A stretch of 55,465 nucleotides of DNA from a virus: IMG/VR virus record IMGVR_UViG_3300022827_000009, positions 1 through 55,465 of that record; one strand, written 5' to 3'. Below, piece after piece: positions 1-55,465 of the stretch; the stretch's first letter is position 1, and every line of letters begins with the position of its first letter. Made by a program: the position numbers and the translations under genes. Under the pieces are notes generated by a model. That model searched no databases and had not been told where the DNA came from. It saw only the letters and a program-made list of their open reading frames with translations.

Positions 1-653
1 ATAGCACCCTGAGATCCGATTGGACCTGTTACAAGTGAGTCAGCACCAGTCAAACCTGTTGCACCAGTGGGTCCTGTTACAAGAGAATCAGCACCAATTG
101 GGCCAGTTACAAAGCTGTCGGCTCCAATTGGGCCAGTAGGTCCAGTTACAAGAGAATCAGCACCAGTAGCACCAGTGGGTCCTGTTACAAGAGAATCAGC
201 ACCAATTGGGCCAGTTACAAAGCTGTCGGCTCCAGTTGGGCCAGTAGGTCCAGTAACTAGTGAGTCAGCACCAGTTGGTCCAAGGGTTCCAGTTGGGCCA
301 GTTACAAAGCTGTCGGCTCCAGTTGGGCCAGTAGGTCCAGTAACTAGTGAGTCAGCACCAGTTGGGCCAGTTACAAAGCTGTCGGCTCCAGTTGGGCCAG
401 TAGGTCCAGTAACTAGTGAGTCAGCACCAGTTGGGCCAGTTACAAAGCTGTCGGCTCCAGTTGGGCCAGTAACGGCACTATCGGCTCCAGTCGGACCAAT
501 AGGACCAGTTGGGCCAGTTACAGTGCTATCAGCCCCTGTAGGGCCCCCAGGGCCAGTAACTCCTTCTGCGCCTTGTGGGCCTGACGCAGAGACAGAAAGA
601 ATATGCCGCGGGTAGCGCCCCGCGGAGACAGCGGTCACCTCGTACTGAGACAT
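1..653 (-). CDS. Collagen-like tail fibre protein (3' end outside window)
   Basis: Read on the minus strand from ATG at 653, the frame is open to the window edge (217 codons). After about 24 non-repetitive residues it becomes Gly-X-Y repeats of the type GPTGADSxVT. Such repeats form trimeric collagen-like shafts in phage fibres, so a host-attachment fibre is the likely role. The ATG overlaps the stop of the upstream minus-strand gene (TAATG), which indicates translational coupling. The plus-strand frame over the same region is Pro/Val-rich and is only the antisense shadow of the repeat. The C-terminal tip, which would define receptor binding, is not in view. Confidence 0.85.
301..471. repeat. 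69-bp tandem repeat inside the fibre gene
   Basis: A 69-bp unit (23 codons) starts at 301, 370 and 439. The first two copies are complete and the third matches for about 33 bp before diverging. Shorter related units flank it on both sides. In-frame gain or loss of units would change shaft length. Confidence 0.8.
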
Positions 654-1015
654 TATCTGGTTACCTCGGACCTAACTGCAAAGTTACCTTGAAGGATCTT
701 ATAAACAAATATGTCACCTGATGGGGCCACAAGCTCGAGGTCATAAGTGTACATACCTTCCTCGATTGTGGTCATTACATCATCAGAAATATAGATAGAG
801 ACGCTACCATCTGTCTCTCCTAGCTCTATGCCGTCATTTTCTGTAGTAAGGTTCAACAGCACTACAGGGCTCTCAGCAGATGTTCTAACTTGCATTCTTG
901 CAGAGTACCCGCGAAGGATTATCGGCTTATTCGCAGGATCCTTGTAGTAAACTACGCGTGAAAAAGTTGAGCCTTGGTCGGCTATAATGTTGTAAAGACC
1001 TGCGGGTGAGCTCAA
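653..1015 (-). CDS. Small baseplate/tail-fibre-associated protein
   Basis: This 120-residue protein begins [17 protein letters not shown] and carries a [20 protein letters not shown] segment. That pattern is common in small structural proteins next to tail-fibre genes of tailed phages. The start is TTG at 1015, because an in-frame TAA lies directly upstream; AAAGAG six bases before it is a plausible ribosome site. It overlaps the fibre start. The role as a virion or baseplate part is inferred from the family pattern and the fibre neighbour. Confidence 0.65.
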
Positions 1016-1091
1016 TTAGACTCTTTTCAGCGGTATGATTGGCAGAGTTATCTCAATTGTACCGCAGATAGTGGACCACTACACGAGGAGC

Positions 1092-1097
1092 TATACT
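1092..1097 (+). promoter_or_regulatory. -10 element TATACT, leaderless
   Basis: TATACT is followed by six bases (ggaccc) and then ATG at 1104. The arrangement is nearly identical to that at 5246-5260. It supports the internal start rather than the longer frame from 1035. Confidence 0.6.
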
Positions 1098-1103
1098 GGA
1101 CCC

Positions 1104-1331
1104 ATGAGTAGTATTCTAGAAAGTACAGAGTTAAACAATCTGGATGCAGAAGAGTCGGGTCCTGAATTCGCTCACTATGCTGAAGCAGCTTCTGTGACCG
1201 AAGGATATATCATGGGTAGGCCCGTAATGGCCATCTGTGGGAAGCTATTTGTACCGTCTAGAGACCCAAATAAATTCCCTATCTGCTCAATTTGCAAAAA
1301 CATTGCGGAAGCACTACTCTTAGATATATAA
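1104..1331 (+). CDS. DUF3039-like protein
   Basis: 75 residues. The C-terminal half reads MGRPVMAICGKLFVPSRDP followed by CSICKNIAEALL, which matches the actinobacterial DUF3039 pattern (FAHY near the N-terminus, a CGK...PxRDP core and a CxxC pair). The two CxxC-type cysteines suggest metal binding. The start at 1104 is chosen because typical members begin shortly before the FAHY motif and because a leaderless promoter lies in front. The molecular function of the family is unknown. The gene diverges from the fibre genes and precedes the RNR operon. Confidence 0.7.
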   Translation: MSSILESTELNNLDAEESGPEFAHYAEAASVTEGYIMGRPVMAICGKLFVPSRDPNKFPICSICKNIAEALLLDI

Positions 1332-1357
1332 TAAAAATCAACCACTAGATGTTGACT

Positions 1358-1417
1358 TATACTGGTTATCCAACCGGTCCTGGCGTCTGCATTTTTGCAA
1401 CAAAAAACGCCAGGATT
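1358..1417 (+). promoter_or_regulatory. Putative promoter and leader hairpin of nrdHIEF
   Basis: TATACT at 1358-1363 is a candidate -10. The resulting leader of about 80 nt holds a perfect 9-bp inverted repeat, TCCTGGCGT (1378-1386) with ACGCCAGGA (1407-1415). Its loop contains a small TGCA/TGCA stem. No U-run follows, so it is more likely a regulatory leader than a terminator. No clear NrdR box was seen. Confidence 0.4.
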
Positions 1418-1449
1418 TGTCATCTCTTGCCATCTGAAAGGTATCAAAC

Positions 1450-1668
1450 ATGGTTACTGTATACACACTGCCTTCATGCGTCCAATGCGACAGCACCAAG
1501 AGAGTTTTGACTAGGAACGGTATTGAGTTTGAAACAATCGACCTAAGTACGGATGAAGCTGCCATGGCGCTCGTAAAAGAGCTTGGCTACAGTGCTGCAC
1601 CTATTGTTGTTGTAGGTGACGACCACTGGAGTGGGTTTCGCATGGATAAAATTTCTGCACTTGTGTAA
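1450..1668 (+). CDS. nrdH: NrdH glutaredoxin-like redoxin
   Basis: 72 residues with a thioredoxin-fold N-terminus and the redox motif CVQC at residues 10-13, which is the classical NrdH active site. NrdH is the electron donor for class Ib ribonucleotide reductase and is itself reduced by thioredoxin reductase. The ATG at 1450 follows GAAAGG. nrdI begins 2 bases after the stop, so the genes form one operon (nrdH-nrdI-nrdE-nrdF). Length and motif are normal for the family. Confidence 0.92.
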   Translation: MVTVYTLPSCVQCDSTKRVLTRNGIEFETIDLSTDEAAMALVKELGYSAAPIVVVGDDHWSGFRMDKISALV

Positions 1669-1670
1669 TT

Positions 1671-2059
1671 ATGTACGACATAGTATATTTTTCTAACGTA
1701 TCTAATAATACGCACAGGTTTATGGAAAAGTTAGGCCTTCCAGCTCAGCGGATACCAGTCCGATGGGATGGTGAAGAGCCTTTCATGGCTTACGGAGAGT
1801 ACGTTTTGTTTCTCCCCACTTATGGTGGAGGAAATGACGAGCACACTGTGCCAAAACAGGTCAAGAGTTTTTTGAACATCAAAACCAATAGAGACTTGCT
1901 TCGCGGTGTTGTCGGACTCGGCAATACTAATTTTGGTGACCACTTTTGCGGTGCAGCCGAGATGATTTCAGCAAAAACTGGTGTACCTTTGCTGTATCGC
2001 GTAGAAATAATGGGTACACCGTATGACGTAGAACAAGTAAACGAGAGGTTAAAACAACT

Positions 2060-2087
<28 letters not shown>
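1671..2087 (+). CDS. nrdI: NrdI flavodoxin-like protein
   Basis: 138 residues. The N-terminus ([16 protein letters not shown]) and the loop LPTYGGG are NrdI hallmarks for FMN binding. The FGDHFCGAA region is also typical. NrdI supplies the oxidant that assembles the di-manganese tyrosyl-radical cofactor of NrdF. Its 3' end overlaps the nrdE start by 28 bases. Confidence 0.92.
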
Positions 2088-5154
<3,067 letters not shown>

Positions 5155-5164
5155 GGAGGCGAAA

Positions 5165-5209
5165 ATGGGTTGCGACTGCGAAGGCTGCGGATGCGGTACA
5201 AGTAAGTAA
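5165..5209 (+). CDS. 14-residue Cys4 peptide downstream of nrdF
   Basis: ATG at 5165 is preceded at ideal spacing by AAGGAGG (5153-5159), one of the best Shine-Dalgarno sequences in the window, which overlaps the nrdF stop. It encodes MGCDCEGCGCGTSK. Four of fourteen residues are cysteine, in the order CxCxxCxC, a pattern able to bind a metal or take part in thiol exchange. It sits between nrdF and a terminator, so it belongs to the RNR operon. A role in metal delivery or redox exchange with RNR is inference only. Translation is not proven. Confidence 0.6.
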   Translation: MGCDCEGCGCGTSK

Positions 5210-5217
5210 AAAGATAG

Positions 5218-5244
5218 GCCACCCTCCGGGGTGGCTTTTCTTTT
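5218..5244 (+). terminator. Intrinsic terminator of the nrd operon
   Basis: Perfect 7-bp stem GCCACCC/GGGTGGC with loop TCCG, followed by TTTTCTTTT. Confidence 0.9.
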
Positions 5245-5245
5245 G

Positions 5246-5251
5246 TATACT
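5246..5251 (+). promoter_or_regulatory. -10 element TATACT, leaderless
   Basis: TG-TATACT directly after the terminator U-run, then gtaccc and ATG at 5258. Confidence 0.65.
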
Positions 5252-5257
5252 GTACCC

Positions 5258-5437
5258 ATGCCTACTTATTCCTATACCTGTGAGAATGGACACGAGTATG
5301 AGGAAGTCCGTGGGATTTCTGAAGATCAGCAAGTTTTCACTTGCGTTACCCCCCTGTGTGGCACTAGACTAAAGCGTAAGTTCACTGCTCCGACGATCAC
5401 TTTTAGCGGGCCAGGATTCAACACAACGCGAGGGTAA
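5258..5437 (+). CDS. FmdB-like zinc-ribbon protein
   Basis: 59 residues beginning MPTYSYTCENGHEYEE, the classic FmdB-type start, with a later CVTPLCGTRLKRKF that completes a CxxxxH...C...C zinc ribbon. FmdB-like proteins are small, often regulatory and of unclear function. The start at 5258 is preferred over an in-frame upstream ATG because of the leaderless promoter and the conserved MPTY start. The whiB-like gene follows after a few bases. Confidence 0.8.
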   Translation: MPTYSYTCENGHEYEEVRGISEDQQVFTCVTPLCGTRLKRKFTAPTITFSGPGFNTTRG

Positions 5438-5442
5438 CCACC

Positions 5443-5763
5443 ATGGGAGACAAACAATACTTAAGAATACAAGTACCAGAGTTTATCTCCGAGGGTACTG
5501 CTTCTTGCGCTTCTGAATCTGTGGACCCTGAATTGTTTTTCCCCGTGGATGTTGAAGATCGTACTGGAAAAGTAACCTCGTCTTACAAGAACTTAAGGGC
5601 CGCTAAAGAAGTGTGCAACAAGTGCCCACTTAGTCTCAAGTGTTTAGAGTATGCCATAACAAGCTATGACTCGGGTATTTGGGGGGGCACCACTGAGGAG
5701 CAGCGCACTAATATTAGGCGCAAGGTCGGTAGAGATAGGTCTAGAATACAGCTTAAGCGCTAG
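5443..5763 (+). CDS. WhiB-family iron-sulfur transcription factor
   Basis: 106 residues. It has the WhiB cysteines C22, C58, C61 and C67 that ligate a [4Fe-4S] cluster, the ELFFP motif before them, and the GIWGG turn (78-82) followed by a basic tail (RRKVGRDRSR) for DNA or sigma-factor contact. WhiB proteins are confined to actinobacteria and their phages. Phage copies such as that of TM4 interfere with host WhiB function and superinfection. This gene is the best single indicator of host phylum. It lies five bases after the FmdB-like gene. Confidence 0.93.
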   Translation: MGDKQYLRIQVPEFISEGTASCASESVDPELFFPVDVEDRTGKVTSSYKNLRAAKEVCNKCPLSLKCLEYAITSYDSGIWGGTTEEQRTNIRRKVGRDRSRIQLKR

Positions 5764-5764
5764 A

Positions 5765-5773
5765 TGGTAGAAT
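5765..5773 (+). promoter_or_regulatory. Extended -10 promoter TGGTAGAAT
   Basis: TGG-TAGAAT just after the whiB-like stop gives a leader of about 48 nt ending in AAGGGAG before the ATG at 5828. Here the transcript is led by a ribosome site, unlike the leaderless neighbours. Confidence 0.55.
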
Positions 5774-5827
5774 AGAAGTTGCCTGGGAGAGAGGCGTCTA
5801 TATTCGCAATCTATCTAAGGGAGTCTC

Positions 5828-6091
5828 ATGGGAATCTTCGCAGAAGTATTTCGTAGAACCGTAGCTCTAATTATTCTCCGTGTAAGTGGAGTCTTTGCTG
5901 GAGGCTCTCTTGCTGGAGTAGAACTCTGGCAAGCAGGTGCAATGGCAGCATTTATCGGCCTCATGGACGTAGCAGAGAATCTATCTCGTGCGTATATGAC
6001 TGATGGCGTGCTTGACATGCAGGAGATCAACTCGGCTTTTGGCTCACAGTCGGCCGAGGATGCAGATCCGTATCTAGCAAAAAGAGACTAA
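5828..6091 (+). CDS. Small membrane protein, holin-like
   Basis: 87 residues. Residues 10-30 (TVALIILRVSGVFAGGSLAGV) and 33-46 are hydrophobic, and an amphipathic acidic C-terminus follows. Size and layout fit small actinophage holins or holin-like membrane proteins. No lysin is adjacent (the M23 lysin is at 36.9-38.3 kb), so the assignment is tentative. It ends just before a strong terminator and starts after AAGGGAG. Confidence 0.5.
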   Translation: MGIFAEVFRRTVALIILRVSGVFAGGSLAGVELWQAGAMAAFIGLMDVAENLSRAYMTDGVLDMQEINSAFGSQSAEDADPYLAKRD

Positions 6092-6107
6092 CAAATAAAA
6101 AAATAAC

Positions 6108-6148
6108 AGCTCCTACTGGACAAATGCTCCGGTAGGGGCTATTATTTT
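6108..6148 (+). terminator. Intrinsic terminator
   Basis: 13-bp stem from AGCTCCTACTGGA (6108-6120) and TCCGGTAGGGGCT (6128-6140) with two G-U pairs, followed by ATTATTTT. Confidence 0.85.
6140..6145 (+). promoter_or_regulatory. -10 TATTAT within the terminator tail
   Basis: TATTAT begins at the last base of the terminator stem and is followed by tttgtc and ATG at 6152. The terminator of one unit thus doubles as the promoter of the next. Confidence 0.5.
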
Positions 6149-6151
6149 GTC

Positions 6152-6391
6152 ATGGATACTTTTGAAATTTGGCTAGAACACGGAATTAAGATGGGCTGGT
6201 GCGGTCCTGCTATATGTGACACTCATGACGGGACCCCCATGTCAGAAACAGAAATGGAAGAATTTGAAGATGGTGGTGACCCCTGCCTCCACGTAATTCG
6301 TCTCTATGAAGATACCGATCAAAAGAAGTCCATTGAGGAAACCCACTCGCCTTCTGTCTGGCGGGCAACAAACCGTGGAATAGATGTATAG
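6152..6391 (+). CDS. Conserved small protein (ICxTHDGxP family)
   Basis: 79 residues. It shares with the minus-strand gene at 23135-23365 the order F-x-x-W-x-E-x-G, ICxTHDGxP, CxH, LY and a terminal SxWRAxxRG. They are diverged paralogues. The conserved Cys/His residues suggest a metal site. Function unknown. A leaderless promoter lies in front and a tRNA-like gene follows. Confidence 0.7.
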   Translation: MDTFEIWLEHGIKMGWCGPAICDTHDGTPMSETEMEEFEDGGDPCLHVIRLYEDTDQKKSIEETHSPSVWRATNRGIDV

Positions 6392-6404
6392 TTAGTATCA
6401 ACAA

Positions 6405-6480
6405 CCCTCTCTAACTCAATTGGCAGAGTGGTTGACCGTTTACGGTTAACTGGTTCGTGGTTCAAGTCCACGGAGAGGGA
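6405..6480 (+). tRNA. tRNA-like gene with enlarged anticodon arm
   Basis: Acceptor CCCTCTC/GAGAGGG with discriminator A, D-arm ACTC-AATTGGCA-GAGT, variable TGGTT, and T-arm CGTGG-TTCAAGT-CCACG are all canonical. The anticodon arm (6431-6450) is 20 nt instead of 17. It folds either as GTTGACC/GGTTAAC closing a 6-nt loop, or as a 5-bp stem with a 10-nt loop CCGTTTACGG. No triplet with U at position 33 is presented, so no isotype can be assigned; the body resembles tRNA-Asn. CCA is not encoded. A TAGTAT box (6394-6399) lies just upstream. Confidence 0.7.
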
Positions 6481-6505
6481 CGTCATCGATTTAAATAAAT
6501 TCGTG

Positions 6506-6511
6506 TAGTAT
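6506..6511 (+). promoter_or_regulatory. -10 TAGTAT, leaderless
   Basis: TAGTAT with seven bases to ATG at 6519. Confidence 0.5.
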
Positions 6512-6518
6512 TTTAAGC

Positions 6519-7502
6519 ATGAAGCATGAGATATTTGGCGATTTAGCCCCCATAGGCACACAGTACTCTGACGGGCTGTACGTCACATTTAAGGACAGCG
6601 ATGTGCACGCTGTATACGCGAGTGTAGGTGACGTACCCCCTAGCTCTTTGAGCAATCCGACAGTGATATCTGACATAAAAAACTGCGCCCTCATACCGAT
6701 CGTTCTGCAGTATGGGCACATGTTTGAAGAGTACCTAAGCGGCATCCTTTCCATGCATGAAGCGGCTACTCTTAGTTCTCAGGTAATTACCTTTATAGTT
6801 CCCCCAAAGGCAAGAGAGATCAGCGAGTACGAATTTTTTCTAAAACATTTAGAAGCATACGGTGTAAATTTTATCTACTGTAGTGCAGCTGAAGAATTCT
6901 CGACATTTAGATTTAGCAACCTACGCCTAGTTGAAGCCGTTGATCGGAATGCGCACACTATGAGTCTAGTGAGAGACTTTTGCTTATATGTTTCCGATAA
7001 ATTAGTCGATAGATCAGACGTGGCCGGATGCTCGTACTTGAGTAGGCAGAGTGGGGTAGACTCTCAAGATCTTGACGACGGAGAACTCGAGTGGCTGGCC
7101 AACAACAGACACTTAAAATACACAGCTACTCAATCTAGAGTTAACGAAGAATCTACTCTAATCAATTACTTTCTCGCAAAGGGGGACACCGAAATCCGTC
7201 TCTCTGAGGATTTTGCCTCTTTTGAGGACCAAGTAAGGTTCTTCTCCTCGCTGAAAACCTTAATATCTCCTTCTGGAAGCGGGCTATTCAATCTCTTCTT
7301 CATGAAACCAGGATCCGCTATCATAGAGCTAGCTACACCCTTGGGCACGCACTTCGGAAATGGCAACTACAGTAGTGCGTACCATCTCCAATACCCGCTT
7401 TACTCTTTTATATCGGGGCTCAACTACATAGGACTGCCTCATTCTAGGGAACCTAGGGAAATTATAAATAAGCTAGAACTGCTGCACGAATCGATACTCT
7501 AA
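6519..7502 (+). CDS. GT61 (DUF563)-type glycosyltransferase
   Basis: 327 residues. The C-terminal part carries the GT61 core: SFEDQVRFFSSLKTLISPSG followed by SGLFNLFFMKPGSAIIEL (roughly residues 226-275). This family transfers a sugar from a nucleotide donor to a glycan or protein acceptor. The N-terminal two thirds are diverged. The stop overlaps the next start (TAATG), linking it to a cytidylyltransferase. Together they suggest modification of a cell-surface or virion glycan. Confidence 0.75.
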   Translation: MKHEIFGDLAPIGTQYSDGLYVTFKDSDVHAVYASVGDVPPSSLSNPTVISDIKNCALIPIVLQYGHMFEEYLSGILSMHEAATLSSQVITFIVPPKAREISEYEFFLKHLEAYGVNFIYCSAAEEFSTFRFSNLRLVEAVDRNAHTMSLVRDFCLYVSDKLVDRSDVAGCSYLSRQSGVDSQDLDDGELEWLANNRHLKYTATQSRVNEESTLINYFLAKGDTEIRLSEDFASFEDQVRFFSSLKTLISPSGSGLFNLFFMKPGSAIIELATPLGTHFGNGNYSSAYHLQYPLYSFISGLNYIGLPHSREPREIINKLELLHESIL

Positions 7503-7927
7503 TGAGTACGCCTCTATCCGTATACACAGGAGGAACTTTTGACCTTTTCCATTGGGGCCATGCAAGGTTTTTAGAGCAATGCTCTCGCTTGGGTGATGTC
7601 TGTGTTTCATTAAATACAGATGAGTTTATCCAATTCTACAAAGGTAGTAATCCTGTAATGTCGTATCAAGAAAGATTGACTACCCTAGAGTCCTGCAAGT
7701 GGGTCACCAGTGTTATTCAGAACTTTGGCGGTGCCGATAGCAAGATCGCTATTGAGTCGACAATGCCGGACATTATTGCAGTGGGCTCCGACTGGGAAGG
7801 CAGAGACTACTACTCGCAGATGGGATTTACTCAAAACTGGTTAGATGCCAGGGGTATATCTTTGGTCTACTTACCTTACACAATTGGTATAAGCAGCACC
7901 GACATAAAAAACCGTCTAAAGTCCTAA
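7502..7927 (+). CDS. Glycerol-3-phosphate cytidylyltransferase-like protein
   Basis: 141 residues. It contains GGTFDLFHWGHARFLEQC near the N-terminus (HxGH-type nucleotidyltransferase signature), SYQERL in the middle, and ISSTDIKNRL at the C-terminus. These are the signatures of the TagD/RfaE cytidylyltransferase family, which makes CDP-glycerol or similar CDP/ADP-activated precursors. Length is normal for TagD. The substrate cannot be fixed from sequence. It is coupled to the GT61 gene by a TAATG overlap. Confidence 0.82.
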   Translation: MSTPLSVYTGGTFDLFHWGHARFLEQCSRLGDVCVSLNTDEFIQFYKGSNPVMSYQERLTTLESCKWVTSVIQNFGGADSKIAIESTMPDIIAVGSDWEGRDYYSQMGFTQNWLDARGISLVYLPYTIGISSTDIKNRLKS

Positions 7928-7953
7928 AGCTTGCGTAGTTATATCTAGTATGC

Positions 7954-7959
7954 TACCCT
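7954..7959 (+). promoter_or_regulatory. -10 TACCCT, leaderless
   Basis: TACCCT, six bases, ATG at 7966. Confidence 0.45.
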
Positions 7960-7965
7960 AAACGT

Positions 7966-9363
<1,398 letters not shown>

Positions 9364-9497
9364 GGTACTAAATATAGCATACTGAACACCGCTATTTTGC
9401 TGGTTAATGTACAAAAGGTAGTGTACATAAATGCCATACAACCTTAGGTCTAAGTTTGTATGGAAAACAGGGGATTGACCCCCTATCGAAGAGGAGA
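9364..9497 (+). other. Intergenic region with three inverted repeats
   Basis: Contains ATGTAC/GTACAT (9407-9412, 9423-9428), CATACAA/TTGTATG (9435-9441, 9456-9462) with an inner CTTA/TAAG stem, and GGGG-attga-CCCC near 9470-9482. No U-run terminator is evident. It may hold operators or a structured RNA end of the protease transcript. Confidence 0.45.
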
Positions 9498-9503
9498 TAC
9501 AAT
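9498..9503 (+). promoter_or_regulatory. -10 TACAAT, leaderless
   Basis: TACAAT, six bases (taaagt), ATG at 9510. Confidence 0.6.
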
Positions 9504-9509
9504 TAAAGT

Positions 9510-9740
9510 ATGGAAAACATTCAAACATTAGCTTTAATAGTGCTAGCAGCCGAGTTTGTAATCATCTTGGTGCTCTTCTGGCACCTTGGCCGCGAGTCAG
9601 GCGAGTATGAAAAGAAGCACAGAAGCGACGAACGAGATTTGATTATTAGGTTGATCCAATCAACTAGACGCCGCTCCGTGAGCGACGAGACAAATGAATT
9701 TAGAGAAGTTCTAGTAGAAAAACTAAAAAACCGTTTGTGA
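9510..9740 (+). CDS. Single-span membrane protein
   Basis: 76 residues. Residues 5-25 (QTLALIVLAAEFVIILVLFW) form one transmembrane helix. A charged coiled tail (KKHRSDERDLIIRLIQSTRRR) follows and is probably cytoplasmic. No family recognised. Its own leaderless promoter and typical composition support it as a real gene. It could be a spanin-like or membrane-anchoring accessory protein, but nothing specific shows this. Confidence 0.6.
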   Translation: MENIQTLALIVLAAEFVIILVLFWHLGRESGEYEKKHRSDERDLIIRLIQSTRRRSVSDETNEFREVLVEKLKNRL

Positions 9741-9794
9741 GTTAGAGCCAAATAGGCTATGCTCATACAAGTAAATGAACCCCACTACAGATAG

Positions 9795-10040
9795 GTGCTA
9801 GCGTTGAAGATATTAACAGACTCAGAGGATTGGACGCTCACCAATAACGATAGATGTGACTTCGATTGCACATCCCAGGCTTACGTAAAAGCTGTAGGTA
9901 ATACGGGCGAGCTACTGTTCTGCTCTCACCACTACAACAAGACTTCAAATGACGCAGATGCGTACGAGAAACTAATGAACTTTGCTTACCAAGTAATAGA
10001 CGAGCGTGAACGTCTCATTGTGAACAGGCTTCAAGGCTAA
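9795..10040 (+). CDS. DUF7455-like small zinc protein
   Basis: About 81 residues from GTG 9795, or 78 from TTG 9804; no clear ribosome site decides between them. The segment DFDCTSQAYVKAVGNTGELL with FCSHH matches the actinobacterial DUF7455 pattern (RCD..CGAQAYV...GGELLFCGHH). Cys and His residues form a likely zinc site. Function unknown. It is followed after 4 bases by an oxygenase gene. Confidence 0.65.
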   Translation: MLALKILTDSEDWTLTNNDRCDFDCTSQAYVKAVGNTGELLFCSHHYNKTSNDADAYEKLMNFAYQVIDERERLIVNRLQG

Positions 10041-10044
10041 CCTA

Positions 10045-10608
10045 ATGGCATTAAAGGAACTAGTTCCCGGAGAGCTCTGGGAGTATGAGAACTTTATAAC
10101 TGATTCAGAGCTTGGGCTCTTGCTCGATAAGGCTAGGTTCGCCAGAGAAGAAGATTGGTTTGCCGAAGACTTACCTGACTATGATAAGCATCATGCTGGA
10201 AAAACTTTTGAGTTCCAAGATACTCCTGGGGGAAGCTACCTGTCAAAGGCAATTGACCTTAGAGTTGCTGCCCTGTTCAAAGACGTAGCATACATGAATG
10301 AAATAGGTAGTATATGCAGAGCTACATCCCATCTAGAACCTGTAGGGATGCACAGAGATAATGCTGACCAAGACATAGTCGGGGAACATAGAAACACTCA
10401 TGTGAAGTATGGAGTCCTTATGTACTTAAACGATGACTATATTGGGGGCGAGATATGCTATCCAGAGTTAGGAATAGAGTACAAACCTAAACCAGGTGTC
10501 CTGTTGATCCATCACGCTGGCAACTTACATGGTGTCAACCCAGTGACAGAAGGGGTCCGCTTCTCTATGACATCCTTTGTCTATGGCCTAGACGCCCTTA
10601 TTGTTTAA
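10045..10608 (+). CDS. 2OG-Fe(II) oxygenase, prolyl-4-hydroxylase type
   Basis: 187 residues. The double-stranded beta-helix carries H103-x-D105 (GMHRDN), H162 (NLHGVNPVTEG) and R172 for 2-oxoglutarate. GGEICYPELGI between the metal ligands is typical of P4H-like enzymes. It should hydroxylate a carbon using O2 and 2-oxoglutarate. The substrate is unknown. It converges on another oxygenase gene with a short 3' overlap (10588-10608). Confidence 0.85.
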   Translation: MALKELVPGELWEYENFITDSELGLLLDKARFAREEDWFAEDLPDYDKHHAGKTFEFQDTPGGSYLSKAIDLRVAALFKDVAYMNEIGSICRATSHLEPVGMHRDNADQDIVGEHRNTHVKYGVLMYLNDDYIGGEICYPELGIEYKPKPGVLLIHHAGNLHGVNPVTEGVRFSMTSFVYGLDALIV

Positions 10609-11151
10609 TGTCTCGTGGAAGACAATAATTACGTTGACGCGGACGCCCTTAGTCACATAGTCAACCCCGTGGATAGTGTCATGGCCAGTAAAGAGAACTA
10701 GAGTTCCGGCCTTGGGATGTAAGCTAATTTTTAAGTCTGGGAAGTGTAGTTCCCCACCTTCGTAATCGTCGGTGAGAAAAAGCGCGGCTATGTATGGTTT
10801 CTGATCTGCAGCGTCGCCGTTAGAGTCTGGCTCCCAGTCGGCATGACCTGCCAGCCAAGCCCCTTCGCGCATCATGTTCCCATAACATCTATGGAGAGTG
10901 AACTCTCCCTTGATCTCGTAATTGTCCCTAAAAACTGAGTGAGCATGCTTCACTGCAAGTTTTATCTTGCCTTCGGCATCCCAATCGTAGGTTATAGCAT
11001 TATCTTCTAAAACTTCGGGGCCGAACAGGCTGAAAGTGCTATACATCTCACGGTCGTCATCTTGCGGAGACAACTGCATAGCTGCCGCTGCTCGGCTGGC
11101 CTCCTCCTGTGTGAGAAAGTCTTCAAAGATGAGGTAGTCTTTCGAGATCAT
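10588..11151 (-). CDS. 2OG-Fe(II) oxygenase, prolyl-4-hydroxylase type
   Basis: 187 residues on the minus strand. The triad is H103-x-D105 (GHADWEP) and H161 (TIHGVDYVTKGV), with R171 as the 2-oxoglutarate anchor. GGELHFPDLKI lies between. Its start overlaps the stop of the next minus-strand oxygenase (11148), so the two form an operon. The paralogues share layout but little identity outside the core, so substrates may differ. Confidence 0.85.
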   Translation of the reverse strand: MISKDYLIFEDFLTQEEASRAAAAMQLSPQDDDREMYSTFSLFGPEVLEDNAITYDWDAEGKIKLAVKHAHSVFRDNYEIKGEFTLHRCYGNMMREGAWLAGHADWEPDSNGDAADQKPYIAALFLTDDYEGGELHFPDLKISLHPKAGTLVLFTGHDTIHGVDYVTKGVRVNVIIVFHETLNNKGV

Positions 11152-11699
11152 GTTGCTAAAGGGATGTGGTCGCGGAAAAAGAATATAAAGTTATAACGTT
11201 TCCCCGAAAGAACCTTACGAACTCCATGGAGATTGGCCTCGTTACCTCTAAACATTATCAAGTCGCCTTGCTCTAGCTTTATATCTATGTTGTGATGCTG
11301 GAAGTACAGTTCTCCACCTTCATAGTCGCTGTTTAGCATTAAAATACAAGAATAGTGCAGCTCCACCTCGGGTTTACCGTCGTAGTGGTCCCCGTCGTCG
11401 TCGTGAGCGTAATTTTCCGCGCCAGTGTCCATAATGTTCCCGTAAAGGCGCTTCATGCCAAAAGTGTACTTCATGTCGTAATTGTCCTGAAAAAACGCTT
11501 TAACCTTAGTAAGCATCAATCTCACTGGTTGTAGGAAAGGTAGCTCCTCATTCTCCAAGTCTGTTAGGGGGACTCTTTGTAGTCGATATCCCGGTCTGAA
11601 TTGGTCTTTCATCGCGTACTCTTCAATCCATTGTGAGTAAGTCTCGCACTGCGAGGGCGTGAGCGCGTTTTTAATGAGCTTGTATGGAAGGTCTGTCAT
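11148..11699 (-). CDS. 2OG-Fe(II) oxygenase
   Basis: 183 residues with H99-x-D101 (YAHDDDGD), GGELYFQHHNI, H158 (NLHGVRKVLSGKR) and R168. First gene of a two-gene minus-strand operon, with a leaderless promoter that faces the carbamoyltransferase promoter. All catalytic ligands are present. Substrate unknown. Confidence 0.83.
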   Translation of the reverse strand: MTDLPYKLIKNALTPSQCETYSQWIEEYAMKDQFRPGYRLQRVPLTDLENEELPFLQPVRLMLTKVKAFFQDNYDMKYTFGMKRLYGNIMDTGAENYAHDDDGDHYDGKPEVELHYSCILMLNSDYEGGELYFQHHNIDIKLEQGDLIMFRGNEANLHGVRKVLSGKRYNFIFFFRDHIPLAT

Positions 11700-11705
11700 A
11701 AGAAC

Positions 11706-11711
11706 ATTCTA
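11706..11711 (-). promoter_or_regulatory. -10 TAGAAT (minus), leaderless
   Basis: On the minus strand TAGAAT is six bases (gttctt) from the ATG at 11699. Confidence 0.6.
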
Positions 11712-11723
11712 TCATTATTAGAT

Positions 11724-11729
11724 TAGACT
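11724..11729 (+). promoter_or_regulatory. -10 TAGACT, leaderless
   Basis: TAGACT, attagg, ATG at 11736. It is divergent from 11706-11711, with 12 bp between the boxes. Confidence 0.6.
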
Positions 11730-11735
11730 ATTAGG

Positions 11736-13169
11736 ATGAAGATCATAGGTATCAATGAGACTACACACGATGCTGCAATGGCCGTCATTGAGGACGGTGA
11801 GATCCTATTCGCTGGACACGCCGAGCGCTACAGTAAGCAGAAGAACGATTGGTATAACAACGACCTTATTCTGATGGACGCCCTTAAGCACGGATCACCA
11901 GACAAGGTCGCCTACTATGAGAAGTCTTGGCTAAAGAAAATTAGGATTGCACGGCACGGTGGGTTCGGGGGTGGACGTCCCTACTACAAAGACACTCTTC
12001 TCGGTGGCCTACCAACCATTAACTTCACCCATCACTATTCGCATGCTGCTGCTGGATACTTTACCTCTAGTTTTGTGGACGCCGCTATTGTTGTGCTAGA
12101 CGCAATTGGAGAGTTTGAGACGTCTACAGTTTGGAAGGGGGAAGGTGAGAAGATAACGCAGGTGAGAAGGGACAAGTACCCCTTCAGCTTTGGACTCTTC
12201 TACTCTGCCTTTACGCAGCTAGTTGGGTTGAAGCCAAACGAGGAAGAGTACATCATGATGGGCATGGCTGCCTATGGTGACAAAGATAGATATTACGAGA
12301 GAGTACGCAGTTACTTCCCTATCTATTACGCCCAAGAGGGTAACTTTCATAGGGGTATCCAAGACTGGGGAGAAGAAGTAGAGGGCCAAGCAAGATTTGA
12401 CCTAGCAGCTGCAGTCCAACAGGTTTTTGAGGACCGACTGGTTGAGTACATAACCATGGTTAAACAAACTACTGGCAAGAAAAATCTAGTCTTTATGGGC
12501 GGCTGTGCCCTAAACAGTAAGGCCAATACCCTTCTTCACGGCATCTTCAAGAATGTCTGGATCATGCCTAACCCTGGAGATGCGGGGTCAGCACTTGGCG
12601 CTGCAGCCGCCCTCTATGGAAAACACCTGAACTGGACTGGACCATACTTGGGTACCAATATCCCTGGGGAGTATCCAGTAAAGAAAATCGTAGACGCCCT
12701 TATTAACGACAAAGTAGCGCCAGTAGCTTCAGGTAGGGCTGAGTATGGGCCAAGGGCGTTGGGCAATAGGAGTATTTTGGCCGACCCTAGGGATCCAGAC
12801 ATAAAGAATAAAGTAAATCTAATAAAGAAACGTGAGCTATTTAGACCATTCGCTCCAATTGTTATGGAGGAGTATGCAACCAGGTGGTTCGATATGGACT
12901 ACTACTCTCCTTATATGCAGTACACACCAAGATGCCTTAAGCCTTGGTTGATCCCTAGCGTGGTGCACGCAGACGGTACTTCTAGGGTTCAGACAGTAAA
13001 TAAGCGTCAACACCCGGGGCTTTATGAAGTACTAGAGAATTGGCATGCCTACAGCGGTGTGCCAGTTCTATTGAATACAAGTCTCAATATAAAAGGACAG
13101 CCTATGCTTAATGATCAAAATGATGTACTAGAATGGGAAGCACACTACAACACTAAAATCATCAGCTAG
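11736..13169 (+). CDS. NodU/CmcH/TobZ-family O-carbamoyltransferase
   Basis: 477 residues. The N-terminal Kae1-like part starts KIIGINETTHDAAMAVIEDG and holds the HHYSHAAAGY metal/active-site motif, then GLKPNEEEYIMMGMAAYG. Later FMGGCALNSKAN, EYGPRALGNRSILADPR and a terminal VPVLLNTSLNIKGQP complete the family signature. These enzymes transfer carbamoyl from carbamoyl phosphate, via carbamoyl-AMP, to a hydroxyl on a sugar, antibiotic or modified base. It is somewhat shorter than the usual 550-600 residues. The flanking hydroxylases could supply the hydroxyl. Carbamoyltransferases of this family have been tied to phage 5-carbamoyloxymethylcytosine, but the substrate here is unknown. Confidence 0.88.
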   Translation: MKIIGINETTHDAAMAVIEDGEILFAGHAERYSKQKNDWYNNDLILMDALKHGSPDKVAYYEKSWLKKIRIARHGGFGGGRPYYKDTLLGGLPTINFTHHYSHAAAGYFTSSFVDAAIVVLDAIGEFETSTVWKGEGEKITQVRRDKYPFSFGLFYSAFTQLVGLKPNEEEYIMMGMAAYGDKDRYYERVRSYFPIYYAQEGNFHRGIQDWGEEVEGQARFDLAAAVQQVFEDRLVEYITMVKQTTGKKNLVFMGGCALNSKANTLLHGIFKNVWIMPNPGDAGSALGAAAALYGKHLNWTGPYLGTNIPGEYPVKKIVDALINDKVAPVASGRAEYGPRALGNRSILADPRDPDIKNKVNLIKKRELFRPFAPIVMEEYATRWFDMDYYSPYMQYTPRCLKPWLIPSVVHADGTSRVQTVNKRQHPGLYEVLENWHAYSGVPVLLNTSLNIKGQPMLNDQNDVLEWEAHYNTKIIS

Positions 13170-13179
13170 AGGACTAACA

Positions 13180-13878
13180 ATGACAGAACTTACATTTAGA
13201 TCAGACATGACCGTGGAGCTAGTCCAGTCAATGGGCGACGATGCTTCGGTAGTAAAAGCTGCTCGTGTCTCTACTGGCGGTAGCACTACTACTCCTGAGA
13301 AGGATGCTGGTTTAATTAACTACCTTATGCGTGATCGCCACGGCACCCCTTTTGAGCACAACGCTTTTACGTTCTATGTAGAGGCACCTATCTTTGTGTT
13401 CCGCGAGTTTATGCGTCACAGGGTTGCGTCCTACAACGAAGAGTCAGGCCGATACAAAGAGCTTGCTCCAGTGTTTTACATTCCTAGCGAAGATCGTAAG
13501 CTAATTCAAGTTGGTAAGCCAGGTGCTTACACTTTTGAAGAGGGAACTTATGACCAGAAAAAGATTGTTCCGGCAGACATCAAGATGGCAGCTAAAGAGT
13601 CATACGCTGCTTATCAGCGGATGCTAGAAAAAGGTGTTGCCCGAGAGGTCGCAAGGAGTGTTCTACCAGTTGGACTCTACTCTTCTATGTTCGTTACGAT
13701 GAACGCCCGTACACTGATGAACTTCCTATCACTTCGAACTATGCGTGAAGGAACAATGTTTCCTTCTTTTCCGCAGAGGGAGATAGAGATGTGTGCCGAA
13801 AAGATGGAAGACTTCTTTGCAGAGGTCATGCCAGTTACTTACGCAACGTTCAATAAGAATGGTCGAGTAGCTCCATAA
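13180..13878 (+). CDS. thyX: Flavin-dependent thymidylate synthase
   Basis: 232 residues. The ThyX motif RHRVASYNEESGRY (RHR-x7-S) begins near residue 78, and the HGTPFEHNAFTF region precedes it. RTLMNFLSLR in the C-terminal half is typical. It methylates dUMP to dTMP using methylenetetrahydrofolate, FAD and NADPH. It starts 10 bases after the carbamoyltransferase, with GAGGA as ribosome site, so the two are probably co-transcribed. ThyX-like proteins can also make modified pyrimidines, but nothing here deviates from normal ThyX. Confidence 0.95.
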   Translation: MTELTFRSDMTVELVQSMGDDASVVKAARVSTGGSTTTPEKDAGLINYLMRDRHGTPFEHNAFTFYVEAPIFVFREFMRHRVASYNEESGRYKELAPVFYIPSEDRKLIQVGKPGAYTFEEGTYDQKKIVPADIKMAAKESYAAYQRMLEKGVAREVARSVLPVGLYSSMFVTMNARTLMNFLSLRTMREGTMFPSFPQREIEMCAEKMEDFFAEVMPVTYATFNKNGRVAP

Positions 13879-13911
13879 GCAAGCACTATTATAGTCAACC
13901 TGCACAGCTAG

Positions 13912-13917
13912 TACACT
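13912..13917 (+). promoter_or_regulatory. -10 TACACT, leaderless
   Basis: TACACT with seven bases to ATG at 13925. Confidence 0.5.
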
Positions 13918-13924
13918 GATACCT

Positions 13925-14542
13925 ATGGATATTAAATTTATTGGCGAGACTCAGATTGCTATAGTAGATGACTTAGTTGACGTTACCGTCTGTGACGCTC
14001 TCTCTGAAATGTCTAAGTGGTGCAAAGCTCAAGGCTTAGTGTTCAGAGGTGAGCTAGACACTGATGACCACATAGTTGTAGAAGATGGTACGAACTCCCC
14101 TCCCCGCGAGGAGGATGACACCTTCTGGCTAGACAAGAATACTCCCATATCGGAGCTCCCGCAGTACTACCAAGACCTTGCTCGAATAGTGTCCGACCGC
14201 TCAACTGAAGCTGTGGATGCCTACTTCGCTCTTATCGGGCAGACACTTCCTTACAGGGAGATTAACTTAGACGTTATACACATATTCTTTGCAGGCGAAG
14301 AGCTCGAATGGCACATGGACTGCTTTGACTACTCGCTAGTCTTCTACCTAAATGACCGGACAGAGTGGGAGGGTGGAGACCTCTACTATCCCGAATTGGA
14401 CATAAAGCTGTCACCAGTTAAGAATAGACTGGTAATCCAGCCCTCGCGGATTCCTCACTTGGTCACTAAGATCACTGGGGGCCTTAGGACTACAATGACA
14501 ACTTTCATCCCCATCGGGGACCCACCGTACCCATCCGACTAA
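13925..14542 (+). CDS. 2OG-Fe(II) oxygenase
   Basis: 205 residues. H130-x-D132 (EWHMDCFDYS), GGDLYYPELDIKLSP, H178 (IPHLVTKITGG) and R188 form the metal and cosubstrate site. The N-terminal 110 residues are helical and family-specific. It leads a plus-strand unit with a 30-residue peptide and a catalytically degraded relative. Confidence 0.83.
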   Translation: MDIKFIGETQIAIVDDLVDVTVCDALSEMSKWCKAQGLVFRGELDTDDHIVVEDGTNSPPREEDDTFWLDKNTPISELPQYYQDLARIVSDRSTEAVDAYFALIGQTLPYREINLDVIHIFFAGEELEWHMDCFDYSLVFYLNDRTEWEGGDLYYPELDIKLSPVKNRLVIQPSRIPHLVTKITGGLRTTMTTFIPIGDPPYPSD

Positions 14543-14555
14543 AGGCGTAATTATA

Positions 14556-14648
14556 ATGATGATTCTGTACTATATGGAACGTGCCTACCGCAAGATTAAG
14601 TACATCCTCTTTCCGAAGAAGAGGCCAAAGAAGGACTTTATCTACTAA
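14556..14648 (+). CDS. 30-residue basic peptide
   Basis: ATG at 14556 encodes 30 residues (MMILYYMERAYRKIKYILFP then KKRPKKDFIY). Strongly basic with aromatic and hydrophobic residues, possibly a membrane-surface helix. Its stop overlaps the next start (TAATG), which argues for translation. No homologue recognised. Confidence 0.45.
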   Translation: MMILYYMERAYRKIKYILFPKKRPKKDFIY

Positions 14649-15271
14649 TGTATGCTGGCGTAACTACGATAACTCGAGAGACTAGGCATCTACCTATACC
14701 CTTTGCGACACTTAACGATGTTCTGACGCTTGTCGAAGTCGACCTCTTGCGTGATTTTGCTCTAAACTTTTCGTCTGACGCTACTGGGGATGACTTCAGT
14801 GTGAAGCACGAACTACCTAACCGGCCTACCGAATGGGACCCTCACGGGTTGGTGATGAAGCTGCAGGATCAGTTTAGAGACTACATACAAAGAAACTTCT
14901 TCATACTGGGGTCTGTGGAGCCTAGATACTTTACAATCCTCAGGACCGACGAGCTGCAATCATATGTGGACAAGTATAGCTACTTTGAAAATGGTGGATA
15001 CGTCTTATATACTGCGATCATACCGCTCTCACACCAGGGTACTGACTATACAGGTGGAGATCTTACTTATATGCAAACCGGCGAGGGCGGATCTGGGAAA
15101 CCAGGGCAGATGCTAGTCCACCGAAACGAGACACTGAACTCTTGGGCGTTAAATAAGGTGGAGTCCGGAATCCGAATAGACTTAGTCCTTGTGCAACACG
15201 AAATAGAGAACAGAACAAGCTACACCGAGTTTGAGATGGAACAAACTATAGACGATGGAATGTCTTACTAA
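14648..15271 (+). CDS. 2OG-oxygenase-fold protein lacking metal histidines
   Basis: 207 residues. It aligns by layout with the gene at 13925: YTGGDLTYMQTGEGGSGKPG matches GGDLYYPE...P and GIRIDL keeps the cosubstrate Arg (R176). The proximal HxD is replaced by Y106-x-D108 and the distal His by a NSWAL segment. With both histidines gone, Fe(II) binding is unlikely, so a pseudoenzyme or partner subunit is the best guess. The frame is intact, so the loss looks maintained rather than decay. Confidence 0.65.
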   Translation: MYAGVTTITRETRHLPIPFATLNDVLTLVEVDLLRDFALNFSSDATGDDFSVKHELPNRPTEWDPHGLVMKLQDQFRDYIQRNFFILGSVEPRYFTILRTDELQSYVDKYSYFENGGYVLYTAIIPLSHQGTDYTGGDLTYMQTGEGGSGKPGQMLVHRNETLNSWALNKVESGIRIDLVLVQHEIENRTSYTEFEMEQTIDDGMSY

Positions 15272-15876
15272 ATATAGCTCGGAGCATTAGCTGCGTCGTA
15301 CTGAAAACCTGTCATGCTGTATCTAACTCCGTCAGTAACTGGCGGTACTCCGTGAAGAATATCACTGGAATGCACAACTATCATGCCGGACTCTGCTTCT
15401 AGCTCTAGGTCGAGATCCGGATAGTAGAGACTGCCTCCTGAGTAACTACTGCCACTATTTAAATAGCAGATTACCCCATATTTTATCCCTGTATCTCCTT
15501 CTTCTCCCTCGAAGGAGTCGGTATGATCTGCTAGATAATCACCGTTGGTCCACCGGTGAACTATGTTCAGTGGCATTCCGATATACGCTCCGGCGAGCCC
15601 CCCTAGGGCAGATATGCACGCAAGTATGGCAGTGTCTGCAAACTCATTGAGTTCGTTGTAGTGCCGCACGTTCGCGTCCCCTTTAAGTGTATTGAGGTAG
15701 ACATTTCGTGCATCCCATCTAGTTACGGGGGTGCCGTCACTCGTTAGAGTCCCTATCTTGGTCAGCCCACTGTCGATTAAGAGCTCCGTATAGCCGGTAA
15801 GGGCTTTGCATAGCCCATCAGGTATTGCATTCCGGGCTATAGCAATATCAGCACCAGGCACTTTGATTATCTCCAT
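15268..15876 (-). CDS. 2OG-Fe(II) oxygenase
   Basis: 202 residues on the minus strand. H118-x-D120 (ADHTDSF), GGSLYYPDLDLELEAESG, H175 (ILHGVPPVTDG) and R185 are all present. It converges with the degraded paralogue at 15271 (4-bp 3' overlap). An own leaderless promoter lies at 15883-15888. Confidence 0.85.
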   Translation of the reverse strand: MEIIKVPGADIAIARNAIPDGLCKALTGYTELLIDSGLTKIGTLTSDGTPVTRWDARNVYLNTLKGDANVRHYNELNEFADTAILACISALGGLAGAYIGMPLNIVHRWTNGDYLADHTDSFEGEEGDTGIKYGVICYLNSGSSYSGGSLYYPDLDLELEAESGMIVVHSSDILHGVPPVTDGVRYSMTGFQYDAANAPSYI

Positions 15877-15882
15877 GGGAAG

Positions 15883-15888
15883 AGCCTA
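15883..15888 (-). promoter_or_regulatory. -10 TAGGCT (minus), leaderless
   Basis: On the minus strand TAGGCT is followed by cttccc and ATG at 15876. Confidence 0.55.
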
Positions 15889-15955
15889 CTTTACTTTTTA
15901 ACTAGTGTTGCGGGAGATGCGTTAGAGTTGTTGGTACATAGACGAAAGACTACCC

Positions 15956-16663
15956 TTGAGCGAGCTGGACGCCCCTATTACTAAAGCAATTCTGTACGCA
16001 CGCGTATCTACAATGATACAAGTAGAGGATGGTGTGTCGCTGGATGTGCAAGAGAGAACCCTTGTGCAGGCTAGGGAGATGTACGGATTCTCCGAAGGTG
16101 AGTTGGTCCGCGAAGAGGGCCGCTCCGGTAAGAACGTTACCGGCAGGCCCAAACTAATAGACGCCCTTAAGCGTCTAGACCGTGGCGAGGCAGACGCCCT
16201 TATTGTGACCAGGATAGATAGACTGGCCAGGAGTACAAAGGACTTCTTGGACATAGTGGATAGGGCCAACAAGAATGAGTGGAGGCTGATCCTCCTTGAT
16301 CTAAACCTAGACACCTCTACATACCAAGGAAGATTTGTCGTCACAATAATGAGCGCCTTGGCCGAGATGGAACGTGGAATTATTGCAGAGCGCTCAAAGG
16401 ATATCCATAAAGATCGCAGAGATAGAGGTATCGTCTGGGGCGAAGATATGGGACCGAAGATGTTTATCCCACCGCAGGTAAGGGAGCAAGTTTTGACTCA
16501 TAGGGGCAGGGGAATGTCTTATCAGGCAATAGCCGACACGCTGAATATTCAGGGGTTAGTTGCTTCTAGGGGTGGAACTTGGTATGGTTCAAGTGTGAAG
16601 AATGTAATAGACGCACTTACGAAAAATGAAAAGGGACTCAATGGCGAGAAAAAAGAAGCTTAG
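15956..16663 (+). CDS. Serine recombinase (resolvase/invertase type)
   Basis: 235 residues. The catalytic motif ILYARVST places nucleophile S18 after R16. RIDRLARSTKDFLDI (residues about 83-97) and SALAEMERGIIAERSK are the remaining resolvase-domain signatures. The C-terminus has a short HTH (MSYQAIADTLN...GGTWYGSSVKNVI). It is too short for a large serine integrase but longer than a minimal resolvase. TTG at 15956 is the only start that keeps the full N-terminus. It could invert or resolve phage DNA. No paired recombination sites were recognised in the window. Confidence 0.85.
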   Translation: MSELDAPITKAILYARVSTMIQVEDGVSLDVQERTLVQAREMYGFSEGELVREEGRSGKNVTGRPKLIDALKRLDRGEADALIVTRIDRLARSTKDFLDIVDRANKNEWRLILLDLNLDTSTYQGRFVVTIMSALAEMERGIIAERSKDIHKDRRDRGIVWGEDMGPKMFIPPQVREQVLTHRGRGMSYQAIADTLNIQGLVASRGGTWYGSSVKNVIDALTKNEKGLNGEKKEA

Positions 16664-16997
16664 AGAAGAAGAGATAACTGGTCCAATTAAAGATTGGACA
16701 GTATCTACTGAGATTCAGATTAACGGCAGAAACGTTACCGTCGGCACAGAGATGAAAATAAAAGGTGAGCGTGGAAGATTCAGGTTCATGAAGCACGTCA
16801 CTAATGCTGACGGAGTTGAGTGGATAGACGTTTGGGGGGGACCAAAAAAGTCTGAGCACACTAGGAGTTTTAGGTTGGATAGAGTGCAGAGAGTTCACTA
16901 TAGGAACACTACTGACCAAGCTCTAGCGGCAGAGTATAAGGCTAAGAAGATTGCCATAAAAGCTGAACTAGAGGAGAGTAATGAAGATCAGGATTGA
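16641..16997 (+). CDS. Small DUF7246-like phage protein
   Basis: 118 residues starting MARKKKLREEE. ATG at 16641 has AAGGGA just upstream and overlaps the recombinase 3' end, so it is preferred over an upstream in-frame start at 16626. The centre (GRFRFMKHVTN...EWIDVWGGPK...RSFRLDRVQRVHYRN) resembles a small beta-rich protein common in actinophages. Function unknown. It overlaps dut by 17 bases. Confidence 0.7.
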   Translation: MARKKKLREEEITGPIKDWTVSTEIQINGRNVTVGTEMKIKGERGRFRFMKHVTNADGVEWIDVWGGPKKSEHTRSFRLDRVQRVHYRNTTDQALAAEYKAKKIAIKAELEESNEDQD

Positions 16998-17412
16998 GAC
17001 CACTAACGGAGCAGTTGTACCTATCTATGCTCAGGATGGCGACGCGGGGGCTGACCTTGGCGCCAACGAGAACGTAGAGATTAGAGCTGGAGCGCGGAAA
17101 CTTGTTAAGACTGGTATAAAGATTGCCATCCCAGACGGATACGTAGGATTGATCCACCCGCGAAGTGGCCTCGCGCTGAAGCAAGGCCTAACAGTTCTAA
17201 ATGCTCCTGGAACTATTGACTCTGGATATCGTGGTGATGTTGGCGTTATCCTGTACAACACTGAGTTTAGTAAGACGGCAGTAATCAGTAAGGGTGACCG
17301 AATCGCTCAGTTGGTAATCCAAAAGGTTGAAAGAGCAAAGTTTGAAATCGTAGACGCCCTTGATGATACTGACAGAGGCGAAGGTGGATTTGGCTCCACA
17401 GGAGTTAACTAA
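16981..17412 (+). CDS. dut: dUTP diphosphatase
   Basis: 143 residues, normal length for trimeric dUTPase. The five motifs are visible: DAGADL, PRSGLALKQG, NAPGTIDSGYRGDV, GDRIAQLV and the P-loop-like RGEGGFGSTG at the C-terminus. It hydrolyses dUTP to dUMP, keeping uracil out of DNA and feeding ThyX. Confidence 0.95.
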   Translation: MKIRIETTNGAVVPIYAQDGDAGADLGANENVEIRAGARKLVKTGIKIAIPDGYVGLIHPRSGLALKQGLTVLNAPGTIDSGYRGDVGVILYNTEFSKTAVISKGDRIAQLVIQKVERAKFEIVDALDDTDRGEGGFGSTGVN

Positions 17413-17414
17413 AG

Positions 17415-17528
17415 ATGAAAGCCCTCACCGATAAAGAGAAGAAGGCCGTAAAGCTAATCTTGTCTGCTCGGCAAGTACAACGTGCGACTGAATTTAAGAT
17501 TGCTCAGGAAAAGAATAGCTCTTCTTAG
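17415..17528 (+). CDS. 37-residue Lys-rich peptide
   Basis: ATG at 17415, two bases after the dut stop. It encodes MKALTDKEKKAVKLILSARQ followed by 17 more residues, a likely amphipathic helix. No ribosome site of its own, so coupled translation would be needed. Unrecognised; moderate support from position and composition. Confidence 0.45.
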   Translation: MKALTDKEKKAVKLILSARQVQRATEFKIAQEKNSSS

Positions 17529-17585
17529 CCCAACGTGATTTGCTGGGTGTAGACTTAGGGAAGATGTACCAACAAAGGAGCTAAA

Positions 17586-18896
17586 TTGTCAGATACCTCA
17601 GAGTCACAGACCACCTCAAATAAGGTAAGGACCTTTGTTTTAGACACATCTGTTCTCCTCTCTGACCCAAAGGCAATCTTTCGCTTTGCGGAACACGAAG
17701 TTGTTCTGCCCATCGTTGTGATTAATGAGCTTGAGAAAAAGCGAAACGATGGCGAGATAGGTTATCTTTCACGTAAAGCGCTTCGACTACTAGACGACCT
17801 CAGAGATGAGCACGGAAGACTGGACTTCCCTATCCCAGTTGGAGACGGTGGAACTCTACGCGTTGAGCTCGGAAACATTGAGCCTGGCATCCTTCCCGCA
17901 GGTTTTCAATTAGGAGACAATGACTCGCGGATCTTGGCCGTAGCGGCGAATCTTAAGAGCGTAGGGTATGACGTAACCTTAGTCTCCAAAGATCTTCCGA
18001 TGCGAGTAAAAGCTGCATCAATTGGACTAAATGCTGAGCAGTACCTGCACGAGCTTGCCAACGAAGAGTGGCACGGTATCTCAGAGATTGCCGTCTCTGG
18101 CGCAGACATAACTAATCTCTACGACAATGGTGAACTAGCACATGAATCCATCAAGGGTATGCCCGTCAATACTGGACTAGTACTATCTTCAGAATCTGGT
18201 GGTGCACTAGGTCGAGTCACAGACAGTGGGACCATTCGTCTAGTCAAGGGTGATCGAGAAGTCTTCGGACTACATGGACGCTCTGCTGAGCAGCGACTTG
18301 CTATCGATTCGTTGTTGGATCCGGGTATGGGTATCGTCTCGCTCGGTGGAAAAGCCGGAACCGGAAAGAGCGCCTTGGCTCTATGCGCTGGGCTCGAAGC
18401 GGTCCTTGAAAGGAAAGAGCACAAGAAGATTATGGTGTTCCGACCATTGCATGCAGTTGGCGGTCAAGAGCTTGGATACCTCCCTGGAACCGAAGCCGAG
18501 AAAATGAATCCGTGGGCGCAGGCCGTTTTCGACACGCTTGGATCGCTGGTCTCTAAAGAGGTAATTGAAGAGGTCATAGCTCGTGGCATTCTTGAAGTCC
18601 TACCACTAACTCACATTCGTGGGCGCTCACTCCACGACACCTTTGTAATCGTAGATGAAGCTCAGTCGCTAGAGAAGAATGTATTGCTGACTGTTCTATC
18701 TCGTATCGGTCAAAAGTCTAGAGTGATCCTGACGCACGACGTAGCTCAGAGGGATAACCTCCGAGTGGGCCGTCATGATGGAGTCGCCTCAGTTGTTGAG
18801 AGACTAAAGGGTCAATCGATATTTAGCCACATTACTTTGATGCGCTCCGAGCGAAGCGAGATTGCTGCGCTAGTTACTGACCTTCTAGATTACTAG
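17586..18896 (+). CDS. phoH: PIN-PhoH ATPase
   Basis: 436 residues. The N-terminal PIN domain ([27 protein letters not shown]) is joined to a PhoH ATPase with Walker [11 protein letters not shown] near residue 257 and Walker [13 protein letters not shown]. PhoH2-type proteins are toxin-antitoxin-derived RNA helicase/RNases; in phages their role is unsettled. The start is TTG at 17586 after AAGGAG (17576-17581). The length is normal for PIN-PhoH fusions. Confidence 0.9.
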
Positions 18897-19049
18897 ATGG
18901 CCAAACGCGAAATAAAAAACGCCACTATTGACTACAGCGGAGACGCTAGGGAAACTATCTTTGGATGGTGCTCCACTGGACAACATGAGGATTGTACTGT
19001 AGAGTTCCCAGGGCATACATGTGTATGCACATGTCACGGAGAGGCCTAA
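18897..19049 (+). CDS. 50-residue Cys/His-rich peptide
   Basis: ATG at 18897 follows the PhoH stop with no gap. The C-terminus HTCVCTCHGEA with the earlier CSTGQHEDC forms a CxxxxxxxC...CxCxCH metal-binding pattern seen in many small actinophage proteins. Function unknown. It ends one base before the next start. Confidence 0.65.
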   Translation: MAKREIKNATIDYSGDARETIFGWCSTGQHEDCTVEFPGHTCVCTCHGEA

Positions 19050-19050
19050 A

Positions 19051-20001
19051 GTGGATGACCATAAACCTTTAAATAATAAACTTTGGGGAGACCCTAGGAT
19101 AAATGGCCTGTTTAAAAGTCTACACTTTAGACAAGCGATCTCGGAAAATTTAGATACCGAGTATCTGGCACGCCAAAGTCAGGACCTGCACACAAAATAT
19201 AATGTCAACTCTGCTGGCTACAGGTCACCTGAATTTATACCCAATCCAGACATCATTGCCATTGGGTGCTCTCAGACTTTTGGTATTGGTGTACCAGACT
19301 GGGCAGTCTGGCCTAAGAGGTTAGCAGATATGACTGGGAACTCGTATGTGAACCTTGCGTACTCGGGGGCCTCGATTGAGGCGCAAACAAGATCTGCCAT
19401 AGAGTACTGCACTAAGTACGGAAAGCCCAAGTATATTGTTGCGCTTTTTCCTGACCTCTATAGGATGCTTGCCCCCGTTGTCGGTGGTGGTATGAGTATC
19501 AGAGATGCTGACAGTCGTAAGAAACAGATTATGGACAAGGGGATTGTAGATATAGCAGATATAAGTTTCCCTGACCAGGTTGAGCTGCCCGTGCTCTCTA
19601 AGCGCCCCCATGGCGTGACAGATATCCTACCCGCGGAATGGCCTCTATACTTATCGCTACAAGCAATTGCCCTACTCGAAGCATACTGCGCAGCAGCTGA
19701 CATACACCTCGTATTCTCTAGCTGGAATTTAGAGTCCCTACAAGTACTATCAAGAATGGGAGTCACTGGGGGACTAATTGAGGACAGGACTCAAGAGTTT
19801 AAAGATGAAAATGGTCTATATAACAGCACGTGCCATGAAGGAGGGTTCACTGAATTTGGACCTAACTGGGTGATAGGTATGGATAACTATGAAGACAAAA
19901 AACAAATTGGACATATTGGCATTCACCGACATTTAGACTATGCTGAGATGTTCGCAGACAATTTAGAGAGAGTAGTACTCAATGCCGAGAAAAACACCTG
20001 A
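19051..20001 (+). CDS. SGNH/GDSL-hydrolase-like protein (paralogue 1)
   Basis: 316 residues from GTG 19051, chosen because the upstream in-frame start lies inside the preceding gene. IIAIGCSQTFGIGVP gives block I (nucleophile Ser in GCSxT), NLAYSGASIEAQ gives the block with oxyanion Gly, and a C-terminal GHIGIHRHLDYAEMF supplies the likely block V His. SGNH enzymes act as esterases or O-acyltransferases on sugars. Three paralogues lie at 28990, 32029 and 33104. Confidence 0.7.
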   Translation: MDDHKPLNNKLWGDPRINGLFKSLHFRQAISENLDTEYLARQSQDLHTKYNVNSAGYRSPEFIPNPDIIAIGCSQTFGIGVPDWAVWPKRLADMTGNSYVNLAYSGASIEAQTRSAIEYCTKYGKPKYIVALFPDLYRMLAPVVGGGMSIRDADSRKKQIMDKGIVDIADISFPDQVELPVLSKRPHGVTDILPAEWPLYLSLQAIALLEAYCAAADIHLVFSSWNLESLQVLSRMGVTGGLIEDRTQEFKDENGLYNSTCHEGGFTEFGPNWVIGMDNYEDKKQIGHIGIHRHLDYAEMFADNLERVVLNAEKNT

Positions 20002-20392
20002 GCTTCAAAAAGAGTTTCAACGTAACTGGATGGCGAAGCGCAGAGCTGAGTGGATCGCGTCAAAGGGTGGAGTCTGCGCTAAGTGTGGCTCTACCGATCG
20101 TATCGAGATAGACCACATAGATAGAAGTCTAAAGACTTTAAACTTCTCAAGTATATGGTCCAGAAAAGAAGAGGTTCGTATTAAAGAGCTCGCAAACGGG
20201 CAGCTACTTTGCTACAGATGTCATAAGATTAAAACTAGAAATGAGAGAATAGACCCTAATCTTCAGCATGGAACAACTGGAATGTATAAAAGAAAGTGTC
20301 GTTGCCAGATATGTAAAGATGCAAATGCTGCAAGATGCAGACGACAGAGAGCCGCTAAAGAGGAGCGTGAGGCTAGTGAGTTTAATCTATAA
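19982..20392 (+). CDS. HNH endonuclease-like protein
   Basis: 136 residues. CAKCGSTDRIEIDHIDRS supplies a CxxC and the HNH Asp-His, and LCYRCHKIKTRNE provides the second CxxC with His and Asn. The tail HGTTGMYKRKCRCQICKDAN is a motif found in other phage HNH proteins. It may be a free-standing homing or packaging-associated nuclease. It overlaps the SGNH gene by 20 bases. Confidence 0.75.
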   Translation: MPRKTPELQKEFQRNWMAKRRAEWIASKGGVCAKCGSTDRIEIDHIDRSLKTLNFSSIWSRKEEVRIKELANGQLLCYRCHKIKTRNERIDPNLQHGTTGMYKRKCRCQICKDANAARCRRQRAAKEEREASEFNL

Positions 20393-20582
20393 CTACAAAA
20401 CACCTGAAAAAGATGCAGCTGGACTGTGGGCCGTAATGTCGCTCAAGGATGGAATGGTCTTTGAGGGGATAGTGATCAATGAGGCACCACATGGTATCTA
20501 CCTCTCTATAGGTGGAAATCAAGATAGGCTCTCCCTATTCCCTTGGCATCAAGTTTCTAGAGTTGTGTATAAAGAAGTTTGA
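20376..20582 (+). CDS. Small LSm/SH3-like barrel protein
   Basis: About 68 residues from GTG 20376, with AGGAG at 20361-20365. The pattern LWAVMSLKDGMVFEGIVINE...GIYLSIGG...LFPWHQVSRVVY alternates strands as in Sm-like or SH3-like barrels. Function unknown; nucleic-acid binding is only a guess from the fold impression. A longer in-frame reading from 20268 lies inside the HNH gene and is unlikely. Confidence 0.5.
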   Translation: MSLIYNYKTPEKDAAGLWAVMSLKDGMVFEGIVINEAPHGIYLSIGGNQDRLSLFPWHQVSRVVYKEV

Positions 20583-20601
20583 TATTCGCTGGATAGTATG
20601 A

Positions 20602-20607
20602 TACTGT
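20602..20607 (+). promoter_or_regulatory. -10 TACTGT, leaderless
   Basis: TACTGT with seven bases to ATG at 20615. Confidence 0.4.
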
Positions 20608-20614
20608 TCTTTCT

Positions 20615-22129
20615 ATGAAGAATACATCAGCATTTCTAGTAACAGCCCTAATACTTTCTGGATGCACCAGTGGTGCAGTAATTCAGACAAGCCCTCCGGT
20701 GGAAGAGACGAGTTCGTCATCTCCAGTAGAGAGCGCCAGCCCTAGTCAATCTTCGACCTCTACTCCAGAGTCTGATGCCCCTATTGTAGAAGAAACCTTG
20801 TCGACTACACCTACACCTGTCGACACTGCGACTAGTGGGCCAGTCCCGACTCCTACCAGTACAAAACCGCCCACCGGGGCAGACGTCCCTATTGTGAGAG
20901 AACCGCTACCTCAGCTGATACTGAGCTCCAATTCGATGAACCCCAATATCTGTAAGCTCAAAGAAAACAGTGGGCCACGCAATAAGTACGGATCTTCTGT
21001 TGCGACCAGCTTCCCTCTGGGAGCTACGACCTCTAAGACTGGTCCACGGACCGGGGTCTTCAATGTGGCGCTAGTGTTCATAGAGTGGGGTGACCTTAGG
21101 GGAACCGATGCTGACTACGAATACTGGACAAATCAAGTAGAAAAATTTGAAGACTTCTATTGGATGGTTTCCGAAGGGAAGCTAAATGTAGAAGTACATC
21201 AAGAAAAGAAGTGGTTCACGGTCGCTGACAGTTATAAGCCTTACATCACAAGTAACGACTTCTCTGGTGGGGACTGGAGGTCGACTCCTACTTTGCAGCC
21301 AAAACTTGATGACTTTGTTAGTGCTACTGACGCTGGTGTGGACTACTCCGGCATAGACATGATTATTTACGCGATACCCAGGGCTGAAGAGGTCTTTGAA
21401 ACCGGCCCCCATGATTTTGGAACGAACCCTGGAACGGTCGCTAATACCCAAGAAGGAAAGATATACAACTGGATAGCTCCTGGAAGCTGGTTTATAGACA
21501 ACCCAGGTCAGCCTAGTTGGGTATTCATGGCCCATGAGTTTGGGCACGTACTGGGATGGGCAGATTTCAGGGACTGGCTAGAGCAGGGTAAGCAGCCAAA
21601 CAACTATCAAGCATATATTGTGAATCCCATGCATGGTTTTGAAATCATGGACAACCAAGGTGGACCTATCAGAACTATCGTGTCTTGGCTTCGATGGCTA
21701 CAGGGCTGGCTCACAGATGATCAAATAACTTGCATCGATGGCGGTGCCGTTAAAGATGAACTGTATAAAGTCACACAGTTGAACAAGATCAACGGCACAG
21801 TGGAAGCGCTGGTAATAAAAACCAGTGCCACAACTGCACTAGTTGTTGAGTCCAGGAGATGGGACTCTAGATTTGATGTCCCAGTCGTGCACTCTAAGGA
21901 TGGCGTGATCATCTACACAGTCGATTCTACGCTTGGCAACCATGAGGGCCCTCTAAAGCTACTAAGCCCCAGGGACATAACTAAATACCTAAAAGAGACC
22001 ACAACTTACCCAGACTGGAGAACGTTAGACGCCGTGTTCTATGAGGGTGACTCTATTACGGTAGACGGGCTGACTATAAAGCTAGAACGAATGGACAGTG
22101 CTGGAGACATAATTAGGGTAAGTCGCTAG
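20615..22129 (+). CDS. Secreted lipoprotein metalloprotease, M6-like
   Basis: 504 residues. The signal peptide ends in a lipobox LSGC (Cys17), so the mature protein would be lipid-anchored outside the membrane. A Ser/Thr/Pro-rich linker (about 20-95) follows. The zincin motif HEFGHVLGWAD starts at H307 and fits HExxHxxGxxD as in M6 immune-inhibitor-A-type proteases. The C-terminal domain is beta-rich. This is the second predicted secreted protease in the window. A defence against competing phages or degradation of a surface or environmental protein is possible. Confidence 0.8.
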   Translation: MKNTSAFLVTALILSGCTSGAVIQTSPPVEETSSSSPVESASPSQSSTSTPESDAPIVEETLSTTPTPVDTATSGPVPTPTSTKPPTGADVPIVREPLPQLILSSNSMNPNICKLKENSGPRNKYGSSVATSFPLGATTSKTGPRTGVFNVALVFIEWGDLRGTDADYEYWTNQVEKFEDFYWMVSEGKLNVEVHQEKKWFTVADSYKPYITSNDFSGGDWRSTPTLQPKLDDFVSATDAGVDYSGIDMIIYAIPRAEEVFETGPHDFGTNPGTVANTQEGKIYNWIAPGSWFIDNPGQPSWVFMAHEFGHVLGWADFRDWLEQGKQPNNYQAYIVNPMHGFEIMDNQGGPIRTIVSWLRWLQGWLTDDQITCIDGGAVKDELYKVTQLNKINGTVEALVIKTSATTALVVESRRWDSRFDVPVVHSKDGVIIYTVDSTLGNHEGPLKLLSPRDITKYLKETTTYPDWRTLDAVFYEGDSITVDGLTIKLERMDSAGDIIRVSR

Positions 22130-22134
22130 GTTGG

Positions 22135-22140
22135 TAGAAT
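22135..22140 (+). promoter_or_regulatory. -10 TGG-TAGAAT, leaderless
   Basis: TAGAAT with extended TGG, six bases (agatat), ATG at 22147. Confidence 0.65.
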
Positions 22141-22146
22141 AGATAT

Positions 22147-22608
22147 ATGAAATTCCTACCTGCATACGCTGCATATCAAGACTCTAAACTATTTCTTGAC
22201 TACTTAGAGGCTAATGGGTCAACGAAAGTTAACGAAGCATCGTCTGAGGCCCCGGCAGAGTCACCAGTTAACGAAAGACTTGGTGGCTTCGCTAAGGGTA
22301 TTAGGGAATTCCATGGTAACCGCGCTCACAGTTACTCTATAGACAAGCATCAATATAAGCACACGTTGAGCCTTGACAGCTTTGAATACATCTCGGCTGG
22401 GGAGGACCTAGTAATACCCCCTACCACAGCATGGGTGGGGATTATCTATCTAGACACCCTGGGAGAAGAGTACCAAGGACTGCCTGACATTTTTGGAGAC
22501 CTAGAGATCTCGCCGGGGGCTGGCGATGTAATGGTGTTTCCCGCAGACGTAGAGAAGTTCTTTGGCGGAGCTGCTAGAAAGTTTGCCATGTACTGGAAGG
22601 CAGACTAG
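22147..22608 (+). CDS. Degenerate 2OG-oxygenase-like protein
   Basis: 153 residues. The C-terminal half (WVGIIYLDTLGEEYQG...GDLEISPGAGDVMVFPA) has the strand pattern of the 2OG oxygenase core. No HxD is recognisable, and the distal His position reads DVEKFFGG. It is therefore likely inactive as an oxygenase. It is first in a tightly overlapped unit with genes at 22608 and shares a leaderless promoter. Confidence 0.5.
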   Translation: MKFLPAYAAYQDSKLFLDYLEANGSTKVNEASSEAPAESPVNERLGGFAKGIREFHGNRAHSYSIDKHQYKHTLSLDSFEYISAGEDLVIPPTTAWVGIIYLDTLGEEYQGLPDIFGDLEISPGAGDVMVFPADVEKFFGGAARKFAMYWKAD

Positions 22609-23138
22609 TGCACTTTCCTCCAGTGCTAATTGAAGATGCCTTCACCAACGAAGAGCAGCAAGCTCTTGCAGACGTAGTTCACGTCGAGTACGTTCCTTTC
22701 AGGGACGAGAGAAACAATAGGGACTTAGCGAAATTCAAAGCACTAAAAGAGTTCAGCGAAAAGCTAGAACCCCTGGCAAGAAAGATCTTTAACGACCCTA
22801 CGCTCAAAAGTACCTACAGAGTGTACATCGACTACAACGATGAGGACTCGACTCTTAATATGCATAAAGACCAAAACGCTTGTGTGTACACCATAGACTA
22901 CTGCGTCTCTGCGGAAACTGATTGGCCACTTATAGTCGAAGGTGAAGAGTACAGCTTTAAGCCTGGACAGGCGCTAGCATTTATGGGAGGCGAAGACCTC
23001 CACGGCAGAAACCCCAAAGGCGCGGGCCGCGTCGAGAACATAATGTTCCACTTCTGCCCCGAGGATCATTGGTGGTTCACGGAAGGACCTGACCACATAG
23101 AAGTTTTGAAGGAAGCTGGAAAGCTAACTATTTACTAG
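22608..23138 (+). CDS. 2OG-Fe(II) oxygenase
   Basis: 176 residues from GTG 22608, overlapping the previous stop (TAGTG). H86-x-D88 (NMHKDQNA), the strand WPLIVEGEEYSFKPGQALAF, and H132 (EDLHGR) make up the triad. It differs from the P4H-like set and is close in layout to the gene at 23380. Possible substrates include amino acids, peptides or small molecules. Confidence 0.75.
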   Translation: MHFPPVLIEDAFTNEEQQALADVVHVEYVPFRDERNNRDLAKFKALKEFSEKLEPLARKIFNDPTLKSTYRVYIDYNDEDSTLNMHKDQNACVYTIDYCVSAETDWPLIVEGEEYSFKPGQALAFMGGEDLHGRNPKGAGRVENIMFHFCPEDHWWFTEGPDHIEVLKEAGKLTIY

Positions 23139-23365
23139 TAGAGTCCCCGCGTGTGAGCTCTCCAGTAAGAGGGTGGAAACTTTGCCATCATTGTCTCTAC
23201 CTCTTCAGTGTTCTGATATAGGAGTAGGTAGTGATTGCAAGCATCGACGTCCTCAGGCATTCCATCATGGGTACGACATATTGGTGAAGAGTTCCAGCTC
23301 CTAGACAAGCCGTATTCAATCCACTCATCGAATGACATCTCTTCTCTACCGGGTTCTGCTTCCAT
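23135..23365 (-). CDS. Conserved small protein, paralogue of 6152-6391
   Basis: 76 residues with F-x-x-W-x-E-x-G, PICRTHDGMP, ACNHYLLLY and a terminal SYWRAHTRG. This matches the protein at 6152. Function unknown. It is divergently transcribed from 23380 by a shared palindromic promoter and overlaps the 3' end of the oxygenase at 22608 by 4 bases. Confidence 0.7.
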   Translation of the reverse strand: MEAEPGREEMSFDEWIEYGLSRSWNSSPICRTHDGMPEDVDACNHYLLLYQNTEEVETMMAKFPPSYWRAHTRGLY

Positions 23366-23367
23366 GT

Positions 23368-23377
23368 TAGAATTCTA
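23368..23377. promoter_or_regulatory. Palindromic bidirectional -10 TAGAATTCTA
   Basis: The 10-bp palindrome reads TAGAAT on both strands. Six bases separate it from GTG 23380 on plus and from ATG 23365 on minus. Both genes therefore appear leaderless from one symmetric element. Confidence 0.7.
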
Positions 23378-23379
23378 TC

Positions 23380-23907
23380 GTGTATAAGCCTGAGCTAATT
23401 AAGAACCTCTTCAGTCAAGAAGACATTGATAGATTGAGGGCAGAGATCCTAGATGGATCTGAGCTGAAGCGTGACGACTACGATGAAGTCTGTAATCGGT
23501 CAGTCATAGAGCACCATCTCTTAGACTCTTACTTTAGCCGTAAAGCTCTAGATGATGTAAGAAGAATCTACGAGGATGAATCCATAGAGCCCACCATATG
23601 CATCTACTCTAAATATGATAGCCCCGACTCTTTTCTGCCTGAACACGTGGACAGGAACGCCTGCGAGTTCAACATCTCTTATGTAGTATCTCAGCAGGAG
23701 CCTTGGCCTATAATCATAAACGGCACTAAGTACTATCTAGAAGTGGGAGACGCCATTACTTATCATGGCACCAACTCTCGACACAGTAGGGGAGAGCTTC
23801 AAGAAACTAGCAATACTGAAGTAGAGATGTTAATATTCCACTACGTCTCCGGCTCCCATTGGTTCTTTAACCACTGCGACGACTTCTACCCGGACAGTGA
23901 GCTGTAA
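23380..23907 (+). CDS. 2OG-Fe(II) oxygenase
   Basis: 175 residues from GTG 23380. H89-x-D91 (EHVDRNACEF) and H135 (TNSRHSRGEL) form the metal site. WPIIINGTKYYLEVGDAITYHG connects them. Close relative of 22608. It is coupled by TAATG to a fused Rossmann protein whose C-terminus is a decayed copy of the same domain. Confidence 0.75.
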   Translation: MYKPELIKNLFSQEDIDRLRAEILDGSELKRDDYDEVCNRSVIEHHLLDSYFSRKALDDVRRIYEDESIEPTICIYSKYDSPDSFLPEHVDRNACEFNISYVVSQQEPWPIIINGTKYYLEVGDAITYHGTNSRHSRGELQETSNTEVEMLIFHYVSGSHWFFNHCDDFYPDSEL

Positions 23908-25118
23908 TGCAAATAGCAATGCTTGGGTTTGGTAAAGTCTGCAGAAGTGTCACCAACAAGATAAAAGAGTTCCCAGAGTTTGGGAGAGGTGGCAAAGTTC
24001 AGATCTATGCTATTCACACTAAGCGTCACTCATTAAGTTATGGACCTGACCTTGCCGTTGAGATTCCCGACCCACATGATGATGGGCTTAGGACTTACAA
24101 AGATGGGTACCAAGCTACAGATAATTACTACACATCCGTCACTAACTATGAGGACTGGATATTGGGTGAGCTAGCAAAGGGTGCAATAGACACCGTAATC
24201 AACTGCATCCCGTACAGTGACGACTCTCTTCAGATGTTACACAGGTTCTTGGACGCAGCTCCCGAGCACACGAAGTTCTACCTGATAGGTAAGCCGGAAC
24301 AGAGTGAGCAGGAACTTTTAATATCTGAGGTTGCTGAGCTGAAGAGCTTGCGTATAGCTTTTGTGGAAGATGAAACTAATAGCGTGGACGGGATCTCCGA
24401 AGTACTAGTAAATGAGCTGCGAAAAGATTTGAATGGTGGGCTGCCCTGGGAGAAAGTAATCCGTAGTGAAAAGTTCTGGGAAGACGCAGAACAAAAGTAC
24501 GAAGCCGCACGGCACCAGATGGCTGCGCTACACGTCATGAAAAGAACGGAAGCTGTAGCAGAACGACTAAGTGAGATGCCCGCCGGCAGAACTTCGAATG
24601 GAGCTTGTAACATATCTAGTCCTATAACTGAAGCAGACCTAGAGTCTATACAGAGATTTGTAGTGAACGGTGAGGGATCCTTTGAGCGCAATGAGTGGTA
24701 TGACACCGATAGGAAGTGTCTTGTCGTGGAGCATGAGATGCTTAATTGGTTTTTTGGCCCCTTCTGCTTTGAGGATGCGGCCACGCAAGAGTTTCTGGAG
24801 CCTCTGCTGAGAACCACTAGTGCTAGGTACTACAAGTATGACTCTGCGGATAGCTATGTTGAAGCGCACGTTGAAGCGCCTTCGTGTGGTTACGTTATAG
24901 ATTACGTCATTTCTGGGGACATGCCTTGGCATCTCAATGTTTCAGGTGCGCCTCCCCAGGGTGTAGGAGTGCTAGAGGGAGTAGCTTACAAGTCTGGGCT
25001 AACAAGTAGAGCCCCTCTTGGGGTTGCGACAAGTCCTGTAGAATTGCTGGTAATACATTTTGCTAAAACAGTAAACGGGAAAGTACCTAACTGTACGTGC
25101 TATCAGGAGGATAAATAA
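23907..25118 (+). CDS. Rossmann domain fused to an inactive 2OG-like domain
   Basis: 403 residues. The N-terminus (IAMLGFGKVCRSV) has a Rossmann nucleotide-binding start with GxGxxx. Residues about 240-390 align with the gene at 23380: SYVEAHVEAPSCGYVIDYVI keeps H321 but has E323 for Asp, and the distal SRHSRG is SRAPLG (A369 for His). The oxygenase part is thus unlikely to bind iron in the usual way. It may serve as a scaffold or substrate-binding module. It is coupled upstream to 23380 (TAATG), and AGGAGG before the next gene links it downstream. Confidence 0.6.
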   Translation: MQIAMLGFGKVCRSVTNKIKEFPEFGRGGKVQIYAIHTKRHSLSYGPDLAVEIPDPHDDGLRTYKDGYQATDNYYTSVTNYEDWILGELAKGAIDTVINCIPYSDDSLQMLHRFLDAAPEHTKFYLIGKPEQSEQELLISEVAELKSLRIAFVEDETNSVDGISEVLVNELRKDLNGGLPWEKVIRSEKFWEDAEQKYEAARHQMAALHVMKRTEAVAERLSEMPAGRTSNGACNISSPITEADLESIQRFVVNGEGSFERNEWYDTDRKCLVVEHEMLNWFFGPFCFEDAATQEFLEPLLRTTSARYYKYDSADSYVEAHVEAPSCGYVIDYVISGDMPWHLNVSGAPPQGVGVLEGVAYKSGLTSRAPLGVATSPVELLVIHFAKTVNGKVPNCTCYQEDK

Positions 25119-25753
25119 TGTTAATGAGTATTCTAGTACTTGGCTATGGACCCGCTGCCCAGGAGTTTGTCAAAGGCATTAAGGCGAGTAAGTTCTACAA
25201 AACTACAGACTTAGACGTCGACAAGGCTAGGATACATGTTGTCCAAGTAGAAGACAATAGTGACCCGAAATACTCTGACCTCACTACGGTTCATGAAATG
25301 GCAGATGGAAATGTCTTGAGGGTGATAAAAGATGGCACCGAACTAACCCCTAATGAAACACCGTTTGGTGATGACGTGTACTGGCTACTAGAATCAGACG
25401 GTCACGACACTGTAGTAGAACTTGAAGAAGGCGACACAAAATGGCTTGAAGAGCTTCTGCCAAAGTTGGCAAAACGTGGATATAGCATCCACCTAACTAA
25501 CCCAGATTTGGTATTGAAGATGCAGGCCAAGCTTGAGGAGGCCACCGCAGCGGGTGCTACTGAGACTGGCAGGCGTACTTCGCTAGTAACTCACAGTGTC
25601 TCTACGGTGCTGCCTAACATCCAAGATCTATTGCTCGATATTTGGCAGTCAAAAAGGCAAGCAACCTCGGTTTCGGCGGCTGATGAAATAGCAATCTCTA
25701 AAGAAGGCGAGCCTTGTGGCACCGAAGACTCAGTTCCTTGGAATAATCTGTAA
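25118..25753 (+). CDS. Rossmann-fold protein
   Basis: 211 residues. The N-terminus SILVLGYGPAAQEFVKGI is a beta-alpha nucleotide-binding start and is similar in kind to that of the preceding fusion. The rest is unrecognised. ATG at 25118 follows AGGAGG (spacing 7); ATG 25124 is an alternative. It probably works with the neighbouring oxygenases. Confidence 0.55.
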   Translation: MLMSILVLGYGPAAQEFVKGIKASKFYKTTDLDVDKARIHVVQVEDNSDPKYSDLTTVHEMADGNVLRVIKDGTELTPNETPFGDDVYWLLESDGHDTVVELEEGDTKWLEELLPKLAKRGYSIHLTNPDLVLKMQAKLEEATAAGATETGRRTSLVTHSVSTVLPNIQDLLLDIWQSKRQATSVSAADEIAISKEGEPCGTEDSVPWNNL

Positions 25754-25761
25754 ACCTGTAG

Positions 25762-25767
25762 TAGGAT
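25762..25767 (+). promoter_or_regulatory. -10 TAGGAT, leaderless
   Basis: TAGGAT, agcacc, ATG at 25774. Confidence 0.6.
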
Positions 25768-25773
25768 AGCACC

Positions 25774-26100
25774 ATGAGTATAAATGATTGGGACTACGTA
25801 TCCGAAGGTGTGACTGAAGAGGATCTTGGGATCTTCACGCTAAGCCTATCCAAGGTCTTAGATAAAAAGGGTGAAGCATACCGTGCGATAGACGCGCTTA
25901 TTGACTCGGCTGGGGAATCCTGGTTTGAGATGGGAGAGAACCTGGAAAGAAAGAGGGTTCTAGATATACTTGACACTTTTGAGCATACCCTGGTAGACTC
26001 TGAAGAAGACGCTAAAATGGCGCTACACGTTCTTAGAGAAATGATTTCCAATGCTACGCAAGAAACCGCCGAAGGAACCGAAGGTTACATACCTTCCTAG
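25774..26100 (+). CDS. Acidic helical protein with ERKR motif
   Basis: 108 residues, acidic and helical. The centre MGENLERKRVLDILDTFEH is one instance of a short motif (G-x3-ERxRhhxhL) shared by several small proteins in this window (26789, 27520, 31815). No function known. It heads a chain of small overlapping genes. Confidence 0.6.
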   Translation: MSINDWDYVSEGVTEEDLGIFTLSLSKVLDKKGEAYRAIDALIDSAGESWFEMGENLERKRVLDILDTFEHTLVDSEEDAKMALHVLREMISNATQETAEGTEGYIPS

Positions 26101-26431
26101 ACCTGCCCGCTCTTATAGGCCTGAATCTTGTCCGGGCCACAAATTTCTTACAGAGACTGAAGGTCTAGTCGATATGGCACTGTCCTATGAAGTTAATGAT
26201 AATTCAGTGTGCTTTAATTGTGGGTTTTACTTTTCGACGTGGGTGTGGTACTCTAATAAAATAACAACAACGTACAGAAAGGGTATTGATAATGAGGCCG
26301 GACAGGTTATTACGTTTCTTGCAAATCAAATTGCAAAAATTGATGATGAAATCCCAGCGGGCTGGGGAGACCATCTCCTGGGCAAACTACGAGATAGAAG
26401 AAAGAAGCAAAAAAATAATGACAGATACTAA
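26051..26431 (+). CDS. Hypothetical zinc-finger-like protein
   Basis: 126 residues. SCPGHKF and CFNCGFYFS supply a CxxH and CxxC that could bind zinc. The N-terminus and C-terminus are basic (KLRDRRKKQKNNDR). It overlaps the previous gene by 50 bases. Unrecognised. Confidence 0.55.
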   Translation: MLRKKPPKEPKVTYLPRPARSYRPESCPGHKFLTETEGLVDMALSYEVNDNSVCFNCGFYFSTWVWYSNKITTTYRKGIDNEAGQVITFLANQIAKIDDEIPAGWGDHLLGKLRDRRKKQKNNDRY

Positions 26432-26576
26432 TCACGAATACACTATGGAACAGATTGCAGATATCTACTCTAAGCTGGAGGTCTCAAAACTTCTAATAAG
26501 TATGGGCACAGATATCGCCAAGCAAGTTGAAACTGACATTAAATTCTATAGGATGACTAATGACTCAGATAAATAG
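26418..26576 (+). CDS. 52-residue hypothetical protein
   Basis: ATG at 26418 (within TAATG) gives MTDTNHEYTMEQIADIYSKL and 32 further residues. It is helical. It overlaps neighbours at both ends. The longer in-frame reading from 26286 lies in the previous gene and is rejected. Confidence 0.5.
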   Translation: MTDTNHEYTMEQIADIYSKLEVSKLLISMGTDIAKQVETDIKFYRMTNDSDK

Positions 26577-26799
26577 GACTAAGGGCCCTCTGGTATCAAT
26601 CAGTGATGCTGCAAAGATGGGAGGTATCAGTCAAGAAACTATAAGAAAATACGTCAAGCAAGGCATACTGGAGACAGAATTTGACGGAGGGATGATCTAC
26701 TATCGTGAACTACTTAAGGCATCCTGGGAGACAAAACAACGCCACATGACTAGTAATGCTGGTGACAATAATTACAGGAGGCAACAAAATGATGTCTGA
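26560..26799 (+). CDS. Excisionase/MerR-like HTH protein
   Basis: 79 residues. VSISDAAKMGGISQETIRKY then VKQGILETEFDGGMIYYRELLKASW is a winged HTH of the MerR/excisionase type. It probably binds DNA as a small regulator or a recombination directionality factor. A serine recombinase exists at 15956 but is not adjacent. A basic tail follows the HTH. Confidence 0.7.
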   Translation: MTQINRTKGPLVSISDAAKMGGISQETIRKYVKQGILETEFDGGMIYYRELLKASWETKQRHMTSNAGDNNYRRQQNDV

Positions 26800-26998
26800 G
26801 TGTGAGCTACACGACTGGGCATTCGGTACAGATGACGATATAGGATGCCCCGTATGTTACGGAATCTCTATAGAGCGTAAACGGATTATTGATCTAATGT
26901 ATGTGAAAGCTGCTAATCGTAATATCTTTGAGGCCCTAGAGCATCCGTACTCTGCGAAAGAGCTAGAGGATATGATCAGGGAGGGACAAGATGACTAA
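26789..26998 (+). CDS. Small CxxC protein with ERKR motif
   Basis: 69 residues from ATG 26789 after AGGAGG (26776-26781). CELHDWAFGTDDDIGCPVCYG forms a C-x2-H...CxxC metal site, and ISIERKRIIDLM carries the shared motif. Function unknown. The start in the longer frame at 26756 is not supported by a ribosome site. Confidence 0.6.
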   Translation: MMSECELHDWAFGTDDDIGCPVCYGISIERKRIIDLMYVKAANRNIFEALEHPYSAKELEDMIREGQDD

Positions 26999-27269
26999 GC
27001 AAAACGATTACCTAGGCTCACTTGATCCGGATGAGTTCCAGGCGGAGGAAGATTTCTTAAACAACCACTGGGCCAACGACATGCTAGATGCACCTCACGC
27101 TTTGATTGCGGTTATAGAAACCAAGATAGCTAGAGCGGTAATTGCAGAGCGTAACCAAATCTACAAAGAGATTGATAAGCACTTTCGGCTATTTGACGGA
27201 GAATCAATTTCGCACAAAATCAGCGAAGCGGAGCTTATAACGTTGATAAATGAGGCACTACACGACTAA
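26991..27269 (+). CDS. Small acidic hypothetical protein
   Basis: 92 residues, helical, with VIAERNQIYKEIDKHF reminiscent of the neighbours' ERxR helix. It overlaps the previous gene by 8 bases. Last gene before a non-coding, palindrome-rich stretch. Confidence 0.55.
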   Translation: MTKQNDYLGSLDPDEFQAEEDFLNNHWANDMLDAPHALIAVIETKIARAVIAERNQIYKEIDKHFRLFDGESISHKISEAELITLINEALHD

Positions 27270-27516
27270 GCAAGCGTTCGGAAATCCCGAACAGTTCAAG
27301 TTGTACAAGATGTACAAGTCAGCAAAATGTCACACTAAACGCCGATTTGTCCTGCATACTTTGCACCTAAATACCATTTATGTCCAAACTATAGCGAAAA
27401 CGGTAGTGTTGTGACAGTCCACTAAAGTGGACAAGCTTCCACTAAAGTGGACGGAACTGTTACTGCAAAAGCGCCTTAGTAACACTTTGATAGAAACTGT
27501 TAGTAAGAAGAAGATA
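27270..27516 (+). other. Non-coding region with four palindromes
   Basis: Contains GTTCGG-aaatc-CCGAAC (27276-27292), TTGTACA-aga-TGTACAA (27301-27317), and two near-identical palindromes, GTCCACTAAAGTGGAC (27417-27432) and TCCACTAAAGTGGA (27438-27451), with centres 20 bp apart. Looks like an operator region. No protein signal before 27520. Confidence 0.55.
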
Positions 27517-27519
27517 ATA

Positions 27520-27666
27520 ATGACTGATCAAGAGCAGAAAGACTACGAGCTGGGCATCCAAGAAGAGCGTAAACGCATACTTGACATATTAATAGCAAAC
27601 TGCAATACTTATCACACAGCGTTAATGGGTTGTGAGTGTTCAGTGCAGATTGAACTTATAAGCTAA
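27520..27666 (+). CDS. 48-residue protein with ERKR motif
   Basis: ATG at 27520 encodes MTDQEQKDYELGIQEERKRI followed by 28 residues. It shares G-x3-ERKRILxIL with relatives in the window. GTG at 27427, in the same frame, lies within the operator palindromes and is less likely. The purine-rich AAGAAGAAG upstream is a weak ribosome site. Confidence 0.5.
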   Translation: MTDQEQKDYELGIQEERKRILDILIANCNTYHTALMGCECSVQIELIS

Positions 27667-27701
27667 AACGCAAATAATCATTTTTAACTATAAGGAGAAA
27701 A

Positions 27702-28280
27702 ATGAGCTTCCTATATATAGGACTAGATGGAGAGATGTCCTCCAGTGAGCTGGCTGAAGGCGGTAAGCTGATTCAGATTGGCCTGTTCACTCAGGACGGG
27801 TACCAACTCTCTATGAAGATAAATCCAGGTGAGTGCCAGTGGTCAGAGCGCGCCTTTGAGGTTCACGGCATAACACTAGAGTCTTTACAAAGTGCGCCTC
27901 TGCCAGATGAGGTTGACAGTCAAGTTTACGATTGGTTGATTGCAATAGGAGTAGATACTAACAGCAGGGGTAAAACTATCCCTGTCGGGTTTAACGTTGG
28001 CGCATTTGACATGCCCTTTGTGAAGGACTCTCTACCTAAAAGCTACTCGCTTTTCTCAAGAAGAACTGTTGACCTAAACGCACTCTGCTTCGCTCTGGAC
28101 TATAAAGAGGAGAACGGGATGCCCGTAAAGGCCGCGACTTGGAAGAAACGCGCGAAGGCTTATGCCATTGAAAAGATTGGTACAGAAAATCAGCACGATG
28201 CTGGTTGGGATGCAGAGATGCACTATTATTGCTTTGAATACCTGAAGGGAGTAATCGGTGCCACTACACGTTCAGATTAG
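27702..28280 (+). CDS. DEDDh 3'-5' exonuclease (DnaQ/oligoribonuclease-like)
   Basis: 192 residues. Motif I is LDGEM (Asp, Glu), motif II is GFNVGAFDMPF (Asp) and motif III is HDAGWDAEMH (His, Asp). These five residues define the DEDDh family. It should degrade DNA or RNA from the 3' end. The start at 27702 follows AAGGAG. Only the exonuclease domain is present. Confidence 0.85.
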   Translation: MSFLYIGLDGEMSSSELAEGGKLIQIGLFTQDGYQLSMKINPGECQWSERAFEVHGITLESLQSAPLPDEVDSQVYDWLIAIGVDTNSRGKTIPVGFNVGAFDMPFVKDSLPKSYSLFSRRTVDLNALCFALDYKEENGMPVKAATWKKRAKAYAIEKIGTENQHDAGWDAEMHYYCFEYLKGVIGATTRSD

Positions 28281-28500
28281 AGTAAATCGGACTCTTCTCA
28301 GTGAGATACATATCACTAGGGCGAAAGGTGGCACCGACCCCGACGATGTGAATACTTACATTGCTACTATTGGTGAAGATCCTACTTATCTTGACATTTA
28401 TGAGCAAGAAGGAGTATACTACAAACATCGCTATGGTGATGGTGCAGAGGTTTGCGTTAGGAAAGCACTCGAAGCACTTAAACCATCTATAAAAACATAA
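28258..28500 (+). CDS. Small hypothetical protein
   Basis: 80 residues from GTG 28258 inside the exonuclease 3' end. The pattern RYGDGAEVCVRKALEALK at the C-terminus is probably a strand-helix unit. Unrecognised. Probably cotranscribed with the exonuclease. Confidence 0.55.
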   Translation: MPLHVQIRVNRTLLSEIHITRAKGGTDPDDVNTYIATIGEDPTYLDIYEQEGVYYKHRYGDGAEVCVRKALEALKPSIKT

Positions 28501-28537
28501 AAGCTAGCATCCGTAAAAACATGGAAATGAGGTCAAA

Positions 28538-28690
28538 ATGATTAAGTTTAGAAGATACAAAGACTCTGACTCGTTAGGGACTAAGTATGTGTTTGGTATA
28601 GACCTTTACGATATGAAGACTCAGCCAACACTGGACATTATTATTGGCAAGTGGGTGTTCGTATTCTTCTGTGACAGGAAGACCAGATGA
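28538..28690 (+). CDS. 50-residue hypothetical protein
   Basis: ATG at 28538 after GAGGT. It encodes MIKFRRYKDSDSLGTKYVFG and 30 further residues, ending in hydrophobic IIIGKWVFVFFCDRKTR. The stop overlaps the next start (ATGA). Unrecognised, but the coupling and ribosome site support it. Confidence 0.55.
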   Translation: MIKFRRYKDSDSLGTKYVFGIDLYDMKTQPTLDIIIGKWVFVFFCDRKTR

Positions 28691-28959
28691 TAATCACAAC
28701 TGAGTCTGGGGCTGTCTATGATCTAACTAACGGTTATTGCATACGCAATGGCCAGTTCGAATTTAGGTATTGGTGGATCTATTGTTTTGACTCTGAGGAA
28801 GACATGCCTATGTCCGGAGTACCTCAACCGTATGCAAGTGAAGATGCTGAAAAAAGACTTCCAATTCAAATTGGTAAGCGCATGTACCTAGGCGGCAAAG
28901 ACGGCTGGAGGATCTCGACTAAGATAGTTTCAATAGAGGAGGCCCAAAGTGAGGCATAA
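28687..28959 (+). CDS. Conserved small beta-rich phage protein
   Basis: 90 residues beginning MIITTESGAVYDLTNGYCIR. Beta-rich, with WRISTKIVSIEE at the end. Similar short proteins occur in actinophages. Function unknown. It is coupled by ATGA to the preceding peptide. Confidence 0.6.
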   Translation: MIITTESGAVYDLTNGYCIRNGQFEFRYWWIYCFDSEEDMPMSGVPQPYASEDAEKRLPIQIGKRMYLGGKDGWRISTKIVSIEEAQSEA

Positions 28960-28989
28960 AATGGTCACGACTGAATCGAGGGGTTAGCA

Positions 28990-29913
28990 ATGCTAGACAA
29001 AGAATCTCAGAAGCAAAGTCTTGAGCAGAACAGTCTCAGCTCTAGCATCCTACCCGGCAATGCAACTGACTCTGTAGGGATGTTCGAATTTAGCGTATAT
29101 GACATGACGGGCAGGGTAAGGACCATTGCCGCGGACTCGGGCGACCGGACTCATGACTATTCTGATGTGAACTCTATGGGGTACAGGTCAGACGAACTTA
29201 AGCAAGCAGACCTGATAACAATTGGATGTTCGCAAACTTTTGGTATTGGAGTGTGTCTAGAGAACACATGGGGTGCAGTCCTGTCTAGGGAACTTAATAT
29301 GTCTCATGCGAACTTATCCTTTATGGGATGGTCTCTAATTACAGGTATAACAGCTGCTTATGCACACGCTAGAGAGCATGGTGCGCCTAAAGTGATTGCA
29401 ATACTTTCCCCGGACTTCTACAGAATTAGTTGGAACTCAAACAGTAAGATTCACACTAGTAGTCAGGACAACAGTAGAGATAATAAAGAAAAAGTTGAGA
29501 TTTCGGATCAGCACTTAACTGGAATCCAAGGCAGAGACCTTCCTAACTACTCTAAAGCTCCGCACTTAATTCAGGACATCATACCCCCCGAAGTGTCTTA
29601 CTATCAAAACTTCTGGGCCCTTAACTCTTTCGTTGAATACTGCAGATTAGCCAATATTAAATTAGTAGTTCAGACCTGGGAGCATAGGCTAGAATCTGTT
29701 CTCTCAGCTTTTGATCTACTCAAAGAGGTATACGTACCTAGAGACCACGACTCCACTAAGAGCTGCACTGTTGACCATCCTTATGGTAACATGGACCATC
29801 CTCACGAGATCTCTAACGGTACTGACATATATGGCAGAACTAGCCCACATATGGGGGCTCATGAGCACTGGCATGTCGCTACAGAGATGGCAGAATTTCT
29901 AAAGAAAGCGTAG
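28990..29913 (+). CDS. SGNH/GDSL-hydrolase-like protein (paralogue 2)
   Basis: 307 residues. LITIGCSQTFGIGVCLENTW is block I with the nucleophile Ser, NLSFMGWSLITG is the next conserved block, and the C-terminus MGAHEHWHVATEMAEFL carries the catalytic His candidates. It has GAGGGG as a ribosome site. Related to 19051, 32029 and 33104. Confidence 0.7.
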   Translation: MLDKESQKQSLEQNSLSSSILPGNATDSVGMFEFSVYDMTGRVRTIAADSGDRTHDYSDVNSMGYRSDELKQADLITIGCSQTFGIGVCLENTWGAVLSRELNMSHANLSFMGWSLITGITAAYAHAREHGAPKVIAILSPDFYRISWNSNSKIHTSSQDNSRDNKEKVEISDQHLTGIQGRDLPNYSKAPHLIQDIIPPEVSYYQNFWALNSFVEYCRLANIKLVVQTWEHRLESVLSAFDLLKEVYVPRDHDSTKSCTVDHPYGNMDHPHEISNGTDIYGRTSPHMGAHEHWHVATEMAEFLKKA

Positions 29914-29921
29914 GACACAAG

Positions 29922-30026
29922 ATGGGAGACTTTATGAGAGAACTATTTGGAAGTGCTTGGCCGTACTATTTGGCATTTGCTGGACTTTTGGTATGGTGGG
30001 TTGGAGCCAACCTCTGGCGCAAATAA
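29922..30026 (+). CDS. 34-residue membrane peptide
   Basis: ATG at 29922 with AGGA upstream. Residues about 10-30 (SAWPYYLAFAGLLVWWVGAN) form one transmembrane helix. The stop overlaps the next start (TAATG). No homology claimed. It could be a small membrane effector or toxin-like peptide. Confidence 0.5.
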   Translation: MGDFMRELFGSAWPYYLAFAGLLVWWVGANLWRK

Positions 30027-30403
30027 TGAACAACACTTCTTTTTCACGTATGAAGTCAATCTACAGGGGTTGGAAAGAAAGATATGCGCCTGAGTTTATA
30101 GAGGGTGCTGAGGAAAACTTCCTGCTAGTTAAAGCTATGGATCAAAAAATGGTCTGGACTGCACACTCTACTTGTGATAGTGAGCAACTAACTCCTGGGG
30201 CTCACTGGTTTAATAACAGCTGTTGCTGGGATACCTTTGGTTGGTACGTCAGTGAAACTCCTTGGACTGATAAAGAATTCTACATATCCACTTCTTGGGC
30301 TGGCTTCTGCACTGAGTGCAATGAAGATGGAGAAGGAGCAGAGATTGATCCTGAGTGCACTACATGCGAGGGAGAAGGCACTATAACGGAGTACATAGAC
30401 TAA
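30026..30403 (+). CDS. Hypothetical protein with CxxC zinc knuckle
   Basis: 125 residues from ATG 30026. The C-terminus FCTECNEDGEGAEIDPECTT then CEGEGTI has two CxxC/CxxCxGxG units like a DnaJ-type knuckle. The N-terminus is Trp-rich. The longer frame from 29957 overlaps the membrane peptide and is rejected. Function unknown. Confidence 0.6.
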   Translation: MNNTSFSRMKSIYRGWKERYAPEFIEGAEENFLLVKAMDQKMVWTAHSTCDSEQLTPGAHWFNNSCCWDTFGWYVSETPWTDKEFYISTSWAGFCTECNEDGEGAEIDPECTTCEGEGTITEYID

Positions 30404-30412
30404 GCTGAGATT

Positions 30413-31513
30413 ATGCCTAGTAAAGAGATTACCGCGGATGCCATTGTAATTGGTGCTGGATTTGTCGGGGTGAGGGCGGCCATCGAGCTAAGGGGGAGTG
30501 GCTACTCTAAAGTAATAGTATTGGAAAAAGAGTCACTACCGTTCTCTAGGGCATCTACATACAACCAGTTCAGGGTCCACAGAGGGTACCACTATCCACG
30601 AAGTTTAGAGACAGCTCGGCAGTCGGCCTTGAGCTACCAAAAGTTTATAGAAGAGTATGAACCCGCAATAATAAAAGGCACTAATAGCTACTACGCGGTG
30701 GCCGGCGACTCGAAAGTCAATGCCAAGGCATTTACTAAGCACTGCGCAGAAGTGGGCATACCTCTAGTTGATGCCACTCGCTCACAAAAGGATCACTTTA
30801 ATCTAGAAATGATTGAAGCTGTGTTTGAAGTAGAAGAGTCTTTCTTCAATCCTAATGTGGTCGGAACAATACTGGCTGAAGAGGCCGCCCAATTGGGGAT
30901 AGAGATTATTTGTAACACAAAAGTCTTAGAAGTTATAGACCATCCTGACTATCTCACGGTCAATGCTGATAACCTTAAGGCTTCAGCGGATGTGGTTGTT
31001 AATGCATCCTACGCTGGTATCAACCACATAGGTGGCTATGTACCTAGTTTCTCTAATGAGATTAAATACCAAGTAGCAGAGATCACTCACGTTAAAGCGG
31101 CTCCTAACTATAAGAATCAAGCTTTCACCATTGTGGACGGCCCTTACGTGTCACTAACTCCTCGGTATAACACTAAGTATCATAACCTGTCGCATGTTAC
31201 GTTAACCCCAAGAGAAGAGTTATTTGACACTGGTGCAGGAGAAGCTCTTGAAATTGGCAGGTACCACTCTCGTGCAAAAGATATGATTAGAGAAGCAACT
31301 AAGTACATGCCAGATCTTGGTACAGCTCACCCAACTGGTTCGCACTATGAGGTCAAAGCAATCCTTACTGAGAACTCAAGTGATGATGGCAGGCCAATGA
31401 CTATCAAGAATTTAGACAATCGTAGCTTCTCTATTTTGGGCGGAAAAATTGATGTAATCTCCACTGGGCTCTCCTTGCTGTCTGACCAGTTGCGAGATGG
31501 TGGTAGACTATAA
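30413..31513 (+). CDS. FAD-dependent oxidoreductase (DAO family)
   Basis: 366 residues. ADAIVIGAGFVGVRAAIEL is the N-terminal GxGxxG dinucleotide-binding motif followed by the Glu that contacts ribose (LEKE). RVHRGYHYPRS and a C-terminal SILGGKIDVISTGLSL are typical of DAO-type enzymes. The family oxidises amino acids, amino sugars or polyols. It lies among the SGNH genes, so a role in a surface-sugar or metabolite pathway is plausible. Confidence 0.8.
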   Translation: MPSKEITADAIVIGAGFVGVRAAIELRGSGYSKVIVLEKESLPFSRASTYNQFRVHRGYHYPRSLETARQSALSYQKFIEEYEPAIIKGTNSYYAVAGDSKVNAKAFTKHCAEVGIPLVDATRSQKDHFNLEMIEAVFEVEESFFNPNVVGTILAEEAAQLGIEIICNTKVLEVIDHPDYLTVNADNLKASADVVVNASYAGINHIGGYVPSFSNEIKYQVAEITHVKAAPNYKNQAFTIVDGPYVSLTPRYNTKYHNLSHVTLTPREELFDTGAGEALEIGRYHSRAKDMIREATKYMPDLGTAHPTGSHYEVKAILTENSSDDGRPMTIKNLDNRSFSILGGKIDVISTGLSLLSDQLRDGGRL

Positions 31514-31536
31514 CTCGCCAACCTATAAGGAGAGAT

Positions 31537-31815
31537 ATGAAGGTACTAATTAATCGCTGCCCGCACGGGTTCACACTGTCCGAAGCTCAGAAAGAGCTCT
31601 TCCCGGAACTAGCAGCCAACCCAGGCATGCAGGTCAGCGACGTTAACCGCACTGACCAAAGGCTTATTGCATCATTTGAAGCTGGAGACAATCGTGGCGA
31701 TGGTGGCTCAACGCTAACTATCGTAGAAATCCCGGAGGGTGCAAGTTTCAAAGTAGCACCTCGTGGTGGCTACGAAGAGCTAGCTTGGACCACTGGAGAA
31801 TTGAACGTTATCTAA
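31537..31815 (+). CDS. Conserved small phage protein
   Basis: 92 residues starting MKVLINRCPHGFTLSEAQKE. It has AAGGAGAG as ribosome site. The pattern of a short beta strand then a CxxGF is found in small phage proteins of unknown function. It is coupled to the next gene by TAATG. Confidence 0.55.
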   Translation: MKVLINRCPHGFTLSEAQKELFPELAANPGMQVSDVNRTDQRLIASFEAGDNRGDGGSTLTIVEIPEGASFKVAPRGGYEELAWTTGELNVI

Positions 31816-32021
31816 TGAAAAACACGTACGAAGAAGGATCAGCTGAGCACACTGCTTTTGAGCAAGGTTCTTTAGCTGAACGTACTCGTCTTCTTAAGGT
31901 GATAAATAAATACCATACAACTTTCTGTCAGGGCGAACTTTCGGAGCATGACGACTGCACAAAGACAATGCAAATTCGCTATCTGTATGAGTTTGCAACT
32001 GAGTCTAGAACGCTTAAGTAG
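31815..32021 (+). CDS. 68-residue protein of the ERxR family
   Basis: ATG at 31815 within TAATG. HTAFEQGSLAERTRLLKVIN matches the G-x3-ERxRLL motif, followed by a Cys-containing segment (CQGELSEHDDC) similar to that at 27520. Function unknown. Confidence 0.55.
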   Translation: MKNTYEEGSAEHTAFEQGSLAERTRLLKVINKYHTTFCQGELSEHDDCTKTMQIRYLYEFATESRTLK

Positions 32022-32028
32022 TCTAAGT

Positions 32029-33114
32029 GTGTCCAATAAGAACATAGCAATAGATAAAAATGGCGTTACTGTGTCATTCTCGGGTAGGTTTAAAGATGCC
32101 ATCTTCTCCAAGAAGGTGACCAAGCAGAATTTTCCAGGCAGACTAATATCTAGCTTTCTTGATGGTCACAATACTTACGAGATAAATACTCATGGGTACC
32201 GTGGACCTGAATTCACTGAAGGTGTAGGCATACTAGCTGCGGGCTGCTCACAGACCTTCGGGATCGGTGTTCCAGAAAATGGAACGTGGCCGCACTTGAT
32301 GGCGAAGAGTAGTGGGCTGTCTTACGCAAACCTGTCCTACCCCTCTGCTTCAATTGAGTGGATCGTAGAGTCTGTGTATAGGTACTGCGATGAGTTCGGC
32401 AGCCCTAAAAACATTTTTTGCTACTTCCCTGACCTGTTCAGGTCTGAGGAGGTCATCAACTTAGCGATCAACGATGTAACTAATAGAGACATCGGTGACT
32501 TCCCAAACGGGAGAACAGATGGAGACCAGAAAAAAGCGCTCATAATGTTTTCGGATCTGGACCTAAATTTGAAACAAAGAGCTAGAGTGTCTAAACGACC
32601 ATACCCGATAGATTCAACAACTCCCCCAGAATCTCCAGTTGTGCGATCAATAAAAAGTATTAGAGGCCTAGAGCGATATTGTAAAGCCGCAGGGATTCAC
32701 CTGAAATGGTCTGGCTGGACGGATGATTTAACCCAACTGATTGAAAACTACGGCGAAGAACTAGACTTTGACAACTATCTTTTAATGGAAAGTGCCCATA
32801 ACTGGAGGAGCTCTTTCGGGGATGGGCTGGATTACACGTCAACTAATCCAGAGGACTTGAAGGACTACAGACTTTTGCACAATAATACTAGTAACGAATC
32901 AATTAATAGATTTGGTTGCACGGATGCAATGGCAGAAGTTGGGAAATGCACTTGCTACTCTGACTGCCACTACGAATTTGAGGAAGACTTCCCTGAGTCA
33001 TTCCAGCTTGGTACTGATAGATTTAGAAATGGTCCTGCAACAGGTGCCCATTTAGGGGTGCACCGACACATGCACGTTGCCGATGAATTTTTGGAGAGTC
33101 TAAATGGAGCATGA
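32029..33114 (+). CDS. SGNH/GDSL-hydrolase-like protein (paralogue 3)
   Basis: 361 residues from GTG 32029, which lies after the end of the previous gene; the in-frame ATG at 31948 would overlap it by 74 bases. ILAAGCSQTFGIGVPENGTW, NLSYPSASIEWI and GAHLGVHRHMHVADEFLESL are the conserved blocks. It carries an extra Cys-rich insertion (CTDAMAEVGKCTCYSDCHY) not seen in paralogues 1, 2 or 4. Confidence 0.7.
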   Translation: MSNKNIAIDKNGVTVSFSGRFKDAIFSKKVTKQNFPGRLISSFLDGHNTYEINTHGYRGPEFTEGVGILAAGCSQTFGIGVPENGTWPHLMAKSSGLSYANLSYPSASIEWIVESVYRYCDEFGSPKNIFCYFPDLFRSEEVINLAINDVTNRDIGDFPNGRTDGDQKKALIMFSDLDLNLKQRARVSKRPYPIDSTTPPESPVVRSIKSIRGLERYCKAAGIHLKWSGWTDDLTQLIENYGEELDFDNYLLMESAHNWRSSFGDGLDYTSTNPEDLKDYRLLHNNTSNESINRFGCTDAMAEVGKCTCYSDCHYEFEEDFPESFQLGTDRFRNGPATGAHLGVHRHMHVADEFLESLNGA

Positions 33115-34093
33115 AATTTTCCTACAGTCTCATGGTTCGTACTTATATGTTAACCCTAGAGTCGCAAGTTATATCTATGGAGTGGGTGTGCATAGACTAA
33201 ATGATACCGGGCAGACGCAACTCTACCCAAAAAATGACCCCGATCAGGAGTACAAGATAAACTCCTTGGGGTACAGGTCAAAAGAATTTAAGAGAGGGAC
33301 GCCACTACTAGTGGCCGGGTGCTCATATACATATGGAGCTGGACTGCCAGAAGATGCTACATGGGGAGCGCAGTTAGCCGAGAAGCTAGACCTAGAGTAC
33401 TCAAACCTGTCGCAATATGGGGCATCAATACCCTGGATTGTAGGGAATGTTCTTGCCTACTGTAGGGAATTTGGTAATCCAGAGCACATTGTTTGTGGAT
33501 TCCCTAACCTGCTAAGAGGTCTGGTGGTGACAGATCAAAGGACCACCACTGCCTACCAAGATGGATCAGGCTACGTACCTCAATACCAAAATGATGTGCG
33601 GTCATACCTTATCAATGAGATAGACTCAAGCAAGAGGCCGAGAATTTCTAAGCGCCCCCACGAGGCAAGCGATGTCCTGACGCCCGAAACGGCTGTACTT
33701 TATGGAATTGATTACATAAGAATGCTTGAGCAGTACTGCGATGCTGCGGGAATTAACTTAATCTGGTCAATGCTTGAGGGGAGTGCAGACGAACATATAA
33801 GGGGTCTTCCAGAAAAGTATAGTTTTAATTACTATGCGGACCTATCTCTTAGGGAGTTTAACCGCCACACTGAGGATACTTCTGAGTGGGGATTCTACCA
33901 TAATGATGAGTTCCCTGACAAGGTTGGGGAAGTCTGCCACCAAGAAGAGCTCGAACGGTGGGGCCGGTATAGCTGGCTCCTGGGAACAGACAGAGGGTAT
34001 GGCAAAGTATCTGCCCATCCTGGCGTTCATACAAGTGTTCATTGGGCAGATGGGTTCTATAAAGAATTCATGAGAAGACAGGAGCAGGGTTAG
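33104..34093 (+). CDS. SGNH/GDSL-hydrolase-like protein (paralogue 4)
   Basis: 329 residues. LLVAGCSYTYGAGLPEDATW, NLSQYGASIPWIVGN and SAHPGVHTSVHWADGFYKEF match the other three. It overlaps paralogue 3 by 11 bases, pointing to tandem duplication. It differs in block I (GCSYTYG for GCSQTFG). Confidence 0.7.
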   Translation: MEHEIFLQSHGSYLYVNPRVASYIYGVGVHRLNDTGQTQLYPKNDPDQEYKINSLGYRSKEFKRGTPLLVAGCSYTYGAGLPEDATWGAQLAEKLDLEYSNLSQYGASIPWIVGNVLAYCREFGNPEHIVCGFPNLLRGLVVTDQRTTTAYQDGSGYVPQYQNDVRSYLINEIDSSKRPRISKRPHEASDVLTPETAVLYGIDYIRMLEQYCDAAGINLIWSMLEGSADEHIRGLPEKYSFNYYADLSLREFNRHTEDTSEWGFYHNDEFPDKVGEVCHQEELERWGRYSWLLGTDRGYGKVSAHPGVHTSVHWADGFYKEFMRRQEQG

Positions 34094-34432
34094 ATGACTG
34101 AGCAACCAAAATGGTTTGAAGATGGCGGGCAACCAGAAGAAGACAGATTTGCTGATGGGTTTAAAGATGGATTTGGCAGGGCTAGAGAGATCTTCTGGCG
34201 AGACTTTATGCGCAAGGCAGGAGACGCTCGACTAATGTCAGAGCAGATCCGCGAGCTAAACCCCTTGAAAGCGGACGAGTTTGCGCTTACGGACGCTATC
34301 TATCGAAGTGTTGCAGATAATATCGCGCGGTCCCACAACTTGTACCCTGGTGCCATTGCAGGAGACGAAGCTCTAGAAGGACCTATCGGTAGAGGATTCA
34401 CTGTCAACTACGACCACCTATACAGGTATTAG
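34094..34432 (+). CDS. Hypothetical protein
   Basis: 112 residues, starting directly after the preceding stop. It includes DRFADGFKDGFGRAREIFWR, a helix related to the G-rich ERxR motif of neighbours. Otherwise unrecognised. Confidence 0.5.
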   Translation: MTEQPKWFEDGGQPEEDRFADGFKDGFGRAREIFWRDFMRKAGDARLMSEQIRELNPLKADEFALTDAIYRSVADNIARSHNLYPGAIAGDEALEGPIGRGFTVNYDHLYRY

Positions 34433-34446
34433 GCAAGTGTTATTCT

Positions 34447-34977
34447 ATGGTTGAAGAACCCCGTCTTTACAGATTTGAAGCTTACACTTCAGGCAAAATT
34501 ATTATTGAGTGGGCCTGGCTTATGCTGGGTGAACTGCAGTCTTACTTGATCAATCAAGCTAACCCCGGCGCTTCCATATATCGAAGAGCAACCAAAGACG
34601 AAGAGCAACTCTATGATGATGCCTATGAAGACGGCTACCATATGGCAACGATACAAGAGGTTGTAGACAATAGTAATGGACTAACCTACAGGGTTGAGTT
34701 CAATAAAGATGCCAAGGGGGACCTGGATGTAAATGGCCTAGTGGGCCACAAGATGTTCGAGTGCGCGACTTGCGGGAAACATAAAGATCTAGACACTGAG
34801 GTTGCGATTATTGAGGCTGGCCCTTGGTATCTTGCAACTTTAAAGAACGATGTGCTATGGTTTAACTGCTACGACTGCACGTCTTTGGGTGTCGATATCT
34901 CTCAGATAGAGTTGGAAGTCGACATAGATTGGGATAGTAATGAAGTTCCGGACGAGGGTGAGCAAGGATCCAGTTGA
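34447..34977 (+). CDS. Hypothetical protein with two CxxC
   Basis: 176 residues. MFECATCGKHKDLDTEV and WFNCYDCTSLG give two CxxC pairs for a zinc site in the second half. The C-terminus is acidic. It overlaps the next gene by 4 bases. Function unknown. Confidence 0.55.
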   Translation: MVEEPRLYRFEAYTSGKIIIEWAWLMLGELQSYLINQANPGASIYRRATKDEEQLYDDAYEDGYHMATIQEVVDNSNGLTYRVEFNKDAKGDLDVNGLVGHKMFECATCGKHKDLDTEVAIIEAGPWYLATLKNDVLWFNCYDCTSLGVDISQIELEVDIDWDSNEVPDEGEQGSS

Positions 34978-35432
34978 GTGAACTTGGTCTAGACTGGGGC
35001 CAATCTGCCGCCCCCCCTCCTAAACAGAGCAAGGCCATGAAGGCCAAAGCTGCAGTAAACGTTTCTATTTTTACTATGGATAAACATAAGTGTGAGGCAG
35101 CACATAAAACGCCTGCTACTTTTATTAAGTGTGCACTACGTGTTTATAGGAAAAACGTCGCCGACAGACTCGCCTTGCCGTCAATAGATGTTAAGGGCTC
35201 CGGCCCTTGGGCAACTACCCATACTAGCGAAAGTGACAGCTACTACTCACACACTGGGGAGTATGATCTAGACCATCAGCACGAACTTCTAGACGTCACC
35301 CTATTCGAGACTTTAGAGGAAGCAGCCGAGTGGCAGAAGTTTCAAGTAAAATTCTGTAAAAGCTCTACTGGTTGTAGTGATGATTGCAATAGTATCGGAA
35401 TGCATGGATATGTGACTAAGATAGTACTATGA
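34974..35432 (+). CDS. Hypothetical protein
   Basis: 152 residues with start TTG 34974 overlapping the previous stop (TTGA). It contains several Cys residues (KCEAAHKTPATFIKCALR; CKSSTGCSDDC) and may bind metal. Unrecognised. Confidence 0.5.
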   Translation: MSELGLDWGQSAAPPPKQSKAMKAKAAVNVSIFTMDKHKCEAAHKTPATFIKCALRVYRKNVADRLALPSIDVKGSGPWATTHTSESDSYYSHTGEYDLDHQHELLDVTLFETLEEAAEWQKFQVKFCKSSTGCSDDCNSIGMHGYVTKIVL

Positions 35433-35731
35433 ATGAAAATAAAGTGAATTTAGACGAATTTAGAAAAGTGGCCCATGAGTTCTACCAACATGGTGAAGAC
35501 GTACTTGTAAAGAAACAATCGGACTACGGACCGAAAAATATCTCCATGTCACCCGGCGGACCCCTTAATGGGCTCAGAGTTCGCATGCACGACAAGCTTT
35601 CTCGCATAAATAACCTAATTGACAGCGGAGTTGAGCCAGAAAACGAAAGTTTAGCCGACTCCTTCCTTGATCTTGCGAACTATAGCATCATTGCAATGAT
35701 GGTGATAGAGGGAAAATGGCCAAAAGAGTGA
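35429..35731 (+). CDS. Nmad1/DUF1599-like nucleotide-modification-associated protein
   Basis: 100 residues. KKQSDYGPKNISMSPGGPLN, GLRVRMHDKLSRINNLI and ESLADSFLDLANYSIIAMM match the nucleotide modification associated domain 1 pattern (MazG-like helical fold). In phages such proteins occur next to base-modification enzymes and are thought to act on nucleotides. With ThyX, carbamoyltransferase and oxygenases in the same window this is a suggestive partner. It is coupled to the previous gene by ATGA. Confidence 0.7.
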   Translation: MNENKVNLDEFRKVAHEFYQHGEDVLVKKQSDYGPKNISMSPGGPLNGLRVRMHDKLSRINNLIDSGVEPENESLADSFLDLANYSIIAMMVIEGKWPKE

Positions 35732-35753
35732 AGAAATAACATCCTCTAGCGTT

Positions 35754-35762
35754 TGGTAGGCT
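35754..35762 (+). promoter_or_regulatory. Extended -10 promoter TGGTAGGCT
   Basis: TGG-TAGGCT with a leader of about 30 nt ending in AAAGG before ATG 35793. Confidence 0.45.
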
Positions 35763-35792
35763 ATAGACATTAAACCGTCGAAAGGCTACAGT

Positions 35793-35981
35793 ATGACATC
35801 ACACCCTCCAATGTTCTCGTCTGATAAAAAAGAGCAAAAGAAATGGGACGACGGCTTTAAGGCCGGAATAGCAGAAGTCCTCCATGAACTTGAATCTTCC
35901 GTAGAGGTTGCAGATCTTGAATCACCAGCCACTGCGTGGGTGCAAGAGCTATCCCAGAAGCTCAGTAAAAAATACGTTTAA
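35793..35981 (+). CDS. 62-residue hypothetical protein
   Basis: Helical, with KKWDDGFKAGIAEVLHELES, a distant version of the G-rich helix shared by small neighbours. AAAGG precedes ATG 35793. Function unknown. Confidence 0.5.
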   Translation: MTSHPPMFSSDKKEQKKWDDGFKAGIAEVLHELESSVEVADLESPATAWVQELSQKLSKKYV

Positions 35982-36001
35982 TAGGGTGTGGCTTCTACTG
36001 A

Positions 36002-36007
36002 TAAAAT
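36002..36007 (+). promoter_or_regulatory. -10 TAAAAT, leaderless
   Basis: TAAAAT, tagtag, ATG at 36014. Confidence 0.6.
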
Positions 36008-36013
36008 TAGTAG

Positions 36014-36259
36014 ATGGGTACACCTATTACAGATTCTGACATTCCTTCGCTTGAAGGCCGGTTTGTCCACTTCGCTAATCCTAAATTCACAGGTGATGCT
36101 CCTTGCATTAGAGCTAAGGTCACCCATGTTGATGCATCAAATAACCCTAAAGTCCTGTATGTACAGCCTCGTGGGGTAGGATACTCTATAAGAGTAGACA
36201 TAAATTGCTACAACACAGCAGAGAAAGTAGAAGTCGATGAACTCCATACGAGCCACTGA
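36014..36259 (+). CDS. Small beta-rich hypothetical protein
   Basis: 81 residues starting MGTPITDSDIPSLEGRFVHF. Beta-rich. Leaderless promoter in front. It overlaps the next gene by 23 bases. Unrecognised. Confidence 0.6.
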   Translation: MGTPITDSDIPSLEGRFVHFANPKFTGDAPCIRAKVTHVDASNNPKVLYVQPRGVGYSIRVDINCYNTAEKVEVDELHTSH

Positions 36260-36527
36260 AAAGCAAATGCGGAACCTACAGAAGCAACGTCATGCTTATG
36301 ATATTCAGGTAATGGTACTCTCTAATCCTCTGTTTAAAAACCTGGGAAAGCGTGACCAGAAGAATCTAGTTAAGCTGATCTACAAAGCTGAGATGATGGA
36401 GATGTTCATGCGCGACAGTCAGATTGTGCACATTAATGACTCGTTTGATCAGATTGTAGAAGACGTAGCCAACATGCTGAACGAAGGGTATGAAGGCGAC
36501 GAAGACGGTGAAGAAGAGCAGCGCTAA
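36237..36527 (+). CDS. Small helical acidic-tail protein
   Basis: 96 residues. The N-terminal half is basic and helical (EKQMRNLQKQRHAYDIQVMV), the tail strongly acidic (EGDEDGEEEQR). Unrecognised. Last gene before a strong terminator that separates it from the minus-strand lysis genes. Confidence 0.55.
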   Translation: MNSIRATEKQMRNLQKQRHAYDIQVMVLSNPLFKNLGKRDQKNLVKLIYKAEMMEMFMRDSQIVHINDSFDQIVEDVANMLNEGYEGDEDGEEEQR

Positions 36528-36543
36528 TCTTTGGTAAAAAGAT

Positions 36544-36590
36544 AACCCCCTATATCATTTCTGATTTAGGGGGTTCCTTTTTTATTTTGA
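36544..36590. terminator. Intrinsic terminator between convergent units
   Basis: 9-bp stem AACCCCCTA (36544-36552)/TAGGGGGTT (36567-36575), then TTTTTTATTTT on plus. Preceding A-rich bases could let it work on minus as well. Confidence 0.85.
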
Positions 36591-36591
36591 T

Positions 36592-36897
36592 CTAGTAAGC
36601 AGAATCTGGCTGTCCACCCTCATAGGTGACAGTGAAGTTTTCCTCTGAAGGAGAACCACCTGAAACCGTTGTAGAAAAGGCGTCAGTTGTTGGAGTGCCG
36701 CTATCCCCACCGATTAGACCAAAATCTGCAAGTATATTGAATACAGTAGATGCATCAGCTTGCGGTGCCCAGTCGGTGCCGTTAAACATAAAGATAGCGT
36801 TTAAGTCAGACCTATAGAAAAGTTCGCCCTCAGAAGCCACCCCTGGATTTACTGAACCAGAAGGTAGACCTACAGGGGTTAGAAATTTCTTTGCCAT
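36592..36897 (-). CDS. Small virion/fibre-associated protein
   Basis: 101 residues. The start AKKFLTPVGLPSGSVNPGVA followed by EGELFYRSDLNAIFMFNGTDW is the usual head of phage fibre or appendage proteins. The remainder is Gly/Ser/Thr-rich. It lies next to the lysin on the same strand, separated by 3 bases. Confidence 0.65.
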   Translation of the reverse strand: MAKKFLTPVGLPSGSVNPGVASEGELFYRSDLNAIFMFNGTDWAPQADASTVFNILADFGLIGGDSGTPTTDAFSTTVSGGSPSEENFTVTYEGGQPDSAY

Positions 36898-36900
36898 AGT

Positions 36901-38316
36901 CTAGTATTTATCGTTATCTAGAGCAGTAACGAGCGCCTGTAGGGTTTCAGGGCTCCAGGTGCCGTCTGTCTTACCTTTATACGTTCCTGCAGCCTTCAGG
37001 AGGCGCTGTAGGGCTGTGTGGGTCAAAGGACCTGGTTTACCATCTATAGGGCCATCATAGCCAAACGACTGTACACTGAGCTGCATTGCCTTATAAGTGT
37101 TCTTACCTGGCACTCCATCGGTTGGACCCGTGTAGCCAGACTTGCCTAGAGCCTTCTGGTACTTAGCCCAGTCTGCTTTAGGTAGACCGTTAGCGTATGG
37201 GGACTTAGGTGCTGGTGTTGGGGCTACCACCTTAGGCTTTGGGGCAACTACTTTTGGCGTAGGCTTAGGCGTAGGCTTAGGCTTAGGGACAGGCTTTGGT
37301 GTTGGCTTAGGCGCAGGTATCGCATTCGCTACCTCTTTGAGGCTAAGTCTTGGCGTAGGTGCTGGTGTCACCACTGGCTTAGGTGCTGGCTTTGCCTTAG
37401 GCTTAGGTGCTGGCTTAGGCTTAACGACTGCTTTAGGCTCAGGGTTTGGTACCTTTGGGGCTAGAACGTGAATGATAGCTGGAGCGGTAACATAGATTAC
37501 CTGGGGCTCATCCTCAACAGATTGCACAACCTCTGGTACCACTTCTGGTACCACTTCTGCAGCCACTGGTTCTGGTGCAGTTAGAGTCTCTTCAGAAACT
37601 ACAACATCATAGACCTCTACGGTAATCTTGTGAGAGTCTGTAAGAGTGATGCCCTTGTTGATCTCGTCAGACTTTTTCACTGTCTTGTAGTAAACGCTTG
37701 CGTCATCTTTGCGGATGCGAACGTTGGACCCTATCGGTGCTCCTGTAACTGTCACGACAACATTGCTGTTCTTAGGTGTGTAGAGTACGTCTACATCGTC
37801 CTGTATGTTCTCGTGGATCTCGCTTAAGATTAGCTGTTTAATGTCAGACTTCTCTGAAGTGGTTCCGAAGACGCTCTTTAGTGTCTTACCAGCTGTCGCG
37901 TGGAGGTGAACGCCAGAACTGGCTGCTCCACTGTTTCCCATTGTTAGACCGTGTGAAGTATCGCCAGCAACTAGTGTGTCGCCAACTTCTACCTTAACCG
38001 CTAGGGATCCGTTGTGACCACCTTTGCAGTTAGTTCCGTGCATGTTGCACTTTAAATGGCAGTAACCAAGATACCAGATAGTACCGTCTTTATCCATTGC
38101 AGTTTGAACTACAACCCAGCCCAAGATGTTACTGAACTGTATAAGCTGAACTGTTCCGTCCGCAATGGCTGGAATAAGAGTGATTCCGCTTCGTGAACCT
38201 CTAGGGGCCCAATCGGTTCCGGAGTGTGGCTGATATCCTCGGAGACGTCGGAATTCCGACATTGTTCCGAACTCGCCAGTGATGGTGCTCTCTGGGAATG
38301 GCATTACCCAAGTCAT
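36901..38316 (-). CDS. M23 endopeptidase lysin with peptidoglycan-binding repeats
   Basis: 471 residues. The N-terminal LytM/M23 domain has H31 and D35 (PHSGTDWAP), H87 (YCHL) and H137-x-H139 (GVHLHATAG). These bind zinc and cut peptidoglycan crosslinks. A long Pro/Lys/Ala linker (about 255-370) leads to two or three peptidoglycan-binding repeats (GPTDGVPGKNTYKAMQ, GPIDGKPGPLTHTALQ, GKTDGTWSPETLQAL). The start ATG 38316 has AAGGAG. It is the main lysin candidate. Confidence 0.9.
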   Translation of the reverse strand: MTWVMPFPESTITGEFGTMSEFRRLRGYQPHSGTDWAPRGSRSGITLIPAIADGTVQLIQFSNILGWVVVQTAMDKDGTIWYLGYCHLKCNMHGTNCKGGHNGSLAVKVEVGDTLVAGDTSHGLTMGNSGAASSGVHLHATAGKTLKSVFGTTSEKSDIKQLILSEIHENIQDDVDVLYTPKNSNVVVTVTGAPIGSNVRIRKDDASVYYKTVKKSDEINKGITLTDSHKITVEVYDVVVSEETLTAPEPVAAEVVPEVVPEVVQSVEDEPQVIYVTAPAIIHVLAPKVPNPEPKAVVKPKPAPKPKAKPAPKPVVTPAPTPRLSLKEVANAIPAPKPTPKPVPKPKPTPKPTPKVVAPKPKVVAPTPAPKSPYANGLPKADWAKYQKALGKSGYTGPTDGVPGKNTYKAMQLSVQSFGYDGPIDGKPGPLTHTALQRLLKAAGTYKGKTDGTWSPETLQALVTALDNDKY

Positions 38317-38354
38317 AATGCTCCTTACATAATTGATGGAGTTGCAGTACTATT

Positions 38355-38576
38355 TTACCGCGGATGTAGATGTTCGAGTTTGGCCTTGGCTGCCTCGTGA
38401 GAGTAACGAATCATTCCAGGATACATGAATCGTCTGAGATCGCGATAATAGTTCTCGTGCCAATGTTTGGGATGCATGTGAACGCACCACTCTCTGGCCG
38501 CAACGCAGTTTCTATTGCGTATAACTTTGGCGTCACTTTCCAAGAAATACCTAAAGTAGAGGGTTAGCCTTCTCAT
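38355..38576 (-). CDS. Small His-rich protein
   Basis: 73 residues on the minus strand. CVHMHPKHWHENYYRDLRRF is rich in His and aromatic residues. A leaderless promoter exactly six bases from ATG 38576 supports it as a gene. Function unknown; a metal site is possible. Confidence 0.5.
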   Translation of the reverse strand: MRRLTLYFRYFLESDAKVIRNRNCVAAREWCVHMHPKHWHENYYRDLRRFMYPGMIRYSHEAAKAKLEHLHPR

Positions 38577-38582
38577 TAAAAA

Positions 38583-38588
38583 AGTTTA
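38583..38588 (-). promoter_or_regulatory. -10 TAAACT (minus), leaderless
   Basis: On minus TAAACT is followed by ttttta and ATG 38576. Confidence 0.5.
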
Positions 38589-38706
38589 TCATCGTTTGGT
38601 GCTTGGTGAGTTTGATGTGTGCTACTATTATGGGCTCTCGAATGGCAGGTAAAAGAATAACAGAAAAAGTGGCAATTTGTGCACCATGTATGTGTATAAT
38701 ATAACT

Positions 38707-38740
38707 GCTGCAAGGTTTTTCGTTCTCCCTTGTAGCTTTT
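38707..38740 (+). terminator. Terminator-like hairpin 1
   Basis: 9-bp stem GCTGCAAGG (38707-38715)/CCTTGTAGC (38728-38736) with one G-U pair, then TTTTGTT. Confidence 0.7.
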
Positions 38741-38774
38741 GTTGATTGGTAGAACTGCTTAGCATGGGCAGTAA

Positions 38775-38818
38775 ACGGTCCGAGGGTTTTTTCGTAATTT
38801 CCCCTCGGGCCGTTTTTT
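38775..38818 (+). terminator. Terminator-like hairpin 2
   Basis: 12-bp stem ACGGTCCGAGGG (38775-38786)/CCCTCGGGCCGT (38802-38813) with one G-U pair, then a U-run. Confidence 0.85.
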
Positions 38819-38829
38819 ATCTTTGGTGG

Positions 38830-38858
38830 TTGACACGATTAGATTAAAACAGTAGTGT
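38830..38858 (+). promoter_or_regulatory. Promoter TTGACA-17-TAGTGT
   Basis: Consensus -35 TTGACA (38830-38835), 17-bp spacer, -10 TAGTGT (38853-38858). Seven bases to ATG 38866, so leaderless. Confidence 0.75.
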
Positions 38859-38865
38859 TCTATCT

Positions 38866-39336
38866 ATGATAAAAAACAGAGAAGAATATAACGAGTACAT
38901 GCGAAGCTATATGCGTGGCTACTCTAAGGAAAGAAGACTAGAGCATAGAACAAAGATCATGGCTCTACTGGGAAACGTATGTGCTTGTGGCTCCACGACT
39001 AATCTGGGCATGAGTCCTGGAGATGATGCGGACGTTAACTTTGACATCTCGAAGAAACTTTCAAGCGCCCCTCTTAGCAAGCTGATGGTACAAAGTAAAA
39101 CCTACCGTATTAGATGTGGGAAGTGCCGAGCTAAAGACTTCGGTGTTGAGCACGGTGGTGGAGCCTCTGGTAAGAGGAACTGCATCTGTGAACCTTGTAA
39201 AGCTCGTAAGGCAGAATACATGATAGCTAGAGGAATTAAATACAGAGCTGTACGAGACGCTAAACGAAAAAGCGATAGACTACTAAAGCAAAATGAATCG
39301 AATAAATCGAATGAATCGAAAGGAGAGAACAAATGA
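38866..39336 (+). CDS. HNH-derived zinc protein, degraded active site
   Basis: 156 residues. CACGSTTNLG and IRCGKCRAKD form two CxxC/CxC-type ligands as in the HNH protein at 19982, and HGGGASGKRNCICEPCKARK matches its HGTTGMYKRKCRCQICK tail. The catalytic DH-type motif is replaced by acidic text (MSPGDDADVNFDIS). It probably keeps the fold but not nuclease activity. The C-terminus is basic with an NES/NKS repeat. Confidence 0.6.
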   Translation: MIKNREEYNEYMRSYMRGYSKERRLEHRTKIMALLGNVCACGSTTNLGMSPGDDADVNFDISKKLSSAPLSKLMVQSKTYRIRCGKCRAKDFGVEHGGGASGKRNCICEPCKARKAEYMIARGIKYRAVRDAKRKSDRLLKQNESNKSNESKGENK

Positions 39337-39527
39337 TTGAACTAACCTGGAGTTGGTTTGCATTCTTCATGGGAGTGCTGGCAACAGTATCCATTGGTTT
39401 TTGGGTACTGATCTTTTTTGCCTTCAAGCAGTGGAAAAAGTCAAAGTCATTGGAAGGACCTAGTGATGCTTTTTCAAAAATGATGGGCGACTGGGACTAC
39501 AAGAGTAATAAACCTAATAGCCTTTAA
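39333..39527 (+). CDS. Small single-span membrane protein
   Basis: 64 residues. Residues 5-31 (TWSWFAFFMGVLATVSIGFW onward) are one transmembrane helix, followed by a basic KQWKKSK and a polar tail. AAGGAGAG is the ribosome site. It overlaps the preceding stop. Function unknown. Confidence 0.6.
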   Translation: MIELTWSWFAFFMGVLATVSIGFWVLIFFAFKQWKKSKSLEGPSDAFSKMMGDWDYKSNKPNSL

Positions 39528-39567
39528 GCTCCACTTCTGGCTAAAACTAATCGCGGATACCAGCAGT

Positions 39568-39573
39568 TATACT
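39568..39573 (+). promoter_or_regulatory. -10 TATACT, leaderless
   Basis: TATACT, aaacgt, ATG at 39580. Confidence 0.65.
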
Positions 39574-39579
39574 AAACGT

Positions 39580-39771
39580 ATGACTAGCTGGTATTTTGCA
39601 TTCTTAATGATAATAGTTGTCTGGGCGCTTGGGGTGATTGGGTTTTCAATCTGGATATTCCGGAAGGTGATCCCGGACGTAAAGAGCCTATTTCTGGAAA
39701 GCGACCTGACTGAAGAAGAGAAGCAGATCCTAATGATTAAAGCTATGTTCCCGCCGAAGTTCAACCGTTAA
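39580..39771 (+). CDS. Small single-span membrane protein
   Basis: 63 residues with a transmembrane helix at residues 4-27 (WYFAFLMIIVVWALGVIGFS) and a charged C-terminal helix (LTEEEKQILMIKAMF). Unrecognised. It resembles the protein at 39333 in layout only. Confidence 0.6.
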   Translation: MTSWYFAFLMIIVVWALGVIGFSIWIFRKVIPDVKSLFLESDLTEEEKQILMIKAMFPPKFNR

Positions 39772-39782
39772 CCGCTAAAACT

Positions 39783-40034
39783 TTAATCTTCGTAAGAGTC
39801 TTGCTCTACTTCTTCTTCACCCCAGGCGTAAACCCTGACGGTTTGATATAAATCTATAACTTCTCCAACCAACTTCTCTGTGGCTATCAGAAGGTCAGCC
39901 TTTTGTTCTGAGTCAGTGGGCTGGTCAATCTCTAAATGAATCTCTTGGACCGCGTACGCGCAGAGGTCTAACCGTCTTAGCGCTGTGGCTAGGGCGGTTT
40001 TAGTGTTGCCTCCGGTTGTGTTTGGTAGTTCCAT
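39783..40034 (-). CDS. Small helical acidic protein
   Basis: 83 residues on the minus strand, mostly helical, with an acidic tail. A leaderless promoter (TACACT, six bases) supports ATG 40034. Function unknown. Confidence 0.55.
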   Translation of the reverse strand: MELPNTTGGNTKTALATALRRLDLCAYAVQEIHLEIDQPTDSEQKADLLIATEKLVGEVIDLYQTVRVYAWGEEEVEQDSYED

Positions 40035-40040
40035 GTGACA

Positions 40041-40046
40041 AGTGTA
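40041..40046 (-). promoter_or_regulatory. -10 TACACT (minus), leaderless
   Basis: On minus TACACT, tgtcac, ATG at 40034. Confidence 0.6.
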
Positions 40047-40540
40047 TATGTTTTTTAGAGCGGGGATTGGTTAGTGGGGGCAATCGACTTAATGACTCCA
40101 ATAGTCCAAAAGCGACTATTTGTCCCTGGGCAGTGAGAAGTTGAGAAATAGACCGTCCTATTATTATCAGTAAACGAAGAAGGTAGAGAGGGAGTTTTTG
40201 ATAATAGATGGAGGGAAAGGTAGGGAAGGTAAAAGGGGGTGTTTTTTAGTTTCTTGATAATAGAATTTTGTTTTATTATCAAAGAACAGAGTCTTGTTGA
40301 ATGTTTTTTATGATAATAGCACTTAATACTTACTATGTTAAGTGTTATGACTACTAAAAATAGTACTACGCGTGACGCATGTGTGTATGGGTGGGGTGAA
40401 TTTTTAGTACACATAAGACTTAACTCTGTAAGTGTATAGTATGTTAGTGTAGAGAAGGATTTATTTCCTGTTTGCTTGGGAGAAGATAGTGGCAAAAGTA
40501 AATGGTTGTATTGTGTATTGTATTTCAGTAGAGAAAGTGC
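40047..40540. other. AT-rich non-coding region with TGATAATA iterons
   Basis: About 490 bp without a credible gene. The word TGATAATA occurs at 40199, 40255 and 40311, and inverted (TATTATCA) at 40162 and 40274. The pair at 40254-40282 forms TTGATAATA/TATTATCAA. CACTTAA (40320-40326) pairs with TTAAGTG (40338-40344). One strand is G-rich between the iterons. Replication origin, partition site or a regulatory hub are candidates. Confidence 0.5.
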
Positions 40541-40546
40541 TAGATT
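40541..40546 (+). promoter_or_regulatory. -10 TAGATT, leaderless
   Basis: TAGATT, aatttt, ATG at 40553. Confidence 0.6.
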
Positions 40547-40552
40547 AATTTT

Positions 40553-41014
40553 ATGAACAAAGAGACAGAGACCTGGGAGTTACCTCCAGTGCCAAGATCC
40601 TATGTGGATAAATTACGTAGTGAGGGTAACGTGGTGCTGGCACAAGATTACGAGGATCTATACAAGCATCACCAGCAAGAGCGTGAGCAGTTTATTGAGG
40701 ATCACCTTGGTGGAGATGTTACGACCTTCCACGAGGCTAGCAAGCAGGTTAGGGATAGGTTCCACGATATAGCTTCTGACATTGTTGATCTTCAAAGAAT
40801 TTCTAATAAAGAAACTAACTATGGGAGAACACCAAAGCAAGAAGCGTTAGATAACTTAGATTTTATGAACGACCACAAGTTGGTCTACAGGCAACAAAAA
40901 GATTTACTGGCTGGCTGGTATCAGAATTTAGCTACTGAATTGTTTTACTATGACGGAGTCATTTGGGACAAGATCCCTGATGAGAAAATTAATGAATTGG
41001 AGTACTTGGGATGA
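40553..41014 (+). CDS. Hypothetical protein ending in a WY-type motif
   Basis: 153 residues, helical, with a C-terminal segment GWYQN...YYDGVIWDKI...NELEYLG. The same order (GWYQDPDG...YDGDKW...LEYLG) ends the next protein, so the two share a small domain, perhaps related to DUF2510-type GWYxDPxG repeats. Function unknown. First gene of a four-gene plus-strand unit. Confidence 0.6.
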   Translation: MNKETETWELPPVPRSYVDKLRSEGNVVLAQDYEDLYKHHQQEREQFIEDHLGGDVTTFHEASKQVRDRFHDIASDIVDLQRISNKETNYGRTPKQEALDNLDFMNDHKLVYRQQKDLLAGWYQNLATELFYYDGVIWDKIPDEKINELEYLG

Positions 41015-41502
41015 TAGACGAAACGAAACTACAGTCAGTACCAGGAGGGGACGAGCGTGTTCTCTATGACGACTCTGGTAATACTTACTACAAAGATCAC
41101 AAGAAGGGCATCATCCCTTGGGCAGAATTAGTTGAGGATAATCTAGAACACTCTGTAGGAAGTTTCCTTGATTTAGACCTTGAGGATGTTGGAAAGATTA
41201 TTTACGTTCGGGTTACTGAAACTGGGTATCAAAAAATCATTGGCTCTGAACGTTCAGGTAAGGCAGTTAGTGGCCAAGTTTGGGAAGACCTGGCTCCAGG
41301 ATTATCAAGGAAGAGAGCAGCTGATTTAGCTGGCGGAGGATCTCTAGCATCAACTGAGAATCTCGAAGTTCAAGAACCAGAAGCAATAGAGATTGGCTGG
41401 TATCAAGATCCTGATGGAAACTTGTATCAGTACGATGGCGACAAATGGGTTGACGGATATGTTTCCGTTGAGCTTAAAAAACAGTTAGAATATCTAGGTT
41501 AA
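41011..41502 (+). CDS. Hypothetical protein with GWYQDPDG domain
   Basis: 163 residues. The C-terminus GWYQDPDGNLYQYDGDKW resembles actinobacterial DUF2510 motifs, and the protein ends LEYLG like its neighbour. It overlaps the preceding stop by 4 bases. Function unknown. Confidence 0.6.
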   Translation: MIDETKLQSVPGGDERVLYDDSGNTYYKDHKKGIIPWAELVEDNLEHSVGSFLDLDLEDVGKIIYVRVTETGYQKIIGSERSGKAVSGQVWEDLAPGLSRKRAADLAGGGSLASTENLEVQEPEAIEIGWYQDPDGNLYQYDGDKWVDGYVSVELKKQLEYLG

Positions 41503-41514
41503 AGAAAGAGAGTT

Positions 41515-41868
41515 ATGTTTAAAGAAAATGCAGGACAAATGCGTGGATTCAGAATTGCACGTGATCCAGATGGAATTCTGTTTAGTCCATTCGACTATGC
41601 AGGAACGAAGATGGGATATGTAATTACCTATGGCGAAGGTGTGCCGGCTGTGCATGACGGAACCGACTGGGTAGTTGTCATTGAGGATGAGAAGGCTTTG
41701 ACTTTTGAAGATGATCTTCAGGGACTAATCGTTCAACAAGCAACTGCTATTGCTGCTGGGATGTCTAATCCTGTGTATGCAGAGCTAGGTGCCCAGATGG
41801 GTATGTACGCTCAAGCGGAAGCAAGTGTGGCTGACCCTGCAAGTTCCGCACAAACGTTCGGAGCCTAA
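41515..41868 (+). CDS. Hypothetical protein
   Basis: 117 residues. The middle (ITYGEGVPAVHDGTDWVVVI) is beta-rich and the C-terminus Ala-rich. Unrecognised. Lies in the same unit as the two preceding genes. Confidence 0.55.
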   Translation: MFKENAGQMRGFRIARDPDGILFSPFDYAGTKMGYVITYGEGVPAVHDGTDWVVVIEDEKALTFEDDLQGLIVQQATAIAAGMSNPVYAELGAQMGMYAQAEASVADPASSAQTFGA

Positions 41869-42360
41869 ATGTTTGAGAGTGATTTTGGCATAAGCATGGA
41901 AGAGGCGAACATGATTAACGAGGCCTATGCAATAGACCCTCGTAGTAATGATCGACGAATTTGTATCTGCGGTCACTCTGTCTCAAGGCATAGTAAAGTA
42001 GCTAATACAAATGGAATCTATGCTTGTCGACCTGGCAGACTAGATTGCCCTTGTGCATCTATGAAGCCAGTTATTATTGTCCCCAACACTAGGTACTTCA
42101 TGCGGAAAAGTCTAGGCTCCGGAGCAAAGCACGCTTTGGTTCGAGGAGTAGCTGCTGCAATTGAAGCCTCTTCACCAGAAGAGTTTGAGCAACGACGTGA
42201 GTGGTTGGTCCCGGCTGAGTGTGAAGTCTGTCAAACCCCTGCGAAATATTACCCCGTTAGGATTACTGCTCAAGGTAAACCGATAACGGATGCAGCGACA
42301 GAAATAGATCAAGGACTTTACGCATTCATGTGTGAGTTCCACAGAAACGCAACATACTAG
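41869..42360 (+). CDS. Zinc-binding hypothetical protein
   Basis: 163 residues. RRICICGHSVSRHSK, ACRPGRLDCPCASMK and ECEVCQTP...MCEFH give three Cys/His clusters, so at least one or two zinc sites are likely. It starts directly after the previous stop. Similar CxCGH-RH proteins occur in actinophages. Function unknown. Confidence 0.6.
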   Translation: MFESDFGISMEEANMINEAYAIDPRSNDRRICICGHSVSRHSKVANTNGIYACRPGRLDCPCASMKPVIIVPNTRYFMRKSLGSGAKHALVRGVAAAIEASSPEEFEQRREWLVPAECEVCQTPAKYYPVRITAQGKPITDAATEIDQGLYAFMCEFHRNATY

Positions 42361-42409
42361 TAAGATAAACTATGATAGTTCGCTATCCCAACATGTTAGG
42401 AAAAAAGTA

Positions 42410-42706
42410 ATGAATGTAGAATACACGTTCCTCGATAAGGTTCGACAGTTCTTTGGGCTTGGTCCAACCGCTGCCACAGCTGAGGCACTTCACGCAGAAG
42501 TAGTAGCTAAGAGAGTTGCAAGTGCAGCTGCAAAAGCACAGGTCGAAGCTGATAAAGCAAAAGCTAAGAAGCCTGCTGTAAAAAAGCCAGTAGCTTTCAA
42601 GAAAGGTGCTGTTGATGGAGATGGCGATGGACTAGTTCAAGATGGAACTCCTCACGAGCGTCCAGCTAAGAAGAAGCCAGATCCAAAAGATAAGAAAACT
42701 AAATAG
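42410..42706 (+). CDS. Ala/Lys-rich protein with DxDxDG motif
   Basis: 98 residues from ATG 42410, with AGGAA upstream; the in-frame ATG at 42332 lies in the previous gene. The N-terminus has an amphipathic helix (LDKVRQFFGLGP), the middle is Ala/Lys-rich, and DGDGDGLVQDGTPHERP looks like a calcium-binding loop of the EF-hand/dockerin type. It may be a head- or tail-associated protein. Confidence 0.6.
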   Translation: MNVEYTFLDKVRQFFGLGPTAATAEALHAEVVAKRVASAAAKAQVEADKAKAKKPAVKKPVAFKKGAVDGDGDGLVQDGTPHERPAKKKPDPKDKKTK

Positions 42707-42715
42707 CAAAAAACC

Positions 42716-42744
42716 TTGCGTAACTTTTTAACCTGTGGTAGGTT
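42716..42744 (+). promoter_or_regulatory. Promoter TTGCGT-17-TAGGTT
   Basis: -35 TTGCGT (42716-42721), 17-bp spacer, -10 TAGGTT (42739-42744). The leader runs into the hairpin at 42805. Confidence 0.55.
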
Positions 42745-42804
42745 GATCCTGTTACTCAAATACGTAGTCGAAAAACCTTGGGAGAGGTATTAGGTGACTA
42801 CAGC

Positions 42805-42853
42805 AAAATATACCGTCTCATCATGTTATAGTGATGGGGCGGTATATTTTTTT
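42805..42853. terminator. Long terminator or attenuator hairpin
   Basis: 19-bp stem between 42805-42823 and 42832-42850 with a few G-U pairs, then TTTTTTT. It lies between a promoter and the HTH gene at 42863, so conditional read-through is possible. Confidence 0.7.
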
Positions 42854-42862
42854 AGGAGAGGT

Positions 42863-43111
42863 ATGACAGACCTAGTCAAGATCACACTGATAGCAGATGA
42901 CCTTGGTGTCTCTGTCAAAACTATCTACAACTGGATCAGTGTTGGGAAGCTCGTCATGGTCAAGCCTGGCTTCGTTAGTCAATTAGATGCGTATGAGGTC
43001 TGGCTCCAGCAGCGTAGCCTCAAGTCAATGTTTGCAACCTCCAGAGCACGGCAAGGTATTAGAAGAGATAGCTCTGGACGATTCATTCATGTCCCTAAGA
43101 CGGGGGAGTAA
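42863..43111 (+). CDS. HTH DNA-binding protein
   Basis: 82 residues from ATG 42863 with AGGAGAGG. LVKITLIADDLGVSVKTIYN then WISVGKLVMVKPG is a HTH_17/excisionase-like domain. The tail is basic (RSLKSMFATSRARQGIRRDS). It may regulate late genes or help packaging. The longer frame from 42794 crosses the terminator hairpin and is rejected. Confidence 0.7.
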   Translation: MTDLVKITLIADDLGVSVKTIYNWISVGKLVMVKPGFVSQLDAYEVWLQQRSLKSMFATSRARQGIRRDSSGRFIHVPKTGE

Positions 43112-43385
43112 AGTGGAGGCAAATGGAGAAGTGCTTAATGAAGCATCGAAAACCCTTCGTTCACCCTCTCCCCACGCACTTATTCGTCCGAGCACTAATC
43201 AACTAACTTTTCATCAGTGTACAATAGTGCTATGTTAACGGCGTGCATAACTCATAACCCGACGGATCCCTTACACTTGGTCAAGGAAACGATCCGTCCA
43301 CAGTCCTCTCCCCAGTTGGACGGGTCGTTTTCGCTTTACCCTGGTGTTCGCCTTCAGCACAATTACTTGACTTTAAGGACAACCC
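43112..43385 (+). other. Leader region before the terminase-like gene
   Basis: TACAAT (43220-43225) is six bases from an ATG at 43232 that opens a 55-codon frame running into the terminase-like gene, but its composition is not convincing. GACGGATC (43261-43268) and GATCCGTC (43291-43298) form an 8-bp stem with an inner CCTT/AAGG. A structured leader is equally likely. A 41-codon frame from GTG 43112 is also weak. Confidence 0.4.
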
Positions 43386-44339
43386 ATGGTAGAATCTAAC
43401 GGCGAGCTGGAATACACAATAGACGACCCAGTCTCAATCCTTGCCGACTTAACCGAGCTTGGAATCGAAGAGATGGACAGGGGTGTCTGCGAAGATACGT
43501 TTGCTAACCGTAAGATCCTCCGGAAATCAAAACTCATCTGGGAGAACCTCTACTCAAACGACGGTAAGATAACCGGCCTGTTAAAAGTACGTTCAGCAGA
43601 ATCAACTCGCGAGCGCCGGATTCAATCCCTCGCTGAAAAGCGTCCAATACTTGTTACTCCCTCAGACAACAATTCAGATTACCTAACCGGCCTGGATCTA
43701 ATAGCTGAGGATGCCTCCGACTACCTCGCCCCACCGTGGGTAATAGGAGCCACCAGAAAATGGCTCAAGGAAGTAGAAGCAGGTGGACCGCCCACTGAAA
43801 AACGTCAACCGGTTCCAATGCCACACCGATGCAAAGTTATTAAGTTCGACGGGATCCGCTGTATGCTTTGGGGATCGGGACGTCTAGTAGATGACGGCAT
43901 GTGCAGAGTTCACCTTCGCACTTTAACTTCGAAGACTTCTGATGACATCGAACGGGCCCGCGATAAGTTAACCCAGGCTGCACCGTATGCTGTTGACAAA
44001 CTTGAAGAACTTATGTTGACCGCTGAATCTGAACCGGTCCAACTTAAAGCTGCAACCGAGATCCTCGACCGAGCTGGGGTTAGGGGCGGCGTGGAAATCG
44101 AAACCACCCTTAACATTGATCTGCGTCCAGCGGCTGATGTTATCCAAGAACGGTTGGCCCGTTTAACAAGCGGCGCGCTATCCGAATCGCTGCGTCTAGC
44201 AAACCAGGGAACGGACATCATTGATGCAGAAGTTGTTGAAGAGCCAAAGAAAGAAGAAGAAGAAGACCGGCCCGCAACTATTGACGAAGAATCAGAAGAG
44301 CGGCCTGCAGCAACTATTAACGCGACGGAAGAGAAGTAA
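43386..44339 (+). CDS. Terminase small subunit-like protein
   Basis: 317 residues. The segment ARDKLTQAAPYAVDKLEELM then LTAESEPVQLKAATEILDRAG (about 195-235) is typical of actinophage terminase small subunits, and an acidic tail (EEPKKEEEEDRP) follows. An N-terminal zinc-like Cys/His cluster (PHRCKVIKFDGIRCML... CRVHLRTL) is an addition. AAGGAC is the ribosome site. A large terminase subunit does not follow in the window, so the call is tentative. Confidence 0.6.
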   Translation: MVESNGELEYTIDDPVSILADLTELGIEEMDRGVCEDTFANRKILRKSKLIWENLYSNDGKITGLLKVRSAESTRERRIQSLAEKRPILVTPSDNNSDYLTGLDLIAEDASDYLAPPWVIGATRKWLKEVEAGGPPTEKRQPVPMPHRCKVIKFDGIRCMLWGSGRLVDDGMCRVHLRTLTSKTSDDIERARDKLTQAAPYAVDKLEELMLTAESEPVQLKAATEILDRAGVRGGVEIETTLNIDLRPAADVIQERLARLTSGALSESLRLANQGTDIIDAEVVEEPKKEEEEDRPATIDEESEERPAATINATEEK

Positions 44340-44342
44340 CGG

Positions 44343-44636
44343 ATGACCCTGGGTAGAGACTTCACTGAAATACTCAAGACGGCGCGCGATCATTACGAGA
44401 GCATAAAAGCTGACCTCCCGAATGCTAAAGACCGCGTCGAACATATTCGCTTAAGCTCCTTAGCTCAAGAAGCACAGAACTTGGTAACCGACCTTGCTAT
44501 CTTTGAGCTAGGGTTGGTTTATTCACACACCAATAACACCGATGCTTATATTGAAGAGCGCATTGCAGTTAACGTAGAAACGGGTGAGATCCTGGACCTT
44601 CCAGAGTTCAGGTCTCCATACAATCCACGTGCTTAA
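44343..44636 (+). CDS. Hypothetical protein
   Basis: 97 residues, helical, ending EERIAVNVETGEILDLPEFR. It lies 3 bases after the terminase-like gene and overlaps the next by 8 bases. Unrecognised; perhaps a packaging or structural helper by position. Confidence 0.55.
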   Translation: MTLGRDFTEILKTARDHYESIKADLPNAKDRVEHIRLSSLAQEAQNLVTDLAIFELGLVYSHTNNTDAYIEERIAVNVETGEILDLPEFRSPYNPRA

Positions 44637-45303
44637 AACAGAACTTGCACTCGAGGACATCAAGGCACTAGGATTTGATGTTGAAGAACTAGCGCCTCAA
44701 TTGTTTGTGATCAAGAACTTTATAACAGCAGCTGAGCTGGAATCTTTGTATGAAGAAGTAACTTCTTATTCGGAAGAAGACTGGGATCAGTTTTATTTAG
44801 CAGAGATGCGCATCCACGCTCTTGATAAGTTTGGCCGGGATGATTTAGAGAATATGCGCAGAGAAGGCCTGATTAAAATCACAAAAGGTTTTTACAACAA
44901 AGTAGCTCGGGTTCGAAACGATGAGCTGCGTTTCCGACTGGGTACCCGGCTCGAGTCTATTTACGAAATCTTAGATGAACCTCTGGAGGTCTCCGGCTTT
45001 GTGATCTTTCAACGTTTATATGAAGCTACTGAGCTGAAGTATCATTACGACCAACAGTCAGACAAGCTTGTTGCACACGCAGGCGTGCTTTATTTAAATG
45101 ATGATTACACCAAAGGTGAACTCTTCTTTCCGGGGTTGGGTATTAATGTAACTCCTGAGCCAGGATCTTTGGTGATCTTTCCAGGAACTAAAGATTTCGA
45201 GCATGGTGTTCGCCGCCTAGGTGCAGGTCCGGTTAGGTACGTCCTTCCCGCGTTCATTAAAAGTAAACACCCAGATGGATCCATGGCCGGTTGGGCAGAG
45301 TGA
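44629..45303 (+). CDS. 2OG-Fe(II) oxygenase
   Basis: 224 residues from GTG 44629, which gives a short overlap. H139-x-D141 (KYHYDQQSD), KGELFFPGLGINVTPEPGS, H192 (EHGVRRL) and R203 form the metal and cosubstrate site. It is far from the other oxygenases and sits in the packaging/virion-type block, so its target could be a virion or surface component. It overlaps the next gene by 4 bases. Confidence 0.8.
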   Translation: MLKTELALEDIKALGFDVEELAPQLFVIKNFITAAELESLYEEVTSYSEEDWDQFYLAEMRIHALDKFGRDDLENMRREGLIKITKGFYNKVARVRNDELRFRLGTRLESIYEILDEPLEVSGFVIFQRLYEATELKYHYDQQSDKLVAHAGVLYLNDDYTKGELFFPGLGINVTPEPGSLVIFPGTKDFEHGVRRLGAGPVRYVLPAFIKSKHPDGSMAGWAE

Positions 45304-45767
45304 GTGCTTCGTTAAAAGATGCGATCGCTAGTCAGGAAGTACTCTTCTTGCCGAACTTTTCATCAGCGCTCCCTGGGTGGCCGGTCTTCATAGATCAAAT
45401 CAATACTGCAAAGTTGCGCGGCGACGCAGATCAAAGAAGAAGTTATTACTGGCGAGCGCCGGTGCGGCCAGGTGATCCCCTTCATGCAAAGTTAGCCATC
45501 CTCCAGCAGGCACTTACTGCTGAACTTAATATGGACGTTCGTCCCATCAATGCATATGTCAACATTGCTGTTGGAGAAGAGATCTGGCCAGCGCACGGGG
45601 ATCCGGAAGATTCATTGTTCGTTCTTTGCGAGGGTTCAGTTACTTGGTTCCTGGATGACGCGGAGTACACTTTGCACCAAGGCGATGCGATCTTCTTCCC
45701 GTCGATGACCAACCATGAGGTTAGAGCTCTCACCCCTCGCGCTGCATTCATTTTTGCTGTAGGATAG
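45300..45767 (+). CDS. Cupin/JmjC-like 2OG oxygenase
   Basis: 155 residues from GTG 45300 (GTGA overlap). H99-x-D101 (PAHGDPEDS), H139 (TNHEV) and R147 (PRAAFIF), with YTLHQGDAIFFPS between, resemble a cupin-type 2OG oxygenase. It belongs with the preceding gene as a pair. Substrate unknown. A plain metal cupin is an alternative. Confidence 0.65.
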   Translation: MSASLKDAIASQEVLFLPNFSSALPGWPVFIDQINTAKLRGDADQRRSYYWRAPVRPGDPLHAKLAILQQALTAELNMDVRPINAYVNIAVGEEIWPAHGDPEDSLFVLCEGSVTWFLDDAEYTLHQGDAIFFPSMTNHEVRALTPRAAFIFAVG

Positions 45768-45771
45768 GTTT

Positions 45772-46614
45772 ATGTTTCGTAAACGTCCGAACCCAGGTGC
45801 TGCAGCTGCTCTTCTTGTGAAGACTGCGCAGAAGTACTTGGGTTACACATCAGACCTAGGTGGGAAAAATATCTTTGGCCAGAAAGTCGGATATGATTCT
45901 CAACCATGGGCCGGTTCATTCGTTGAAGTTTGCCTGAGGGAGGCCGGCCTGAGGGGCCCGTCATTTGTTTACACTCCAGCGGCGCTCGCTGATTATATTA
46001 GATCCGGTAACTTTTCACGAGAGCCGCGGCCTGGATCAATTGCTCTCTTCAACTTTTCATCAAACACTGGACATGCAGCGGACCCATTTGGGATGATGCA
46101 TTGCGGCGTGGTTACTGATATACGTGAGTTTGAATCAAGCGGCCGGTTCATAACCATCGAAGGCAACACTGAAGGCACAACAACTTTTAGTAAGCGGGAC
46201 GGCGTGCACCAAAAGGTTCGTTCAATCAATGACGTGGTCATCTTCTGTCACCCAGCAGCGGCTGGTACTTTTAACGGCTCGTTGCTTCGCCTCCTGGATC
46301 AGGGCCGCACCAAGTTTAACGGCGAGGATTTAGATGACATTGCTGCAGCGGCGAGCAATCCTAAACCTCTTGTGCTGAAGTCCGCCGTCAAGCACGGTGA
46401 CCGTAGTAAGAAGCTTGAGATCATACAGCTAGCGCTAGCAACAGTAACGGACCTGCGTGGAGCTGCATTAGGGACCTGGGATCCAGTTACATCAGCGGCG
46501 TGCTCAAGATATCAACGGACCATGGGCTATGTCGGGAAAGACGTTACTGGGTTACCCACTCTAACAACATTGAGACGGCTAGCTAAAGAGACAGGCCTGT
46601 TTACAGTTGATTGA
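45772..46614 (+). CDS. CHAP-like domain plus peptidoglycan-binding domain
   Basis: 280 residues. The layout of a CHAP amidase is visible: SQPWAGSFVEVCLREAG, then FGMMHCGVV (His) and TIEGNT (Glu-Asn). The usual catalytic Cys in PWCxxF is Ala here, so activity is doubtful unless a nearby Cys substitutes. The C-terminal 70 residues (LEIIQLALATVTD...VTSAACSRYQRTMGY) are a peptidoglycan-binding repeat. It may be a virion-borne wall-binding protein or tail lysin. Confidence 0.65.
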   Translation: MFRKRPNPGAAAALLVKTAQKYLGYTSDLGGKNIFGQKVGYDSQPWAGSFVEVCLREAGLRGPSFVYTPAALADYIRSGNFSREPRPGSIALFNFSSNTGHAADPFGMMHCGVVTDIREFESSGRFITIEGNTEGTTTFSKRDGVHQKVRSINDVVIFCHPAAAGTFNGSLLRLLDQGRTKFNGEDLDDIAAAASNPKPLVLKSAVKHGDRSKKLEIIQLALATVTDLRGAALGTWDPVTSAACSRYQRTMGYVGKDVTGLPTLTTLRRLAKETGLFTVD

Positions 46615-46789
46615 TGATCTGACTCAACGGCCTGGACATCAATACCCAGAGAGTGACGTCCCTGTGATGTTAACCGTCTACACCAAGTGCCCACAGAAAT
46701 GGATACTGGTAGACAGGGAGACGGGTCAGTCCTACGAAGGAAACAACCCAGGTAAATGGAACAAGCTTAAGGAGCACACCGATGACTAA
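46607..46789 (+). CDS. Small hypothetical protein
   Basis: 60 residues from TTG 46607, or 40 from ATG 46667. The core TKCPQKWILVDRETGQSYEG NNPGKW is a small W-rich sheet seen in other phage proteins. Overlaps both neighbours. Function unknown. Confidence 0.45.
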   Translation: MIDDLTQRPGHQYPESDVPVMLTVYTKCPQKWILVDRETGQSYEGNNPGKWNKLKEHTDD

Positions 46790-47120
46790 AGAATTTGATC
46801 TCAACAATTACCAGTACACTGAAGACCACATAACTTTTGACCAGTTCTTGGGGTACCGGCCGATCAAGAATCCATTTGCTCCTGAGGACGCAGCTTTTAG
46901 TGGAACCCTCTTTCTCCATCAGGATGAGGAGTGGCAGCATATTGTTTCATTGTCCGCGGCCAGCCTCTGGACTTTGTACGAAGAAGAAGGCGTGATCAAA
47001 ATCCGCAATGGATATCAAGTCAATGGCCGGCTCGGCTACTTTCACTGCGAGCAAATGCACAATGCCCATGGGACCATCATTGTTACAAGTGGCATCCCAA
47101 CAGCTGGGTTGACCCAGTAA
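46782..47120 (+). CDS. Hypothetical protein
   Basis: 112 residues with mixed strands and helices. No motif recognised. It overlaps the preceding stop by 8 bases and ends in a short CTGGGT/ACCCAG hairpin, near the end of the packaging block. Confidence 0.55.
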   Translation: MTKEFDLNNYQYTEDHITFDQFLGYRPIKNPFAPEDAAFSGTLFLHQDEEWQHIVSLSAASLWTLYEEEGVIKIRNGYQVNGRLGYFHCEQMHNAHGTIIVTSGIPTAGLTQ

Positions 47121-47502
47121 CTTTTAACGAAGAGTAAAAGGCCAGGCCAGGCCAGGCCAAAATTGGCCTACACTTTTCACGGCGCGTTAATCAAACCGGA
47201 TGACGGGCGCGGCTGTAAATACCTGCACCAACAAAACTAACGAACGCTATCTTTTTCACGGAGCGGCGTGCTAAGATATAGTTAAGATCCTGGGTAGGTG
47301 CAAGCTAGCTAACGTCATTGCGATGTGGCTATGAACTAGCTGCCCAGGGTCGTTCTTTCTTCCTGGATGACACACGGTTTTTACCTTCTAACGGAGCATG
47401 CAAAGAAGAGATCCGATCGCACTCCTCCAGCTTGTGCAGCTATAGTTGCGTTTTCTCCATCTGGGTGTTATAGTTCTACTAACACAACAAAGGGAGAGAT
47501 AC
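47121..47502 (+). other. Intergenic region with tandem repeat and structured RNA candidate
   Basis: Four AGGCC copies (47139-47158) lead into AGGCCAA-aa-TTGGCCT (47154-47169). TATAGT (47277-47282) precedes an extended fold: GATCCTGGG (47286-47294) pairs with CCCAGGGTC (47343-47351), enclosing CTAG/CTAG and CAT-tgcg-ATG stems, and is followed by a T-rich stretch. This may be a small structured RNA. No protein gene is credible here. Confidence 0.5.
47446..47474 (+). promoter_or_regulatory. Promoter TTGCGT-17-TATAGT
   Basis: -35 TTGCGT (47446-47451), 17 bp, extended -10 TGT-TATAGT (47469-47474). The leader ends in AAAGGGAGAG before ATG 47503. Confidence 0.7.
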
Positions 47503-47685
47503 ATGATAAAAGAATTCGTAAGCTGCGAACACAACCCGAAGCAGACAGTTACTGACGGGATCTATATCTGCACCTACTGCTTCAGGCAATTGCGACCTTG
47601 CGGCAGCTGCTACACAATTGAGCTGACCAACAACAGGACCAACTACGGCTGCTTCGACTGCGCTCCAGAAATGATGGTCGACTAG
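47503..47685 (+). CDS. Small zinc-ribbon protein
   Basis: 60 residues. CEHNPKQ, CTYCFRQLRPCGSCY and YGCFDCAPE supply seven Cys and a His in CxxC pairs, so a zinc ribbon or double zinc site is likely. It starts after AAAGGGAGAG. First gene of the right-hand block. Confidence 0.65.
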   Translation: MIKEFVSCEHNPKQTVTDGIYICTYCFRQLRPCGSCYTIELTNNRTNYGCFDCAPEMMVD

Positions 47686-47742
47686 ATGGTGCCCTGCCCC
47701 TGCGATGACTATAAGAAATTTAAATGCATGGACTGCAGATAA
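47686..47742 (+). CDS. 18-residue Cys4 peptide
   Basis: ATG 47686 directly follows the stop of the zinc-ribbon gene. It encodes MVPCPCDDYKKFKCMDCR, with CxC and CxxC spaced as in a small zinc knuckle. No ribosome site of its own; coupled translation would be needed. Tentative. Confidence 0.4.
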   Translation: MVPCPCDDYKKFKCMDCR

Positions 47743-47794
47743 CTGCGGGGGTTTTCCTTTTTCCGACACGATAAAAATTAGTTTGCAAATGTGC

Positions 47795-47823
47795 TTGCTA
47801 TTTTTGCAGGGAGATGCTATACT
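47795..47823 (+). promoter_or_regulatory. Promoter TTGCTA-17-TATACT
   Basis: -35 TTGCTA (47795-47800), 17 bp, extended -10 TGC-TATACT (47818-47823). GAAAGGGAC is the ribosome site of ATG 47851. Confidence 0.75.
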
Positions 47824-47850
47824 ATCTACACGAACGATGAAAGGGACAAA

Positions 47851-48084
47851 ATGCAAGAGCGAGTTACTTGGGTTGATTACAGTTGGAAAGACTCAGAGGT
47901 ACCTGGAGACACAAAGGCACAAGTTGTGATTCTGAACGACAGCAACAAGTATGAGCAGATGTCTGCGGACGAGACCTTCGATGAGCGTATCTGGTTCTAC
48001 TTCCAAGACGAAGCAGAGTTTCAGCGTGCCTTTGATACAAGCAATGACGAGTTTGAGTTTGTAATTACCAGAGAGGAAAACTAA
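47851..48084 (+). CDS. Small acidic protein
   Basis: 77 residues from ATG 47851; the in-frame ATG at 47791 precedes the promoter. Acidic, alternating strands (RIWFYFQDEAEFQRAF). Similar small acidic proteins are frequent early genes. Function unknown. Coupled to the next gene (TAATG). Confidence 0.55.
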   Translation: MQERVTWVDYSWKDSEVPGDTKAQVVILNDSNKYEQMSADETFDERIWFYFQDEAEFQRAFDTSNDEFEFVITREEN

Positions 48085-48275
48085 TGAGCAAGGTTATTAG
48101 AGCAAGCATTGTTTTTGAATACTTGGTGGATGGGGATGAAGTCCTAAGTGAACTTACACCCGAAGAACAAATTGAGTATGTCAAAGAAAATGTCGTAGAA
48201 GACATAATGTCTATGGGTTTTGGGAATTCTGATTCCTTACTAGCCGCAATTGAAATCAAAGTGCTAGAGGCATAG
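48084..48275 (+). CDS. Small acidic protein
   Basis: 63 residues: beta strand (VIRASIVFEYLVDGDE) then helix. Coupled to the previous gene by TAATG. Unrecognised. Confidence 0.55.
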   Translation: MSKVIRASIVFEYLVDGDEVLSELTPEEQIEYVKENVVEDIMSMGFGNSDSLLAAIEIKVLEA

Positions 48276-48322
48276 AAAACTAGTTAGAGAGGGTAAAAAT
48301 GAACGCGCGCCTAGTAAATCGC

Positions 48323-48351
48323 TTGACTAATTAGCGGCTTGCTGCTACTGT
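48323..48351 (+). promoter_or_regulatory. Promoter TTGACT-17-TACTGT
   Basis: -35 TTGACT (48323-48328), 17 bp, -10 TACTGT (48346-48351) with TGC before it. GAAAGGGAG leads ATG 48380. Confidence 0.75.
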
Positions 48352-48379
48352 TGAACTACTAACGAAAGGGAGAAACAAA

Positions 48380-48865
48380 ATGGGATTAGACATGACATTA
48401 TCAGGCAAGCGCTATGTCCGAGGATATGAAGGCTCACCAGAGTCTGAGCAAAAGCTTTACAAAGATACTATGGAGTCACTAGGCCTGACCGGCTTGGGTG
48501 AAGGAACTCATATGTATGTGACGTTCACCGCTATGGACTGGCGTAAATGTTCCGCTGTCCACAACTGGTTCGTTGTAAATGTCCAGGACGGCGAGGACGA
48601 TTGCGGTAGTTACGGAGTGAGCCGTGAGCAAATCGGCGAGCTGATAGACCTATGCGAACGGGTTGCCAAGTCTGGAGACCCAGAGTATGCAGAGGAACAC
48701 TTACCGACGTCTATGGGCTCCTTCTTTGGGTCGACGGAGTATGACGAGTATTACTTCGAACAAATTGACGAGACGGCGAGACGGCTTGCAGAGATACTCA
48801 CACAGCTACCTGAGACCCCAGACTTCTTCACAAACGTCAGACTTGAGTATTCCTCTAGCTGGTAA
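48380..48865 (+). CDS. Conserved phage protein (GLDM family)
   Basis: 161 residues. The start MGLDMTLSGKRYVRGYE and the later WRKCSAVHNWFVVNVQDGED match a conserved phage/prophage family of unknown function (GLDMYL...W.Kan.IH.WF). It has its own promoter and a strong ribosome site. Confidence 0.7.
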   Translation: MGLDMTLSGKRYVRGYEGSPESEQKLYKDTMESLGLTGLGEGTHMYVTFTAMDWRKCSAVHNWFVVNVQDGEDDCGSYGVSREQIGELIDLCERVAKSGDPEYAEEHLPTSMGSFFGSTEYDEYYFEQIDETARRLAEILTQLPETPDFFTNVRLEYSSSW

Positions 48866-48922
48866 TAACGGCGTGCAGTTCTTGCGGCGAGCGCCGTCCA
48901 AATAACAGGACGGCGTGCGCTG

Positions 48923-48928
48923 TATCCT
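48923..48928 (+). promoter_or_regulatory. -10 TATCCT, leaderless
   Basis: TATCCT, atactg, ATG at 48935. It is one of the few leaderless starts in the right-hand block. Confidence 0.5.
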
Positions 48929-48934
48929 ATACTG

Positions 48935-49231
48935 ATGCGCTCACTAGAAGTCCACGTATTTGAAATTGAGACCGATCTCGATCACGCTCTGCGTTCAGGG
49001 ATTGCGTTGCCAGAGCAGTTAGCAATGACGGAGTGTCGCGAATGCGATCTAACTACTGGGATCTGCGATGGAGACTTTGAACCGTTCGTTGTAGTGATTG
49101 ACGAAAATGATCAAGACTGGATCCTCTGCACCGATTGCGCCAGCGCAATATTGGACTATGTCGATACCTACTTCCCTCCAGTGACTCGAAGTCACTTTGT
49201 TGTGGATGATGAAGAGTACGAACCACTCTAA
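48935..49231 (+). CDS. Small acidic protein with two CxxC
   Basis: 98 residues. TECRECDLTTGICDGD and ILCTDCASAILDYVD supply two CxxC pairs. The rest is acidic. Probably zinc-binding. Function unknown. Confidence 0.55.
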   Translation: MRSLEVHVFEIETDLDHALRSGIALPEQLAMTECRECDLTTGICDGDFEPFVVVIDENDQDWILCTDCASAILDYVDTYFPPVTRSHFVVDDEEYEPL

Positions 49232-49366
49232 GTATTCATTTTTTCTGGCTTTCTCTCTTCTTTGTTATTTGCTACTGTTTAGTTAGCAACAAATGAAAGC
49301 TAACTACCAATAAATGAAAGAGAACCAATTTCCAAAAAATAGGTTACTTTTTCCTTGCAAGTGTGC
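49232..49366 (+). other. Intergenic region with T-rich word and inverted repeat
   Basis: GTATTCATTTTTTCT (49232-49246) also occurs at 50495 and 54585. TGC-TACTGT lies at 49270-49278. TAGTTAGC (49280-49287) pairs with GCTAACTA (49299-49306), and AAATGAAAG appears twice. It looks like promoter and operator DNA. Confidence 0.45.
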
Positions 49367-49372
49367 TACTGT
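49344..49372 (+). promoter_or_regulatory. Promoter TTACTT-17-TACTGT
   Basis: TTACTT (49344-49349), 17 bp, TGC-TACTGT (49367-49372). AAAGGAGAGAG leads ATG 49400. Confidence 0.6.
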
Positions 49373-49399
49373 TGACTCAACACCAAAAAAGGAGAGAGA

Positions 49400-49681
49400 A
49401 TGACAAAAAGGATTTACTGGGCAGACATCATAGTTTGCGAGGACCAACTGTTTGAAAACCTAGACGCATTAGTTGCCGTAGCAACTGAAACACCAGTGGT
49501 TTTTCTAGGTTCGTGGCACACAGACAACATTCTCGTTAGCGCCGAAATCAGAGATGGTTTAGAGCTAACTTGGACAGAGCTTGACTGTGACGAAAACGAC
49601 AACGACATACGAGTTCTCAAAATTGAGTCTTTCACCTACAGCGTTTCTACAGAGATGGCAGTTCTAGTAGGGAGCGACTAA
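49400..49681 (+). CDS. Small hypothetical protein
   Basis: 93 residues, acidic, beta-rich (PVVFLGSWHTDNILVSAEIR). Unrecognised. It overlaps the next gene by one base (TAATG). Confidence 0.55.
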   Translation: MTKRIYWADIIVCEDQLFENLDALVAVATETPVVFLGSWHTDNILVSAEIRDGLELTWTELDCDENDNDIRVLKIESFTYSVSTEMAVLVGSD

Positions 49682-50445
49682 TGCCGAACTGGGTATCGAA
49701 CAGCGTTAGGGTTACAGGACTCGAAGCCGAGGTTCAGAGATTCATAGGGCAGGCAAAAGCTATGCCAAATACTTTTGTTGAGACAGACGAGGACAAGTGG
49801 GATTCCGAACTCTCATTCGCCAACTTTATTGCGCCACCACAGGAAAGCATTGACTCGGGAGAATACCACGAAACCAAAGGCTGGGTTGGGGGCAAGGAGT
49901 CTGGCAACTCAGAGAATAATTGGTATAACTTCAACAGCCGAGAGTGGAACACCAAGTGGGACGCTGGCGAGGTTTCTCTAACAGCCGAAGCAGCAAGCGC
50001 CGACTTCGAATTTCACACACCTTGGTCGCCACCAGAGCCAGTTTTCAGATCTATGGTTGAGCAGTTTCCTGAGCTACAGTTCGCCATTTCATACGAGGAA
50101 GAGCAAGGCTGGGGTGGAGAGTTGGTCGGTGCAAAAGGCGAGCTGGCTATTGTCGAGGAATACGACATTCCAGATTCTCACGCCGACTATGTTGGTCGTG
50201 ACAGAGAAGATAGTTGCGCCTGTTCTTGGGCAGAGGATAAGGACGATTGGTATGACGATTGCCCGAACAAACGAGAAATCTTTGTTCAAGTTACAAAGGT
50301 GTATCGTCTTAGTTCGAGCGACCCAACAGAAGCGAGAGCCGAATACTTAGAAATTGAAATGGGCGAAAAGAAATTGCCTGTCGAAGAATCTGACTTGGGT
50401 TCGTTTGTTCTCGTAGACGAAGATGGTAAGCCGCTACAAGACTAA
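49681..50445 (+). CDS. Api92/YubB-like (DUF1281-type) protein
   Basis: 254 residues starting MPNWVSNSVRVTG, with NFIAPPQE, NWYNFNSREWNTKWDA and FHTPWSPPEPVF. These are signatures of the Api92/YubB ferredoxin-fold family carried by phages and plasmids. The biochemical role is unknown. It carries an acidic Cys insertion (CACSWAEDKDDWYDDC). Confidence 0.75.
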   Translation: MPNWVSNSVRVTGLEAEVQRFIGQAKAMPNTFVETDEDKWDSELSFANFIAPPQESIDSGEYHETKGWVGGKESGNSENNWYNFNSREWNTKWDAGEVSLTAEAASADFEFHTPWSPPEPVFRSMVEQFPELQFAISYEEEQGWGGELVGAKGELAIVEEYDIPDSHADYVGRDREDSCACSWAEDKDDWYDDCPNKREIFVQVTKVYRLSSSDPTEARAEYLEIEMGEKKLPVEESDLGSFVLVDEDGKPLQD

Positions 50446-50457
50446 TCACAAAGATTG

Positions 50458-50482
50458 ACCTCACTTCGGTGGGGTTTCTCTT
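50458..50482 (+). terminator. Intrinsic terminator
   Basis: ACCTCAC-ttcg-GTGGGGT stem-loop (50458-50475) with one G-U pair, then TTCTCTTTT. Confidence 0.85.
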
Positions 50483-50558
50483 TTGCCTAAAGTTGTATTC
50501 ATTTTTTCTTGCAGGTTTTTGCCGTTACCAAACTGTTACCAAACTTTTCACGAAACAT

Positions 50559-50587
50559 TTGACATTCCCTCTTTTCTGTGGTTGTAT
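50559..50587 (+). promoter_or_regulatory. Promoter TTGACA-17-TTGTAT
   Basis: Consensus -35 TTGACA (50559-50564), 17 bp, weak -10 TTGTAT (50582-50587). GAAAGGGGA leads ATG 50636. Confidence 0.6.
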
Positions 50588-50635
50588 TTACCTATCGCCA
50601 AAAGGTGAGAGACACGAAACGAAAGGGGAAGTCAA

Positions 50636-51274
50636 ATGACTTCATTAGCAGTAACAGCAGTAGCACCTAAGATTATTGGCAAGGCAGTCTACCTAGAGTT
50701 GGTAGTAAACCCTGCACTCACTCCCGACCAGCAGAGAACTGTTTGCGGTTGGCATGGGGCAGCAAGTAGCACGAAACAGATGATTATCTTTCCTCAGTAT
50801 CAGGACGATACTGGCAAAATTATGCAGTCAGTTGTAATGACCAGAACTGTCTCAGAACACTCGCCTAGAGCGCAGTGGGATACCAGCTACACCAGAGGCT
50901 TCGCCAAGTTGGACGAACCAGACATGGAAGTCGTTAGTGGACACCACTCGGACTACACAAATGTAGAGCATTACTCGAAAGAGGAATTTGACGAGCTTCC
51001 AATACTCCAACAAGTAGCGTCCAGACAGCGCACTTTGGCGCTAACTTTGAAGCGTGAACTACTCGGCACAGCTTATGGCGAAGTCATAAAAGATGAGCCT
51101 GAGAGTTCCGTAGTCCAAGCTTGGGTAGTTCGTGACGATACTCCACTTGCCGTTGAGATTACCAACGAGGACATGGCACTTTTGCATGACGAAAGCAAGA
51201 CACCTCAAGCAGTTATTCGCCGAATAAATAAAGTTCGTGAATCAGTCTTGACATTTCCAAACAAACTGGCATAA
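50636..51274 (+). CDS. Hypothetical protein
   Basis: 212 residues with mixed structure. No motif recognised. It begins after a strong ribosome site and precedes the MoxR-VWA pair, whose promoter lies in its 3' end. It could be a partner of that system by position only. Confidence 0.55.
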   Translation: MTSLAVTAVAPKIIGKAVYLELVVNPALTPDQQRTVCGWHGAASSTKQMIIFPQYQDDTGKIMQSVVMTRTVSEHSPRAQWDTSYTRGFAKLDEPDMEVVSGHHSDYTNVEHYSKEEFDELPILQQVASRQRTLALTLKRELLGTAYGEVIKDEPESSVVQAWVVRDDTPLAVEITNEDMALLHDESKTPQAVIRRINKVRESVLTFPNKLA

Positions 51275-51275
51275 T
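51248..51275 (+). promoter_or_regulatory. Promoter TTGACA with CATAAT -10
   Basis: TTGACA (51248-51253) and CATAAT (51270-51275), 16 bp apart. The word GCATAATTAGAC recurs before 52520. AAAGGGAGA leads ATG 51321. Confidence 0.55.
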
Positions 51276-51320
51276 TAGACCAGACACAAAACGACACGAA
51301 AACTAAAGGGAGACACGAAA

Positions 51321-52391
51321 ATGTATCTAAAAAAGAGTATTTATCTAGCACCAGCACCAACGCTCAGTAGCACCTTGGACTTTGACAAGCTTATGACAGA
51401 GCTATCGTCCACAGTAGCACTACCAACTTTGGGCGTGACTACCTCGGTTCTTGATACCCTAATGCGACCAGAGGGCAGGGCAACACTTCGCTCGAAGGCA
51501 GGGGCAAAAGCAGTCAAGCCACTTGGGATAGACTTGGGAGCAGAAACCCCAAGCCTTGCGGAGACAGTTGAGATAATGGAAACCACAGAATCGCTCGAAG
51601 GCTCGGAGAGTTATCCTCGACCAAATGGTGAGGACTACTATGCTCGACCTTGGGGCGAACACACAGATGTTGAAGTCCTAAGAAAAGCCAGAGCCGAAGG
51701 TCATGCCATTTTACTTTATGGAGTCCCAGGAACAGGCAAGACAGCTTTAGTTGAAGCTGCTTTTCCAGAGGAACTTTATACCATTCTTGGCTCAGGCGAT
51801 ACTGAGGTTGCCGATTTGGTCGGTGGCTATGTCCAGACTCAGAGCGGTGGCTTTGAGTGGGTGGACGGAGTTTTGACCAGAGCTGCTTCTGAGGGCAAGG
51901 CACTTCTGATTGACGAAATTGGGTTGATTGACCCGAAGGTAATGTCAGTTGTTTATGGGCTAATGGACGGAAGGCGTGAGCTAGTCGTAACTCAGAATCC
52001 AGAGCGTGGCACTATCAAGGCTAAAGAGGGCTTCTATGTCGTTTCAGCCACGAATCCAAATGTCGCAGGTGTTCGTCTGAGTGAGGCGCTTCTATCGAGG
52101 TTCGCTATTCATGCCGAAATGACCACAGATTGGGCGCTTGCTAAAAAGCTTGGCGTTCCACAGAGTGCCGTAGTTGCTTCTCAGAATCTATCCAAAAAGG
52201 TAGAGAATGGAGAGACTTCATGGTCACCACAATTCCGAGAGCTTCTAGCTTTCCGAGACTTGGCAAAGAGTTTTGGAACTAAGTGGGCAGTTCAGAATCT
52301 ACTTGCCAGCGCACCAGAAATTGACAGACCAGTTGCCTCAGATGTATTTGGTCGAGTATTCGGCGAAGCGATAATGCCAGCCAAGATTTAG
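51321..52391 (+). CDS. MoxR/CobS-type AAA+ ATPase
   Basis: 356 residues. Walker A GVPGTGKT begins at residue 135 (within YGVPGTGKTALVEA), Walker B is ALLIDEIGLID, and SATNPN with LLSRFA are sensor-1 and arginine-finger regions. The N-terminal 100 residues are unrelated. MoxR ATPases act with VWA-domain partners to insert cofactors or remodel targets. Here the VWA gene follows, each with its own promoter. Comparable pairs occur in actinophages, with no settled role. Confidence 0.85.
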   Translation: MYLKKSIYLAPAPTLSSTLDFDKLMTELSSTVALPTLGVTTSVLDTLMRPEGRATLRSKAGAKAVKPLGIDLGAETPSLAETVEIMETTESLEGSESYPRPNGEDYYARPWGEHTDVEVLRKARAEGHAILLYGVPGTGKTALVEAAFPEELYTILGSGDTEVADLVGGYVQTQSGGFEWVDGVLTRAASEGKALLIDEIGLIDPKVMSVVYGLMDGRRELVVTQNPERGTIKAKEGFYVVSATNPNVAGVRLSEALLSRFAIHAEMTTDWALAKKLGVPQSAVVASQNLSKKVENGETSWSPQFRELLAFRDLAKSFGTKWAVQNLLASAPEIDRPVASDVFGRVFGEAIMPAKI

Positions 52392-52428
52392 TTGAGTATT
52401 CGTGTCCTCGACTAATGGGGAGTGTCAG

Positions 52429-52459
52429 GAAAGTTTTTCTGAAATGGACTTGACACTCC
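52429..52459 (+). promoter_or_regulatory. Inverted repeat over -35 TTGACA
   Basis: GGAGTGTCA (52429-52437) and TGACACTCC (52451-52459) form a perfect 9-bp inverted repeat. The right arm contains the -35 TTGACA (52450-52455) of the VWA gene, and GCATAATTAGAC follows at 52472. A repressor site or RNA hairpin is likely. Confidence 0.5.
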
Positions 52460-52519
52460 TACCCATTAGGGTGCATAATTAGACACAGCACAGAAACGCC
52501 GACAAAAGGGAGATTCAAA

Positions 52520-54361
52520 ATGGCACACTACAAAGTAAAGAGTTCAAGGCTTACAAGTCGAGAGACTACAACTAGTCCAGAGTGGCTAAAAGTTGGAAGC
52601 CAGATAAGCAGATTTGTCAATGACCTATCGCTTCGAGGCGACCTAGTTGTATTCGTGGGTGGCGACGAAGTTGCCGAGGGCGAAGCAGTTGCGGCTTACT
52701 ACGCCGACATAGCCGAGATTGAGATAAACGCTTCAAAGGCGTTCGGTGAAATTACTACGCCAGAGTTCGTTGGAGATTTCAATGAGCGCACAGTCCAGTA
52801 TGAGTTCCCAATGGCAACTGGAATCATTTTTCACGAAGCACTCCACGCCAAGCACACAGCTTGGGACACAAACTACTTGCAGACTCAGCTAGACAACCAA
52901 GAAGGTCAAGCCTTCATGTTGTTAGAGGAATCCAGAATCGAAGCCAAGGGCGTTCTTGAGCGACCACTAAACAGAGAGTTCCTCAGAGCCTCAGCTTTGG
53001 AAATGGCGCTCGAAGGCGTGGACGAAAAGCAACTGGCAACTCTCGGTAGCGACCTATGGGTCGTTGCGAATCTTGCAGGGCTATCGCTTGCTCGGTATGA
53101 CGCCAGAGTTTTGGACAGGTCAGATGTCATAGACATTTACAAGATTGTTGTTTCCATTCTCGGTGAAAAACTTTATGAGGATTTGCGCCTAGTTTGGGTT
53201 GCGTTCCAAAAGCTCACAGTTCCACAGGTCGAAGAAGCTATTACGCTTGCTAAGAAGTGGGTCGAGCTATTGCGTGAGGCAGACCCCGAAGGTGAGCCAC
53301 AGGGAACAGGCTCAGCTTTTGAGCCAAGCGAAGGCGAAGGCGAAGGCGAAGGCGAAGGCAAGTCTCCAAGTGAAGGCGTTCAAAAGTTGCTCGATAAAAT
53401 GAGCGACCAAGGAATGACCACAGAGCTTTCAGCTAACGACAAGTTGGCAGACCAAGAGACTCAAGAGAAGTGGCAGGACGAAGCCAAGGCTCGCCAAGAG
53501 GAATCCAAGTCCAAGAATCAGAAACAGGACACAGCTCGCAAAATCTTTGACAAGAGCCATAATGCAACTGGCTCAAGCTCAAACTCGACAGTCAGCGAGC
53601 GCCGAGCGCCAACTGGCGCAGAGCGAGCCAGCGCAGTCAAGGTAGCGCAGATGTTGGACAAGGCGAAGTATCGTGAGCGTTCGGTTCATGTTCGCAAGAC
53701 TCAAGCGCCACAGGGTCGCCTGATTGCTCGTAATGCCGTCCAGAATAAGGCAAGCGAAGCTATGGGTCGCCGAGGCGAACTACCAGCTTGGAAGTCGAAG
53801 TCTCGCAAGCACACAGACGACCCGACACTACGCCTTGGTATCATGGTGGACATTTCAGGGTCAATGGGTTCTGCTATGCAAGCTATGGCGACCACAGCGT
53901 GGGTTATGGGTGAGGCAGGTCGCCGAATTCAAGCCGAGACAGCTATGGTTTACTACGGCTCGGGTGTATTCCCTACTCTCCGCAGAGGTCAGAGGCTAGA
54001 CGAAGTTTCTGTCTACACCGCACCAGACGGAACTGAAAAGTTCGGCGAAGCTTGGAGCGCACTAGACGGCGAACTTGGACTGACTTTTGGGACAGGCGTG
54101 AGAATGATTGTCAATGTATCGGACGGACAATACACACCTCAAGAGCGTGAGAGAGCTTTGGCTATGCTCACCGAGTGCAAGCAAAACGGCGTGGCAGTTC
54201 TTTGGATTACTCCAAAAGATTGCTACGGCTCACCAGCGAGCAACCTTATCCGACAGGCGAACTGGGGCGTGCATTTAGACCAGCTCGACACCGCTCAGAT
54301 TGCGTTGCTAGTCGGCAAGTCGGCAAGCGAAGCTTTGGGAAAAGTTGGGGCAAGCGCCTGA
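52520..54361 (+). CDS. VWA-domain protein with zincin-like motif
   Basis: 613 residues. An N-terminal metallopeptidase-like part has IFHEALHAKHTAWD (HExxH near residue 112). A charged, repetitive middle (EGEGEGEGEG and K/E-rich) follows. The C-terminal VWA domain carries the MIDAS motif DISGSMGS near residue 443 and later NVSDGQY. It is the expected partner of the MoxR ATPase, in CobS/CobT fashion. AAAGGGAGA is the ribosome site. Whether the HExxH is catalytic is unknown. Confidence 0.8.
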   Translation: MAHYKVKSSRLTSRETTTSPEWLKVGSQISRFVNDLSLRGDLVVFVGGDEVAEGEAVAAYYADIAEIEINASKAFGEITTPEFVGDFNERTVQYEFPMATGIIFHEALHAKHTAWDTNYLQTQLDNQEGQAFMLLEESRIEAKGVLERPLNREFLRASALEMALEGVDEKQLATLGSDLWVVANLAGLSLARYDARVLDRSDVIDIYKIVVSILGEKLYEDLRLVWVAFQKLTVPQVEEAITLAKKWVELLREADPEGEPQGTGSAFEPSEGEGEGEGEGKSPSEGVQKLLDKMSDQGMTTELSANDKLADQETQEKWQDEAKARQEESKSKNQKQDTARKIFDKSHNATGSSSNSTVSERRAPTGAERASAVKVAQMLDKAKYRERSVHVRKTQAPQGRLIARNAVQNKASEAMGRRGELPAWKSKSRKHTDDPTLRLGIMVDISGSMGSAMQAMATTAWVMGEAGRRIQAETAMVYYGSGVFPTLRRGQRLDEVSVYTAPDGTEKFGEAWSALDGELGLTFGTGVRMIVNVSDGQYTPQERERALAMLTECKQNGVAVLWITPKDCYGSPASNLIRQANWGVHLDQLDTAQIALLVGKSASEALGKVGASA

Positions 54362-54713
54362 ACTAACCCATAACGGATTGCCTATCCAGAGGTCGAGCTA
54401 CCCTCAGTTACCGTTTTTCTGAGAATAAGTTCCTGACGGATAGGTAACAGAAACCCCAATTACCTTTACCCCCTTTTTGGTAGTTGGGGTTTCGCCATAC
54501 CCTGAGATTTGTTTCCAACTGCAAAGCCCGCACCTTTTGACCGCACATGAAAAGTCAAGCCCGCAGATCTCGATACCAAAATTTGTATTCATTTTTTCTT
54601 GCACTTTTTCGATACTTCCAATGAGGCTTCCCTTTTGCTAGATAACCCTGCTAGTATTGGAGTATCCAATTAGGGCGAAACAAAAGTAGCCCAAAAAAGA
54701 AAGGGGGGACAGA
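54362..54713. other. Structured non-coding region
   Basis: CCTATCC (54381-54387)/GGATAGG (54438-54444), CTCAG/CTGAG and GTTACC/GGTAAC are nested near 54403-54448. A 15-bp hairpin follows (54450-54464 with 54479-54493, one G-U pair, 14-nt loop). A minus-strand frame (54404-54604) runs through it but its codons follow the hairpin. The 21-bp T-rich word is at 54583-54603, and TGC-TAGTAT (54649-54657) may drive the next gene. Confidence 0.55.
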
Positions 54714-55046
54714 ATGGCGACAGCCACTTCGTCCCAGACAGCGTCAGAAGGCACTGTCAAAGTTTCACGACAAATCGTGGAACTAATCAACGAGCTTTCC
54801 GAAGTTCGTTCCACCTACAACACAGCGAAGGCTCGTGTTGAGGAACTCCGCAAGGAAGTTCTATCGCAGGTTGGCAAGGCGAACTTGACCCTTATCCACC
54901 ACAACATTGAGGTGGCTCGCATTATCGAGAGCAACCCAGTTCGTGTCGATTCAAAGTTCTTGGAAGAGAATTTTCCAGAGGCGTATGAGGCGTCCTTGAC
55001 CTCGACTCAGCAGTTCACCATTCGCTCGGTCACACGAACGAAATAA
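54714..55046 (+). CDS. Coiled-coil hypothetical protein
   Basis: 110 residues. Residues about 18-55 form a coiled coil (IVELINELSEVRSTYNTAKA). The C-terminus VRVDSKFLEENFPEAYEASL resembles a segment found beside phage recombination nucleases, but this is a weak resemblance. AAAGGGGGG leads ATG 54714. Confidence 0.55.
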   Translation: MATATSSQTASEGTVKVSRQIVELINELSEVRSTYNTAKARVEELRKEVLSQVGKANLTLIHHNIEVARIIESNPVRVDSKFLEENFPEAYEASLTSTQQFTIRSVTRTK

Positions 55047-55054
55047 CCAGAAGG

Positions 55055-55078
55055 GGTTGGGCGAAAGCCCAGCCTTTT
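55055..55078 (+). terminator. Intrinsic terminator
   Basis: GGTTGGGC-gaaa-GCCCAGCC stem (one G-U pair) followed by TTTT. Confidence 0.88.
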
Positions 55079-55195
55079 CTCACCACCAGTTCCGTATCCA
55101 CTTTTTTATTGGAGTCCCGTAAAAACTTCACATCAGAGTTGCAAAGTTGCACCAAGTGTGATTAGATAGACACATCAAACGAAAAGGGAGACAAA

Positions 55196-55465
55196 ATGAA
55201 CGCACCACTAGAGCTAGAGGACATAGCCGGAATGAGCCTGTCAATAACAGGCGTGCTAGTCGAGAATTATTTGCAGAGCGGTTATGCCGACCCAACTATG
55301 TATCGGACATTGAGAGCCGTATCTGAGCTTGCCGAGCAGTATAAGGAACGGCTTGCGCTAAATGGTTCAGCACCAGACGACTTACTAGAAGCCGCAGATG
55401 AGCTAGTGAACAGCCTGAAGGTTACCGCTATGGAATGTGGCGAGATAGTCCAGAAGATTATCGAG
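55196..55465 (+). CDS. Hypothetical protein (3' end outside window)
   Basis: ATG 55196 after AAAAGGGAG gives 90 open codons to the window edge. The start is MNAPLELEDIAGMSLSITGV. The sequence is helical and acidic (PDDLLEAADELVNSLK). Unrecognised; cut by the window. Confidence 0.6.
   Translation, partial: MNAPLELEDIAGMSLSITGVLVENYLQSGYADPTMYRTLRAVSELAEQYKERLALNGSAPDDLLEAADELVNSLKVTAMECGEIVQKIIE

What the first reader, a model, noticed from the sequence alone, without database searches (positions are those of the whole stretch)
40047..40540. Non-coding region with five TGATAATA words
Three direct and two inverted copies lie within 157 bp, with G-rich stretches and further inverted repeats, in the longest gene-free stretch of the window. 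This resembles an iteron origin, a partition site or a multi-operator control region.
Basis: seen in the sequence. Interest (0 to 1): 0.52.

Follow-up and report, generated by a model that had tools for sequence, protein, structure and literature searches.

The report
Paired operator array in actinophage genomes
The five TGATAATA words are one member of a conserved set of paired protein-binding sites that many related phages carry at this position and usually again in front of a DNA helicase gene, so the region is probably a control switch for the phage and perhaps also where its DNA replication starts.

Summary
Five exact TGATAATA words (three direct, two inverted) lie at 40162-40318 in the window's longest gene-free gap (518 bp); no shuffle of the gap comes near this.
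The window is a fragment of a tailed phage related to uncultured actinobacterial phages. Relatives carry, at the same place, two tandem modules, each an inverted pair of one 8-bp word with word starts about 37 bp apart, followed by a long imperfect DNA dyad. The word changes between lineages (TGATAATA, TGCTAATA, TGATAGTA, ACCTAGTA, TCTTAGTA, TCTAAGTA...), but the copies within one genome agree.
A further inverted pair, usually with the same genome-specific word, lies tens of kilobases away between the RuvC-like and helicase genes; its right arm coincides with the probable extended -10 of the helicase promoter. Word matching between the two places exceeds chance.
Words that change together at two distant sites point to a trans-acting DNA-binding protein, not an RNA. 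Best reading: a multi-operator control region of a phage regulator that also controls the helicase gene. An origin with initiator sites remains possible but unproven. The binding protein is unidentified.

The parts
39783..40034 (-). 83-aa gene left of the gap; conserved small protein, predicted two-helix hairpin
   Evidence: homologues in 54 loci; AlphaFold2 model, mean pLDDT 84.8
40035..40552 (.). intergenic control region, longest gap in the window
   Evidence: 146-aa ORF on it has no relatives
40162..40169 (-). module 1 left arm, TGATAATA inverted
40199..40206 (+). module 1 right arm, TGATAATA
   Evidence: word offset 37 as in relatives
40255..40262 (+). extra direct word, 56 bp from each neighbour; probably the right arm of a third module whose left arm (expected near 40218) is missing
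   Evidence: the 'lost module' is inference
40274..40281 (-). module 2 left arm, TGATAATA inverted
40311..40318 (+). module 2 right arm, TGATAATA
40321..40440 (.). long imperfect dyad (arms 40321-40361 and 40400-40440) directly after module 2; loop holds TACGCGTG at 40367-40374
   Evidence: a dyad at the same place in all 27 relatives measured
40442..40450 (+). possible extended -10 promoter element TGTTAGTGT, same place as TGTTAGAGT in L014
   Evidence: read by eye; consensus resemblance only
40553..41502 (+). two-gene cassette (153 and 163 aa) next to the gap; in relative L014 it lies on the other side of the gap, 87% DNA identity
41869..42360 (+). 163-aa Cys/His-rich, probably zinc-binding protein; the gene most constantly linked to this region and one candidate for the word-binding protein
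   Evidence: homologues in 78 loci; linked in 46 of 54 loci found with the 83-aa gene and present in 5 of 5 whole records

Best explanation
The five words are recognition sites of one phage-coded DNA-binding protein. They are arranged in modules: two copies of an 8-bp word facing each other with word starts about 37 bp apart, repeated about 56 bp further on. SHOWN: the array, its conserved spacing at this locus in relatives, the lineage-specific change of the word, its reuse in front of the helicase gene, and a DNA-level dyad beside it. INFERRED: a dimer (or two cooperating dimers) holds both arms of a module. At the helicase gene it covers the -35 to -10 region and represses, or first represses and later releases, the promoter. 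At the window locus the tandem modules let it bind cooperatively and govern transcription starting at or beside the dyad into the rightward gene block, so one protein couples this region to the replication-gene cluster. The same protein may also start replication here; that is left as the main rival.
For: Conserved array: a scan for four matching words (inverted-direct-inverted-direct) scored 43 or more in 59 of 143 loci, three of them evident false hits in GC-rich sequence (L170, L171, L095), against 1 of 143 shuffled loci. In 28 non-redundant loci including the window, 32 of 56 modules have the same core offset of 40 and 48 of 56 have 39-41. Same word within a genome, different between genomes: word position 3 agrees in 0.93 of same-orientation arms of the two modules, 0.86 within a module and 0.44 between loci; position 6 in 0.89, 0.93 and 0.48. 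Second site: 26 of 49 distinct records examined held the RuvC-like gene; in 20 of these 26 the gap to the helicase gene holds an inverted pair of 7/8 or better overlapping a TARTA core. Trans-coupling: in 14 records with both sites, words of the two sites match 7.35 of 8 on average against 5.98 (sd 0.24) when records are permuted, 0 of 20,000 permutations as high; 8 collapsed lineages, 2 of 20,000. Without choosing a word: in DSL-LC01 one word alone, TCTAAGTA, recurs as a perfect inverted pair at two loci, and these are the two homologous gaps (18060, 89011); G011 and G002 give TGATAATA in the same two gaps; 0 of 50 shuffled genomes gave any. Rescan: L043-L045, first missed, carry TGATAATA-type modules further upstream, as the helicase site of the record of L043 (G049) implied. 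Promoter overlap: the right arm TGNTARTAT reads as an extended -10 with TTGNNN 17 bp upstream in L214, L226 and L228 (by eye); in five Microbacterium or Arthrobacter phages the same gap keeps such an element without a left arm (by eye).
Against: No binding protein is identified; linkage of the 163-aa protein is only circumstantial, and its model has no PDB match (best E 2.2). Half-sites 37 bp apart are wide for an ordinary dimer. The window modules lack a clear -35 (purine-rich spacers), so they are not obviously promoters. Two of five whole records (G001, G005) gave no recurring word under the strict rule. In G006 and G007 only the left helicase arm carries the lineage word. A first, looser permutation test was weak: 12.24 against 10.85, sd 0.85, highest permutation 13.52; several of its regions held no array because genes are inserted between it and the anchor gene. 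The record of this window does not include the helicase gene, so the second site was not seen in this very phage.
Confidence: 0.65

Rival explanations
1. Replication origin: the words are initiator-binding sites, the long dyad is the melting or hairpin-forming part, and the initiator also regulates the helicase operon, as initiators of iteron plasmids do with their own gene.
For: Tandem identical sites, adjacent AT-rich dyad kept at the DNA level while its arms change sequence, arrays of two modules found only here in the whole records searched, and a second site within the polA-ruvC-helicase cluster.
Against: Cumulative GC skew has no extremum at the locus in four of five records; in G011 the maximum (123 kb) is about 4 kb from the array, but it is also the end of the contig. 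No initiator or replication gene adjoins the gap. The replication genes carry only one module, at a promoter.
Confidence: 0.3
2. The words are merely extended -10 promoter elements in divergent pairs; the conserved TARTA core is a sigma-factor requirement and no other protein is involved.
For: TGNTARTAT resembles an extended -10; the right arm sits at the expected helicase promoter, and such an element stands there also in Microbacterium phages.
Against: Bases that sigma does not read (position 3) match between arms, modules and distant loci; ACCTAGTA, TCTTAGTA and TCTAAGTA lack the TG; the left arm in the RuvC-helicase gap would only transcribe antisense.
Confidence: 0.12
3. Structured RNA (tandem hairpins plus a long hairpin) made from the gap.
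For: The strands fold better than shuffles: window z -3.9 and -4.8, L014 -0.9 and -3.0; words pair within modules.
Against: Both strands fold, as any DNA dyad does. In 28 long dyads mismatches are 38 G-T, 34 A-C and 126 other, close to random 33:33:132, so neither strand shows a wobble preference. Pairing stops at 8 bp. Same-orientation arms of different modules agree about as well as the two arms that would pair. The word recurs tens of kilobases away. No Rfam family.
Confidence: 0.04
4. Packaging (pac/cos) or partition site, because the gap lies a few kilobases upstream of a small-terminase-like gene (2.8 kb in the window, 1.6 kb in L014).
For: Position relative to the gene at 43386-44339 (weak PHROG small-terminase match).
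Against: That gene is 57-80% identical across relatives whose words differ, and the word recurs at the helicase gene. No partition gene among the ten neighbours scanned.
Confidence: 0.05

Closest known systems
Bipartite operators of temperate phages (lambda OL/OR type; recalled, no call)
   Same: One regulator, clusters of like operators at two separate loci, one overlapping a promoter
   Different: Half-sites about 37 bp apart rather than one compact palindrome; the two loci are tens of kilobases apart; long dyad beside one cluster; regulator unknown
Iteron origins with an inverted-repeat operator at the rep gene (RepE/RepA type; recalled, with search listings only: PMC13028717, PMC5043065)
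   Same: Repeated initiator-type words at one locus and an inverted pair at a replication-gene promoter
   Different: Inverted pairs at both places rather than direct iterons at the origin; no rep gene nearby; no origin activity shown
Vibrio cholerae RctB 12-mers and 39-mers (start of abstract seen in listing, PMC5395669)
   Same: One replication protein reading sites at more than one place
   Different: Here the same word in the same pair geometry at both places; no known initiator
Cluster A mycobacteriophage stoperators (start of abstract seen in listing, PMC9283540)
   Same: Actinophage repressor sites; that their sequence differs between phage groups is recalled
   Different: Stoperators are asymmetric sites spread over the genome, bound by a monomer; here paired arms at two loci only

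Membership tests
Multi-operator control region | Several copies of one recognition word in an intergenic region, beyond chance | tested here: met
   5 copies in 157 bp, 0 of 2000 shuffles with 4 or more
Multi-operator control region | Words recognised by a trans-acting factor | tested here: inconclusive
   indirect support only: matched words at two distant loci, 0 of 20,000 permutations; no protein tested
Multi-operator control region | Sites overlap promoters | tested here: inconclusive
   likely at the helicase gene; at the window locus only consensus-like elements
Iteron replication origin | Tandem direct iterons | tested here: not met
   units are inverted pairs in tandem
Iteron replication origin | GC-skew extremum at the site | tested here: not met
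   not at the site in 4 of 5 records; in G011 within 4 kb but at the contig end; skew may only follow gene strand
Iteron replication origin | Initiator gene adjacent | tested here: inconclusive
   neighbours are unknown proteins
Iteron replication origin | Replication starts there | not testable with these tools
   needs read depth or nascent-strand mapping
Stoperators | Many sites spread through the genome | tested here: not met
   exact pairs only at two loci
Structured RNA | Wobble-tolerant pairing on one strand | tested here: not met
   38 G-T against 34 A-C mismatches
Serine-recombinase site | Cognate recombinase present wherever the site is | tested here: not met
   the window's recombinase (15956-16663) has no relative in G011, G005 or G002, which carry the sites
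Partition site | ParA/ParB-type genes adjacent | tested here: inconclusive
   none among ten neighbours scanned against PHROGs; rest of the genome not scanned

The most novel reading that the evidence does not exclude
A widespread group of large actinobacterial phages uses an undescribed origin and switch: a protein that reads facing 8-bp words about 37 bp apart binds tandem modules next to a cruciform-forming dyad to start replication, and the same protein times the replicative helicase through an identical module at its promoter. Protein and word evolve together, giving each lineage a private address.
Probability: 0.22. Interest if true: 0.68.

Novelty: new variant of a known kind. Interest (0 to 1): 0.52.

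Why it matters
It turns a loose sequence oddity into a defined regulatory element shared by many uncultured phages, with a built-in test: the words at two loci must match within a genome. It shows where to look for a master regulator, and possibly the replication origin, of a phage group with no experimental genetics known to me. The lineage-specific words are a natural record of protein-DNA co-evolution.

Tried and rejected
RNA reading: folding of both strands, Rfam and a wobble test led away from it. The word as a viral-contig pattern (TTGATAATAG twice) gave 24 loci that were not followed up. Search with the 153-aa neighbour found no relative in viral contigs. Near-identity search of phage records found nothing. 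GC skew for an origin: no clear support. A first trans-coupling permutation was weak because several regions held no array; it was replaced on records with both sites. For that, 18 records were looked at; 5 without a qualifying pair at one site (G001, G006, G007, G009, G037) were left out; DSL-LC01 was added. The word of DSL-LC01 was noticed by eye; one search repeats the search without choosing a word. Structure of the 163-aa protein gave no fold match; the 83-aa protein is a helical hairpin, so neither proves a DNA binder. Serine recombinase and MerR-like gene set aside as the general binder: each lacks a detected relative in some genomes that carry the sites. Papers: passages of PMC10611076 and PMC10202952, the rest only search listings; three searches for a description of such a region found none, in that open-licence library only.

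Full report
What is in the window. Five exact TGATAATA words lie at 40162(-), 40199(+), 40255(+), 40274(-) and 40311(+); the only other copy in 55,465 bases, at 39608, is inside an ORF. In 2000 dinucleotide shuffles of the gap no 8-mer reached four copies within 160 bp. The gap 40035-40552 is the longest in the window, 518 bp against 227 for the next, after setting aside a 146-aa ORF that has no relative in any fetched locus. The spacing is regular: 37 bp from inverted to direct word twice, 56 and 56 bp between direct words, 112 bp between inverted ones. A 41-nt imperfect inverted repeat follows at once, 40321-40361/40400-40440.

What the window is. It is a virus record of IMG/VR, probably a fragment, since its leftmost ORF runs off the end. 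No phage record is near in DNA. The terminase-small-like gene at 43386 has relatives in nine viral-contig loci and, by protein, in DSL-LC01, a phage genome assembled from a lake metagenome and predicted to infect Actinomycetia, and in Microbacterium and Arthrobacter phages. A host among Actinobacteria is therefore likely, by inference.

The same gap in relatives. L014 (129.6-kb contig) has the gap between the homologue of the 83-aa gene and other rightward genes. It carries TATTACCA at 6066, TGATAATA at 6103, TATTACCA at 6123 and TGATAATA at 6160, with the same 37-bp step, and a long dyad after them. L010, L011 and L013 have the same architecture with a different word, GATAGTATC/GATACTAGC. Two protein-profile searches then gave 78 loci (163-aa Cys/His-rich family) and 54 loci (83-aa family). 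A four-word scan over 102 upstream regions scored 44 or more in 41; the highest shuffled score was 42. A scan of whole loci, which also finds arrays set further from the anchor gene, scored 43 or more in 59 of 143 loci, three of them evident false hits, against 1 of 143 shuffled loci. So more than half of the loci show no such array under this rule; some of them hold a single module or a partial one (for example L065, L164). The window itself does not score in that scan, because an extra direct word stretches its two modules 112 bp apart; I read that word as the remnant of a third module (inference).

Anatomy. In 28 non-redundant loci including the window the two TARTA cores of a module lie 39-41 bp apart in 48 of 56 modules, and the module period is mostly 55-59 bp. 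Pairing is strong over 8 bp and stops there. Word positions 3 and 6 vary between loci (agreement 0.44 and 0.48) but agree within modules (0.86, 0.93) and across modules in the same orientation (0.93, 0.89). Arms that would not pair with each other thus agree about as well as those that would, which suits recognition by a protein better than pairing of an RNA stem. The dyad after the array was measured in 28 loci. Its best stem exceeds the best of five shuffles in every one, though only by 2-4 points in L131, L123, L106, L090 and L140. Its mismatches are 38 G-T, 34 A-C and 126 other against 919 Watson-Crick pairs, close to random proportions, so it appears to be kept as DNA. A loop motif like TACGCGYGTA is common but not universal (for example L123 and L169).

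The second site. A pattern search of 14 records matched in five (G002, G003, G005, G011, G014), and each of the five has one pair away from the array. In all five it lies between a RuvC-like gene and a helicase gene, after DNA polymerase I; these names follow the annotation of the same gene order in DSL-LC01, and 'SNF2-type', where used, is my reading of the helicase sequence. With a RuvC profile, 26 of 49 distinct records held the gene. In 20 of the 26 an inverted pair of 7/8 or better overlaps a TARTA core in the gap; in the other six (L215, L216, L217, L234, L235, L236) arms can be seen by eye but fall below that cut. The right arm reads TGNTARTAT, an extended -10, with TTGNNN 17 bp before TAATAT in L214, L226 and L228 (by eye). 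In the five Microbacterium and Arthrobacter phages looked at, an extended -10-like element follows the RuvC gene and no left arm is seen; in one of them (L240) a small gene then intervenes before the helicase.

Words match between the two sites. For 14 records with both sites the mean identity is 7.35 of 8 against 5.98 (sd 0.24) for permuted records, none of 20,000 as high; with eight lineages, one record each, 2 of 20,000 are as high, and without DSL-LC01 8 of 20,000. Five of the 18 records listed were left out for want of a qualifying pair. In G006 and G007 only the left helicase arm has the lineage word. An unbiased scan of five whole records asked which 8-mers recur as perfect inverted pairs at two or more loci more than 1 kb apart. 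G011, G002 and DSL-LC01 each gave one word, and in each the two loci are these two gaps (75, 86 and 71 kb apart along the record); G005 and G001 gave none; 50 shuffled genomes gave none. An earlier, looser test was not decisive and is reported as such.

Interpretation. Two loci tens of kilobases apart that change their word together need something that reads both. The simplest is a phage DNA-binding protein; I do not know which. The 163-aa Cys/His-rich protein is the most constant neighbour (46 of 54 loci; all five whole records), yet its predicted fold has no PDB match. Two WhiB-like proteins, named from their sequence by eye, are also conserved in five records. The site at the helicase promoter suits a repressor or a timed regulator. 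The array at the window locus heads a rightward gene block that in DSL-LC01 runs for about 83 kb, which suits a control switch. It could also be an origin, but the skew gives no clear sign: extrema lie elsewhere in four of five records, and in G011 the maximum is near the array only because both are near the contig end.

Verdict. A real, conserved, DNA-level multi-site control element, shared with a wide group of relatives, whose words behave as addresses for a trans-acting protein. Function as operator cluster is preferred; origin function is open. Confidence 0.65 for the operator reading as stated.

Noticed in passing
6405-6481 (+): ARAGORN calls a tRNA-like gene with a four-base anticodon (ttta), type not assigned.
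   Followed up: no
40553-41502 and L014:4066-5019: A two-gene cassette, 87% identical in DNA, lies right of the gap in the window and left of it in L014 while the flanking order is otherwise kept: a local move.
   Followed up: partly
10045-15876, 22147-23907, 44584-45767: Several ORFs look by eye like 2-oxoglutarate/Fe(II) oxygenases, an unusual number for one phage (no family search made).
   Followed up: no
15956-16663 (+): Serine recombinase (Pfam Resolvase) shared with L014's genome and DSL-LC01 but not found in G011, G005 or G002.
   Followed up: partly
L143, L064, L142, L140 (gap, right of the dyad): A palindrome of the type ACTTGACAAAnnnnTTTGTCAAGT lies between the dyad and the rightward gene in several relatives; possibly another operator.
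   Followed up: no
41869-42360: Widespread Cys/His-rich protein family (ICVCGHP..RH ... CDRC ... LLC..CR) without Pfam or PDB fold relatives; confident model, mean pLDDT 88.
   Followed up: partly
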